From assembly GCA_019096065.1 (NCBI GenBank), contig JAGUCH010000002.1, positions 9,312,501 to 9,376,500 of the forward strand: a DNA stretch of 64,000 bases, in the 5' to 3' direction. This DNA comes from Paracyclopina nana. Its lineage: Eukaryota; Arthropoda; Copepoda; Cyclopoida; Cyclopettidae. Positions 1-64,000 of the stretch are shown one piece after another. The position numbers and the translations under genes were made by a program. Under the pieces are notes generated by a model that had not been told where the DNA came from, searched no databases, and worked only from the letters and a program-made list of their open reading frames with translations. Numbering within the stretch: position 1 is the first letter of the stretch; every line of letters begins with the position of its first letter.

Positions 1-2538
1 TGGATTTGGCTCTGGCATCAAATCGCATTCTGGTAATCCGGGGTCGTCCCCGTTTCCGACACCTCTCCTGCAATCCTCGCCGCAAATTGGTATGTCGCAA
101 GACTCCCACTCCCAGAGGTCGGGATCCATATCGAGGCTGGCATTAGTGAAACACCAAGGTTTCCCTTCTCCCCATTGCGGAACAAAAGCTTTCACATTTC
201 TGCACGCATTTCGCTCCAAGTCATTGTTTGGGACGGTGAAGTGAAAATCCAAATCATACCAGCTCATGCATTTCTTCCCTGACACTGAAACCAAAAAAGC
301 TCGTTTGGCTAGCAATTGTTTTGGATGTCGAACCTTCAAGCTCCGAAGTTGTTGGCTTTTATGATATGCCTCGAACGACTTTTTTGTATCGGAAATGCAT
401 TTTGGACTAAACGCGATATCGCTGAAAAATCTTACACGTGACAGATCCTAGGCCATCGTATCTATAGGAAACTTCCCACGGGAGATTTGGGTCCTCTTCT
501 TCTGCGGTTATCATGCAATCATAGTAAAAAGGGTGGTCATAGTTGGTTTTGGATGACCAAAACGTGTCCTTAAAGGCGGCCAGGCCGAGCGAGGAAGACA
601 TATAGGAGGATATTCCAATGCGCCAATTATCTCTGGAGAGCCTGTAGTCTCCACTCACTCGAGCAGCATTCACAGCCTCCGTTTCGACTGAGGCGAGTAT
701 TGTTCTGGGAAGGGCCATGCAATATTTAATAAGAATGTTGTTCCTGGCAGCTCCTTTTCCCATTTGCACGAGCCAATTTCGAGCTGTATCAAAGTCCGTA
801 TGCGTAGTGCTATGCGTAAATAATTAATGGCCTCGTCATGTATCAGCACCTGCCAAAATGTCGTCTCTCTCACCTCATTAGCAAGAATTGTACATCCAGC
901 CAATCTTGCTCGTACATCTCGAGTCCCCATTTCTTGGCCTCGTGGAAGAGATCGTCCCAAAAGGCTTGATCTTGCGGCAAGGATATGCTCCGGTTATTCC
1001 CATCAGACTCTTTCGTATATACGGGTTGTTGGAGAATATCAGAAATCGTTGGAGCTGACTCCGGGAAAAATTACCGATGATGAAGTCGTATTGGCCACCG
1101 TTGGGTTTTGCATAGTCAGTCAGACCAGACCAATAGCGATTGTGAGCCACAACTGGCCAACCAGTCAGTTGTTGAACGTGATCAAGACCATTTGGAAAAA
1201 GTTCCGGAATCGCAGACCAATTTGTCACTCCTAAGGAAGGTCCCTTATAGTACCACCACGAATCGATCTTCAAAGACACCCAATTGCTATTACGACATCA
1301 AAAGTCGCATGATCAATTGTCACCTCTACGTATCTGATCGGCAGAGCGTCCTCTTCAAATGAAGTGTGGAGGCTGATCAAAGTATCCTCATATGTTGTTT
1401 CGTTATCCAGAGTTTTATAGTAGTAATAAGCTCCATTGTCAGTCCAATAGCCTCGATTTTTTAAGCACATTCAGTAGTTGGAAGGTATGAAAAGGCTGAA
1501 AGACGGCAATTACCTAAGTACTTCCTTGCCACGTCCCTTTCAATGTCGCTGATTTTTCCATGGTATTTTCGCAGCGTGCTCCCCCATCTAGTGAAAGCTT
1601 CATCAAAGGTGCGACCGGCAGCGAGCACAAACTCAATTTCAGTGCCATCCCTGGGAATCGCCTTTGGACTAAAAGCTATAAAATGGACCATAAAATTATT
1701 TAGATGTTCTCAATACCTCGATGCTTCCCATGAGACCAAAGTTGAGCACTTTATCATTGCCTGCACTCGTGCCCAAATTAGTCACCATGAAGTTATTCAA
1801 AGCAGACAGAACCACTACGGCAGAGTAATCCTGGTTGAAAAAAACTACCGGTCCCCCTAATTGGCCCCTCCTTATCGAATCCGGATTGGATGCAGTTCTA
1901 TACACAAGCAGGAAGAAATATCGAGGAATTGGAAATGGATTTTAAAATCGGCCTTACGAGGCCACTGATAAGGCCGCCCATCCTGCCATGTTCCCTCCGA
2001 ATGAGACATGCCCCAGTTTTTCTCCCAAGACACTCAAGCTAGGGAATGAAGTCGAGACGTGATCGTACGGATCCCTTGGCTCCTTCACATCGGTGCCATT
2101 TAGAGCTTTCTAAGAATAATTTGATTAGGCTCTCTCCACTACACATGGAAACATGAAAAGAAGAACCTGGAATCTCTGAGTGAATACGATTATGGGATCC
2201 TCTTTATAGACTCGGAGGCTGGTCTCAAAACCCAAGCTGCTGGGACTCCATTGCATTGCATAGCTCGTAAACGAGCCCAAATTATCATAGCCTAGATCCA
2301 TGCGTTCTCCGGAATTGAATTGCAAGGATTGGTCAGCCGTAGAATAAGCCTCCCCATCTTTGGTGACAAAGACGTGAGACGATGTAGAAGTGTCTTGTAC
2401 GAACCATGGCGTGCCATCAAGAGATATTGTAAATTCGGACAGCATTGGCTGGAACTCTACTTCCAGATTCTGCCCATGGCTGACGTAGACGCACAATGCA
2501 GACAACAAAAGTCCTAATTTCGCTTGGGCCAACGCCAT
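1..2538 (-). CDS. Secreted glycosidase-like protein with C-terminal kringle domain (partial, cut by left edge)
   Basis: Nine exons read on the minus strand: 2538-2167, 2109-1958, 1897-1717, 1661-1514, 1451-1324, 1267-1075, 1009-874, 809-436 and 284-1. All junctions keep phase; introns are 55-65 nt except the last (151 nt). About 656 residues are visible. The start gives a clear signal peptide (MALAQAKLGLLLSALCVYVSHG region), so the protein is probably secreted or lysosomal. The middle carries aromatic TIM-barrel-type motifs (GYWTDNGAYYYY, EIDSWWYYKG, AFWDDLF, YEQDWLD, WLVQMGKGA, YCMALPR) that remind me of uncharacterised GH31/GH36-like metazoan proteins; I cannot name substrate or catalytic residues. 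The C-terminus is a kringle: YRYDGLGSVTLSGKKCMSW, then NACRN, KPWCF and WESCDIPIC, with the expected cysteine order, split by a phase-1 intron. Sequence continues off the window. The kringle call is firm; the enzyme class is inference. Confidence 0.8.
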
Positions 2539-2730
2539 GTTGGTGCCTTTTCAAGATAAGGAGCCTCTATAGAGAATCCAGTAATTGAGTTTCTTATCTT
2601 GAAAAAAAATCCTGCTTTGCTATGTTACAACTTTATCGGACCACGCGTTAACATAGTTTACTGTTTGAAGACGTTATTCGTGGCAGTTATCATCTTCTAC
2701 AGTCTTCGTTGCCTGATGTTGAGGCCTTGA

Positions 2731-2952
2731 TTAACTCCTTTTCTCTAAATCTTCTTTGATGATAGCCTCTCGCAGTTCTTGCCTCAGCCGTGTGAACTCA
2801 CATGTCTCCAAAGCTTTCATGAGCCTGTAGAGTTCCTTTAATTTGGCATGTTCCCTCTTCAGTTCAGCGAGCGCTGCCCCATTTTCGGCCATTAATGCAT
2901 TCATATAAGTCTGTGATATCTCTATGCTTTCTGCGATTTTGTCTAGTTCCAT
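2731..2952 (-). CDS. Small coiled-coil protein, unrecognised
   Basis: Single-exon ORF of 73 codons, starting MELDKIAESIEISQTYMNAL and ending EDLEKRS with TAA. It is almost entirely charged and helical with leucine/alanine spacing typical of a short coiled coil (ALAELKREHAKLKELYRLMK). It sits between the glycosidase-kringle gene and Pin1 on the same strand. Composition looks like protein rather than chance, but I recognise no family. It could also be one exon of a larger gene; no obvious splice partner was found. Confidence 0.45.
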   Translation of the reverse strand: MELDKIAESIEISQTYMNALMAENGAALAELKREHAKLKELYRLMKALETCEFTRLRQELREAIIKEDLEKRS

Positions 2953-3977
2953 TATTGACCTGGGGAAAAACTAAAGTAATGAATATTATTTTCAGTAGCC
3001 AAACTTTGCTTTAAAAAAATTATGCTTAATTATGATTAGTGATGGTCGGCCACATGGAACTTTTGATTTGCCAAATTGTTTCGTGGGATTTGCGTTTGAT
3101 GGGCAAACGACTCTGCAGTAATTATCTAAAGCCATCGGGTAACTTCTTAGGGAACTATTCAACTTGATTGTACGCAGAAATCTTAAAAAATTCCGAGAAT
3201 TTCAGCTAAAAAAGTAATAATTACCTGTTATGCCTTTCTTTAAGAATAAACTGAACCAACAAGCAATTGAACGATCCAACGTAGTGCTGTGTTCTAGCCA
3301 CGCCGGTCACGACGCCCAGCTTTGTTAGGGATGGGTCGGTAGCGTCTCTGACAGGCTATTTTAACCGCGATTTCATTACCCAACATCAACCCTCCTATTT
3401 CAATAAGCATAATTTAAATGCGGCTCAAAAATCAAAAAACACCATCACATTCGTTTTTTGATTTAGTTGGGGAATTATATTACCATTATCCCCTCAAATT
3501 TGAAATCTCAAATGGCTAACATGGGCGTTATCTTCGGAAATATGGTTGAGAAGTCGAGTCAAACTTTTCCTCATTCCTTTTTTTGGGTTGACAGATAAGC
3601 GATTACTTAGTGGACGCTGTTATTGAAGGAATACTACAACATACTTCCAAAAGGAGAATATGGTTAGAAACTTACTGAATGGCATCATAAAAAATGGCCG
3701 GTTTGACCTATCGAATTGGCTTTTTTATGCCAATGCGAGCCCATATCAAAACGGAGCAACTAAGAAATAAAATTTGTGCTTTTTATTGAATACACCAAAA
3801 ATTATATAGTACATCAATTAAAGTTTTAAAAGAAGAAGTGGCAAACAAGGCTTGCTAACAAGACTCTGAAAACTACTTCATAAAAGCAACTTTCGCTCCA
3901 GCTGGCCGCTTCTATTTTCGCCAAGAACTTGAAGAAATTAATCGAGTTTTGAGGAATGCATTTAGTCATGAGAGTCT
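2953..3977. other. Intergenic, Pin1 3' side
   Basis: AT-rich sequence with no convincing ORF. The minus-strand poly(A) signal AATAAA for Pin1 probably lies at 3782-3787 (TTTATT on the plus strand), about 190 nt beyond its stop codon. Nothing else recognised. Confidence 0.4.
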
Positions 3978-4819
3978 TCAACGTGTCCGAAGTATTATGT
4001 GCACTCCCGAATCTGTGAACACAGGCTCACTTAGTTCACCCACTTTAAGGGCATACGTAGCATCCTCAAAAGGTTTCTAGAAAATCCAGAATGGTGTAGT
4101 CCGGAGTGCCACTTCATTCAACTATTAACTAACCTGCATTTGGCCTCTACCAAACGGTCCCAAGTCACCACCCTTTTTGGCAGACGAACAATCAGAATAC
4201 TTATACGCGAGGTCTTCGAACTTGGCCTCTCCGGAAACAATTTGCTCTCGGTAGCCTAAAATAAGAAAGAAAGGTGGAAAAATGTTCAATACGAGTAAAG
4301 CGTTGAAAAAGTACCTTTAAGTATTTCTAATGCCTCCTCCGGGCTGCGAGTAATGTTATCTTCCCTCCAAGAACTTGGCCTCCGTGAATCTCGATGCTTA
4401 ACCAGAAGATGAGAGGCTTGAACCTTGTTGTCTTCTGAAGAAGGCTTAGCTGCCTTAGTTGGCGTTTCCCATTGGGACTCTTTCGTGAACTTATTAACGA
4501 AATAGGCCTGGCCTGTAACGAGGAAACTTGTTAGTTGGCACTGGGGTTTCATTTTGACTAAATTATTTTGCACAATATTCTTTTCATGGTTGCATACATA
4601 TAAACAGATAGTGGAGAAGGCATATTAGCAACCTAGAGTGCGAAAAGTGCATTAATTAAAACTTTTGATTATCAGCATAATGGCCAAAAACCGGTAAAAT
4701 TGGGTCACTTTTTCTCTATCTTTTCATCTGGTATCCCATTAATTCGCACGACCGTTAAAATATCACATGCCTGTAGAGCGAGAGACTCGCTTTTCCCATC
4801 CATCTGGGAGATCTGCCAT
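3978..4819 (-). CDS. Pin1: Peptidyl-prolyl cis-trans isomerase Pin1 (WW + parvulin domains)
   Basis: Four exons: 4819-4771, 4512-4315, 4255-4134 and 4076-3978, giving a complete 155-residue protein (human PIN1 is 163). Residues 1-37 form the WW domain ([17 protein letters not shown], then [16 protein letters not shown]). The rest is the parvulin isomerase: [19 protein letters not shown] carries the active-site His, Lys and the Arg pair that binds phosphate; [13 protein letters not shown] carries the catalytic Cys; the end [14 protein letters not shown] matches the family. It isomerises phospho-Ser/Thr-Pro bonds in mitotic and signalling proteins, mainly in the nucleus. The first intron must use a GC donor (G|GCATGT at 4771/4770) to keep the WW domain intact. 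The start is fixed by the WW domain and the stop follows the conserved C-terminus. Confidence 0.96.
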
Positions 4820-5247
4820 TGTTCTTTAGCTTATAGTTCACCAATTTCAATAAATTTGCTCCTTGCTGTGTAGAATTCGAAGTTTTCTGCTCAAAATTTC
4901 AGTGACGGATCGGTTCAATTGTTGTGCCTTTTCACGGTCAAATTTTCGTAGCGTGGAAAATTCTTATAAGGCTGTTGATTTTCATCATAATACGCAATAT
5001 TGATCAAACCAAAGTATCCTCTGCATTTCTTATCTGTGTATATTTTATTAGGATTTTATTATGCTACATTCTCTCAGTTGAAAATATCAAGTCGCCTTAG
5101 TTTTTCTTGCACGGTGTCTAACTGATTTAGCGCCAAAAGTCAAAATATGTTTCAAAACGATTACTTCTCTTTCGGGTTTCTCGATCACCATCCTAGCTCT
5201 TGAATCATTGTATTTTATCAAACAATTATTCATGTTTGTACAAAAGA

Positions 5248-5354
5248 GAGTGTACTTTTTACATCAGGACTTTTTACATTAGGACTTTATTTATTAGGAC
5301 TTTTCACATGAGGATTTTAATTATCAGGACTTTTGACATTGCGGACTTTTCACA
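5248..5354. repeat. Degenerate ~15-16-bp tandem repeat
   Basis: About six to seven imperfect copies of a unit close to AGGACTTTTNACATT follow each other directly. Copies differ by a few substitutions and one-base length changes, so the array is old. Confidence 0.65.
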
Positions 5355-6810
5355 ATATTCCCTTATATTTTCATTTATTTGAAAAAATGTGGTTCGAATT
5401 TTTAAAATGGCATTGTTGCATTTTTTGGTTTGCCCTGGTCACTCGCAAAAAATCAATGAAGTGTGCCGTATATATTTTTTATGAAAGCATATGCGTCGAC
5501 GACATGAAAAAATCGACTCCGTTAGTGTAAGGTGGCCTTGGTCCATTCAAGGCCACAAATACCGGCCTTCAACTTTCGCTATTCCTTTCAGGGACCTTCG
5601 TTAATAATGAACCAGGCCTCAAAATGAAAGTTGTGGCCCCCGAACAGCTTTCTATTTCAAGGCTAAATAATTAAGAGCCGAAATCATCTGATGATGACTG
5701 AATGCATGAAACTGTCTCTTTTCCTTCATGCCACTCTCCCAAAAGTCTGCAAGTTGATAAACAATTCTCTTGTGTGGGTAGTTGTAAAGGGTACCTTGCC
5801 AATGCTACGATTTCTAAGTGACGAAACTTTATCTGATGCTCAACCAAACCTACATACATGCATATACATGTATATACATAATATTTCAGTTTATCTCAAT
5901 TTGAAAAAGAATGAGTTGATCTATGCACTATATTTATTGCTGGCATTAATAGTTTTCTACGAAAAAGCGTTTTTTCTGATCTCTCTTTGATGCTTAGATA
6001 TTGCTTAGCCTTAATCAATTTTGCAGTTTGCCGCAAGGATCGAGCACCTTTGCTCCCTCCAAATTCTTGCGGCAAACCACTATACTCAACAGCTCCTATG
6101 GAAATCTTGATGTTTTGCTCAATCTGAAGAACTTGGTATTCTTTTAACACCATGAAACCTGGTTTGCGCTCATGGAGCTTTGAGGGTCTCAGAGGCCTTC
6201 TACTTTGATGTCTGGCATTAACTAGAACGTTAGAGCACCTCTTAATCTTGTTCAAATGTGTGCTCGAGTGTTCGAAAAAACCGGATGATTTTGAGAGTTG
6301 TTAATAAAAGTGCTGGTTACTTCGGAAATTCATCAAAATTACTTTTTGCTTAGCATGACTGTAATACTTTAGGCAAGCTCGCGGTATTTGTAAGTGCTCT
6401 TTCGTGTACCATAATTGCATTTTCAACATATTTTTCTTTAAAGGTTGTCTCGAGCAAATGTATTGTGAGCTGTCGTCAAGATATTTACAAGCAAGCACTC
6501 GTAATAAGTGAGCCTTATCTGAGCGCTGCAGCCGCCGCCGCAAGATTTCGTTTAATTAATTATTTTCTGGCATCATGCAGAGGTGTTTTTGAACAAAGCC
6601 CCTCAAAAAAAGCAGGTCAGGTTATATAAAGCAGGTTAGTAGCACTTTAGGGATATACACTTGCATGACTGGCATGACATGTAAACTAAAAAGCCCATTT
6701 GCTGGAACATTATTTTGCTCCCTTCAGAATCTAGGTTGGATAAGGTTTCTTACACTTTGAGATGATTGAGGTTTTTCGGTGAGCCATGATCGATCGCCAT
6801 GCTATATATA

Positions 6811-7198
6811 CAGTCTGACCGTTCAAAATTGGACGGTACGGGAATCTAAACTTTTTGTCACATATTCAAGAAATACAGGACTTTTAAATGATATCGTTGG
6901 AAAGATTGAGCCTTTTTCCATCTTTTTTGTAAAAGTAAAAAAAATCAATGTAAAGAGAAAAAAAAACAGGAAAATTCAATTTTCATAAGGCAACACAAAA
7001 AATAATCGCGAAAAACTGATGCTACATTTATTTTTGCTGTCACGCAGAATTCATAATAATATTTTTCATTTTGTCAGAAAACAAAAAAGATGTACAAAGG
7101 TTCAAGCTTTCCAACAACACCCATTAAGCCACAAAATTCATGAATTCATAACACAAACTTTTGATTCCCGCACCGTCCAATTTTGAACGGTCAGACGG
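6811..7198. mobile_element. Tc1/mariner-type MITE (388 bp)
   Basis: The ends are inverted repeats: the left end begins CAGTCTGACCGTTCAAAATT and the right end is its near-exact reverse complement, with similarity continuing inward (GGACGGT-CGGGAATC, then GTTGGAAAG-TTGA-CCTTT). Both ends abut TA dinucleotides (6809-6810 and 7199-7200), the target duplication of Tc1/mariner elements. The interior is AT-rich and has no transposase ORF, so it is non-autonomous. Confidence 0.85.
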
Positions 7199-8258
7199 TA
7201 TATCAAGCATGCTTTCAGCTCTTGCATGAATTCGATGGATTGCTGAAAGCTGCCTGTTTTATACCTGGTAAAAAGTTTGGGCCTCTTCACCTTCAACCGT
7301 ACGTACGCGCATTTTTCCATTATTCAGTTGGGCAGCAAATTAGGCCAAGGTCTCGTACAAAAGGTTACAAGTAACCCCCCCTTAATTACGAGCGTCGGCC
7401 TACCTTTACATTATTGATTAGAGCAGTTTTATCTAGTGAAATTCGCTGTTTGTTCTATTTTCTCCATGACCCAAATTGTTCCGATTAACGGGTTACGCGA
7501 TCCTTTGCAATGTGCGCTTAAAGTGCAAATGGATATTATGTTTTCAATCGCTCGAACCATGCTAAACATGGGAACCTTGCTCATGCTGGAAATTCCTCTC
7601 CTATGATTAATATACGCGCTTATGCTTCACACATGTCACATGGGAAAACCGAAGTCGGAAAAGTTGCACGTACGATCCCATCGTCATTTTTTGTTCACTT
7701 TTTGACAAAAATAGTCGGTTAAAAGGGCCCGAGCGCGAAGGACGCAGACGTAACAGTCTGCTGTAGCAGTAGGCATATGCAGTTGAAGCAATGGCGGCCG
7801 GCGCCGTTCAATCGAACGCAACTAGGAATCCAGAAGTTGAGTTAGTCGGTTCTTTTCCATTCGCGAGGCGACAACAGCAGCTTAGATTGCCGCTACAACT
7901 GGATCCGTTTTCTCCTCGAAGTTGTCCCGAGTGAACGTGGGTGGGTCATCGTGGCTCATCAATTTGGGTCAGCCAGATTGTTGTTAGAGGCATCGCATTT
8001 ATTGGAGCTCAAGACGATGTCAGGGTCATCTCCGTTTGAAGCCCACATGCCGTAGACCATAGAGTAGCATGGTTCTTGAAAAACTCATGGCCTACACATC
8101 GACGTGGGCGCAAAACTCCTCTGCTGCGAGGTAAGGAAATTTATCTAGAAAGTGTCAATATAAGGCCGCACAACCTGCAATGACGCGCTTTTTAAAACCC
8201 TTGAAGGGGAGGCGACCCATCGATCGTGTACCTGGACGGGGTCACCCCGCCCGCGACG

Positions 8259-11200
8259 ATGATGTCCAGACCGGCGCTGACCAAGTCCCTGTCCCTCCCG
8301 GACACCCTCTACGACGGCAATAATGGGCTCGTCGGTAGCAAGCCCAACGGAAATCTGCACCAGCAGCAGATACTGCAAACCATCAGGGAGGACGATAACG
8401 AGTCGAGGTAAACGATAATTTATGCCACTTTGCTTTTCGCAGCAGCGCCGTATCGTTTCCCGCCCTAAAAGTGCCGTGAAAGTTTCTCGCCCGATAAGGC
8501 TGCCATTCTCGCTCGAGCAAGCCAGAGTAGCATGCTTACAAAAAGAGCCTCGCTAATTTCCTTTCATGCTGGCCAAAACTTAATGGCTTCCGCGACGGTC
8601 CTCATAAAAAAGATGGAATGCGCGCGCGCGCGCGCTTGGCGAAGGGGAGCGAGTGGTGCGTTAAGCTTTCTCCGAATAATGGGTCGCGCCGCAAAGATGT
8701 TGTCCCAAAGAGGCTGAGCTGCATCGATCCGTCCTCGGAGGTCGCGCTAGCTTTGGTTTGCACGGTTGGCAGAGGCTCTCTTCGGTCGGCCTGGCAAGGC
8801 TTCTTCGCTACGTGCGCTCTTCTTCAGCGGCACCTGAATCGCTCAGTTTCCCCTGGCTGGCCGATCGGTTAGCATTCCAGCTTGGCTGCGCGCGTACGGT
8901 GTTACCAAGACGACGACCTCGGTTTCCAGCGTGGCCTCCGGAAAAGCCAGGACCCCGTCCGCAGCCGCCTCGGGCCCAAGAGGTCCCAACACGAGGGTAA
9001 GACTCGCATTAGCCGCAAATAAGGTTGAAGTGCGGCGAGGAAGTTGTAGTTCGCGATGCAGGTATGCTAGTCGAGTCCGCTATATGTACCTGTCGCCGTT
9101 TTTTTGACGCACGCACACGCGTGAAATACGTTCACTTGCACTGGCTCGGCTCGATTTAGCCGAGACCTCTTCTTCCGTTCGTGCTTGAAGTGCTTCAAGA
9201 TTTTCGTTAGCTGCCGGAAAACGCATACGTAGGACATGTATAGATGTGGTTCGGAGCGGTTGCGAACGCCAGCCAGACTGAAAAGAAGATGCCGGTTGTC
9301 GAGGTCAGGCCGCTCATTAGTCATTTATGGTCAAGGGTAGTCTTCGGAGGTCGCAGGTTGCTTTGCCAGCTGCAATTTGGCAGCCAGCGCCGTGCTCTTC
9401 TTGCGGCAGTCGATTTAATCATTCCGAAGAACACTTGCAACTAGCACTAAAAAGTAATCGGTCGCTGAACTGTCTCGCAATTGAAAACCGCCATCTGGCT
9501 GTTGTTTCCACTTATTTTCCCATCGCGTATTGGCTTTTTCACGGAACCGCAGGCTGCGAGCGCCGTAAACTTAGCGAGTAGTTTTTCAAGAGGAAAACGT
9601 TCGTGGCCCTTCGAGCCGTGGAACGAAGCTCGCGTCTTTCTCATGGAAATGAAGTCGATGCATGCAGTCAGATGAAACGTCGAAAAATAAGCTTAATTGC
9701 CATGCTAATTTATGCCAGCCGCTGCTGCTACGATACGATAACCCAGATCGTAATAACGTGGCCTTGCCAGCTGCAGCTTGCTGCATCAAATGGGCCATTT
9801 TGCAAACCTTGCTGGCCCGCATCGTGGCAACGCCCCGTAAAACTTCAATACAATAGATAAAGGTACGAGTAAAAAGTTAGCTGGCTCGCCGATGAGGAAG
9901 TACGGCCGTGTTGTTGCCCATGTCGAGCTATAAAGACGATTTTTGGAGGTCAACTCGCGCCAAGGGCTCCGTCTGTTGCCTAATTTTTTCAGGAACTCCA
10001 CTTCTGTAGTGCTTCGGCCATTTTACTCAATTGTCATTTAGCGGCAATTATTTGCACGTCACACGCACGCTCTTGACAACGACTCTGTGGCACGATAGAT
10101 TGCTTTGCGGCAATTTTGAAAAGGTGTTGTAGCATGGATAGTAGTATATAGCATTTATCGAGTTACATGACTGGCCTTGAGCGTGAAGCTTGAATTTTGA
10201 GTTTTCAAAAGTTTTTGCTGATGGCCTTTGGTGATTTTCAATGAGTTAGCATTTTCGCTCTAACATTGTGTAGCGGTCCGAAAATGCATGGCATACTCTG
10301 TCGTCACAACAGAGCAGACGGCTACGCCCGAGCGACTGCTCAAATATGCTCTAAAATATGCCCATTAAAGAGATATGAGAGAAAATTGTTTTTGTGAGCC
10401 GTGGCGATGAAACGATTATGGAAACCAGACCCCTGAAATAGCTGTCAAGATTCTTATTGAACTCGTTAAATTATGGACATCTACCAATTCAATGTCTAAA
10501 TGGAATGTTGAGTAGTTCGGCAAAAGCATCTACCTTTTCTGCGTTGTACAATTCGGAAAAAATACGTATCATTTGCTGCTTAAGCTACTATTTGACCTAT
10601 TTTGAAACACTCGCACTTGTCTCGAAAAGGCCCCGTTCCAACATTGCTGTTTGCGTCCTCGTGCAAGTCAAAACAGTTCATTTTTTATTTTAAGGGCGTA
10701 TCAAGGTCGATAGACTAGCAACTGTTAAAACGGCCTTCAAATTTTTTTAAGCAAGGCTTATGTTTTTTCCCGTTAAAAAAAGAGAGTGTAAGAATAGGAT
10801 TTTGGAAGGATTTTTATTTACGTAGTAGATCACATGCGTGTTATTGCATTAGATAAAAAGCCTCTTTTCACGCTGCTCAAAAAAGCTTCTATAGCTGCTG
10901 TCGGATATGGATGAACATTGAACGGATCAACTGTCGGCTATTCAGGTCAAAAAAGCGTTGCTAGATGCTCGTATTGCATGATAAGTACTCAGTGATTGGC
11001 CTGAATGTCGACCAAGCGATCTTTATATGTGTAGGATACAGTTATGATATTCTAAATGGGATATGGATCATGATCGTTGTTGTGTCTGTCAAGAAACCTT
11101 CGGCTTAATCGTTGACAGCCTCATCATCACTGCTGATCCGGATCATCCTCGGTATCGTTAACGACGAACGAGGTATGCAAGCAGCCGCACTCGTGGCACC

Positions 11201-14200
11201 ACTCATCCAACTCGTGAGCCGTGGAGTTGAGCTCAAGGTTGTGGAACGTTGAGGCCAGCCGATCCTGGAATGATTCACTGGACGTATCTCGGTAGATTTC
11301 GCGCTGCCGCTCCATGCGCAGCTGCTTTTCGATCCGCTTCGTCGCCGACCAAGTCTGGAGCGACCTTTTGGTGTCATCCAGGCCGTGGGACTCCTTGGCA
11401 GATTTGGCGGCAATCAGCTGCAATGCAGCCTTGAATTCTCGGTCCTTTTCCTCCTGTTGTTGTCGATGGGCCTCCTTTTCAGCCTCAGCTGAGGTCATTT
11501 TCTCCAAGATTGAGTTTTTCCGGCTGCTTTTTCCGCTCTCGTTGTCACTGCTGCCGTAGCTGGACATTCTGAGGTTTCAGTCTCTTGGGATTTGCTGATG
11601 GAGGAGAAAACTCACTTTGGCAGTGCGCTGGTCTGCTTGAAAAAATCCTTGTCTCTTAGTTTTATACCCTTCTTGACCGCGCAGCAGTAAAAAGCTCCCC
11701 CTTGTTTCAGCCTTTCTTCATTGCTAGGGCTTGAATGTGAAGTTAATGATATGGAAGTGCGTAGCCAAACTAAAATCGGATACTGAGTGTGTTTCGCTCT
11801 ACTTTTTGTTAAATACAACTGCTGCAGGTAGTTTTGCCAAAAAATGGGAGCGAAAGTTGAGTTTCATTTCCCCCGTGCTCTCTCTCTTTCTCGAGTCTAG
11901 AGCTTCCTCATTCGCGGACGACATAGCTTTCCATCATATTACAAGTATTTATTTGAAGCCGGAAAGTCTTTTGCAATTTTGCCATACTGTCTGCAACCCA
12001 ATTTTGTCGCGAATTGAAAGCTTGTGTGTGTGCGCACTAGGCGAGGTATTTTATATTCTGCTCTCACAAAGGTCTGCTTCAAAGGGGAAAGTGTTGCCTA
12101 GTTGCAAGCTCTAATCTCGCTTTCCTGAAATGCTCTCATATTTGAAGAAAGTCACCCGCACACATGAAAAGAGAAAGAGAATGTGAGAGCAATACTACTT
12201 CTGCTCCTCACTCCGGCCTAACTATTCAAAATGGCTGTGCAAACACAGAACTGGTTAACGAGCTTGTTGCTGGTTGTAACCTCAATCAAGTCGCATTCAA
12301 AGGAATATTAGATGGCAGTTGGCAAGAGCTAGTTGGGTACGTTTGTCATGGCAAGAATATTTTCATTTCCCCAAGTTTCTGTGACAAGCCATAAAGAGAA
12401 TCGCAATGGCTTTATTTAACGACAAGCTTAATGTCGCGGCAGTCTGGCGATATTGCTGTCATGATGAAACATAGTGTATCCCATATCCTTGTATTTTTCA
12501 CAGAGCTTTTCAGTTCCGGAAATACCATTTGTCATTTCTCTCAGCAGTCCTCGCTTTGGTGTATCGGCTTTCATTTATGGCACAAACATCCTATTACGTA
12601 GATCTCATGATGCATGCACCAACTTTTCTCCTCTTCCTCCCAACTTTGAGTGGGGTTCGTTGTTGTCAAGTGATGGGCCATATTCAAGTTATCGGGTCCC
12701 GAAGATGCTTAGCTAGCAAACTTTTTCCATATAGAAGTTTTCTGGGGCGACAGAGGAAATGATTAAAAGAAGGAAGCATTGAAAAACGATGAGCGCAACT
12801 AATTTTCTCGAGACTGACTATACCATGCTGCTTCTATGTGCTCATATTATAGTTTATTATATCTTTGGTATGCATGAGAAGCGGGCGTCTCATTTGTGAG
12901 ACACTGGCTATGTTGCAGCAAAACGGTCCTTAGGCACCGTTTATTTATTAAGATGTACATGTCAGCAGCATATATCTCGATGGTATATACAATACATATC
13001 ATATACTCTTGTTTTCAAGCGCGCTTTGCTTGCGAAAAAACAAACCCAAAGCAATCTTTTTACGACGCGATTGCCGCGTTTGTTGATAACGGATGCTACA
13101 TCAAAGCTGTAAATCCTGCAACAAAAGTGGAGGTCAAGTGTTGAGAGCTCTGATTATAAAATGTTCAATTGGCTTGCAGGGGAGATTCGTTGAGTGCCAA
13201 CCATTCCCTCCAATACGAATCGAGGTTGTCGCGCAACTCCTCCACGAGTTCCGACAATGACGACTTGGTCACTGATGCGGAATCGGTCAGTCGCAAGTCC
13301 TCAATGGAGTCTATGATGTCCAACGACTCCATGATGTCCGACCTCGACTCGGGGCGTAAGCTGAGCGAAACGTCTTCCACAGCCTCATCGACAGTTTCCA
13401 CGGAGGGCAACAACAACTCGCTGCCCAAGGAGATTTCCTACGCTGAACTGGAACTGCTGAAGAAGCTAGAAGAGCAGAATCGGTGAGTCGATCTATTTGT
13501 CACTATTTAGCTAAGGCGTGACTTATTGTCAATGAATGCCTGGAGATTTCACCCAACCTACGAACGTGCGTCTACATCGGCTAGCCGGCTTGCGAACAGG
13601 TATTTTCTTGAAGTACTGAGGGCTGGCTACCCTTTGACTGGTCCAGCTCGAACACCTGTGACTCAGGGAGTCAGTCGAGGAAGATGATGGGGTCCACGAG
13701 AGGTGCGCCCGTCAATGCGAGATCCATATATGTGCAGACGTAGCATTTAGTTCAACTCGGGTAGAGCACCAGCTCCAACTGCTGATAAGCAACGCGCTAG
13801 CTAAACATGCCTGGCCTACTAGACTAAATTAGCATTGGCAAGATGAACTACTACCAAATAACTGCTGATATTGAGGACGTGAGTGACACCTCCTCGGCGG
13901 CTGAGGAGGAAGCCAAGGAGGACGAAGACCCCAATTGGCTCATGTACACCACCTCTAATAAGCCTTCTGAAGCTCAAAGAAATGCAGTAGTGGTGGAGAG
14001 CAATGAGGTCGTAGCAAGGCCGAAGAAGGCTGAAAAAAGGCACCAGCATCGGCTAAGCCGCATTTGGGACGGAGTTATTGCCACGTACTATACGAGTGGC
14101 GAGGCTGGTGAATCTGGGCAAAATGACGAGCAGGCTCGATTGCCAAGTAGTTGCAAGGTCAACAAAGGGGACGACCTTATCGCTAGCAGAATCACTGAGC

Positions 14201-17200
14201 TATTCCAATCTTTAGAGGATAGTGGGTACGACGAGCAGCAGCCTCAAGCAGTGAGGCTGCGTGGTGGCTCCTCCTCAACTGCAGTCGGTCAGAGGCAACG
14301 CAAAACGGTCTCTGGGTACTTCAATGACTGGGCCAAGTGGCTAACCACCACGGCCACTACTGGAATTAATCCAGTGGGCTCATCTCTTGCCAACAACAAT
14401 GGGTGCGAGGCCGTGACACTTTATATACTTAATTCGCAACCACCACTGCATCTATGTACTGCGCTAGTAAATAATGCAATTTATAATTCCAGGCTGATTG
14501 AGACGGATGCAAAGTCACTCAACTCATTGTCGTGCCAAAATGGCCACTCTCGCCGGTCCTCGGAGACCTCGCAGATCTCCATCACCTCGGGCAGCTCCAG
14601 TTTTCAGGAGAACACTGAGGAGGACATGTGGGGGCTTTGGGGCAAAATTATCAACGAGTGGGAGACGTGGTCAAAAAAGAAGCAGCCTCAACTCAAGGTA
14701 AACATCCTGATATTATTGAACTTGTTTGCACAGCTGCGTTATGCTACATATAGTATAATACACTGCAGCAGGATGTTGGAGGTTTCTAGAGTCAACAATC
14801 TTCTTGAGATTTTCGTATCCCTTTTCTCGGCCAGATATCTGAGTAAGAGCGGAAAGTTGCAGCCTAGCTCCCGCATGTATAACCAAAGTTTTTCCGCCCG
14901 AGTTTTGGAAACTTTCTTCTTCCCCTTCTTTGGTGTTGGTGGTTGCTGCTGCGAAACGTCGTAATCTTACTGGTTGCCTTTTTGCTCATCAAAGTCAGTA
15001 TACCTGAAGATGGTGGTCCGAAAAATTACTTTTTTGCTCGCGTCTGGCTAGGCTGGCAAAAAGGGCAGCAGCAGATAGAATTTGCTCTACCATCAGCACA
15101 CTTCAAGATGTCCGACTCGGCTTAGATAAATCATGAGGATTTGTGGCCGAAAAAGGCTGATCCTGCACGGTCAAAAAACTTTGGTGGTGGTTCTTCATTG
15201 CACAAAAGTTGCCACACAAATATATAGATCAGTCTTTTTCATCTCCTCTAGGAGCTCGTACGCAAGGGCATTCCCCACCATTTTCGGGGCATGGCATGGC
15301 AGCTCCTATGCTCTGCTCACGAGTCAAAGGATAAAGCCAAATATGCTGAATACATGAAACGGCAGTCTGCTTGCGAAAAAGTGATTCGCAGGGACATAGC
15401 TCGCACCTACCCAGAGCATGACTTTTTCAAGAAGAAAGACGGCATCGGCCAAGAAGCTCTCTTTAACGTTATGAAAGCTTACTCTATCCATGACCTCGAA
15501 GTGGGCTATTGTCAAGGCTCAGCCTTCATCGTGGGCTTGCTTCTCATGCAGGTAATCTACATTTGAGTACACATTGTGAGCATCCAATGTAATGCTGTGA
15601 TCTCATCTTAGATGCCCGAGGAGGAGACCTTTGCTGTCTTTGTGAAAATCATGCAAGACTACCGCATGCGCGAGATGTTCAAGCCCTCAATGGCCGAGCT
15701 TGGCCTCTGCATGTACCAATTAGAGGTCCTAGTCCAGGAGCACATACCAGACCTATACGGGCACTTTCAGTCACAATCAATCCATACCAATTTGTACGCC
15801 AGCTCTTGGTTTCTGACGCTGTTCACCACTTCATTACCGATTCAATTATCATGCCGCATCATGGACTGTTTCCTGGCGGATGGCATCGAAGTCATCTTTA
15901 GGCTCGCGCTGGCCTTGCTCCTCATCGGCAAAAATGAGTTGCTGGTCCAGGACATGGAAGGCGTCATTAGGGTAATCATCGCCCATTTGTCTGCCGCATT
16001 ATCTCATGTAATAAGTGAAATGCTTGTTTGCAGTACTTTCAAAAAGACATGCCAGCTAAATTCGAGGCTGACCCGGAGGGGGTGATCAACTTGGCATTTA
16101 GCATCAAGATCAACCAGAAGAAAATGAAGCGACTCGAGAAGGAGTACACCACGATGAAGACCAAGGAGAAAGAGGACGAAATTGAGCTGAGAGTAAGCAT
16201 ATAGTATATGCTGTCATCAAAGAGCGCACGGCTACCATATTCCTTTTTTATTTCAGCGTCTCCGTACGGAGAATAGACTGTTACGTCAAAGAGTCGATCT
16301 CCTGGAGCAAGAGTCATCCAATTTGGCTGATAGGCTAATTCAAGGCCAAGTCACCCGTGCGGAGGTTGAGGAAACCACTTTCGCCATTAAGCGCGAGTTG
16401 GCCGCGATAAAGCAGCATGACCTCGATACGAGTGCTGAGCTGGAGCATGCCAAGGACCGCATTAGGAAGCTATCCGAAATTGTGGAGACCGTCCAGCCTC
16501 CTGTCTCGGTGAGTGAAGAGCTCAGCTCCAAGTCGGAGCTCATCCGGCAGAAGGAAGAAATGATCAATTGCCTGCAAGATGAGCTGATCAAAGTGAGGCT
16601 GCGGGAGGCCGAAAACGAGGAGAGTATACGGAATCTGAGTGAGAAAGTGTCGGAACTGGAGGAGGTACATAATAATGCCTTTATTCTGAGAAGCATGCCA
16701 TGCATGCAATTACGTTTACTTGTTCTGCAGGAGAAGAAAAAGCTGCGTGAAGCCGTGCCTGACAATGATGTAGCCAGCCTCCAGGAGGAATTCGCGGCAG
16801 CCAAACTCCGAGAGGCTGAGGCCAATTTGGCATTAAAGGATCTCAAGACTAAGGTGGCCGAGTTGAGCGTTATGTGGAAGAAGCATTTGCAGCAGAGGTC
16901 TGAGGCCGACAGCGCTAGCAGCGAATCCATGGTACCTAGTACACCAAAGAAACTTCTCGGATCATTGCTCGAGGGCAAATCTGAGGTCTCGAGGCTGGAG
17001 GAAGAGCTGATGACAGCAAGGCTTATCGAGGTTGAGGGTCAGGCTGAGCTCAAGGATGCAAGGCTCAAGGTTATGGAGCTAGAGACTCAGGTATATATGC
17101 ATTTCATTTTCAGCCTTTTTATAGATTATAAAAAGAAATATATTGTAAAGCTGCTTAGTATTCTACTAGAGGCCTCTATAGAAGATGTGGAAATGTCTTT

Positions 17201-18478
17201 TTTCATAAAAGAAAGCCTATGTCTATATGCCCAGCTATTTTTACGAGCCTACTTTAAGAATGTTTTATTGTAGAGCGCTTAGATGCACATCCTGACTCTA
17301 TTTGTTTCTAAAATGCTTGATTTCGTCGACGCAAAAGAAATTTTGATGTTCCGAGAAAGTTTCATAATTAAGTTTGGCAAAGAAACGTCTACTGCAATGT
17401 TCTTTGATGCGAGCGTGTCTGAATCCCTGAGGGAGAAAATTACCATTTCCCAACGTATATATTGTAGAATCAAGTCATTGTGAATCAACTGAAGCGACAA
17501 GGAGAAGAAGTGAACAAACTTCGCGAGTCCCTTGAGACCAAGATGGCGAACGAGACTAAACTTGAGCGGCAAGTGCGCGAGGCTCAGCGCAAGTATGCCG
17601 ACCTCGAAAGTCGCATGAAGGAGGACCTTATGATGGCCAGGATTCGTGATGCTGAAAACACCCAGTGTGTCGCAGAGCTGACTCAAAAGATATCCAGTCT
17701 TGAGTATAAGGTATGCGTTTATACCATAATCATGTAATGCGGCAAAGCTTCTTCTTTTCTTTTTCTTAATCCGAAGAGCTACGATAATAGCTGTAGTACA
17801 TGTCAAAAAACGACCTCTCTCGCATTGCAGAACCAAGAAATGATTGCCGAGGGAGACCTCGCCACAACAATGGACCAATCCAATAAAATCCGCGAGATGC
17901 AGGACAAAATTGCTCATCTGAGAGCTCAGGTGAGGAGAATGGCCCAAGTGCACTTTAACAATTGCATTGCTACTAGTCAGGCCGGAAAAGGGTCAGGATT
18001 GGGGAAACATGTAGGCTATTGCTATCTCTTTGTCTTTATGCGTGTCTTGGTGTGGTTGTACTGTGCTTTCACTTTCACGCTCTTCTCTCACGTTTTCCGT
18101 TTCAGTCTAACAATTTCCAGTTGCCAACTCCCATGTGCACACCCATTGTGGAGTACAAACTCTTTCTGCCGAAATGAGCACTCCTATCTCTTCTGCAGGT
18201 GACAACTTTGAAAGCACTTCTGCTGTACCATTCCAGACATTGTGACCCCTAATGAAAGTATTGCTCTCGTTCTGCAGGTGACAAGGCTCTCACTGTTGAA
18301 TGCCAAGTTGTCAAAGTCTCTCAGCATGCACAATCTGGCCACGTCGTTTAGCTCGACGACATCGGAGACATCCTCACCCATCGAGACGCCGCGGCAGCTG
18401 AGCCCGTCTACGTCGACGGAGTCCTCCCTGCACCTTAACCTGTCAGGATCCCTTCAGACATTGCACCACCATCAGTGA
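8259..18478 (+). CDS. Evi5: Evi5-family Rab GTPase-activating protein (TBC + coiled coils)
   Basis: Eleven coding exons: 8259-8407, 13180-13482, 14493-14697, 15252-15551, 15612-15971, 16034-16192, 16257-16664, 16731-17090, 17468-17710, 17831-17929 and 18278-18478; 928 residues, all phases consistent. The N-terminus is Ser-rich and ends in the Evi5 signature LLKKLEEQNRLIETD and MWGLWGKIINEW. The TBC domain (about residues 220-430) has the catalytic arginine finger in IRRDIARTYP and the glutamine finger in GYCQG, so GAP activity should be intact. Residues ~440-850 are long coiled coils. Evi5 proteins act on Rab11/Rab35-type GTPases in recycling traffic and cytokinesis. The start is the first ATG pair (8259) after an in-frame stop; the GTG at 8226 is not needed. 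The first intron is 4.8 kb. A poly(A) signal AATAAA lies near 19003. Confidence 0.95.
11127..11567 (-). CDS. Intron-nested hypothetical protein, antisense to Evi5
   Basis: Intronless 146-codon ORF in the first Evi5 intron, opposite strand. It starts MSSYGSSDNESGKSSRKNSI, runs through a charged Glu/Lys/Arg-rich helical stretch (EAEKEAHRQQQEEKDREFKA; RIEKQLRMERQREIYRD), and ends with an acidic tail after a Cys/His cluster, DEWCHECGCLH. GC content and codon pattern look coding and stand out from the AT-rich intron around it. I recognise no family. It may be a small nested gene or a retrocopy; the C-H-C-C pattern could bind metal, which is only a guess. Confidence 0.6.
   Translation of the reverse strand: MSSYGSSDNESGKSSRKNSILEKMTSAEAEKEAHRQQQEEKDREFKAALQLIAAKSAKESHGLDDTKRSLQTWSATKRIEKQLRMERQREIYRDTSSESFQDRLASTFHNLELNSTAHELDEWCHECGCLHTSFVVNDTEDDPDQQ
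13843..14402 (+). CDS. Evi5: Probable alternative N-terminal exon of Evi5
   Basis: An open frame starts at ATG 13843 (MNYYQITADIEDVSDTSSAA) and runs 186 codons to a donor GG|GTGCGAG at 14402/14403. Joined to the acceptor at 14493 it reads NNNG|LIETD, in the same phase as the main Evi5 transcript (R|LIETD). The exon would therefore replace the first two exons and add an acidic/Ser-rich tail containing WDGVIATYYTSG and SGYFNDWAKWLTT. The 90-nt gap 14403-14492 is also a multiple of three with no stop, so retention would keep frame too. The splice inference is mine; I do not recognise the peptide. Confidence 0.55.
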
Positions 18479-19029
18479 GATTTCAGACGCCTGTGATAAC
18501 TAGGTGGAATATCAGCAAGAAGAAGCGTCAACTAATACTGTAATCATACGAATATTGTAGCCCGTTCTTGATTGTGATAGACTTTTCTTGCGGCGACCAT
18601 CTTTTGTTTCCCACCAAAAAGGTACCAATCAGTCGAGAAAAGAAGACAGTTTAGCATCAGTATTAGTAATTATTTGCCGCAACTACTAACTTCCTTTCGA
18701 TCGCTGCTATGTTAATTGGAAACAGCTCTATGTAATAAGTTCCTTTTCCAGAGTCGTGTGCTCGAGCAAGTAGGGATTCCCTTTTACCCATTATCCCACT
18801 ATTTTCGTACGGATATACATAATTGATAGAGTATAACCATGGTTATATATAAGTGTTGTGATATAAGATAATTGTGCTCATTTAGCATCATAATTTTTTG
18901 TTTGATTCCCTGGCAATAATCATTCTTTTGCGGTGGGCTATTATAAACCATGACAGCTGAGAAGTACGATCATTGATTGCTGCTGTATTATCTTTTTACA
19001 AGAAATAAAGAAAGAAGCGAAACCCTTGC
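18479..19029 (+). other. Evi5: Evi5 3'UTR / convergent intergenic
   Basis: No ORF. The AATAAA at about 19003 is the likely Evi5 cleavage signal. It lies only ~25 nt from the stop codon of the FAX-like gene on the other strand, so the two transcripts should nearly touch or overlap at their 3' ends. Confidence 0.55.
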
Positions 19030-19992
19030 TCACGAGTAGCTAACCAATTCGGACATCCTGTCCACGTAAGCCTGGCAGTTTGGGAATATCTTAGGAAAGT
19101 TGGTGGACTTGGCCAAATCCGAGCCTCGTAATAAATACAGAAAGGCGAAGGCAGAGCAGTCGACCAGAGATACGCTTGAGCCCATCAAGAAGGGCTTGCT
19201 TTGCAGAAAATCTTCGACTGACTGAATGTCTGCGATGGCCGATTGCAATATTTTTTCGGGGGCCTTCATCCCCAAGCTGTGGCTGCCCGTCAAAGCCTCC
19301 ATTTTGCCTGCAACTGATCGTATCATTCTCCCCATGAGGAATCGAGTGAGCCAAGAAGAATCTTCAGGCACGAATTCCTGTCGGTGATTTTTTTATATGA
19401 GCAGTTTTTGACAGCAACCAAATGATTTTACCCACATGAAACGGCCTTTTTCGTGGACCCATCTGTTTATCAGAAACAGCCAATACAAGTGATGCTCCAG
19501 CATCATTTGAAATGCCCTTGAAATAGCCTGGTCACCAATGCTCAATTTTGTGTTCATTTTCAAGCTAAATTGAATGCTGATATCCGAAATAGCTTCATCT
19601 GTGTCATCGTAAACTCTTCCGTTGAAGAATATCCAGGGAGAAGCGGTGAAAGAAAGGTCTCCACACTGGGTGGCATATCGAATTTTGTTCACCCTTAGAA
19701 AAATCTCCATTTTTATGAAAAATGGACTATGGTACAGCCTGTTCTTTGAAGTCTTGGTAAGTGCGAGCATCACAACAGTTCGTTTTCCGTATTTTCTGGT
19801 AAGGCTTTCAAGCATTTTCCGCTTGCGTTGCTCCTGGTCAGTGTACATTTTCGAATAGGCAACCACAATTGTTGCGGAGAAAACAGCCACAGCACAGGCC
19901 ATCTTGGACGAATCATTGGTCCATTTAAGGGGCACAAAAGACCAGACAGAATTTGGCATGATGACTGAGCTTAAAGAAGCAGCAAATGTCAA
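19030..19992 (-). CDS. fax: Failed axon connections (FAX/FAXC)-like protein
   Basis: Two exons, 19992-19432 and 19377-19030, join as KGRFMW|EFVPED; 302 residues. An N-terminal hydrophobic segment (ACAVAVFSATIVVAY) could be a membrane anchor or leader. Next comes the metaxin/GST-like fold typical of FAX proteins: SPFFIKMEIFLRVNKIRYA, SPWIFFNGRVYDDTDEAISD and the helical ISRAFQMMLEHHLYWLFL block, followed by the GST_C-like half ending SVEDFLQSKPFLMGSS and FAFLYLLR. Family members were linked to axon development in Drosophila; molecular activity is unclear. The start could be 19992 or a downstream Met (MPNSVW or MACAVAV). Neighbour order and strand match the next two genes but no operon is implied. 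Confidence 0.85.
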
Positions 19993-20197
19993 GTAGCGAG
20001 TGATTAGATAAGTCTATTTATTTATCTTAATACGTCCATGTCTATCTTGAGTGACAAAATCAGAAATTAGATGATAACTAGAAAATGATTTGTGGCGACC
20101 AGCGTCATTTTTTTGACGAAATCAAATAGCTTTTTTGTGATTGACTGCATCAGGAAATGAGCTCAAAAGCTCGTAATAAGAAAGTACCTGGCTTCCT

Positions 20198-20767
20198 TCA
20201 TCTTCGATTGAAGTTGCTTAAGACCAAGAAAGGGAGGGGAAAAATGCAACTCCCAAGAGAGAGAGAAGTTGCTTTTGAAGCCATCAAAGGCATTTTTTGC
20301 TGCTGCATATCGGAATGATGAAGGGATTTTCGGTACAGCGAAAATTCCTCTATAAAAATGTTCCGACTCGCCCAAAAGTAACTTGGAATTTTTCCGTTGC
20401 ATCTGTTCGACTTGCAACACATTACTCTTCCCTTTGCTCCAAAAGTGTCGGCAATAGTTTGCTCCAGTTGAGTGACATTTTTTGTGCAAGGAGCGTTCTT
20501 TGAGCTAGATACGACTCCATGTTGATAGATAACTTGCCCCGTCTCCAATTGATAGACGACACATGCCTATAAAATTCAATCTCTTTTTTGCCATATTTTC
20601 TATCGAGTGAATCGAAATCTTACATCGAATTGAAATCCGAAATTGGTTGCCAGAGGTGCAGGACATGCAGCTCGCGCCTCTCTTGGAAAATGGTTGCATT
20701 GGAAGCAAGAGATGGCCACGGCCTCTCTCACGACAAAGCAAAGCAACAGTAGCAGCCTCTTTTTCAT
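20198..20767 (-). CDS. Ly6/three-finger secreted or GPI-anchored protein
   Basis: Two exons, 20767-20624 and 20566-20198, join in phase (NFGFQFD|ACVVYQL); 170 residues. A signal peptide (MKKRLLLLLCFVVREAVA) is followed at once by SCFQCN, the opening of Ly6 domains. The cysteines CFQC, CPAP, CVVYQL and CTKNV, and the closing MCCKSNRCN, follow the three-finger pattern (CCxxxxCN). After the domain comes a ~65-residue tail with a hydrophobic end (GSCIFPLPFLVL), which might be a GPI signal, though basic residues follow it and a missed intron is possible. It lies just downstream of a BMP type II receptor whose ectodomain has the same fold class. Confidence 0.7.
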
Positions 20768-21218
20768 GGTTCCTTTTGTGCGACTGAGTGAGGTTGTATA
20801 TATCACACAGTTGTTGGTCACACCCAGCAATTCGCAAAAGCGACGGAAAATAGCTTCACACTTTGCCTTTTTAGTGAGGAAGAATCGAGTAGCAGTCTCG
20901 TTTGTGTAAAAAAAACTACTCTCTTTTTTAGTAACCTGACCTTGAGCTGCCGAAAAGAAGTGCGAAACACTCGCTGAATTAATGCACAATAGCAATTACG
21001 GATGATTTTTTTTCACCGATCGAAGTTTACTTCGCAAAATGGCACTATAAATTGAATGGATTCTACAGCAGAGTGGTTCATAATTATAACCTAAATAGGA
21101 AACAATGGAAATTGGTATTTGAAGTGAGGTGCGTTTGACGCGGAAAAGACTGTAGCAAAAATAGTCGTAGCCGTCGATCATGATGACCATGCAGATGTCA
21201 GCTTTTTAAGCTGTCACA
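20768..21218. other. Short intergenic between Ly6-like gene and BMP receptor
   Basis: 450 nt with no supported gene. It should hold the promoter of the Ly6-like gene and the 3'UTR of the receptor, which are on the same strand. Confidence 0.4.
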
Positions 21219-23250
21219 TTAAGTCGTCATTTGGAAGTTTTTGCCGTGATGATTTTTCGACTTTTTGTGACTTGAAGAAGATGAAGCGTGAATATTGTTT
21301 TGCACATAGGGAATGGGTGAGATAAGAGATGTGGCAGGACTAGGTACCTGCTGAGGCTGCCTCTGATTCTGGGGAGGCTGAAAAGGCCTCGGAGCAGGTT
21401 TGTCCTTCGCCGACCCCATCACCAAATTGCTCTCATATGAGGGTTCTTCTTTCTTGATTTTAGCTAAGTAGTTTCTCTCCAGACAGGGATTTAATCCTTG
21501 GTGAGGCTGAATTTTTGCTAGAGGCCTTTGGCCACTGAGAACGTTATTATTTTTGGCTTTGGATGCCACGTTGTTTGTATGAAGCAGAGAATTTGCTGCC
21601 GTTGTTTGGTGACTTGATGCTGCAGAATTGCTGGTCTGAGTGTTGTTGGGCAAGACAAAATCAAGGATAGGGGGACCTTGACTCACTAGCTTGTATTGAT
21701 CCCAAAGATGTTCCATTTCTCGCACCCTCTCAACAACGCACCACGAGGTGAGTCGGGCTTCGCCATCGTGATCCCAAGAATCCATGATGGTTTCTTTGAG
21801 TAATTGGATGGCTGGATTCGAATCCTTCCACACTTCGGGAAACAATGGTCGAGCCCTGTGCTTGCAAACCAGAATTTTCAACTGCTCAAGGCTAGGATTT
21901 GATCCTATTTCCTTCTCGTAGCAATGCTCAAAATGTGGCACTTCGGCACCTTGATAGAGATCTTGGCAACGTCGACTGACCTCCCAGATGATGAGACCTA
22001 AAGCGTAAATGTCGCTTTGCTTCAAAGAGCAGTTTAAGCGAGTCTCCAATAGCTCTGGAGCTTGATAACGGGCATTTCCATCATCATCATCTAGGGAGGC
22101 AAGGTCCAAGTCAAACTTCTGACTGTCGTCGACTATAGCTGCCCCAAAATTGCCAATACAGCACGTCAAATCGTGCCTAACGAAGATGCTAGAGCAGGCC
22201 AAGCTTCTGTGGCAAATGCTCAAGCGTTTCCCTTCGTCGCTTTTGATTGCTGAGTGGAGGAATGCCAAGCCTTGACTAATGCCCATCAGCATTCTGCACA
22301 GCTGACTCCAGGTAATGGTATTCCATTTTAAATACGAGTCCAACGCTCCGTTGGAAGTGTACTCGAGGCATAAGACGAGAGCGTGATCTGTGCCTTGTAT
22401 GCTGGCAAATTCGTGGGATCCATGGCATCTTAAGATGTGTGTGTTTCCAACACACTGTAAAAGATCATAAATAGCTTTTTCTTTGTAAAATTGGTTCTTT
22501 CGCATGGGGCCATACACCTTTAAACCCAATGTCATAGGAAAGTCCGGCACTTCTCTTGATTTGACAGCTTTGTAAGAGGTTGAGAAAGAGCCATGGCTGA
22601 TAATGGAGTCTATGCTGTAGTTGTCCAAGTCAACATACTGGCGATCGATCGTCATTTTAGGAAGGCTAAATGAGGCATTGTTCGACTCGAGCTGAAGAAG
22701 CCATTCGCCTTTGCATTTGGTTGATTGATCCTCGTCACTTCTTCGTGATTTGGCTCTCTTGATTTTGGTGAAAAGCATGAAAAATCCCAATGACAAAACG
22801 ATGGCTAAAGTGCTGAGCAAAACCGCTCCAGTGATTATGAGGCTAACATTTGACGGCTCTTGGGAGAAGTTTTGATTGCACATGGGCCCAGAGCAGCAGC
22901 ATGCGGATACGCGAGTTTCATTAAAATCCAAGCGACTGGCAAATTGACTGCTGTGAAAGCACAAATTCGAAGAGCTGCATTCGAGAGCGTCCTCTAGATG
23001 ACAACCTTGACTCAAGACCTCGGAGGTCTCTGCATTCCAGACAGTGTAGCAAAATGGGCAATTTTCAACTGCATTGAATGAGCCATCGCCATTTCTGCAG
23101 AAGAAGGTGAAAAGCTGTCGGTAAATATACAGGCACTAAAATCAATTAAAAGTATTACCTAAATGCACATTTGAAGAGGACTGTGTTCTCAATAGCAGCA
23201 GTAGATATGACGGCACACCCGAGGATGATAGCTAGGCTTCTCCACCTCAT
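21219..23250 (-). CDS. wit: BMP type II receptor (Wit/BMPR2-like) with degenerate kinase
   Basis: Two exons, 23250-23159 and 23094-21219, join as KCAF(AG|A)NGDG; 655 residues. Signal peptide MRWRSLAIILGCAVISTAA; cysteine-rich three-finger ectodomain ending ACCCSGPMCN; one membrane span about residues 114-139; kinase about 190-490; then a Gln/Pro/Ser-rich tail. The C-lobe is clearly BMPR2: CSLKQSDIYALGLIIWEV, RPLFPEVWKDSN, LLKETIMDSWDHDGEARLTS. The ATP-site Lys is kept (LGLKVY, about 223), but the catalytic loop reads CHRSLACSS (HRD Asp to Ser near 328, Asn also lost) and the DFG motif reads NFG (near 346). Type II receptors normally phosphorylate the GS box of type I receptors; this one should be catalytically dead or strongly impaired. 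No frameshift or stop is present. Confidence 0.93.
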
Positions 23251-24644
23251 GGCGGCCTCTTCGAAACTGCCAAAGCTTCAATTGAACCCTGTTTGACAAA
23301 GAGGAACAAAGAAAGTGAGACTCCAGACAGTCGCGACTCAATTTCCAGACAGACAGCGTTTTTTCTCGTCAAATGATCGGAGTCAATAGTAAACAAAAAG
23401 CATATGTAAGCAAAGCAGCCACTTACTCATGTCTAGCGTGGAATTTGTGACTCCATCCCCATTTGAGGCCCTTTATGCGGGTCCACACGAATCCTGAGCG
23501 AGGCTGCTGCTGATTATGTGACTGACTGCGAAGATGAAAACAGACCAAGTGCAGCAACAAAATTCATCCGCCTTGCATTAAAAATTGCAGTCTGCAAGCA
23601 AGCCTCAACTCGTTTCAAATCGGGTTGAAACTAAGATTCCATATTCGCATAAGCTTACGCAATGGAAGATACAAGCGTATAAATGCTATTGAATGGTGAC
23701 ATCAATAGAAATTGTGCGAACTACTTTTTGTCTCGAATCGAATCAGCCGTCTGATTTTCTCTGACGGCCGCCGCCGTCTGATGTGACGTCATAATCCCCT
23801 AAGTCAGTCGTCTGGGGGCAAAAATCTCATTATTAATTGGATTGATGGGGTTAAGCAAAGCCTATGTTTAACATACCACGACATTTGCAGCCCTTCCTGC
23901 ATAAAAGACATGCTAAAGTACTGTTTTGAGAAGCTGCAATAGATTTTTGGAGTTTTAGGCTAAAAAAGTAGCGGAACATTACGAGTGAATGCTCGCAACC
24001 TTCCACTGAAGCGCTAAAATTATTTCAGCATGGGAAAAGCATCATTAGAGCGTCGGAGAAGACAAGAAATGGCCACTAATTGTGGCAGACAAAGAAGAAA
24101 TGACATGAGAAGCCAAAAGCCATTTTCTTGTCTTGGCTGCAAATGAGCACGTGCCGTCCGCGTACATATCCTGGCGGTAATGGACATTTCTAGAAAATGT
24201 TTCCGGTCAGTTGGCAAAGTTTTATCTTTGCCGAAGATCTGAAAATAGTATCCAATTTATTGCTGCCGTCGTTGGAAGAAATCTGTGTGTTATTGTCGGA
24301 GTTAACCAAGTTATGGGAAAATGCCCGAGGCCAACGTAGGGTCATCTGTCAATATTCCCCCACCAGAACTTTGGTTCCCGATTCGAGAACGAATGTTACG
24401 CGATTCCTCTAGAGTACATATTCGGTAAAGAATCGTTCTACGATTTTGTCTCGAATAGTCAGTTAATTTGACCAACAGAAATAATCGTTGATGATTATTA
24501 CTCAAATTCTTGGCAAAGAATCTTTAACAAAAATGTCAATAAACATTCTTAGATGATTGTTTCATTATCAATTGATTCATTTTTGTTTTCTCAGCAAACA
24601 TGATTATTTATCATCTTGACTACTCGGGAACAAATAAGGAACTT

Positions 24645-25230
24645 AAAGGTCAATAACTTTTCAACATGTACTCAGTGTGAAAAGTTACTGATTGCTAATG
24701 AACTATTCAAGAGGTTTTGCTCTGTAACTTTTCATTAATGAATACTGCTTGACTATTCAAGAACTATTCAGGAACTTCTATTTCATGAGCTTCTCAATAA
24801 TAAATACTTCTTGATAATTCAAGAACAATTCAAGAACTTTCATTCAGTAACTTTTCAACAATAAATTATGCTTGATTTTTCAAGAATTATTCAGTAAAGT
24901 TCATTTAAGCAACTTTTCAACAGTGAAAGCTTCTTGATAATTTAAGAACTATTCAAGAGCTTATGTTCAGTAACTTCTCAATAATGAATGAAACCTGAAT
25001 ATTCAATTATAATTCAGGAATGTTGATGTCAACAGCTTTTCAAGAATGATTTTTTTCATAGTTCAAGCAAGTTCAAGAACAATTCACAAACTTTTGGTTG
25101 GGAACTAATCAATGTGAATACTTTTTCACAATGTTAAGAGCTATTCATGATTTTTTAATTTCAGTAACCTTTCAATTATGAATGCTTCTTAAGCAGTCAA
25201 GAACTATTCAGTGACATCTGGACTTACAAA
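24645..25230. repeat. Degenerate ~62-bp tandem repeat array (about 9 copies)
   Basis: Units follow the pattern CAGTAACTTTTCAATAATGA...TTCTTGATNATTCAAGAACTATTCAAGAACTT. Most consecutive units are 60-63 nt long and differ at many positions. Further related motifs in the opposite orientation (CCTTGAATAATAACTGAA, TTCCTGAAAAGTTCC) occur at about 25510-25600. Confidence 0.75.
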
Positions 25231-25320
25231 AAATTCAAAGTACTCTAAGAATTTAAGCTAGCTCCATCTATAGCATTTTCGGCACAATATTGTAGCTAAA
25301 AATATTGTAAATAGTAGTGG

Positions 25321-25391
25321 GTCCTCTGTGGTCTAGAGGCAAGGCACTGGATTCCAAAACTGAGGTTCATGGGTTCGAATCCACCATGGGT
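25321..25391 (+). other. tRNA-like (Pol III box A/B) block, probably a pseudogene or SINE head
   Basis: A TGGTCTAGAGG box A-like segment and a perfect-looking box B, GGGTTCGAATCC, are spaced as in a tRNA, with a TTCCAA anticodon-loop-like stretch (Gly-TCC-like). The anticodon and acceptor stems do not pair, so a functional tRNA is unlikely. Confidence 0.4.
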
Positions 25392-28300
25392 AAACTTTCT
25401 TTCTAGCTTTTCTAACTTTCTTTCTTTCACATATAATCCATCATAGTCTAAAGATAGTGAAAGCTTAATCAAAAAGCTAGAAAGCTCCCATAAAAATAAT
25501 TTTTTACAGGTCCTTGAATAATAACTGAAATCAAGTCCTTGAATATTAACTGAATTCAATTCCTGAAAAGTTCCTGAAAAGTTCCTGAATATTCTGGTTG
25601 GAACATACATGAAAGGTTGAGAAAGAATTGTTAACAATTGATAAGGAGAGAATCATTAAATAATCATTGGTTGATTTAAACAATCATTCAAGTGCTAATC
25701 ACTTTCTCAACTCGAAAAAACGTCACCGATTTGATACCGATTCAAAAAATAATCAAGAATGTTAATAGTTCACGAATTATCCTTGATTTTCAACCAAATT
25801 TTCGGGCAAAGTTCTGGTGGGGTCTAAGTGCTTGAAAGCATCTTAGCATGGCATCACCTGCTCCTCGCCGTCGTCGTCGTTACGCTGCTCGTCTTCAGAA
25901 TGCTGCCATTAACTTGATTGAGGATCACAATTACATTTATGCTATTTTCAACGACGACTTCTGCTTCGATCCTCTTCCTGCGTCGAAGAAAAGTTTGTTC
26001 AAAGGCGAGGTAATGATGTAGGGAGAATGGTGTTACACTGTAGACTGAGATTGCAATGTTCCTTGAAAGCTTTCTCGCATCTATCACATTCTCAATGGAA
26101 ACCATTTCTTCATGAGGAGAAACCCATTTTTCCCCTCACTCCATTACCGCGCATCAACGTATAGAGTGTATGCATGCAAAAATATGGCTGCTGAATAATA
26201 ATCATATACGCGCATGCTTGAGAAGTAGCGGTATAGCCTTATGTGCCACGGTCGTCCACATTCAAGGAGTTTGGAAAATTTCTTGGTCGCGAACGTGGAG
26301 ACATCTCGAGAATGTATGGAGAGTGGCTTAATGGACCTGGCGCCAGCCTTGGAAAAGAATATTGCTGCTTATGAAACGGAACTTCTTCCTTGCGCGTTTT
26401 TATTGCCTCTGTAAGAAACCAAACTAGTCATCCTCGCCTCCAATTCTCCCGGCCTAACGGCTTCTTTGCGACGACGATGGACGCTCTATAATAATAAATA
26501 GGAGTTGTGGCGAGTCATGTGGTCAAGATATGAGATAAGCACTCACAATGAATTTCAGTCGTCGTAATAGAAGGTCGGCAAAAAGGAGAAGAGCACCGGA
26601 GAGAGTGCTTTGTGACAACTTGGTCAACGCCCATCCAAAGGGATGATGATGATGATGTGATGGCACCTCGGCACCCAAGTGATTCCAATGTTTGATCTCT
26701 GCAATTACAAGTGGGTTGGACCCGACTACATCTGTCCATAAACTTGTGCCATGTCCTGAGCGTAAAAAGGTTGCTCCTTTTTTAGCATGCCGGCCGAGCA
26801 GCCAGTTGACGGCCAAGTCTTTTTTAAATAAGTTGCAAATTATACAGTCGGTCCAGCAGAAATCCTACTAATGAATATGAGAGAAAATCTCAAGCTTTTA
26901 AAAACGTGAGCTCAGTGATCCGTACATTGCGACTCCTTTGTCGGTGCATCTGTTCATTTTTGAAGGAAAACGCTCTTTATCAATCCGCGTATGGCGGCTC
27001 CCTCCACATCCTCGCTGAAATCATTAGGGATTATTCCATTTGACAAGTTTTATGAGATCCAGTAATAAATAGAGTCAAGTTTAGCATGCTGCATTGTTGT
27101 TCTTTCACGCTCATTCTGCATTTGGAGCCGGGAGTAGTAGATGGCAGTACTTAACATGACCATATGGCTAAAGTTAGCCAAAAGTACAACCCTTCTGCTG
27201 GCAAAATTGATTTGATTTACTCTGTTGACGTGCGGTGCCATATACATCCTCATTACCCGTTATTACCCTGCTGCAGGATGCTTTCAGACACCAGCCGGGC
27301 GACTTTGCATTTTTTTACATTCTGGCCCCTATCGATCCATCGATCAGCCAATAAATGGGCGTTAATTTATGGACTCGACGACAAAATAGGTAGCAGAAGG
27401 AAAGCTTGTGTATGCACTGTTGCGACACGTGATTCCACTCTTCTGGGTAAATAAATATTTAGTTTCCTAATATTTCAAGTGACGTTCCTGGCAAAAGTGG
27501 ACAATTTGCTGGCGTAGAAAATTTCACACAAGTGAATTGATCAAACGGTGTGCGCCATTTCAAGTAGATAGACCTTTGCGCCACATTTTGAGAGGCAGTG
27601 TATATGCTATGTAGTGGTGGTCATGAATCATCATCTCGCTGCAGTAGCAGCCGAAAATGTGCAGAATCACTTTCACCATTAGGAGAGTCTCACATAGAGC
27701 GATTGGAGGAGTTTCACATATTGACCGACCCATGCCACATCCGGGGATGAATTTCACGTCCCATCTTAAAAATTCAAATATGCGTGTGCAGCGGATAATT
27801 AACGACGGCCCCGGGGAAGTCCCAAGGGCCAAATTTGTGTCCTCGGTACACGTGTCCGGCACGCGACTTCATCAGCCAACAATTGTCCCTTTAACCGTAG
27901 GATGAACTAACTTTTTGAATGATGGAGTTGAAAATATCAACCGAGCAAGTCATTCATTTCCATGCTCTTTTCAGCTCCCAATGGAGCAGCGGTTCGCATT
28001 GGAAAACCCGCGTGGGGACCGGCTTCGCCAAGAGCTCTCAGGAAGATTGTCCAATTTCACAGTTTTCCCCGTGGACACGCATGAAGCAGTACATGCAGAT
28101 TGTTGTTTCTGCCATGGGGATTTTTAATCAATGAGCATCATATCGATTGATCACGGCTGTCACAATGCCATTGTGCAAGACTATGGGGCCACTTTGACCG
28201 GAACCTCCAGGGACCCCGGAAACTGACCTCGGAGGGAATGCTGAATGACTTCCCTTTCCGTCCACCATAAAAGCAGTCGAGGACTGTGCGTGTACCTAGT

Positions 28301-31300
28301 TAGTTTCTATTTACGGCTAAGCCAGCCAACCAATGCGGGTTGACCTGCAAAGGCTACGCGCATCTCGGGAGGAGTGGTCATAAATGGCTTCAAAATGGCG
28401 GAAAACACTCAAAAATTTTCAAGCACTAGATAGGAAGAGATAAAAGCTCGCTGCTGGCCGAGTGAGAGAGACAAAACTTCTTCTTCTGCTTTTATGACGA
28501 CTCGAGCCGTGCATTAATCTCAAACGCGATGCTCTCATCTGCCAAACGGCCATTCAAAAACGGCGGTGCACACCTTTAATGGGCAAACGTGGACAATGAT
28601 CGTCCCCAAAAAGAATGAAACATCCGATGATGAATGTTGGGCTTTCTCAATTTGAAATGATATCAGAGCGCGAGCAGCTGCTCACTTTACCACAAGTGCA
28701 CACACACACACACATGCGTACGGTATATGTGCAGTGGTCCTCAATTCGTCATATTGGTTGCGCTTGTCAACCGACTGCTTATTGAAATTCATTGAATGTT
28801 TGCCTAGCCTCCTTTGACTCTGTCATCGCTGCATGTACGGGACTGCTGACTGACGGATTGAATGTTTTAATTTGATTAGCGGATTAGCAGCATAATCCAA
28901 CGCAACTGGCTTTCGTAACAACTGCCGTGATACTTTAGGATTTCCCCGTGTTATTGATGGTGATAACTGGCTGCGTAATCCGCTACCACCACCACACCCA
29001 AAAGATAAACCAACATCGAGCCTACATACATGTAATGGCGATCGTTGGCATATTCGCCAGCTGTTGGGGGAAAAGCCAGCCGCAACTTTCTCCTTTTTTT
29101 CGCGGACAGCTGCGTGCGAGCGTTGCTGGCTTCTTTACGATGACGTGCATTATTGATGCTAATTAGCACGGAGGGAAACTTGGCATTCCCACAAGTATCT
29201 GATGGCCGAAGAAGATCGCTAATAGGTTGTCATCGGGCCGAGTGTTGACGCTCGCGCCAGGAGCTCTTCTCCCGGCTGATTGGAATCTGAAGAGACACGG
29301 CGAGTTTGCCTTTGAAATCGTTTATTTGCACAAGCTCATGCTGGCAGTGCGGTGGGAAAACGGAGCGATTCTCAGGACCACGATGACAGCCGCAAAAACG
29401 CGCGAAATTAGCAAATTGCACGCTCCACGGTCAGCCAAAAGTTACTGCAAAATTTGCAAATTGCAACGCGCAGCTGGGGCGGTGGCAATTAATATGTCCA
29501 TCTTTTGCAACCCCTCCCCTAGCTGCCTTCGTAGCTGGGGTGGCTTTTGTCACAAAATCCGGCAAAAAGGTCCCGCCGCTGATGCCCTTTACTTCCAAGC
29601 CATTGAATTCGAATTCACGCTATTATTACTCTTTCCTACTAAATGGCCAAAGTGCTCCCCGCTGCTGATAGCTAGGGGATATTTTTTATTGACCCCGGTT
29701 TTGAAGCGACGAGATTCGCTCGCAACAGCCCCGATGGAACTTGCCGTAGCAGTAGATGGGGAGATGAGTAGGGCGAAACAAGCCTTTCTTTCTCATGGAA
29801 GCTCGCTTTTTCCTGTTGTGGTTCCCTCGCTTCTGTTTGGCAACATCGAAGGTGTGTCCAATAGAGCGACTGACGTCATGGTCACGTGCGCGCTGGCATT
29901 GCGATTAATCACCCGAGAACTTGACTTTTCATCCTCTCTCGCTGACAAAAAGCTCGATGCGGCAATAACAAATGACAATGCCGCAACGTTCGTTTCCTCA
30001 ACGGCGGCAGATATTTGAGCATCACGTGCCCACCATAATTTATTTGCCAGCGCAGCCTAAACATCGGAGGCTAATTCATCATCATTTTTTCAGTCAATGA
30101 TTTCTGCCCCGTCACGACGGGAACATGCTGAAGTAGGAGCATCAATTGACATTTCATCCCTTAGACAGATGTCGTTCAAAAGCATAGATTTTCGGTTCAC
30201 TGGCTCTCTCTCTCTTATGCGCTCGAGTGTCGCAGCAAATCTGATTTCGATCAACATTTGGCTAAAGCAGCTTTTCTTATAATAGACGGACAGACGGGAA
30301 AAGCACTGGGGAGTAACTAATAGATCCTAATAGGTATTGACAAGATAAAAACCTGGCCCTTTTACTTGCTGCATCTGAATAAATTCTCCCCGGAACGGAG
30401 CTGGCAAGTGAGAGAGAGAGAGAGCAAGCAGTGCGGCAGTAGATTAGTTTGTTAGTTTTAGCACCCAATATAACATTGCCAGCTTGCAGCCAGGAGCACA
30501 TTATTGAGGTCCAAAGAAAATAAACACTGCGTCACTTCCATATCTAACGCAGTACTAGTGCATGTAGAGGAGGGTTAGCTGCTGCTGCTGCTCAGAATTC
30601 AATCACGAGCATGATAGAGTGCTAAATCCGGCGCTTATTACAACCCGCGACTCCCATTCTCTCTATAATAGATCCACGGCAGCGGGGTAAACACTACAAC
30701 GCTTTCCCATTGTGCCTGCTTTTATGACATGCGAGAAGTGTCAACTTTAAAAGTAGATCAAGTAGATTTTCCACTGCACTTTGCTGAACAAACAAAAGCA
30801 CGTTCTCCGCGAGAACCAGCAGAAGCGAGGAAGTAGCAGAACACATGGCCACTTTTCTTCCTATTCCCGGCCGAGACACATCAAAAGGAACGGGAGGCGC
30901 ATACGCGCACCTCGCGTAATTAGCTAATGATAGCGCGAGCACATCTTTCTTTGATCCCACATCTTCTTGAAAGCAGCAGCAGCAGCTAACGAAATTTGCC
31001 CGGAGGCTCGCGAGATAAAGTCGAAAAGTCCCAATTGTTATTTTGACGTGGAATATGTCATTTCATCAAAAAGATTGCGATCGACGTTTTGTCACTTTAA
31101 CGCTGTGCAAAGTTGTCACTTTTCTATAGAGTCTTGGCCCCCGGAGGAAATCGAGGATTTTCCACCATTTGGTTATCTGGCGATGCGATCAAAAAGTCTC
31201 GCTGCTGCTGCACCAACAGTGCAGTGGCCAGAAATGTTGTTGTCGATCATGTCCACCTGGACGGAGTTGAAAAATCGATTTCTTGTCCGACTTCACGTCA

Positions 31301-32978
31301 TTGTCTCTCTACGCACTCATCAGGTTTCATCGGAACGTTTTCGCTTCACGAAAAGGAAGCTGCATCCTTGCTCTTTTTTGAGGTAGTTGCCAAAAGTGGA
31401 CCGACCGGTTTTCATACGTAAACTTGGCATGGCAGAAAATTTAATTACTACCACGCGATAAGTGCGGAATAATCGCGGAATCTTGCACCATCCCTAAAAC
31501 GACCTCCATTAATAAAATGGATCCAGGAGAGGCTTCTGTTGGAAAAAAAGCGACCACTTTGCACAGTGTGAAATTCTAGCGTTGGCAATAATTGTTACAC
31601 CTTCGAGAATGCCTAGCGTAATTTTTATCAGCATGCTCGCTTCTAACATGTTAGATTAGGACGGTAAACAATAACATTAACCAGTTCCCGAGTGACATCT
31701 ATTATTTTGGGCTGAAGCTGAAGGCTCCAACCTGTCCCAGATGAAAAACGAGCGCGGGCCAACGGCCAATAGCCTCGCTGTAGTGCTTGTCAAGCTCCAC
31801 CAGCATTTTTGCTTCGTTAGCTTTTATCATCATTATGAGACAAGCTGGAAGCCAGTTACGGCACAACTTTAGCCGGCCGTTGAAAAAATACTTGTCTAAT
31901 GAGGTTCAAAAGCAAAAAAGCTCCAAACAAAAAGGAGGCTGATTCAATAATGAGAGTGGCCATAACAACAATAATATCGAGCAGTGGGGTACCTAGCTCT
32001 TAGCAGTAGCAGTAATCATAAACGTTGCAAGAACGGCTCTTCGTCAATAAATCTAGATCCATTGGAGCTGTCAGATTTCCACGATTGAGTCGTGAGTCAT
32101 GTTGACATTTCGCATTAGAGCGACCGCATCATCAATACTGCACTGCTCTGCTTGCACTATGGGTGCAAATTGCTCCTTTTGCAAAAATAAAAGCAAAATG
32201 TATCAACATCGGGGAGCGACCCATCAATACCTCTTTTATTAAGAGTAAGGGCCGAGGTATGAAAGGCATGATAATTCATTTGGTGAGTGGACGCTCCTTT
32301 GGGAAACACGCAAGTGTTTTTCTATTGATTAAAATTGGTCACACTCGCCATATGGGAATTGAGTGGTCAGCACAAATCACATATGGGGTGTGGTGAATCA
32401 AGATCATAAATGAGCATGAAAGCATATGCTCGTGTTCTCAGATTTGTGGATTTTGTGAAGTTATGAATGCAGCAGCAACACGATTGCAAAAACAAAAATG
32501 AAAAATCCTCAAATTTTCAGTTTCACCCGAATTCACTCTCGAGATCCTTTGATCCATGGAAAATAGTTATGAGGGCTCAAAACGACTACTTTTTTGGGGC
32601 TACATTTAGCCTGAAATAGCGTTTTAAAAGGGCAATGCATTTCTGATGAATGAAATGTGGATACACAAGCCACTTTCATGGCGACTGAACTGATTTAAAG
32701 ATGGATACTAGAGTTTTAAAATGGTTTCTAAGTGCAGTTTTTAACAAGGCAAGCAACTCAAGTTACAAGCAGAATTAAAGGCATCATGCAACATAAAGCA
32801 TACATCACGCTGGAGAGCGCTAAAGATTTTTACTATTAGCTCCTTGCATCAATGAGCTCATGAGCTTATGGCAATGTCTCAAGGAAAGAAAGGCAGCAAA
32901 AAATGTGATTTCTTCGTATATCTTAACATAAAAGTAAATACTATTCAACAGCTTTCTTATGGCTTCGAATGATAACAA

Positions 32979-33771
32979 GTAATATCTATTTATTTATGTA
33001 AACAATTTATAAAACAAGCTAATAAAATAGCTGAGCAAATTTTGTTAAGCAAAAATCGAGTGGCAACTTTGCGGGCTCGAGCTTGCGAGAGCCAAGTGAT
33101 GCTACGAGATTTTTACTTTGCAAAATGAGCTCAGATTATTTGAAAGCATGTTTTACAATTTGTTTACATGTATATACGATTTTATATGATGGAAAGAAAT
33201 TTTCAAATGTTAATGAAGTTACCAGAGCAGGCAATCTCAACTTAGCATCTGATCCATTACTTTGAAGGCTAGGGGTTGAGAGGTAGTGCAAGAATAGTTG
33301 AAAGTGTTAATCAATCAATTAATAAATGTGCATTTTGAATTTGGCACTTTTTTTAGCTAAAAGATGTTTTAGATCAAGTTTTGTCTGGTTTCTCTGATAG
33401 AGACTCTACTCTTCTACTAAGCTTATCTCAGCTTAGTAGAAGAAAAAAAAGGGAATTCTAACAACATTATTTCTAACTATTTTGGTAGCTCATTCTATAG
33501 AGTGCCGGACTCCTAATCTTGATGTTTAGGGTTCTATCCCCTAATGAGAACAAGGCATTTTTTCTCCTTTTTTCTGGAATGGGATTTACTTCTTGGACAA
33601 TATCATGGTCTCTGGTCAAACAGAGGAGCAATACACCTTGTAAAATACTTTATAATGTGTGTCACTTGATAAAGTAAAACGTCAGGGCTTTTATATATGT
33701 GTAGTTATATGAACTGATACGAATTGGTAAACTGAATTATACATGCGAAAATTGCTTTCCATCATTTAAAA
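32979..33771. repeat. Dispersed ~790-bp repeat, copy A (with degraded tRNA-like block)
   Basis: Nearly the same sequence recurs at 47129-47921 in the same orientation. Shared stretches include AAACAATTTATAAAACAAGC, GCGGGCTCGAGCTTGCGAGA, TACATGCGAAAATTGCTTTCC and many more over the whole length. A tRNA-like block lies at 33477-33548 but is mutated (box B reads GGTTCTATCC). Confidence 0.85.
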
Positions 33772-34957
33772 AGACTCATTGAACCACCTCGCGATATTTT
33801 TAATTACGCACATTTTAACCAAAGTCAGGCAAAAAATAATCACTGTTTCGCAAAGTATTTAAAAAACAAACTTGATCAAAACTGGTTAGACGTACTTACT
33901 GATAAGGATGAAGATCAACTTGCTTCAATTAACGGCCGAAGTCCGAATTAAGGGAAAATTTCTAGGAAGAAGCACATGCATGGGACTCCGTTCAGAGATC
34001 CCATCAGCTACCAACTCTGTCAAAATCCCAATCCAATGCGATATTGCGAATCACTAATGGTTTCAGGTAAACTCAGGCAGTCTTGTCGCTACTCGCTAGT
34101 CAAGTTGGTTGAAAAATTCTTGCTAGAGTCTTGGCTACACGAACCCCCGAAATCTTGTACAATTTAGCCATTTTCAATTTCAATTATTTTGAGCCCTCTC
34201 TGGTAGCTGTTGCTTTTGTTTTCAAGTGAAATGTTCAATCTCATTACTTGTTCATACCCGGAAAAATAATGGTTGGTTGATTTTACCTCAAAACGGTAAA
34301 CAGCAACTCACTTCCAGCTGAGTGCACTCAGGCATCAGCTGACAGCTCAACATTTTTCGGAGAAAGCTTTTACGTTGCACAAAACATGTGGTAAAAAACT
34401 GTAACGCCATAGGAGAATACGAGCGGAAAGCATCAAGTTATGCTTGTTCATCTGTATTGTTTTGGAAGGAAGCGAGGCCGGGATTTTGAGGCTCATCCTT
34501 CATGTGAGGAACAAGCATGGCGTCATCGAGCAATCAATCGGTGGTGGCTTCGAGACGGTGATGATCTTTTTGTATCGCCTACACGTTTGTTAAGTTTTTT
34601 GGCAGTCTTTGCAGGAGAAACGTGTGCATTTGGCTCCGCCTCGGGAATTGTCCCGCCTCCGACCGCCATCAAGAGCAGCCGAAGCAGGTGTGAATTTCGA
34701 TGCGGGATCCGCATCGTCAACCGCCGTTGAACTTGGCTCAACTGAGAGAGGGAGAGAGCAGCAGCGATGAGCGCTCAAATGATCCATGGCCGGTCTGGAG
34801 CTGTTCAAAGTCCTCGTCATCGTCTTGTGCATCAGCAAGGACGACGACGACGACGACGACACCGCCGCCGACCCCGCTGCTGCTCATGTCGAAGCCATTA
34901 CCTAGCTGTCGTCACTCCAAGGAAATCGCTTACTAACAGTGCACGTACTGAAGTTAT

Positions 34958-37900
34958 ATGCAAGCCTTCGAGGCCGCCAGCTACTACGGGGGGCCCTTCT
35001 TGGACGCCATGATGGGTGAGGCCAGCCTCAAAAAGGGTAAGTTATCATTATTGTGACGCTATGAGGCTGAATTACCGTCTGATTGTTATTGTGGCTAGGC
35101 CGCAAATATTCCCTCTGCGTGGGATGCGGAGGCCAAATTCATGACCAGTACATCCTCCGGGTGGCCCCGAACCTGGAGTGGCACGCGGCCTGCCTCAAGT
35201 GCTGCGAATGCCAAATGTTTCTGGACGAAAACTGTACCTGCTTCGTGCGAGATGGCAAGACCTTCTGCAAGAAAGACTACGTTAGGTATGATGGCCTTCA
35301 ATAGTTACTTTTCTTTGCTGGTATCCCTGAGGTAATGCGTCTAGGCTTTTCAGGTTGTTCGGCACAAAGTGTGACAAGTGCTGTCGGTCCTTTGGCAAAA
35401 ACGACTTTGTGATGCGAGCCAAGAACAAGATCTTTCACTTGGAGTGCTTCCGCTGCGTGGCCTGTGAGAAGCAGTTGGTGCCTGGTGACGAGTTCGCCCT
35501 CCGGGAGGACGGCCTCTTTTGCCGCGAGGACCACCAAGAAACGGACTCGGGCCGCATCAAGGACTCTATCGAGAACAACAACACTATCCTGCAGCACCAC
35601 AACACCTCCAATAGCTCAGAAGACAACTCAGAAGGTAACGTTGAAAGAACAATTAGCCTCAGTGGACAAGAACATTCGCCAGATTTTCCAGCCCCCTGCG
35701 ATCTTTCCGACGAGGACATGAGCGTCATTGATGGCGAGCTCTCGTCCGCCTCCTCAGGGGGTGGGAAAAAGGGCCTTCTACCCGGGGGCGGTGGAGGCGG
35801 CGGAAGCCTTCTGGCCAGCAAAAAGGCTGCTGACCGAAAAAGTGCTCGAGCTAGAACTGTGTTGAGTGAAAAACAGCTCAACATTCTCAAGACGTGCTAC
35901 TCGGCCAACCCCCGTCCTGACGCCCTCATGAAGGAGCAGCTGGTTGAGATGACCGGCCTCTCGCCCAGGGTCATCCGCGTCTGGTTTCAAAACAAGCGTT
36001 GCAAGGATAAAAAGCTGCAGAATAGGCTCATGGAAAAGCAAATGCAACGAGAGAGCGTAAGTGCATTTACCATCTTTAAAGCGAGATTGAATTTCACTAT
36101 TCCTCAATCGTACTATCAAAAATCAATAATTCAAATAGGACGTGTCAGGTTTATGGTTTTTTTTGTAAAGTTGAATATCTTTTAAGACAAAATATGCCCA
36201 TGAGCGGCCACATTTAAGTCCAAACATAATCCGACAATTTGTACGCTTATTTGTGCCTTCCCTAGCAAATAATATTTTTCTTTGTCTGTTTTACCTTTGC
36301 AAATGAGTGGACCCATTCATGGAACTCAAAAAAGAAAATTCGTTTATTTTTAAAAAAAGGTCTATTATGGTTGATGCTTAATATTTGGTTGCAGCAATCC
36401 CTCAAATCGCTCAATCAGACTTTCCTATCTTTGTTGTTTAATTAGCCTTTTACCTCTTTTCACGAAGCTGTTGACATTTTCATAATAGCAGCGAAGCTGA
36501 GAATCTTGGTGAAAAGCTCAAGTTGATCTCCTTGAAAAGGCATCGTAGTGTAAAAGTGGCATCAGCATTGATAACGGGATCATTCGAGGACTCTCATAAC
36601 GCGGTAGATCTGTAACTGAGTTGTAAAACCAACAGATGGCTACGTTTCATTTTAATTCCCAGCATGCTTTTGGATGCTGGCTGGATGAAAGTTTTCCCCA
36701 TCATCCCTAAGGGGTTGCCGTAGAGTCGATGATGAAATGGCAAACAATGGACTCATGAGAAATTCACGAGTCGCGTTGATTGTTGACACTGAAAAAACCT
36801 GAATTTTTCATGGGCAGCTCAAAAAGAGTGCCTGAAAAATTCCAAACAACCAATTTGCGGATTTGGCAGGGCTTATCAACTGACAATGTTGGAAGATCAA
36901 CCCAGGAATTAACGACAGAGTTTACGGCTTAATGCCAATCCATACGGTGTAGTCGCAGAAGTAGTTACACGGGGGGATGGAGTAGTAACAGCACCTAAAA
37001 TCCTGTTGGGTATTAAAGTTTTCTCGCAGTAGTCTCACGTAAGAAAGTAAACTCGCGTTAAATTGCAACTAACGGGAGCTGGGGGGGATTGAATTCTTGT
37101 GGAAAAAAGTTAGACCAACCAGATGAAAGAAAGAAAGGGGTTTCCCCCTTCTCGGGGCTGAAGTGTTGTGGTGCGGCGGCCAACTTTTTATTCTGCACAA
37201 GGTTGTCCTTTGGGGCCAGGTCGTTTTCTCAGGGCGATTGGATTTCGCTAGGCTGCTAGCAGTTAATCGCCGCCATATCCTGCTTTTGGTTTTGCTTCTC
37301 TAAAACCACAAATGAAGAAGACGCGCGATGGACGGGAGCGGTTCAGACAGTAAAGCTATTTTACCGTTTTGGTGTGTAGCTCGGGCAAATATTTAGCTAG
37401 GGCACCATCAAACAAGCCTCTCCTACCTTGTTTGATGGTTGGGCAGATCCTTCCAGAGATATTTGATACAATGATGGTCTACATTGAGATTCGAGCCACG
37501 TAGACACCTCCATTTAGCCCCTGGCAGGGCTGACTTTTATCTCTCCTCACGATGATGTTGTGTACCTGGACTTTCTCGAGTGCTCAGCCATCCTTTTCGT
37601 CATACTCACGACGGCAATGGGGATCGATCCTTCGAAGCCCGGACTTCCGTAGCACAGCGAATCCGCCTTTTGCAAAAGGAGTAGGAACTGTTCCGGCCCA
37701 CCGATCATGCTATACGAGGAGGAGAACAATGCCCTTCGATGATGAGAGCTTTTGTGTACACTATTATTATTATTTTCCTCTGTGCATGGGAACGGCATGC
37801 TCGCGTTCTGGCTTTTAAAAAGGGGTGATGGCCTTTGGTGTTTTTCCCACAGCACAGCCGTCCTGACCTTACGGATCTGGATCCGCTGGTGGTGAGGGAG

Positions 37901-39255
37901 GAAATATTTTTGTGTTAGGAATCAAAACTAATGAGATCCCGGGTCCCCGACTGCGCTTTTTTGGCCAAATGAATAGAGAGCATCTAAGTAGCCTACTCGA
38001 ATATCCCTTTTGGCGGATTGTCACGTTCCCCCTCCCGCAGGGCATCTATGGGAAGCGATGAATGCGAAATTGATTAATGACTGGTGCGGTTCGTTGATGA
38101 TCTTTAAAACAGTTTTTGCTGGCTACTTGGCCAAATTGCAGATAATGGCTTATCTCCCATTGTTGCCTTTTTTGCATTCATGCAGTTCTTGATTTTTGCC
38201 GCGGCTGCTATTGATATTTGCTCGTGACACGCAATATTTGCACGTTGGACTTTAATTTTTAGTCACGCAAGCACGCAGCCACCTCCGCGCCATCAATAGA
38301 ATTAAATTCGAATCGATTCTGGTGCGTACAACATGTATGCTATGCTCTACGTACGTAGTCGTGGAAAGTTACGCACGAGGGATCTGGCGAAATCAATCTC
38401 GCTAATGCACTCGTGTCTCCGGATCCGAGAATGAGTCAGAATGATTATTGCAATTGCAGGACGGGCGCAAATTAGGCTACGGAGCCATGCACGGTATCCC
38501 CATGGTTGCGACGTCGCCCATCAGGCACGAGTCCCCTGTGGGCATGAACCCGGTAGAAATCCAGAGCTACGAGCCCCCCTGGAAGGCCCTGACTGACTTC
38601 GCCCTCCACACGGATCTCGACCGACTCAACAATGGACCCCAGTTTCAGCATCTAGTCAGCCAGGTAATCAGAACCTGTTTCTAGACCCCAGATGACTGAT
38701 GGCCGATTACACTTTATGGTGGCCAGCTTCTTGCCGGCCAGGCCAGGCCAGCCATCAATCCCAGGGATCATCGAGTATTCGAATTTCGTGTGGCGCCGCC
38801 GACGAGCTGCCAACTTTTCAGGCCGATTTCCAACTTTGCTCTCTCGCTCGGTCGTCGGAATGGTCAAAGCAAAACTTATTTGACCAAGTTCTTTGGCTTG
38901 AGCAAACAAACACAACGGCGAACGTCGCGATGCAGATAGCATCTACGGTCATTAGGCAAATGAGCCGTAGACCACCCAATGATCGCGTATTATTCCTTCG
39001 TTGCAGATGCACGGATACCCCGAAATGCCACCCGACTCGGGCCCGATGCCCGTCGTCGACGGGGGCCCCTATGGCGAGCCCCCTGGCCACGTGGCAGACG
39101 TAGGCTACCACTCTCCCGGTTACAACAACTTGAGCGGTGACGACCACCAAAGGCTGTCGTCGCCGCCGCCGCCCCCAGGCTCCCTCCTGCCAAGCCCCGC
39201 ACCGGCCCCTTCGCAGCAACCCCCACCGTCGTCGTCGTCGAGCGAGCCCGTATGA
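34958..39255 (+). CDS. tup: Islet/Tailup LIM-homeodomain transcription factor, copy 1
   Basis: Exons 34958-35036, 35099-35285, 35354-35634, 35692-36056, 38460-38663 and 39007-39255; 454 residues. Two LIM domains (about 32-86 and 93-150: [33 protein letters not shown], each with the zinc Cys/His set), an acidic/glycine-rich linker, and the Islet homeodomain (about 232-291) with [20 protein letters not shown] and [16 protein letters not shown]. After it lies the LIM-homeobox-binding segment GIPMVATSP and [14 protein letters not shown], used by Islet to bind the LIM domains of Lhx3-type partners. The last exon is Pro/Ser-rich. Islet specifies motor neurons and heart/muscle fates. The 57-nt intron 35635-35691 is a multiple of three and stop-free, so it could be read through. 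A poly(A) signal lies at 39861. Confidence 0.95.
36057..38459 (+). other. tup: 2.4-kb intron of Islet copy 1
   Basis: No coding sequence was recognised between the homeodomain exon and the Lhx-binding exon. Its size contrasts with the 57-68-nt introns elsewhere in the gene and suggests regulatory content. The equivalent intron of copy 2 (42806-43752) is only about 950 nt. Confidence 0.45.
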
Positions 39256-41620
39256 ATGGAATCTTGAGTGTTTTATCTTTACAACGTGGACCCAGAGGAA
39301 TCTGCAAAAAAATAAGTGTTGTCACCTTTGTACGTTGTCGCCCAAAAATTCCGCCAGCAGAATAGGAACAGATAAACAATCTAACGCTTTTCCCAAGTCA
39401 GCCTCCTGAGACGAAGGAAGAAGAAGGAAGGTGCGAAAGTTGTGTGCGTGTGTGTGTCACGATCTCGATGAATATCTTAAAAGCTGCTGCTGCTGCGTGC
39501 ATGCCATGCGAGGAAATTAAGTTCAACTACTTAGCGTTATCGTCGTTGTTGTCTCGGTGCTTGAGGACAACCTTTCAATCTGATCTTTGCCGACGAGACA
39601 TCTTCAAAGTGACCAAGAGAAATCGGTCAGCAGCACGAGTTTGCGCTGATGAGGGCTTAATTGGCCCCATTCTGCTGAAACTGTTGTGGCTTTTTTTCTC
39701 CGAAGAAGAGCAGGAATTAATCATAGTCTGTCAATGTGTCAATACTACTTGCCATTATTATTATAATTATTACTACTACAGCACCACACTTCTAGAATGA
39801 AAAGAACTACCCACCGTGCGCGCGCGCCTATTCTAACCTTGGATGTGACATCACATATTGAATAAAAGAGGAAGTTGAATTGTCTTTTGCTGCTGAAAGG
39901 TTTGCGCATTTGTGCGCAAACACACAAGAGAGTTTGTTGGAAAACCGATCTGCATTTGCCAAACAGGAGAAAGAGGATCTCCATTGTCGCCGTACTACTC
40001 CTTGTCATGCGCCATAACATCTTCTTAGCTGATATATTTGCACAGCATCTCCGATATCCTCGACATTCGAGCCTCTGCTTGTCACAAAACAATGGCCATC
40101 GGTGTCGCCGGCAAATTTTTCGACTTTTAAGGGTGGCGATGCATATGTGTAGAAGCTTCTCTATATGGTGGCTTTATAAGGCTCGTGTGTGTGTGTGTAA
40201 GACATGTTATTGTTGCAACCCTGAGGAGGGGCCGTGAAAGCTTTGGGTCGATATCCATTAGTGAAATTTGCTCCCTGCTACTACTGCTGCTATATGCTAC
40301 TACTGTAGTACATTCCCCATTCTCCCTTCTTCTTCTTCTGCTTCCCCGTCTACTAGACTCTCTAAGAGCTCTATGGCATACGCCCGACCGACCAAGTTTA
40401 TGGCCTTTTAACAACGACTCTTCTTCTAACTCCTGCTTGCTGGAAAGAAGGCTGAAAAAAAATGGCGCTTGCGCGCACTACTCCACTAGGCTGGCAATTT
40501 GTCAATGCACGCGATCCGCCAAAAAAAGTAAATGGTCATTGTGAGCCGCTAGTTTCGGCTATTGTGGGAAAGGAAAGTGCATCGTCATCGTGATATTTAA
40601 AAGTCCAGTGGGGTACACTAGCACGGCATAAAATGTACATCTCTTAGCCGCTAAAAATACACCTCTGGGGGAAGCTCAAGCGAAACTAGAGATTTGGTTG
40701 AAGTTTTTCCACCACCGCCACCATCATCATCCACGTAAAATCTCTTTAGCCTAAAAGAAAGTACATTATCATGCGCGGGTGCATTGTGTGTGTGTGTGTG
40801 TTGTTTGATGATTCAGTTTTCATGGCATAACATCTGGAGTGCGTGGCTACTATCCCTACCCCTGGGGAATCCACGTGGGGTTTTATTTGGCCCCCATGCG
40901 CACATCAGCGATGATCATGATCTGTTTAGACAGACCACAAATTCTCAAAAGATGAAGTCCCTTGAAAATTCTCTTTGCCACGGCCAAAGAAAAAAACCGT
41001 AGTGGTATTTGCAGAGGCTGCTTCACATTATGAAGCAGTCTCCCACTCTATTGGCAAACAAGACAAAGAAACTACGGAGACGTCAAGCATCTAGCCCGCT
41101 TTTCGCCATCAACCTCGTGACAGTTCCCAGAGGAGGAAGAGGACGGAGAGTTGCAGCAATGAGGCCAACAACAACAATAACTTGGGTGTACAACAGAAAA
41201 ACCATCCGGTTATTTTGGAGGACCAGACCATCGATCTGGGGTGCCAAGGGACCCATATGTCGCGCTATAATCAAATCAACGAGCCTCTAATCCTCCAATG
41301 AAACTTTCATGATGTCTCTGTTAAAAAGAGCAGCAGCAGCAGCTCTTGCTGTTCTTCAAATCCATGACACTCGCCGATTTTCCACGGATTATCCGCGAGA
41401 GCTAATAACGCGCAGCAATGCACAAAGTCGGGGCAACATCGTCATGAGCTCTATATTTAAAAGCTACATTCATAGCGGTGGTGATAAGTCTGGCGAAACT
41501 GAAATATCAGGGACACGCAAAAAACACATTTGTACAACGCGCGATGCACATGCTACTATAATAACAATGGAGTATCACAAAGTTGAGCACGAATGAGAGA
41601 GTTTGAGGGAGAAATGGTCA
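39256..41620. other. Convergent 3' region between the two Islet genes
   Basis: About 2.4 kb containing the 3'UTRs of both Islet genes. AATAAA at 39861 fits copy 1. CT/CA-rich simple sequence occurs near 40270-40350 and short GT runs near 40184 and 40786. No supported ORF. Confidence 0.45.
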
Positions 41621-44600
41621 TCAGGCCTCGCTGCCTGCTATCGAGTCCAGGCTGGTGAGGGTGTAGCTCGCCTCTGGAGGCCCGAGGACGGGGTGCATGG
41701 GGTCCAAGTAGTCCATGCCAGCCGATGTGGTGGAGGGCGGATGCTGAGGGGGCCCAAACGGCTCTTCCATTGAGTGGTGTGGCTGTCTGCCGCCATCATA
41801 TCCGCCGTGCAGCTATAATATACGGAGAATGAAGAAGCATGAATTCATTTTTTGCCCCTGTTTGAGAAGTGCCACTTTTGCAGCAGGGAGTCTTCAGCCA
41901 CCCACGGCGAACAGTTAACCTCGTAAACACGAGCTGGCTGGCTGGCTTGGCAAAAAGTGTATAAATGCCTGTCAAAGGAATTTCACGTAAAAGAGTCCTG
42001 CGCGATTTCCACCAATTACTGCAACTGCGCATATATGTACATAAAATTAGCAGCTTTGGAAGTGTGAGAACAAGAGCAATAATAATAATATCATGTCCAG
42101 CTTTTCATATCAAATTGGTGTTGTCGTGACGTCAGGCGAAATTACATGCTTCCGTGATTCGCTGCCTTCACAACCTGATCTCATTACCACAATGAAAGTT
42201 TGAATACAGAGTAGTGCGCTGTGATTTCGTGCACTGCATACCACCAGTGACAGTTGTTTCAATAGTTTCCGAAAGCTGTCACAACACTTCACTTCTATTG
42301 AGTTGAGTGGCGCAAAAAAAGCGGCGAGCAGATTCCAAAAGGAAAACCCGGCTAAAATAGCTCTTCTTCTCCCGAATTTTTACAATGTCATTTTCCGTAT
42401 GCTACGCAACAAAAGCCAAGCAGTTTGTTGGCACGAGCTATAACAGAGGCCGAGTGCTGCACAAAAAGTCATCGTGCTCAGGCATTCCCCCAGATTCTTA
42501 TTGAGCGGCAATTAGGTGAGCACCCTGCTGTTGATGCAGAGACACCACCTCGGCAGGGGGCTGGGAATGCTAAAAAATCTAATAATACTAACCTCGTTGA
42601 CGAGGTGACTGTAGCCGGGGCGATCGAGATTGCTGTTGAGGGCAAAGTCGCACAGAGCCTTCCAGGGCGGCTCGTACGAGTGGACGTCCACGGGGTGGAT
42701 GGGGTGGCCTCCGTTGGGCGAAATGGCCGTCATGTCGTGCCTCATGGGCGAAGTGGCCACCATGGGGACACCTGCCATGGAGCCGTAGCCCAGCTTTCGA
42801 CCCTCCTGTCAAATGATGCAAGTCAATAAATTTGTGTACTGCTACTAGATCATCGCATAGTTACTATCTATTAGGCCACTAATCTCCACCTGCTCCCGTA
42901 ACTGTGACGAGCTATGTTCATATAATAAGTACACTTGTTATCTACTACAAAAGCTACTTTCGGGCTTGCCTCAGACAAAGCGCTGCTCCATGGCTGCCTT
43001 TCGAGTTTCCAGCAGCTCTGGAGAGTCTATTAATACAAAATTCAATTATGCCAGGAGGCGATTTTGTTGACTGTAGGCGTTGTTCTTTCCCCTGCTGCTT
43101 GACTGGAAACTGATTAACATCTCTGTGACCATCTGTCACAAGTGTGGGGTCTGGTAATCGAGATGCACACTTGTATCGCCATCATCATCACCATGGCTAG
43201 CTGCTACACGTCTAATGCGAAATGAATTATTCGAGGCTAGAGGTGCTAATTAGCTTATCCTTCTGTTTGCAGTGCCCCCGATTTACTTGGCTCCTATCAA
43301 GAATCTCACTCAGAATCCTGCTGGGAACAGAAGAAAGCTCTTTGTTTTCCTTAGTACGTATATACGCGTACTAGCCAAAAAAGATGTATCCTGACACGTT
43401 GTTTGCCAGAAGTAGTACCTCCACAACCAGCCTGATTGGAAACATATTAAAAGCGCACCCACGACGTGGGTGTCGGAGAAAAAAGCTTTCTAGCGGAAAA
43501 AAGCTCGGAAATGGAATCGGAAGGCTCAATTGAGATATTGCGTGAAAGCAACGCATCATCCGAGCAAACAAAATGTGCTGGCCTGGAATGCTATTAGTCG
43601 ATGATGGCTGCACGCAGCACATAATTGCACCTTTTCACACTTAGCGAGAAAAAAGTCACGACAGCAGCCGGAACTTGATTCACATGCTATGCTTTGGAAC
43701 CACTATGATGCTCGCGTTTGCATACTGTGTAGTACTAGAGGTTGGTGTGTACCTTGCTCTTGTGAAGGCTCATCTTCTTCTTATCCTTGCAGCGTTTGTT
43801 CTGAAACCAGACCCGAACGACGCGAGGGCTCAGCCCGGTCATCTCCACGAGCTGCTCCTTCATCAGGGCGTCAGGGCGAGGGTTGGCAGTGTAGCAGCTC
43901 TTCAAGAGGCTCAACTGCTTCTCGGTGAGCACAGTGCGAACGCGACCAGCTCGACTCCTCCGCTGCTGATGCGAGCCCTTCAGGGAGCCCGTGGGCGTCA
44001 CCTCGCCCCCCAGCGAGGCCGAGGAGGATATGGCCGGGTCTGACCTGCTGCCCCCGCCCACGCTCGAGCAAGGAGACTTCTCGCTCCCGAGATCATCCAT
44101 GCCTGAAGAGAGAGAAAAGTTTCTCAACTATCTGAATCCATTACTCTTTTCTCAACGAGCAGGACGCCATTTGCATTTTGATTTAATCTCTATGGCTCTA
44201 TTTGCTGAAGAATGTTTCAGATCTCTATTTGCGTAGGATGATGATTGTTTGCTCACTGGATAGTAATTTTGAACTTTCTTCATTTTGAATTGGCAATATA
44301 TTCCTCCACACACACGCATTTTAGCTGCGTTCACCGCGCCGAGCAAAATGCAACGCCGAGCTGAATGCTGCGAAATTCGATTAATTGATTACTTTGACGA
44401 GCGCAAGACAAGCTCGCCAGAGCGGCTCAATTCCCATGGGGAATTTTTTGCTCGATGCATCTTCATTCTCATTTGGCATGAATTTTTCAAAGAGCACTTA
44501 GGGTGCTCCCGAAAACAACATCTGCTGGAAAATCTTGGACTCTACACGCACACAAGGCAAGACAAAGACACGTGTGTTGTCAAAGCTAGTCCCAAAGACC

Positions 44601-47600
44601 TGGCCACAGGAGGAAGTAGGAATGTCATAACAAACGACGAGGAAACCTGCATGCATTTCAATTCTAAATCGAAAAAGGAAAGACTCTTCACGCTGCATAC
44701 AGTGGAATAACACAGCCGTGAGAAACAATGAGCATTAACCGACCGTGCCCACCCCCTTGATACATGCGGTGGTGCTCAAAAGAAGAAGAAGAAGACTTTT
44801 TATGTGGCCTACCTCTTCGCTCCTCCAGCTCAAGAGGAGTGAGAGTGACTCGTGAAATTCTTCGGCATACACCTGTCCCACATAGTTCAAAGGCCACGTC
44901 AAACACTACTCACCGCTGTCGGCAAACCGATCGTGGCGATCGTCCAGAAGAAGTAGGTCTTTGTCGTCGTCGTCCTGGCTGGCGGCCTCGTCGTCGTCCT
45001 CGAGGTCGTTGGTGGAGCTGGCGTCGTGGGAGCGACTGTTGTTATTGTTGTTCTTGTCCTCGTTGGCGCTGGCCTCGCTGCTGGTGTGGTCCTCCTTGCA
45101 AAAAAGGCCGTCCGGCCTCAGGGCGAACTCGTCGCCTGGGACTAGTTGCTTGTTGCAGGCCACGCACCGAAAGCACTCCAAGTGGAAAATCTTGCTCTTG
45201 GCTCGCATAACGAAGTCGTTGGATCCGAAGGAACGGGAGCATTTTTCGCATTTCGTGCCAAAGAGCCTAATAACATAAGTGGGTGTAGAGGAATATAGCA
45301 ACAGTGGGAGTGTGTTTGCTTAGCTACTCCTGCTTTGCTTCATCATCATCGTCTTCCAGCTCCTCTTCCTTTGATAAGGAGGAATTTGGAGAATCTTTAC
45401 GTCAACATCATGTATAAATAGGGCTTGCTGTGTCAGAAAAAACCCTCCGCATGATGCGTGCATATTTTGTAAGTGTTGGTTGTGTCGTTACCCTTTTTTA
45501 GCGAAATAAAAGAAAATTTAAAAACTACTCCTTCGGAACACCATAATGCGTAGAACTAATTACTAGTGAGATGAAAGTGGTGCTGTGTATCTCGCATGTT
45601 TATCATTCCCCGAGTTCACACCTAAGCACTTTGATGATCCAGATAAAATCAAAAGTCTCAAAAAGGGTAGGTGGTAAAGTTTTCAGGCTAGGCTGCCTGA
45701 CGATCCCTAATCCCTAGATGGTTGTAACCAAAGCCCGACCAGGATTAGCAGCTTTTATGGCTCCCGCTGCTGCGGTGAATCAAGTTAGTCTCGTACCTCA
45801 CGTAGTCCTCCTTGCAGAAGATTTTTCCGTCACGAACGAAACATGTGCACTTTTCGTCGAGGAACTTTTGACACTGACAGCACTTGAGGCAGGCAGCATG
45901 CCACTCCAGGTTCGGGGCCACCCGAAGGATGTACTGGTCATGAATCTGGCCTCCACAGCCCACGCAGATCCTCTGCTGCTGCGACTTGTTGCAAGAGCTC
46001 GTCGAGCCTGAAACATTTAGAGGCCACGTGTGAACACCAGGCTCGTCAATGGCGTGTGATGGAGTCGAGATGGCGGGCTCCGATTAGATGGCTTTAAAGT
46101 TCCGCTACCAAAGCTGGCTGACCGAAAGATTCGACTAATTTTTCTCACCGTCATTTCTCACTAAAACACTTTATGCTACTTCTTTGCAGGATTGCAGCGA
46201 GCGAGGGGAGGATGAGGTTGGTCTGGAAGTTCTCAGGCTCAAAAGCTCAGCTTAAAATAACACACGTGTTTGAGCTGGCATGATCACAGATAGTATATGC
46301 TACACTCTTTTATAAATCTATTAGTTGCATAGTACTCATTTTCGAATGAGCACTAGAAGAAAAAAAGAATGTGGTTTTTGCTCACTGCTTGGACCAACTG
46401 GGCCAACCAGTTTTCATGTCAAGCCTTTGTTATTAAATTCCTCTTTTAAAAGCTTTTCCGTTAAAATCTTCGTGTAAACACTAGAAAAAATTGGCGATAG
46501 CAGCAAAGTATGCCTAAAGAATGCGCCATCAATAATAATGCAGAGGAATGCAGTCTAAAATATCGAGATTCAAGCTACAAAGGTAGGGCTAGAAATTATT
46601 GCTACATAAATAACCTACATTATGCATTGAGAGACAAAAAAATATTTTGTCAATGAGTTGGTTGCCAAGCCCTCACAGAAAGAAACACAGGCATAACTTA
46701 TTTTCTATACTTAGAAGCTTTCAGGGAATGAACAAATAAAACTCTTTGGGAAAAAAATAACCTCATCATGAATGCTATAAAGGAAATTTTTTCCTTCCGT
46801 TAAATTGCATTTTACTTAAGCCTCCTCTTTCAACACGGATCATTTTTCCTCACTTTTGATAGCTCCAATTAGACCATTTTTGCCACCTCTTTTGGTCATG
46901 TGAGTTTGAAGTGTAAAACTTAAGCCTTTCATTTAAAGATGCAGTACGATTTTAAGGAAACGAGGCATACGTGAACACCCTATAATAGGGTGTTCATCTA
47001 TGCCTCGTTTCCTTAAAATCTTACGACAGCCGTAAACGAAATGCTTAAGTTTTCGTACTTCTGATTAATCAAAACACTTCTAGCTCATATGAACAAAAGA
47101 GGTCGGAAAAGTGAAGCTATGAAACGTGAGTAATATCTATTTATATATGTAAACAATTTATAAAACAAGCTAATAAAATAGCTGAGCAAATTTTGTAAAG
47201 TAGAAATCGAGTGGCATTTTTGCGGGCTCGAGCTTGCGAGAGCCAAGTAATGCCACGAGATTTTTACTTTGCAAAATGAGCTCAGATGTTTTGTAAGCAT
47301 GTTTTATAATTTGTTAACATATATATACGATTTAATATGATGGAACGTAATTTTCAACTGTGAATGAAGTTACCAGGCCAGGCGAGCGTGACCTAGCACC
47401 TGATCCATTACTTGAAGGCTAGGGTTGAGAGGCCCTCAGTAGTGCAAGAGTAACAGAAAGAGTTAATCAATCAATTAAAAAATTGTGCATTTAGAATTTG
47501 GCATTTTTGGGGGCTAAAAGATGTGTTAGATTAAGTTTTGTCTGGTACCTCTGAAAAGGCTCTACTGTTCTACTAAGCTTAGCTCAGCTGAGAATAAGAA

Positions 47601-49157
47601 TAAGAAGGAATTCTGACATTAATTATTCTGTCTGTATTGGTAGCTCAGTCAGTAGAGCGTTGGACTCCTAATCTAGATTATCAGGGTTCGATCCCCATAC
47701 TCGGCATTTTTTCTCCTTTTTTCTAACATGGGATTTTCTTCTTTGACAATATCATGCTCTCTGGTCAAACATAGGAGCAACACACCTTATAAAATACTTT
47801 ATAATGCGTGTCACTTGATAAAGTTAAACGTCAGAGCTTTTATATATGTATAGTAATATGAACTGAGACGAATTGGTAAACTGAATTATACATGCGAAAA
47901 TTGCTTTCCATCATATAAAAATGATCAGTTCTGAAATAGGAGGCTTAAGTAAAACGCAATTTAAAGGAAGAAAAAATTTTCTTAGTAGGTGAACACAGCA
48001 TAAATGCCTTTTCTGGATGCAGATATGAGCAAAATTTAAAGTAGTCGTAATAATTATTCATAGAGATAATGGATCGTGATGGAGTTGCATTTAGATGAAT
48101 TAAAAACGCAACGCAGTAAGTTAGATGGTGATCAACCCTGCACTTCTTTTAGCACCCCAGATTAAAATTAAAAAAGTAGAAGCAAATTTTTGGGATTGTG
48201 AGCTACTCAATATTTTTGAATCGTAAAATTCACAAATTATTTACGAGCCAAAGTTCAATTTCTTCCTGAGATAACGAATCGTTGCACAATTTTCTCATGG
48301 TAAATATTGAAAAACACTTTTAAGGAAACGCTTGAGGTAATTTTTTCACAGGTTACTTGTGAAAAATACCTGAGAAATAAGAAGTGACATTTTTTGGCGA
48401 GAGAATAAGAAAACAAATATCAGTCAAATTGAGTCCCAGGATCGCACTTGAGCATAGAGTAAAGCTGGTCAGTCGTTCTGAGACAATGGGGCAACTTTTG
48501 GAAATAAATGGCGGCAAAACTTTATGGTTTACGAGCCGTAATTTTACTGCTTTGAGACAATGCTTTTCTCTTATTAGTGCTACTTCATGCTGATTGAGCG
48601 GGCTCAGGCGCCACGGTTCCGGGGGGACCAAATGCACTTTTTTCTACGACAACACGACCAGTCAACTTAATACTGTTAAACAGATTTAGATGTTTGTCAA
48701 CGGAAATTGGCAATTTAATAATAAGCACTTCCATAATAATGCAATGGGAAAATTCTATAAGCCGCAAAAGTGAGGCGGTGAAACGTTTTTCGGAGTGTTG
48801 CTCTGTCTGACAGATTTATTTGTTTGCATGCTAAGAGCAAATATTAATTGCCACGCACTGAGGGATTTTTCCTAGCGTCCAAGAGGATTGCAGCATTTTT
48901 AAAAGGGGGCAAAGTAGAAAAAAATTGCAGCGAAAGAACGTTAGCAGACAATTTGCTCGGAATAAAGGCCCACGTAGCTAAGCTCCAATCAAAAGTTGTA
49001 ATTAGGCTATCCTTGCTGTGACCTCATCAATAATCACACGCACAGCATATCAAAACGCAAACAGTATGCTCTACGCAAACACTTGAAAAAAAGGGAAGAC
49101 AAACAGGTGCGATAAGGTCTTACCTGATCTCGTCCTGGAGGACACCGAGGCCGCCAT
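41621..49157 (-). CDS. tup: Islet/Tailup LIM-homeodomain transcription factor, copy 2
   Basis: Exons 49157-49124, 46007-45797, 45266-44914, 44102-43753, 42805-42593 and 41812-41621; 450 residues. The 34-nt first exon ([11 protein letters not shown]) was found by phase: its donor G|GTAAGA joins GC TCG... to give [23 protein letters not shown]1 and LIM2 keep all zinc ligands ([33 protein letters not shown]). An Asp/Asn-rich linker leads to the homeodomain (about 248-308: [36 protein letters not shown]), then [13 protein letters not shown] and [14 protein letters not shown], the Lhx-binding segment. All five introns match copy 1 in position and phase, so the pair arose by DNA duplication. The final exon ([10 protein letters not shown]...SIAGSEA) differs from copy 1. 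The first intron is 3.1 kb and carries repeats. Confidence 0.94.
46948..47020. repeat. Near-perfect hairpin, 36-bp arms
   Basis: Left arm begins GATTTTAAGGAAACGAGGCA and the right arm is its reverse complement with about two mismatches in 36 bp; the arms are almost adjacent. Likely a MITE remnant or the core of a foldback element. Confidence 0.75.
47129..47921. repeat. Dispersed ~790-bp repeat, copy B
   Basis: Second copy of the repeat at 32979-33771, same orientation, about 14 kb away, with scattered substitutions and small indels. It contains the better preserved tRNA-like block (47634-47706). Confidence 0.85.
47634..47706 (+). tRNA. tRNA-like gene or pseudogene, anticodon loop CTCCTAA (Arg-CCT-like)
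   Basis: Box A region TGGTAGCTCAGTCAGTAGAG forms a normal D arm (GCTC/GAGC). The anticodon stem can pair with G-T wobble around the loop CTCCTAA. Box B GGTTCGATCC is intact and a TTTTTT terminator follows at once. The acceptor and T stems pair poorly, so it may be a SINE-type pseudogene rather than a working tRNA. Confidence 0.35.
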
Positions 49158-50360
49158 TTTGCTGAGGAGCCTCAAGGGTCACAATTAGGGTCTCGTCGAA
49201 GCTCACTTGGCGTTCCTCCAAACGCTCCTTCAAAAATGGCGCTTGGTCTAGCTAAAGCGGGTTCAGCGGGAATCGACGACGACGTCGTCGACGACGAGAA
49301 GATCGTCGACGTCGAAAAGCTCCGCCCCATAAACCTGCCAAGGGCGCGCTCATGTTGGGAGGCCTAAGCCTTCTTCTTTGCCATGCTCCTCTCTCACTCT
49401 CCCCAACGACCAAAAACAGCCTCAATTATTGACAAAACCAAACTGGTAGTGGAAAAACGAGTTTTTCTCCTCACTATCGGCTATAAATGCACATTTGGCG
49501 TTCCTCCACAGCAACCGTTCTAGTACAGATTCTTGTCTAGAAAAATTGACACACCTCAAGGTGTTCTTATTATGCAGTACGAATGATTAGAGCTCACAAG
49601 TCCTCATCCTCTGTGTGAGTATTCTGACAATGCTTTCTCTAACTTCACAAAAAGGTGAACAAGGTGAAGCCCAGAGCACCAACGTTTCTTTAATAAAAGA
49701 TTATGCGGTTGGCAATAGAACGGATCGCTGCATGCAATATCAGGTTTTGAAAACATGAAAAAAATAATTATGCTCAAGAGGCTTTCCAATTCGATGCGAC
49801 GGAGGAAAATTATAAAAGCCTGGCTCTAAACGCTGAAATGAGTTTTGGTCGAAACCATCATATCAGACGAGAGGCTGCGCATACTCAAGATATTAAAAAA
49901 AAGACGGTATGATGCTGAAATCCATTTAAGCTAATGCATGTGGTTACATGGCAGGATGAATTCAATCTAATTTCGATTTTTAGTGACCGTGCACAGGAAG
50001 CTGAAATAAGGTCGCATTAGGGGAATGGACACGGACAACGACAACCTGCTAAAAGCACTTTTTAAAAATAAACTACTTTCTTCTCGCATGAAATGATTCC
50101 AGGCTAGCATTAAATTTTGACAGTTGAGGAATTTTCGAAGCACTTGGCTGCAGAAAAGCAGCATGATGAGTTTTTGTCACAGGAATATTTACCGTGGGTC
50201 CCGCAATAAATCTCTCCACTATCTATTGAGAGTTGTCACGTTACACACAAGATGTATGTTACCGACGACGACTCCTAAAAAGCTTTTGGAAATAATCCAC
50301 TACCATAATAAGTTATCGGTTGCTCCCACATAATTTATGGCATTTTGTGAACTTGCACTC
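49158..50360. other. Upstream region of Islet copy 2
   Basis: About 1.2 kb between the Islet copy 2 start and the Rpp29 stop codon, both on the minus strand. It should hold the Islet promoter. A short GAC/GTC-rich near-palindrome lies at about 49274-49305. No ORF supported. Confidence 0.4.
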
Positions 50361-51098
50361 TTAGAGATCAAAAGTAGGCTTCCTTTTCCATTTCTTGACT
50401 GCACGTTCACTGGGCTTCATCACAAGGCTCGATCCAGCCAGAGTTATGAGGTAGTTGTGTGCTACAAAAGTAAAGGATGTGCCATGCTTGGGAATTGTCC
50501 TCAGTAGGTTAGCCTTGTCCACGAGTCTGAAAGTATTTCTTGTTTCCATGACCACGATACCCTGGAGTCCCACGAGACAGGCGTTGAGGGCACGAGTAAC
50601 TTTTAAGAGACATCCATGCAAGTCAGCCCTGCAAATTTTGAGCTGCAGCTGCTCGTCAAGTATTGCAGGAGACCTGCCTTCCCCGAGAGAACTCTCATTC
50701 GAGAGAGCACTACCCTGATTTGGTGGCAAGATTTCTTTGATGTAATCTAACCAAAGTTCGTGAAGCTTCCTAAAAGTGTCATATCGGAGGCTGTTCTTTT
50801 CCACTTTGTAAAGGCCGAGGTTCCTTTTTTCCGAGGCCGTCAGTTGCTTCCGTGCTTTCTTTTGTGGCTGAGCTGTTTTGATCTTTTTCTTAGCTTGCTT
50901 GGACAAAGGCAAGTTTTTTCCAGCCTCTTCATCAACTTCCTTTTGATCCGAGGGAGGGAGATGCCTTTTGAGGAAATCTTTGACACGTTGCGGAATGCAC
51001 TCCTTGGCCGGATTTTCAGAGCCTCCCAACTCTGGGGGAAGAGGCTCAAACAGCTTGGAGTATGCCTTGTTAAAGATTTCTGTATCTTTGGCAGTCAT
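50361..51098 (-). CDS. POP4: Ribonuclease P/MRP protein subunit p29 (POP4/Rpp29)
   Basis: Intronless 245-residue protein starting MTAKDTEIFNKAYSKLF (an upstream in-frame ATG at 51152 would add 18 residues with a poorer fit). The N-terminal half is basic and helical (KQAKKKIKTAQPQKKARKQL). The C-terminal half is the Rpp29/UPF0086 Sm-like barrel: ADLHGCLLKVTRALNACLVG, QGIVVMETRNTFRLV and TIPKHGTSFTF. The subunit binds RNase P and MRP RNA and helps tRNA 5'-end and rRNA processing in the nucleus. The stop follows the typical basic end KWKRKPTF. It is head to head with the MyBP-C-like gene, 2 kb apart. Confidence 0.95.
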   Translation of the reverse strand: MTAKDTEIFNKAYSKLFEPLPPELGGSENPAKECIPQRVKDFLKRHLPPSDQKEVDEEAGKNLPLSKQAKKKIKTAQPQKKARKQLTASEKRNLGLYKVEKNSLRYDTFRKLHELWLDYIKEILPPNQGSALSNESSLGEGRSPAILDEQLQLKICRADLHGCLLKVTRALNACLVGLQGIVVMETRNTFRLVDKANLLRTIPKHGTSFTFVAHNYLITLAGSSLVMKPSERAVKKWKRKPTFDL

Positions 51099-53120
51099 TT
51101 TCACAAGAGCCAACAGAAAAGGAACACATACAATGTTATGTTGTGATTTCACGAAAAAAAGTAAACACAGTCAACGCAAGCTTTTTTTAATGATCGCGCA
51201 ACCTTTCTCGCTGACAAATTCCGACAGCAACTACTTGAGGAATTTTTTGCTCCTTGAGTAAATGAAGTGACAAGCTGCTTTTTCGTTCAAAATAGTAAAA
51301 GCACCCTACTTCTTCGTTCAGGTAGGAGCGATGAAAGTCATCGTCAAAGTTGCGGGCAACACTGGTGGTGTGGCCTTCACATTCAGGCCGACGACGTTGC
51401 TGCATTGCAGTAGCAGCTTCTTCGTAAGCATAAGAAACTGAGGCCAGTTTTTTCCCTTTGAACTCCGTTAGAAAAGCAAGCTATCTCTCACTCATACATC
51501 ACTTAGTTGGGAATTTTTAGGGGAAAACGCGCGGGTGCAGCAGCAATTTGATGAAGCTTTTTCTCGTCCCTCCGGATTAATGATCATGAAAAATTCGACG
51601 TCTCGACGAAGCCGTCATTTATGACGCGTAGCAATTTAAGCCTTAATCGAGTGAACCGAGTAGAATCATAACTGCTCGTTAAATCCTGACATTTATCATC
51701 CCTGTCTCGCGCGATGCAACAGCCCAACTCTCGATATAGTCGCACGAGAAATTTTGCTGTGGCCGAACATGTCCGCTTGTCCTATTCCACTAACACTCAC
51801 TCATACTAGGTGAGCACGAGCATTTGTGAAATGCTCGGGTATTTGCCCTTCAAGCAAGGCTACTTACTACTCGCTGCACTCTCGCCGCTTTCTAATTTTG
51901 AGCCTACGACGACTAAGAAGGCAAAGAAGCTGCTGCCCGACTACTATAATGCATGCTCTCGAACCCGAGATGTCATGCAAGGGAAAGTTGGCATTGGGAG
52001 CTATTATCATGATTATGCGAGGGGTTAATCCTGGCGCTGTCGAATGTGGGCTCAGCTGTTATTTCGGAGGGGTCGTAATCTCCGGAATGCAAGGTTTACG
52101 GGCTGACAATAAAGTCATTGTATGGGGTGCTCTCGCCTTGTTTGGTTTGGCTGTCCCCAGGATGACCTGAAGAGCGCCCATGGTCATTCGTTGACGATTC
52201 CGATTGACGTTGTCCAGCTGCATATGGATCGGACTATGAAAGTCTCTCCGACTCGCGCGAGCTCAGGATAGAAAGCATCGTCATTGTCCACAGTGCAAGC
52301 AAAAGCAGGATTTTCGCGCTCGACTCCACGGTCAGGCTAGCCTACACCCACAACTCCTCCTACTTCGCCATTTTAGTCCACACGAGACCAAGAGGGGGCC
52401 AACATCCCCGAAGTGGTTGCTCTTTGGGAGCTCTTCAATTGTGCTGCTGTCTCTGCCGCTTGCAAGTGAACTCGCAACAAGCCACTCCAACGACTTGGGT
52501 TTCTGGTAAGTAGAGCAATTAGACGGGTTCGTTGATCCGGAACTGCACTGACCTTGCCAGGTCCATGGCGATTCGTTGCGGAGAGCAGATTTATAATGTC
52601 AATTTGCGACAACATCAGGTCTTAATTTAGCCCTCCTGCCAATGCAACAATCATTCTCTCGCTCCTGTGGGAGACGAGGGAGCAAAATCCTAATGGGTTT
52701 GACATTTGGACTAAATGAAAAGTGCAAAAGAATGCTTTCTTTCCTTCGTTTTAAAATGAGTGAAAAAAATTTAGAAGCCATTTTCTGACACTAACAGCGT
52801 CTCCGGGAGGAGGAGAAGCGGTGAATTAAACGACATCCGATTGTGCAGTGTGAAGCCGTAAATGACAAGCATTTTTTTGAGCATCCGTGCAGCATAATTG
52901 TCCCGTAATTCTTGTAGGCCATTACAACATGTTGGCCACTAGCTGTCGTTGGCAGCATTTGTAATTTACGGCCGCCAAAAAATTAGGAAAAAAGACGGAC
53001 ATCATATAAAAACCCACCATATTCATGCTTTTCAGACATCGCCTGCCCGCCTGACTGACTGACTGACGAGAAGTCACCAAGGACCCAGAAGCAGCGCAGC
53101 ACGCAGGCAGCAAAGGCAAC
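51099..53120. other. Divergent promoter region, Rpp29 / MyBP-C-like gene 1
   Basis: No supported ORF in 2 kb. The right end carries a clear TATA/initiator pair for the muscle gene (53005-53036). A tetranucleotide CTGA run lies near 53051-53066 in the 5'UTR. Confidence 0.5.
53005..53036 (+). promoter_or_regulatory. TATA box and initiator of MyBP-C-like gene 1
   Basis: TATAAAAA at 53005-53012 is followed about 27 nt later by TTCAGAC (TCAG-type arthropod initiator) at 53031-53037, and the ATG of the gene comes at 53121. The spacing is that of a classical focused promoter; the transcription start would be at the A of TCAG. Confidence 0.65.
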
Positions 53121-56100
53121 ATGGCCAAAGGGGTAGGCTAATCATTGTACTACATTTATTTGGCTAGCATTGAGAGAGCTAGTGATTCGCGGAGAACGGA
53201 AACTAATGGATTTTGCAGAGGTTCAGCGCCAAGAGGGACACCGACCAGCTGATCAAGACGAAGCTGGAAAAAGAGCCTGGGAGCGACCACCAAGTGTTCG
53301 TCAAAATCACCGAGATTACCGTGCCCGTTAGCCCACCACGCAGAGATTCGAACCCCTTTCTCGTAAAGTTCCACTTGGATCGTTTCGTGTGCTTAAGTTT
53401 TGATCATCAACTGCTTCTTCTATGTCGAGCCGGACTGTGTACAAAAGTTTGCGCCGCGCGGCAGAGAGTTCATTATTATTACTACTACTGTAGTGGCAGA
53501 TCTCTTTTCTTTTCCTAGCATGATCATCTTAGAACAGCTTATATACATAGTTCTCTCTACACATGTACATAGGTGTTTATTGTGGAGATGGCGACGACGG
53601 ATGAGAGCAGTACTCATTGTCTTGTTCTCTTTGCAGGAGCTGAAGCCGCCTTCGAAGCCCGGCAGCCGAAGGGGCTCATTCAACCCAGATACAAAGGAGG
53701 ATGGCGGAGGAGGCTCAGAAGTAAGTAAATGTGGACGAAAATTTCGAAAGTGGCTTTCTCTTTCAAAGCATCTTTGCCGCCGACCTTCAGAGCTAGAAAA
53801 GAATGCTACTGCACAATGCTTTCTCTTTCTTACGCTGTCGCCGCCACTGCTGCTGCCCAACATACGTATATACACGTTGATGTACCTACTCGTAGGTACG
53901 GCAGCTAAAATCGTTTAGACAGACGAAATGACCGCAGCATTGACCTCTTCCATGAGATGATAAAATTAGATCGCGTATATATGCGATGCAACTGATACTC
54001 ATCCGCTTTTCCCTCTTTCTTTTCAGTGGGTAAGTTTAACGCATGTGTAGCACTCGCTACTCTCGCACGACGGAACGGCGGGCCGATTGACAGGTCGCAT
54101 CGATCGGGCAAAGGCAAGCCTTTTGAGCCACTCTAATTGGCGGAGCAAAGGCCAGCAGCTACAAGTTGAAGCAGCACTAAAGCTTACACTTGTCGCAGCC
54201 GCAGCAGCCGTCGTCGTTGACGTTCTCCTCGCTGCACCTGGCCAAGACTGCTGCTGGGTTCTTCGCTTCAACGAGCTTCAAAAACTTGTCTCAGTTGACA
54301 ATTTCGTCGCAGGTTGATCGCACGACAGTCCCTATTATGATGATGGTGGTCATCATCTTGAGGGCTTGCTCTGGCTAGAAATAGTTGCAATTTTAGCGGG
54401 AATGCGCCAACATTCTCGAGCACAAAGCCAGTCCTGTGAAAATACGACGCGACTGACCGCGAAGAAGTTGTTGTAGCTCTAGAGTCATCGGTCACGACTT
54501 TTGAAAAAGAATCAAGATGGCATCAAGTCCTCCCTGCTGCCCACCAGAGTCGTTGCCCACGAAGGCTGCTGCTGATGCAGAAAAACAAAAATCTTTGATG
54601 GCAGATAGAGCAATTTTCTCAATCAGGCTGCTTTCCGCGTGATAAGGCAGCTTTTCCTTTTTGCAGCAGCAGCAGCCTTACTTACGCAACAAAATGTAAG
54701 ACACATATGCTGGCCGCAATTACATGTACAAATTAGTCTCGTTAAATTTGAGCGCGTTAATGATTGCACGGCCGTGGCGGAGTTAATGAAGCAGCAAATT
54801 TCTGCAGGACTGGAATAGGGAGTCAACTCCGCTCCAGCCTCGCGGGAAGGAGGCCAAGTTTGTGGACAAGCCGTGCGACAAGTGGTCGGGCACCGAGAAG
54901 GAGACCATTTTCTGCACACTCGAAATCTTCGGTGACCCCGTCCCCAAGGTAGAATGGTTCAAGGGATTCAAAGATCTCTCCATGGAGGGAGGCAGGTTCA
55001 AGCAATGGACGGATGGAAAGAACAACATGGCCATCCTCGGAATAGAGGGCCTCAAACAGGAGGATGAGGGAGCTTATAGGTGTGTCATCAACAACGGCAA
55101 TGGAGAGGTTGAGCACGAATTCAGCGTCTACGTTACAGGTAAATTGCACCAGCCTCTTAATTTGTCCAGTGCTCGCTTTTAATGCTACGTACTCTTTCGA
55201 AAATTGTAGTTGAGGGTGGTATGGACTTCAGGGCCATGCTCATGAAGAGGAAGAAGCCAGCTAAAAAGGTGGTGGTGGTAAGTGTGAATCCTTGATAGCC
55301 AAAAAGGAAGGAATCAAGATTATAGCCAGATTCCGCGGAGAATGGGATTTGTAAAATAGAGTAGTAGCATTATTCAATCATCTTCTCTCATTTCAGAGTG
55401 CATGCAACACAAACATTTGTCAGGGATAGACAAAAAATTTAAAAAAAGCCGAGTATATAAATGTAGCTTTTGTTCAACTGCCGCTGCGCGGATACAGAAT
55501 TCCGCGAGCGGGACTTTTTGCCCAGTCGTCTCATGTCCGACTTGAAGAGTTTTCACAACAAACAACTATAGCTAAAATGATGACATTTTTTCAAACATCC
55601 GATTTGCTGTTTTAGGAAAAGTTCGAGTGGATCGAGGAGCCGGTGGACAGGACCGTGAAGCAAGGCGCTTGCGACGAAGTGTCTTTCTCCTGCAAGCTTT
55701 CGCACAAAGGCAAAAAGGCCAAGTGGTATATGAGGAATCAGGTAAGACGATCCAATTCAACCACACAAAGCAAGATACCACCATACCCCATTTATCATCA
55801 TCATTATGTGCACCCTCCACTTGTTTTTGTTGTTTCTATCAAGACAGAATTCGATTAACTGTGATCCCAAATGACATTTGTTTTGCCCTTATTGTCCACA
55901 TCAAGGATACCCAAAGATCTCGAACTGCATTAGAACACGGAATAGTAAGTATGACAACACCACTACGGCTGATGACATAACAACACACAATAGCTTTGCA
56001 CGCTACGAAAGTAGCATACTATTATTGCATATAATTGCTGTTTGGCTGCTAAATTGAGAGTGATCGAAAGCGACATTTGTGCAAAGCATTAGAGAGTAGC

Positions 56101-59100
56101 AAAAAATAGCCAGGCCTTCTGTTTCTTGCACGCACACTAACAACCGAATATAAAATCTGCACCGATTGTGTTCAAAGAGCAGTTAAAACAACATTATCCA
56201 GCACGAGAGCGATGAATGCAGCGAGACTCTGCTATTAAAGAGCCACTTCTTCTCTTTTGAAGTTGACTTCGTTTAAAAAAATCTGTGCACGAGAACGATA
56301 TCTGTGTGACATTTAGCTTGCTTTTTAACGGCTATGTTATGACCTTGGATGCTCCTATATTCGCAGGAATGCTACAAAGGCAAGAAATTCAGTTTCATCA
56401 ATGATGACGACTTGTTCACTTTAATTATCAAAAACCCCGAAACCGGTGATAGCGGCCGCTACACCTGCGTCGTCCGTGAGTGCAATGATCTCACCTGCAA
56501 AGCCTATCTGGAAGTGGAGCGTAAGCAAATATCCGAAAAACACATGCTGTTGCCATGAAATCCACACCTAGCTCTTCATACATTTCAGCCCCAGATCCGG
56601 TGTACGGCTTCGAAAAGAAGCTGGAAGTCAAGAAGCACGGACAAACAACCAAGAAAGTCAAGCTACGATGCAAGGTCGACAACCCGGATGCGAGGATCAA
56701 GTGGTACAAGGATGGCAAGGAGATCAAGCCATCGGACCAGAGGTTCTTGATCGAAAACAACAACGGCGATCTTGGCCTCACGATCCGCGAGTGTGCCCTC
56801 GAGGACGCTGGTCGCTACACCTGCAGGATCGAGGAGTTTGGCAAGGATGGAGACAACGAGTGCCACTGTGACCTCACCATCGGAGAGTTCCCCCACAAGT
56901 TCACCAACAGCCTCACAGGCAAAAACTGCGTGGAGGATGACAAGTGTGAATTCAAGATTGAGGTCGAGGAGGAGGATGCAGAAGTCAAGTGGTTCAAGGA
57001 CGGCGTTGAAATCATTCCAGATGGCAAACGGGTCGTCATTGTGAAGGAGGGCAAAAAGAGAAAGCTCGTCATTAACGGTTGCAAAATGGAGGACGCCGGA
57101 ATGATCACGGTCAAGACCAACGCAGATGAAAGCTCGGCACCCCTGGGAGTGAAAGTCAACAACAATTTCATCAAGGGCATGCGGGAGTTCAAGCAGTGCG
57201 TTGAGCGAGAGCAAATCATCTTCAACGTCCAAGTCAAGGATGTCAACGCTCCCGTCGATTTCTTTATCAACGGGGAGCCAGTCGTCGAAGATGGACGTTG
57301 TGAAATCAAGGACTTGGGAGAGGGAAAGCGACAGCTCATCATCAACAATGCCAAGATGAGCGATATGGGCACTGTCAGCGCCACCACTCCTTCCAATCGC
57401 GGGGACGAAGTGCTCGAGTCTAAGTCTGCCTTCACCGTCGTCAAGGGTGAGGAGGCACCCAAGATTGGAGACGTGGCTCCGGTCACCGGAGTGGCCAAGA
57501 AGCAGTGCAACATGACCATTCCCTACTCCGTCGAGGGAGAGAAGCAATCCGATGTGGAGATTCTTATTGAGAAGGACGGCAAACTGCTCAAGATTGGCAA
57601 GGATGTTCAGCTCACCGTGCACGGAGATCGAGTGCAGCTTGACGTTATCAACCCGAAGAGAGAGAAATCTGGCGTCTACAAGGTCATCATTAAGAATGCC
57701 CAGGGCCAGGATGAAAAGTTGATCAACGTCAACATCATGGACGTACCCACGCCGCCCCTCAATGTGTATGTTGACACGGTCTTCCAGGACAACTGTATTG
57801 TCCATTGGAGCCCTCCAAAGGATGACGGAGGCACCGAGATCAAGAAGTACATTGTGGAGCAACTCGACAACACCACTGGAAACGGAGCCTGGACAGAGTG
57901 CGCCCAAACTCCCTCTGGCAACGACCGCCAAATCAAGGTGGAGCACCTCATTCCTATGCACAAATATAGGTTTAGGGTACGCGCAGCCAATAAGATCGGG
58001 CCTTCTGATCCCACTGAAATGACCGGACCGGATATCTTGGCTAAAGATCCTTGGGGTAAGCATTGATAAGTTCACTGATAGCTAGGGCTTAGATTTGCCA
58101 ATACACATTTCGCAGACGAACCTGATCCATGCGGACAGCCAACATGCATAGATTGGGGTCCGGATTTCGCGGACCTCACTTGGGCTCCTCCTGAGTGGGA
58201 TGGCGGTGCTCCCATCACTCATTACGTCATCGAAATGAAGGAGAAGAACATGGGGCAGTGGGTGGAAGGAAAGACCTTGACAGTCCAAGAAGTGCAGCAA
58301 ATGGGCAATCTCATCAAGGGAAAGCAGGATGGACTTATCGAGGGGTGCGAATATCAGTTTAGAGTAAAAGCTGTCAACAAGGGAGGACCTAGCAAGCCCA
58401 GCCCTCCATCACTGCCAATGATTGCCAAAACGAGATTCGGTAAGCTCTGCTATTACCAAAATAGTGAAAGCAACTTTCTTCGTAAACCGTTAACTCTACT
58501 ACAGTGCCACCACACTTGATTGGAGATGGTATGCATGACATCACATTGAAAAAAGGACGTCCTATCCGATACGACCTCTGGTTTGGGGGCGAGCCCGCCC
58601 CTACGGTTGAGTGGATTCGCGAGGACCGACCTCTGGCCTCTGATGAGCATACATCCATTGAGCTTTACTCCAAGAACACCATCTACACGGAGCGTAACAC
58701 AGTTCTCAGCATTCCCAAAGTAAGCCCACAAATTAGGCATTTCGTGACATGGATAAAAAAAATCGAATATACCTTCTTTCAGGCTGATCGTGACCGTGAC
58801 ACAGGCAAATACACCATCCGGTTGACATGCGAGGCTGGCACCTTCGAAGCCTCCGGTTATGTGAACGTTTTGGACGTGCCACTGAAGCCACGTAACCTCG
58901 TGCCCGACGAGATCAGAGCCGAGCATGTCAAGCTGAGCTGGGATCCCCCATTGGATGATGGTGGCACCCCAATCACCAGCTATTTGGTCCGATACATGGA
59001 CATTGACTCGGGCGAGTGGGTGACTGCTTGCACCGTAAGAGTTTCATCTTATCACAGTCAATTAGTCTACTTCTACAACTTATGCCTCTCAATAGACCAC

Positions 59101-60483
59101 CGGATGCAATGCGACAGCTAAAGGACTCAAACCAGGACACCTTTACCAATTTGAGGTCTCGGCCATCAACAAGGAAGGCCAATCCGAACCTGTTCTCACT
59201 GGCGACCCAATCCTGGCGGAGAACCCTTACAGTAAGAGACGCTATTGCATTCGTCTTTACAGTACACTAAAAAGGACATACTTGCAGGACCACCTGGTCC
59301 CCCTGGAGAGCCCAAAATTGTCGACTTCGACAACAAATCCGTCACCCTTAGGTGGACCAAACCCAAGGATACAGGCGGAAGGCCCATCAGTCACTACATC
59401 ATCCAGAAGAAAGACAAGTTTGGAGGCTGGTTTGATGCCCTGGTCACTGATGACCACAACTGCGTGGCCACCATTGACGACCTCGAGGCTCGTGTGCCAG
59501 GTTTGAGCGAGGGCAAGTGGTACCAGTTCCGTGTCATTGCCGTCAACAAGGCAGGCGAATCGGACCCATCTCCACACACTAGACCTCATCTTTGCCGTCA
59601 CAAAAACCGTATGAAAAACTCAATCATCTCTTTGAATAGTATTTTCACAGGGCTTTCTCTCTAGTGTCACCGTCAATCGACAAAGGACAATCTGGATCCA
59701 AAACCGTCAGGACGAACCGAACAGCGATTTGGCAAATCAGATGCCGAGGAGGTAAGATCACATTTTCAGCTTTAGATTTGCACAATTTTCACGAGATGAT
59801 TGCAGAGCCCCCTCCGACATTTATTTGGACCCACCCTCATCATGGCGATTTGTCAACCAACGAAGACTACTCAATTCTCCACGAGGAATACCAGGGCGGC
59901 TCCACAACGACTCTTGTGATTCACCACGCTAAGAGCTCGGACGCGGGCACCTACAGTCTCACGGCCGAGAACAGAAATGGCAAGGAAAAGGTCGATCTTG
60001 ACCTCATCGTTCTCGACACTTTGCCAGAATGTGACTGTGACATGTATAAGAGAGCGGACAAAATGTGCACGTGTTCTCATTCCTACACCGGGTAAGTTGA
60101 TCCTCCGATTATGCTACAGCTTTTTTCACTTATACTGCAACGAGCTCTGACGTAACTAAAGTCGATGATTATATAGGCAGCACTTTCTAACTCCTGTCGC
60201 CGAAGACGAGCACTCAAAGACAAGCTCGTCCTCTGGCAGCAAGCAGCCACTCGTTGAGCTATTCTATCCCCGGTCAGCCAGAGCTGCGAGCCTGGAACCG
60301 ACCTCCACTAAACCACCAAAGCCAGCCTCCGAGCTGAGGAGTCGTAATTACAGCACTAACATCTCGTCGTCATCCCGATATGCAACGACATTCACGGCGA
60401 TCCCTCGAAAATGGAGCGCAAGTGCTTCGTCCACCAGGATGAGGCGGGCTTCGTCCATTAGTGGCGGAAACAGCAGATTTTGA
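53121..60483 (+). CDS. Myosin-binding protein C-like muscle Ig/Fn3 protein, gene 1
   Basis: Sixteen exons: 53121-53132, 53219-53362, 53637-53720, 54808-55138, 55210-55277, 55616-55741, 56367-56520, 56589-58055, 58116-58439, 58505-58719, 58783-59034, 59096-59231, 59288-59608, 59665-59751, 59806-60091 and 60177-60483; 1437 residues. After a basic/Ser N-terminus (RRGSF site) come six Ig domains (about 88-690), Fn3-Fn3 (693-903), Ig (904-1000), Fn3-Fn3 (1006-1210), Ig (1212-1335) and a Ser/Arg-rich tail. Ig motifs DAGRYTC, DSGRYTC and Fn3 motifs WSPPKDDGG, WDPPLDDGG, WTKPKDTGG are plain. Order resembles vertebrate MyBP-C (Ig5-Fn2-Ig-Fn-Ig) rather than projectin/twitchin, and no kinase domain is present. 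It should bind thick filaments in the sarcomere. The 12-nt first coding exon is supported by phase and the promoter upstream. Confidence 0.9.
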
Positions 60484-61113
60484 AACGATCCATTTATAAT
60501 ACTATATTACAGCCCTGATGAGGCCCTCAAGAGGCTAGTTGAGATGCAGCTGTCTGACAGCTACTACTACTAACTGCAACGTTATAAGGAAAGATCACAA
60601 CCAGGCGGAGAACTCTGTGATAGCTCCTCCGAGGTCCGTTTTTGAGAATTTCAATGAAGAGACTCAACGATGCAACTTTGATGCTGCTGCTGTACCAATA
60701 TTGATCTTGGGCTCTCAATCATATACATCAGCATGACGATTACACTCTCTTTCCCTCCCAAGCTAGTTGTTGACCGAATTTCGTTTTTCATTCACTCGCG
60801 ACGTCGTTGCCGATCATAATTGCATGACATTTCTTTTTCTGGCACGACAACGAGTACTTGTGCACAGCAACACACAAACAAACACACTCACTCAGCCCCG
60901 CAAACCCCGATGACGATCACATACCAATCGTCCAGGATGCATGAATATTTTACATGACGACACGAGGAATTGTTGAATTATTACTGCTGTTCTTTTACTT
61001 TTTGTCTGCTGCTTGCGTAAAGTTAAACAGTGCCTGATTTCCAAGTGGACACACTACAAATTCTGTGCGCGTGTGTAAATGATGTATGTACGTGAGTTTC
61101 TACAATAAAGCAT
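60484..61113 (+). other. 3'UTR of MyBP-C-like gene 1
   Basis: AATAAA at 61104-61109 is the likely cleavage signal, giving a ~620-nt 3'UTR. It comes 5 nt before the proposed stop codon of the opposing gene, so the two 3' ends overlap or touch. Confidence 0.6.
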
Positions 61114-64000
61114 TCAAAAAAGATATTGCTGAAGAAGACCTTCCCCAGGAGAGCTTTCCAGCTCGAAGATACCAAACTCTTGCCTCAAAGTCAGAGTAAG
61201 CTGCCTACGAAGAGGCTGCATTAGGACAGCCCAGTAAATCGAAAAGTAACTTACCTCTTATGTCGGCATGAGCAGGACAAGTCGGCGCTTCGGAACATAG
61301 TGCACTCGCAGTTGTCCAAATCGTCAAGGACAATAAGGTCGATGTTAAGGCTGTCGGACCCGAGTAAATTTTTGGCTGTGAGCTTGTATTGGCCAGCGTC
61401 AGACTTCTATAGAGATAAATTAAAAGCTTTAAGATCGCTAACTAGCCACATAAATGCTAATTACAATGTATACCTTACACTTCGGTATGGAGAGGCAAGC
61501 AATAGCTTCGCCATCATCCATTACTTCAACAAAGCAACGAACATGACTTTCGTTGAGGGTTTCGTCGTTTTTGCTCCAGAACACTTGAGGCAGAGGGTAG
61601 CCAATGATGGGTATTTTCCAATCAATCCTCCTATTTTCGCGCCTAATTCGAGACCCACCCAAACTTTGGTCGATAGATGGCATAGCTGAAAATTAATTAA
61701 TGCATGAATCACATGCAGTATAGTTCTTTTTTAAAATTTGCTTACATCTTTTTGACTGGCACGTTTCAGGCTTGGAGCTTTCACTTGGGTCAGATGTGCT
61801 TGTCCTGTTCATGGCAAAGACTCGAAACTCGTAGGTTTTTCCAGTCACTAGTTTGTCAATCCAAATTTGGAGGCAGAATTCGTCAACTTTGTCACAGTCG
61901 TGAACAAAGGATGCACCAATTTTGGTCCAAGATTTGCTGTTGGAATCTCTTTTTTCAAACGCATACTTTTCAATCTTTGACCCGCCCTCATACTTTGGCT
62001 TTGACCATCTGAGCAAAAGCTTGTTATTGTCATAATCAACCACTTGCGGGTTAATCGGTGGACTAGGTTTGGCTGAAAGAGCATTATTCAAGGCTGTTTT
62101 AATATTTCTTCAACACTAACCCTACCATCTCTCTCTGATGTAAATACTGGATCAGCGATTTTTGTAGCTAGTGATTCGCCCTCTTTGTTGATGGCCACAA
62201 TCTCAAACTCGTAACATTTACCTGGGCGTAAGCCAGTGACGGTGCCCTGAAGATCGGTGCACTATAAAGTGGATAATACAGTTAAGATTGAGCAGAAATC
62301 TGTAAAATGAACTTTACATCGGCTACAATGTTCCAATCTCCAGTTTCGAAATCCATCATACGGATTTGGTAGTATTTGATAGGTCGACCTCCCTCGTCTT
62401 TAGGCGGTTGCCAACTGAATGACACTTTGTCAGGACCCACACTTGTCACCGTGAAATCCTTAGGCTCACTTGGCACATCCAAGACGTTGACAAAACCTGA
62501 GGCTTCCTCCGAGCCAGATTCACTCTCAAGAATCAGAATGTATTTTCCCGTGTCTCTGATTCGATCGCTTCTTGACACCTTCAAAATGGAATTCCTCTCG
62601 CAGTAAATTGAGTTGCGGTCAACTGACGCAATACTGATAAATTCGTCATTAACCAATTGACGGCCATCCTTTACCCATTTAACATTGGGAGCAGGCTCTC
62701 CTCCAATCCAAATATCGTAAATAAAAGGTCTTCCCTTCTTCACTTCTATGTCATGCAAGCCAGGCTTCTGTATGAACGGCGATACTACAAAAAAATCTTG
62801 CCAAATTAATTCGCCTTAAAGTGCAATATCACAAATCTCACTGAATCGAGTCTTTGCTATAATACTTGGCTCCGATGGCAGAGATGGGTTTGATACGCCT
62901 ATCTTATTGACAGCCTTTACTCTAAATTGATACTGACATCCTTCGATGAGACCCGGGCATTGTCCACTTAATAGTCCGTTGCGAGAGACAATATCTTGAG
63001 CAGAAATTGTATGGGTTTTGACCCATTTTCCATGAGAGCTTTCCTATATTGAAAAAGAAGTTTGTCATAAGAGAACATAACGTTATTGATTGTTTTTTCG
63101 CTAATACATAGGTTTCAATGTCATATGATATAATTGGCGAGCCACCATCTTCATTGGGAGCTTTCCAGCCCAGATCGCAAAAGAAAGGTCCCCAATCGAG
63201 CGTTGTTGGTCTACCAGGTGCATCAGGTGTGTCTGCAACAAAGAATTTGTTTTCGTTCACAAGAACAAAGTGGGCAAGTAAGGAAATAGCCTTGATAGCT
63301 GATACGACTCTCACAATTTGCAGCACATATACTTGAAAAATCTTTGAGCTTTCTTTTTAGAAGTAAGTTATCTTTAAAATAATCACTCCTGCTGCTGCTG
63401 CTTTGAAAAAGCACAGTAGTATAGTATATCTTGCCTCACAAATTTGACAGATATCTATCTGCAAAGAGCAGCAATGACTGTCCAACTTTTGACATTTGGG
63501 GAAAATGCTTACCAAGAATGTTCACGTTTATCAATTTTTCCGACTGTCCTTGAGCATTTTTCATGACAACTTTGTAGACCCCAGACTTGTCACGTGTGGG
63601 ATTCAAAACTGACAAGTTGATTCGATTTCCTTCCATTGACAGCTCAATATCTTTCCCAACGACAAGTTTTCGCCCATCTTTAAAAACTGCAATTTCCAAT
63701 CGAGATTGTTGATGGCCTTCAACCTCATAAGGAATGCTGCATGAGCAATCTTGATGAGCAATTCCTGTAACTGGCCCACAATCGCCAAGCTTCGGTTTTT
63801 CTTCCCCTTTGATAACGCATATCTGGCATTTTGAGGACAGCTGAGCCCCCCTGTTGGAGGGCGTGGTTAGTTCAAGGACTCCTGCATCCCCCATCTCCCA
63901 CCGGGATACAAGCAATGAAAATTTCCCATTTCCTAATGGTTCCAGGGAACAACGATCACAAGGGTGGCCGTTGATCAGTGCATTGACAGTGGCTTTTGGT
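61114..64000 (-). CDS. Myosin-binding protein C-like muscle Ig/Fn3 protein, gene 2 (partial, continues beyond the right edge)
   Basis: Visible exons: 64000-63513, 63232-63108, 63043-62842, 62784-62318, 62261-62126, 62072-61746, 61685-61474, 61406-61255 and a short last exon, probably 61204-61114. It aligns along its length to gene 1: GEEKPKLGDCGPVTGIAHQD matches GEEAPKIGDVAPVTGVAKKQ; KGRPFIYDIWIGGEPAPNVK matches KGRPIRYDLWFGGEPAPTVE. Visible domains: end of one Ig, a full Ig, one Fn3, Ig, two Fn3, Ig, then CECTMFRSADLSCSCRHK (gene 1: CDCDMYKRADKMCTCSH). The first Fn3 of gene 1 is absent here: the Ig ending LINVNIL is followed, after a 280-nt intron, by the second-Fn3 equivalent. Its C-terminus is short and lacks the Ser/Arg tail. 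The 5' part lies outside the window. Confidence 0.9.

Follow-up and report, generated by a model that had tools for sequence, protein, structure and literature searches.

A pseudokinase-like BMPR2/Wit-type receptor with a preserved type I docking surface in the copepod Paracyclopina nana

The window analysed here is a 64,000-nucleotide stretch of the Paracyclopina nana genome on contig C2 of a 91.95-Mb assembly of 10 contigs, which also served as the genome searched. It contains a gene for a BMPR2/Wit-type receptor on the minus strand, running from 23250 to 21219 in two exons and encoding a full-length protein in an open frame. Its limits are exactly those drawn by the first-pass annotation, which had also called the frame open. 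The ATG at 23250 lies in a Kozak-like context (GCCGCCATGA), the GT donor of the intron occupies 23157–23158, and the frame of exon 2 spans 598 codons from the first ATG/GTG/TTG, or 638 from stop to stop. At the local composition, an open stretch of 598 codons has a chance of ~2e-15, so the gene is coding now or was until recently, although this says nothing on present selection. A check for signs of a pseudogene found neither frameshifts, internal stops nor broken splice sites. The gene is organized as follows.

23159..23250, minus strand: exon 1, with the start codon, the signal peptide and the first ectodomain cysteine (from the sequence)
23095..23158, minus strand: 64-base GT-AG intron (from the sequence)
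21219..23094, minus strand: exon 2, an open frame that ends with the stop and encodes the remaining ectodomain, transmembrane segment, entire kinase-like domain and tail
22848..23094, minus strand: most of the three-finger ectodomain, which together with exon 1 has 10 cysteines including the CCC...CN box
22770..22847, minus strand: transmembrane segment, a hydrophobic stretch placed by eye
21702..22634, minus strand: kinase-like domain (Pfam PF07714 E 3e-18, PF00069 E 1e-14; human BMPR2 kinase E 6e-60)
21222..21692, minus strand: C-terminal tail of 157 residues, delimited from the alignment

Other reading frames surround the receptor gene. Just downstream on the same strand (~20198–20767, minus) lies a small secreted Ly6/three-finger-like protein, seemingly split over two frames by an intron (the join was made by eye) and matching a CD59 model at E 0.002, below cut-off. 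It is followed at 19030–19992 (minus) by a Metaxin/FAXC-like protein with GST N- and C-terminal domains (PF17172, PF17171). On the plus strand, a LIM-homeobox-like frame at 35355–36185 and an immunoglobulin/fibronectin (titin/twitchin-like) frame at 56555–58066 were recognized by eye. A tRNA-like stretch near 25330, also picked out by eye, was rejected when ARAGORN, run with the bacterial code, found no tRNA in the window. Among four contig ends in the assembly, the C1 end and the C2 start are TTAGG-rich, which looks arthropod-like, one carries a TGGCC repeat and one has neither. A search for COX1 found none.

The kinase-like domain was compared with solved structures, which we take to be human chains, and matched BMPR2 best (E 6e-60), ahead of TGFBR2 (1e-42) and ACVR2A (2e-42). 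A maximum-likelihood tree of nine sequences (the receptor, four human type II kinases, the copepod's own Punt and three of its own type I kinases, with insect Wit and AMHR2 outside the set) joins the receptor to human BMPR2 with support of 98.9/98 and gives it a long branch. Both results uphold the BMPR2/Wit-type identity first proposed from the sequence. In this free tree, a weakly supported node (55.6/58) places TGFBR2 beside the type I receptors; the fixed tree used below for two-part branch lengths groups it with ActRII. There is no GS box ahead of the receptor kinase domain, in that PF08515 does not pass its cut-off at this gene; the profile does so at five places in the genome, namely at each of the four type I receptors and at a site on contig C6 that lacks a kinase by eye. 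A scan of a collection of viral contigs found no relatives of the receptor.

The extracellular and C-terminal parts are less sharply diagnostic. By phmmer, the best match of the ectodomain is that of ActRIIA (E 0.0011), with the BMPR2 ectodomain at E 0.076, and Pfam Activin_recp scores 15.9 bits (E 0.026), under the cut-off of 20.9. The human BMPR2 ectodomain also has ten cysteines. The initial description of an intact ectodomain is upheld by the cysteines and the CCC...CN box, but not by the Pfam score. At 157 residues, the tail is not the long BMPR2-like extension that was looked for, which is put at ~500 residues in PMC4307192. The tail cannot be aligned with that of human BMPR2, and similarity between the two did not rise above shuffled sequences, 219 of 500 shuffles reaching the score.

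We aligned the catalytic motifs, a check that the first-pass annotation had proposed. Its reading of HRD as HRS, of a missing catalytic-loop Asn, of DFG as NFG and of a kept ATP-site lysine was correct at every codon. Three catalytic or Mg-binding residues are lost, and Lys and Glu of the ATP site are kept.

22578..22601, minus strand: degraded glycine-rich loop ISHGSFST (alignment), the middle Gly alone kept and 2 of 3 glycines lost
22518..22520, minus strand: beta3 Lys (K230 of BMPR2), kept, codon AAG
22479..22481, minus strand: alphaC Glu (E243 of BMPR2), kept, codon GAA
22203..22211, minus strand: HRS for HRD, catalytic Asp lost, codon AGC at 22203–22205
22188..22190, minus strand: Ser for the Mg-binding catalytic-loop Asn, codon AGC
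22143..22151, minus strand: NFG for DFG, Mg-binding Asp lost, codon AAT at 22149–22151
22053..22061, minus strand: APE motif, kept (alignment)

The losses extend beyond those first described, to the glycine loop, to the Ala of VAVK, which is replaced by Gly, and to VGT of the activation loop, which reads DGN. A pseudokinase is defined by the loss of at least one of the VAIK Lys, the HRD Asp and the DFG Asp. Here, the kinase fold is recognized by Pfam, two of these three residues are gone, and the catalytic Asn with them; judged by sequence only, HRS, Ser for Asn and NFG do not make an active serine/threonine kinase of the BMPR2/Wit class. These observations support the first reading of a pseudokinase-like receptor, which has lost the three residues on which catalysis and the handling of Mg-ATP depend. 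The activation loop (22062–22100, minus) also carries an acidic run, DDDD, directly before GNARYQAPE, where other receptors have VGT. From its sequence, this run might mimic a phosphorylated loop.

The extent of the divergence was gauged in an alignment of ten kinase domains, in which the type I receptor L023 was counted only where its partial sequence reaches. The nine other receptors share 44 invariant columns, of which the receptor gene keeps 30 and loses 14 (R16S, V20S, A37G, V38L, F41Y, H64N, N66H, K137R, D144S, N149S, L151F, D162N, V185D and T187N). We repeated the count by leaving out one receptor at a time, excluding the window gene from the reference set and taking the invariants from the eight other receptors (43–51 columns). 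The left-out receptor then loses 0–7 of 43–51 columns, against 14–19 for the window gene on the same columns. Human BMPR2 loses 6/50, TGFBR2 4/48, ACVR2A 0/44 and ACVR2B 1/45; of the copepod's own receptors, Punt loses 1/45, L022 1/45, L025 7/51, L026 3/47 and L023 1/43. With the window gene inside the reference, the others appear in a better light and lose 0–3 of 28–33.

The losses are concentrated before the APE motif, in keeping with the early observation of a kept C-lobe. Where the five other type II kinases are invariant, the receptor loses 23/43 columns before APE and 6/34 from APE on (Fisher P 0.002); a split placed one residue before APE gives 22/42 and 7/35 (P 0.005). TGFBR2, an active kinase, served as a yardstick. 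On the invariants of the remaining four type II kinases, with the division placed one residue before APE, TGFBR2 loses 10/52 before and 15/50 after; the window gene loses 30 and 15 on the same columns. On the fixed tree, the branch of the receptor gene measures 2.19 before APE and 0.67 after, compared with 0.78/0.68 for TGFBR2 and 0.35/0.43 for Punt. The human BMPR2 branch is also longer before APE (0.71 vs 0.32 after), so the N-lobe effect may partly belong to the whole subfamily, which weakens the contrast. The receptor branch is long at 1.39, against 0.11–0.75 in the five other type II kinases. Identity to human BMPR2 follows the same division. From APE to alphaF it is 62% in both the receptor and Punt, and in alphaG–alphaI 43% and 38%, respectively. 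The catalytic and activation loops taken together are 28% identical in the receptor and 46% in Punt, and the N-lobe, alphaD–alphaE and catalytic/activation loops range over 27–28% and 36–46%. Branch lengths and identities together suggest that the enzyme half ran free while the C-lobe evolved as it does in a working receptor.

A structural role for the C-lobe has been described in the human ALK2/BMPR2 complex, where the two C-lobes dock and an acidic BMPR2 surface (E464, E478, E481, D482, D485, D487 and E489, with R491–E386 behind it) meets the basic helix I of ALK2 (PMC8368100). According to the same source, the ALK2 side is formed by R490 and K493, K492 alone mattering little, and a further N-lobe contact uses F240 and K244 of BMPR2; C-lobe docking is essential for signalling and dispensable for kinase activity (PMC8368100). 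The corresponding elements in the copepod receptor are as follows.

21834..21836, minus strand: Glu equivalent to BMPR2 E464, kept (alignment), part of the docking surface as described in PMC8368100
21747..21800, minus strand: alphaH and alphaH–alphaI linker, acidic docking surface LKETIMDSWDHDGEARLT, with E481 replaced by Met and the other named charged residues kept

In all, the receptor keeps 10 of the 11 BMPR2 docking residues named in PMC8368100, the exception being E481. By the same count, Punt, TGFBR2 and ACVR2A are identical to BMPR2 at 7/11, ACVR2B at 6/11, and the copepod's own type I receptors L022, L025 and L026 at 3 or 4 of 11. Set against an overall identity to BMPR2 of 108/302, retention of 10/11 has a P of 2e-4, a comparison in which some docking positions are conserved across all type II receptors compared and E386 is conserved in kinases generally. 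On the partner side, the helix I positions matching ALK2 R490/K492/K493, in the numbering register that we assume for ALK2, read R/K/K in all four of the copepod's type I receptors. At BMPR2 disease or packing positions listed in PMC8368100 and PMC6892941, the receptor keeps 12 of 14 residues; the two changes are Ser at C483 and Leu at S301, the latter shared with Punt, TGFBR2 and ACVR2A. The LTA sorting motif described for type II receptors (PMC6508650) reads LTS in the receptor, at 21744–21752 (minus).

The partners available to such a receptor were sought in a genome-wide survey of TGF-beta receptors, which had been recommended at first reading. We searched with the receptor protein (11 matches), with the copepod's own Punt kinase (31 matches, the best candidates being scored) and with ectodomain and GS-box profiles. 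Receptor-like matches comprise the dead BMPR2-type gene, one ActRII/Punt on contig C3 with HRD, Asn and DFG intact, and four type I receptors, L022, L023, L025 and L026, each with a GS box, HRD, Asn and DFG or DLG. The exons of these other receptors were joined by eye. Among the best candidates scored in the 92-Mb genome, no further gene of the BMPR2 type turned up. The suggestion that the species may have another active copy thus holds for an intact ActRII/Punt, but not for a BMPR2-type gene within the reach of the search. The ectodomain profile returned the four type I receptors and missed both the dead receptor and Punt, so further divergent ectodomains may escape the same search. Two weak matches, L028 and L029, were rejected as members of the family because they look tyrosine-kinase-like by eye.

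From their L45 loops compared with human sequences, we take L022 and L023 to belong to the ALK4/5 (Babo) class, L025 to the ALK3/6 (Tkv) class and L026 to the ALK1/2 (Sax) class. The best nine matches of L026 are all called Activin receptor type-1 (ALK2), the top one at E 1e-78. With ALK4/5-like L45 loops in both, L022 and L023 are a possible duplication of Baboon. The genome also yields matches to the MH2 (Smad-type) domain and six to TGF-beta-type ligands, so the BMP/TGF-beta pathway as such seems present. The 15 MH2 matches lie at about nine separate places, and those in L039, L043 and L045 belong to mutually similar proteins that are not Smad-like by eye, around which there is perhaps an expanded MH2-like family.

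The Sax/ALK2-type receptor L026 has an unusual residue of its own. It reads TSGSGSGMPRLIKRTLAKDITL, and when this is aligned with RTVARQITL of ALK2, the Asp lies at Gln207, as we presume the ALK2 residue to be numbered.

L026:3209–3235 (contig C8, ~2616208–2616234): Asp at the Gln207 position, codon GAC, C8 2616223

The other three type I receptors have Gln at this position. L026 retains the serines of its GS box and could therefore remain a substrate of Punt. Bagarova in 2013 reportedly found the type II kinase dispensable for activated ALK2. In ALK2, Gln207 to Asp is a known, classic constitutively activating change (PMC10376983). The ossification that ACVR1 Q207D drives in mice needs ACVR2A and BMPR2, as stated in PMC8280795 citing Bagarova 2013. 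In the same account, kinase-dead ACVR2A (K219R) rescues SMAD1/5 phosphorylation by ACVR1 R206H but fails to restore signalling by the wild-type type I receptor (PMC8280795). By analogy with R206H, Q207D would probably signal without a type II kinase.

In published descriptions, the kinase of type II receptors is constitutively active and phosphorylates the GS box of type I receptors (PMC6892941, PMC10073696). In the explanation that we favour, and hold at even weight, the dead BMPR2/Wit-type receptor serves as a type II subunit without enzymatic activity, binding ligand on the outside and docking type I receptors on the inside; its sequence suggests that its function is probably structural and not enzymatic. 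Its ectodomain would bind a BMP-type ligand, the kinase-like domain would keep its fold, and the acidic C-lobe surface, whose residues are observed, would dock the basic helix I of type I kinases. With the catalytic Asp, the catalytic-loop Asn and the DFG Asp lost, the receptor should be unable to phosphorylate a type I GS box. It could then sit beside intact Punt as the silent half of a type II pair, or it could cluster type I receptors that depend little or not at all on being phosphorylated by type II; Asp207 Sax is a candidate for such a receptor. Expression of the receptor, formation of the complex and the signalling outcome are all presumed steps of this scheme. The first-pass annotation had left the choice between a decoy and a signalling platform. 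Retention of the type I docking surface speaks for an intracellular role, as platform or dominant-negative, rather than for a purely extracellular decoy, which is less likely because a decoy would have no need of the C-lobe.

Several known systems resemble parts of this arrangement. With BMPR2/Wit, the receptor shares best match and tree position, the absence of a GS box, the C-lobe and docking residues, and a ten-cysteine CCC...CN ectodomain. Human BMPR2, however, is an active kinase that was crystallised with Mg-ADP (PMC6892941), whereas HRD, Asn and DFG are lost here. EmTRL of the fox tapeworm is likewise a natural protein, judged to derive from a type II receptor, that has lost residues needed for kinase activity, and PMC10073696 leaves it as a possible pseudokinase. 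It keeps 1 of 6 key residues and SMART finds no kinase domain in it (PMC10073696), whereas the copepod receptor retains Lys and Glu, is recognized by Pfam and has a well-preserved C-lobe; EmTRL is moreover a flatworm protein, and its description in PMC10073696 does not call it a BMPR2 orthologue. In the ACVR2A K219R/ACVR1 R206H system, as in the ACVR1 Q207D mice that need BMPR2 and ACVR2A, a type II receptor acts structurally for, or is needed by, an activated ALK2-type receptor (PMC8280795). Those are engineered or disease alleles of vertebrates, whereas here both changes are natural and are read from the genome alone. Among open-licence papers, we found no arthropod type II pseudokinase, and EmTRL was the sole type II-derived case. 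Type II-derived pseudokinases are thus already known; the present case differs in being recognizable as a BMPR2-type receptor and in its sharply preserved C-lobe. BAMBI lacks a kinase domain, whereas this receptor keeps a whole kinase-like domain with a preserved C-lobe. The likeness to BAMBI lies in its being a pseudoreceptor that modifies TGF-beta signalling (mentioned in PMC10073696).

The main rival explanation is a dominant-negative brake, in which the receptor binds ligand and takes up type II places in the tetramer, so that Punt phosphorylates fewer type I receptors and the net effect is negative. We regard it as possible, though well short of even weight. It draws on the same sequence evidence as the platform, and the kept docking surface fits it equally well; kinase-dead DAF-4 K338R makes smaller worms, a dominant-negative effect, and is described as a 'poison' receptor (PMC6508650), and the failure of kinase-dead ACVR2A to rescue wild-type type I signalling points the same way. 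It makes no use, however, of Asp207 in Sax, and since Drosophila Wit is described as a positive effector (PMC4307192), it would need a change of sign.

Early decay, in which catalysis was lost by drift since Punt suffices and the remainder is not yet broken, seems unlikely. The long branch and the intact Punt agree with it, and the intronless kinase domain would also fit a retrocopy, but a one-exon kinase domain is likewise found in the type I receptor L022. The 598 open codons, the intact splice sites and the Kozak-like start do not suggest decay, and deep divergence before APE combined with ordinary divergence after it fits poorly with the uniform pattern that decay predicts. It is also rather improbable that the receptor is Smad-independent, its tail and ectodomain being what matters, with LIMK1-type effectors recruited and the kinase-like domain serving as a spacer. 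The vertebrate BMPR2 tail does bind LIMK1 and JNK (PMC4307192), but the tail here is short and without similarity to the human one, and a spacer would not retain 10 of 11 docking residues. That the protein is an active atypical kinase compensating for its lost residues is very improbable; beta3 Lys and alphaC Glu are kept and some former pseudokinases, such as VRK3, are described as showing activity, yet the catalytic Asp, the catalytic-loop Asn, the DFG Asp and two of three loop glycines are all lost. An assembly or sequencing error, which the first-pass annotation had named for 22151 and 22203–22205 as what would overturn its reading, is scarcely credible and found no supporting evidence, as it would take at least four base changes in three key codons (two for Asp to Ser and at least one in each of the others), with further changes across the ATP site and at 14 family-invariant columns, all in an intact frame.

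The co-occurrence of a dead BMPR2-type receptor and Asp207 Sax in one genome is what a kinase-independent BMP module would look like. We put forward such a naturally evolved module, in which the only BMPR2/Wit-type receptor found in the searches keeps a docking role and is paired with Asp207 Sax, as a tentative and on balance doubtful proposal that reflects a correlation in one genome. If true, the canonical step in which type II phosphorylates type I would have been dropped in one branch of the pathway. A dead BMPR2-type receptor with a kept docking surface would be a natural separation-of-function allele, in which the structural role may persist without the enzyme. Paired with Asp207 Sax, it would provide a natural test of the scaffold model derived from the activated ALK2 alleles of fibrodysplasia ossificans progressiva.
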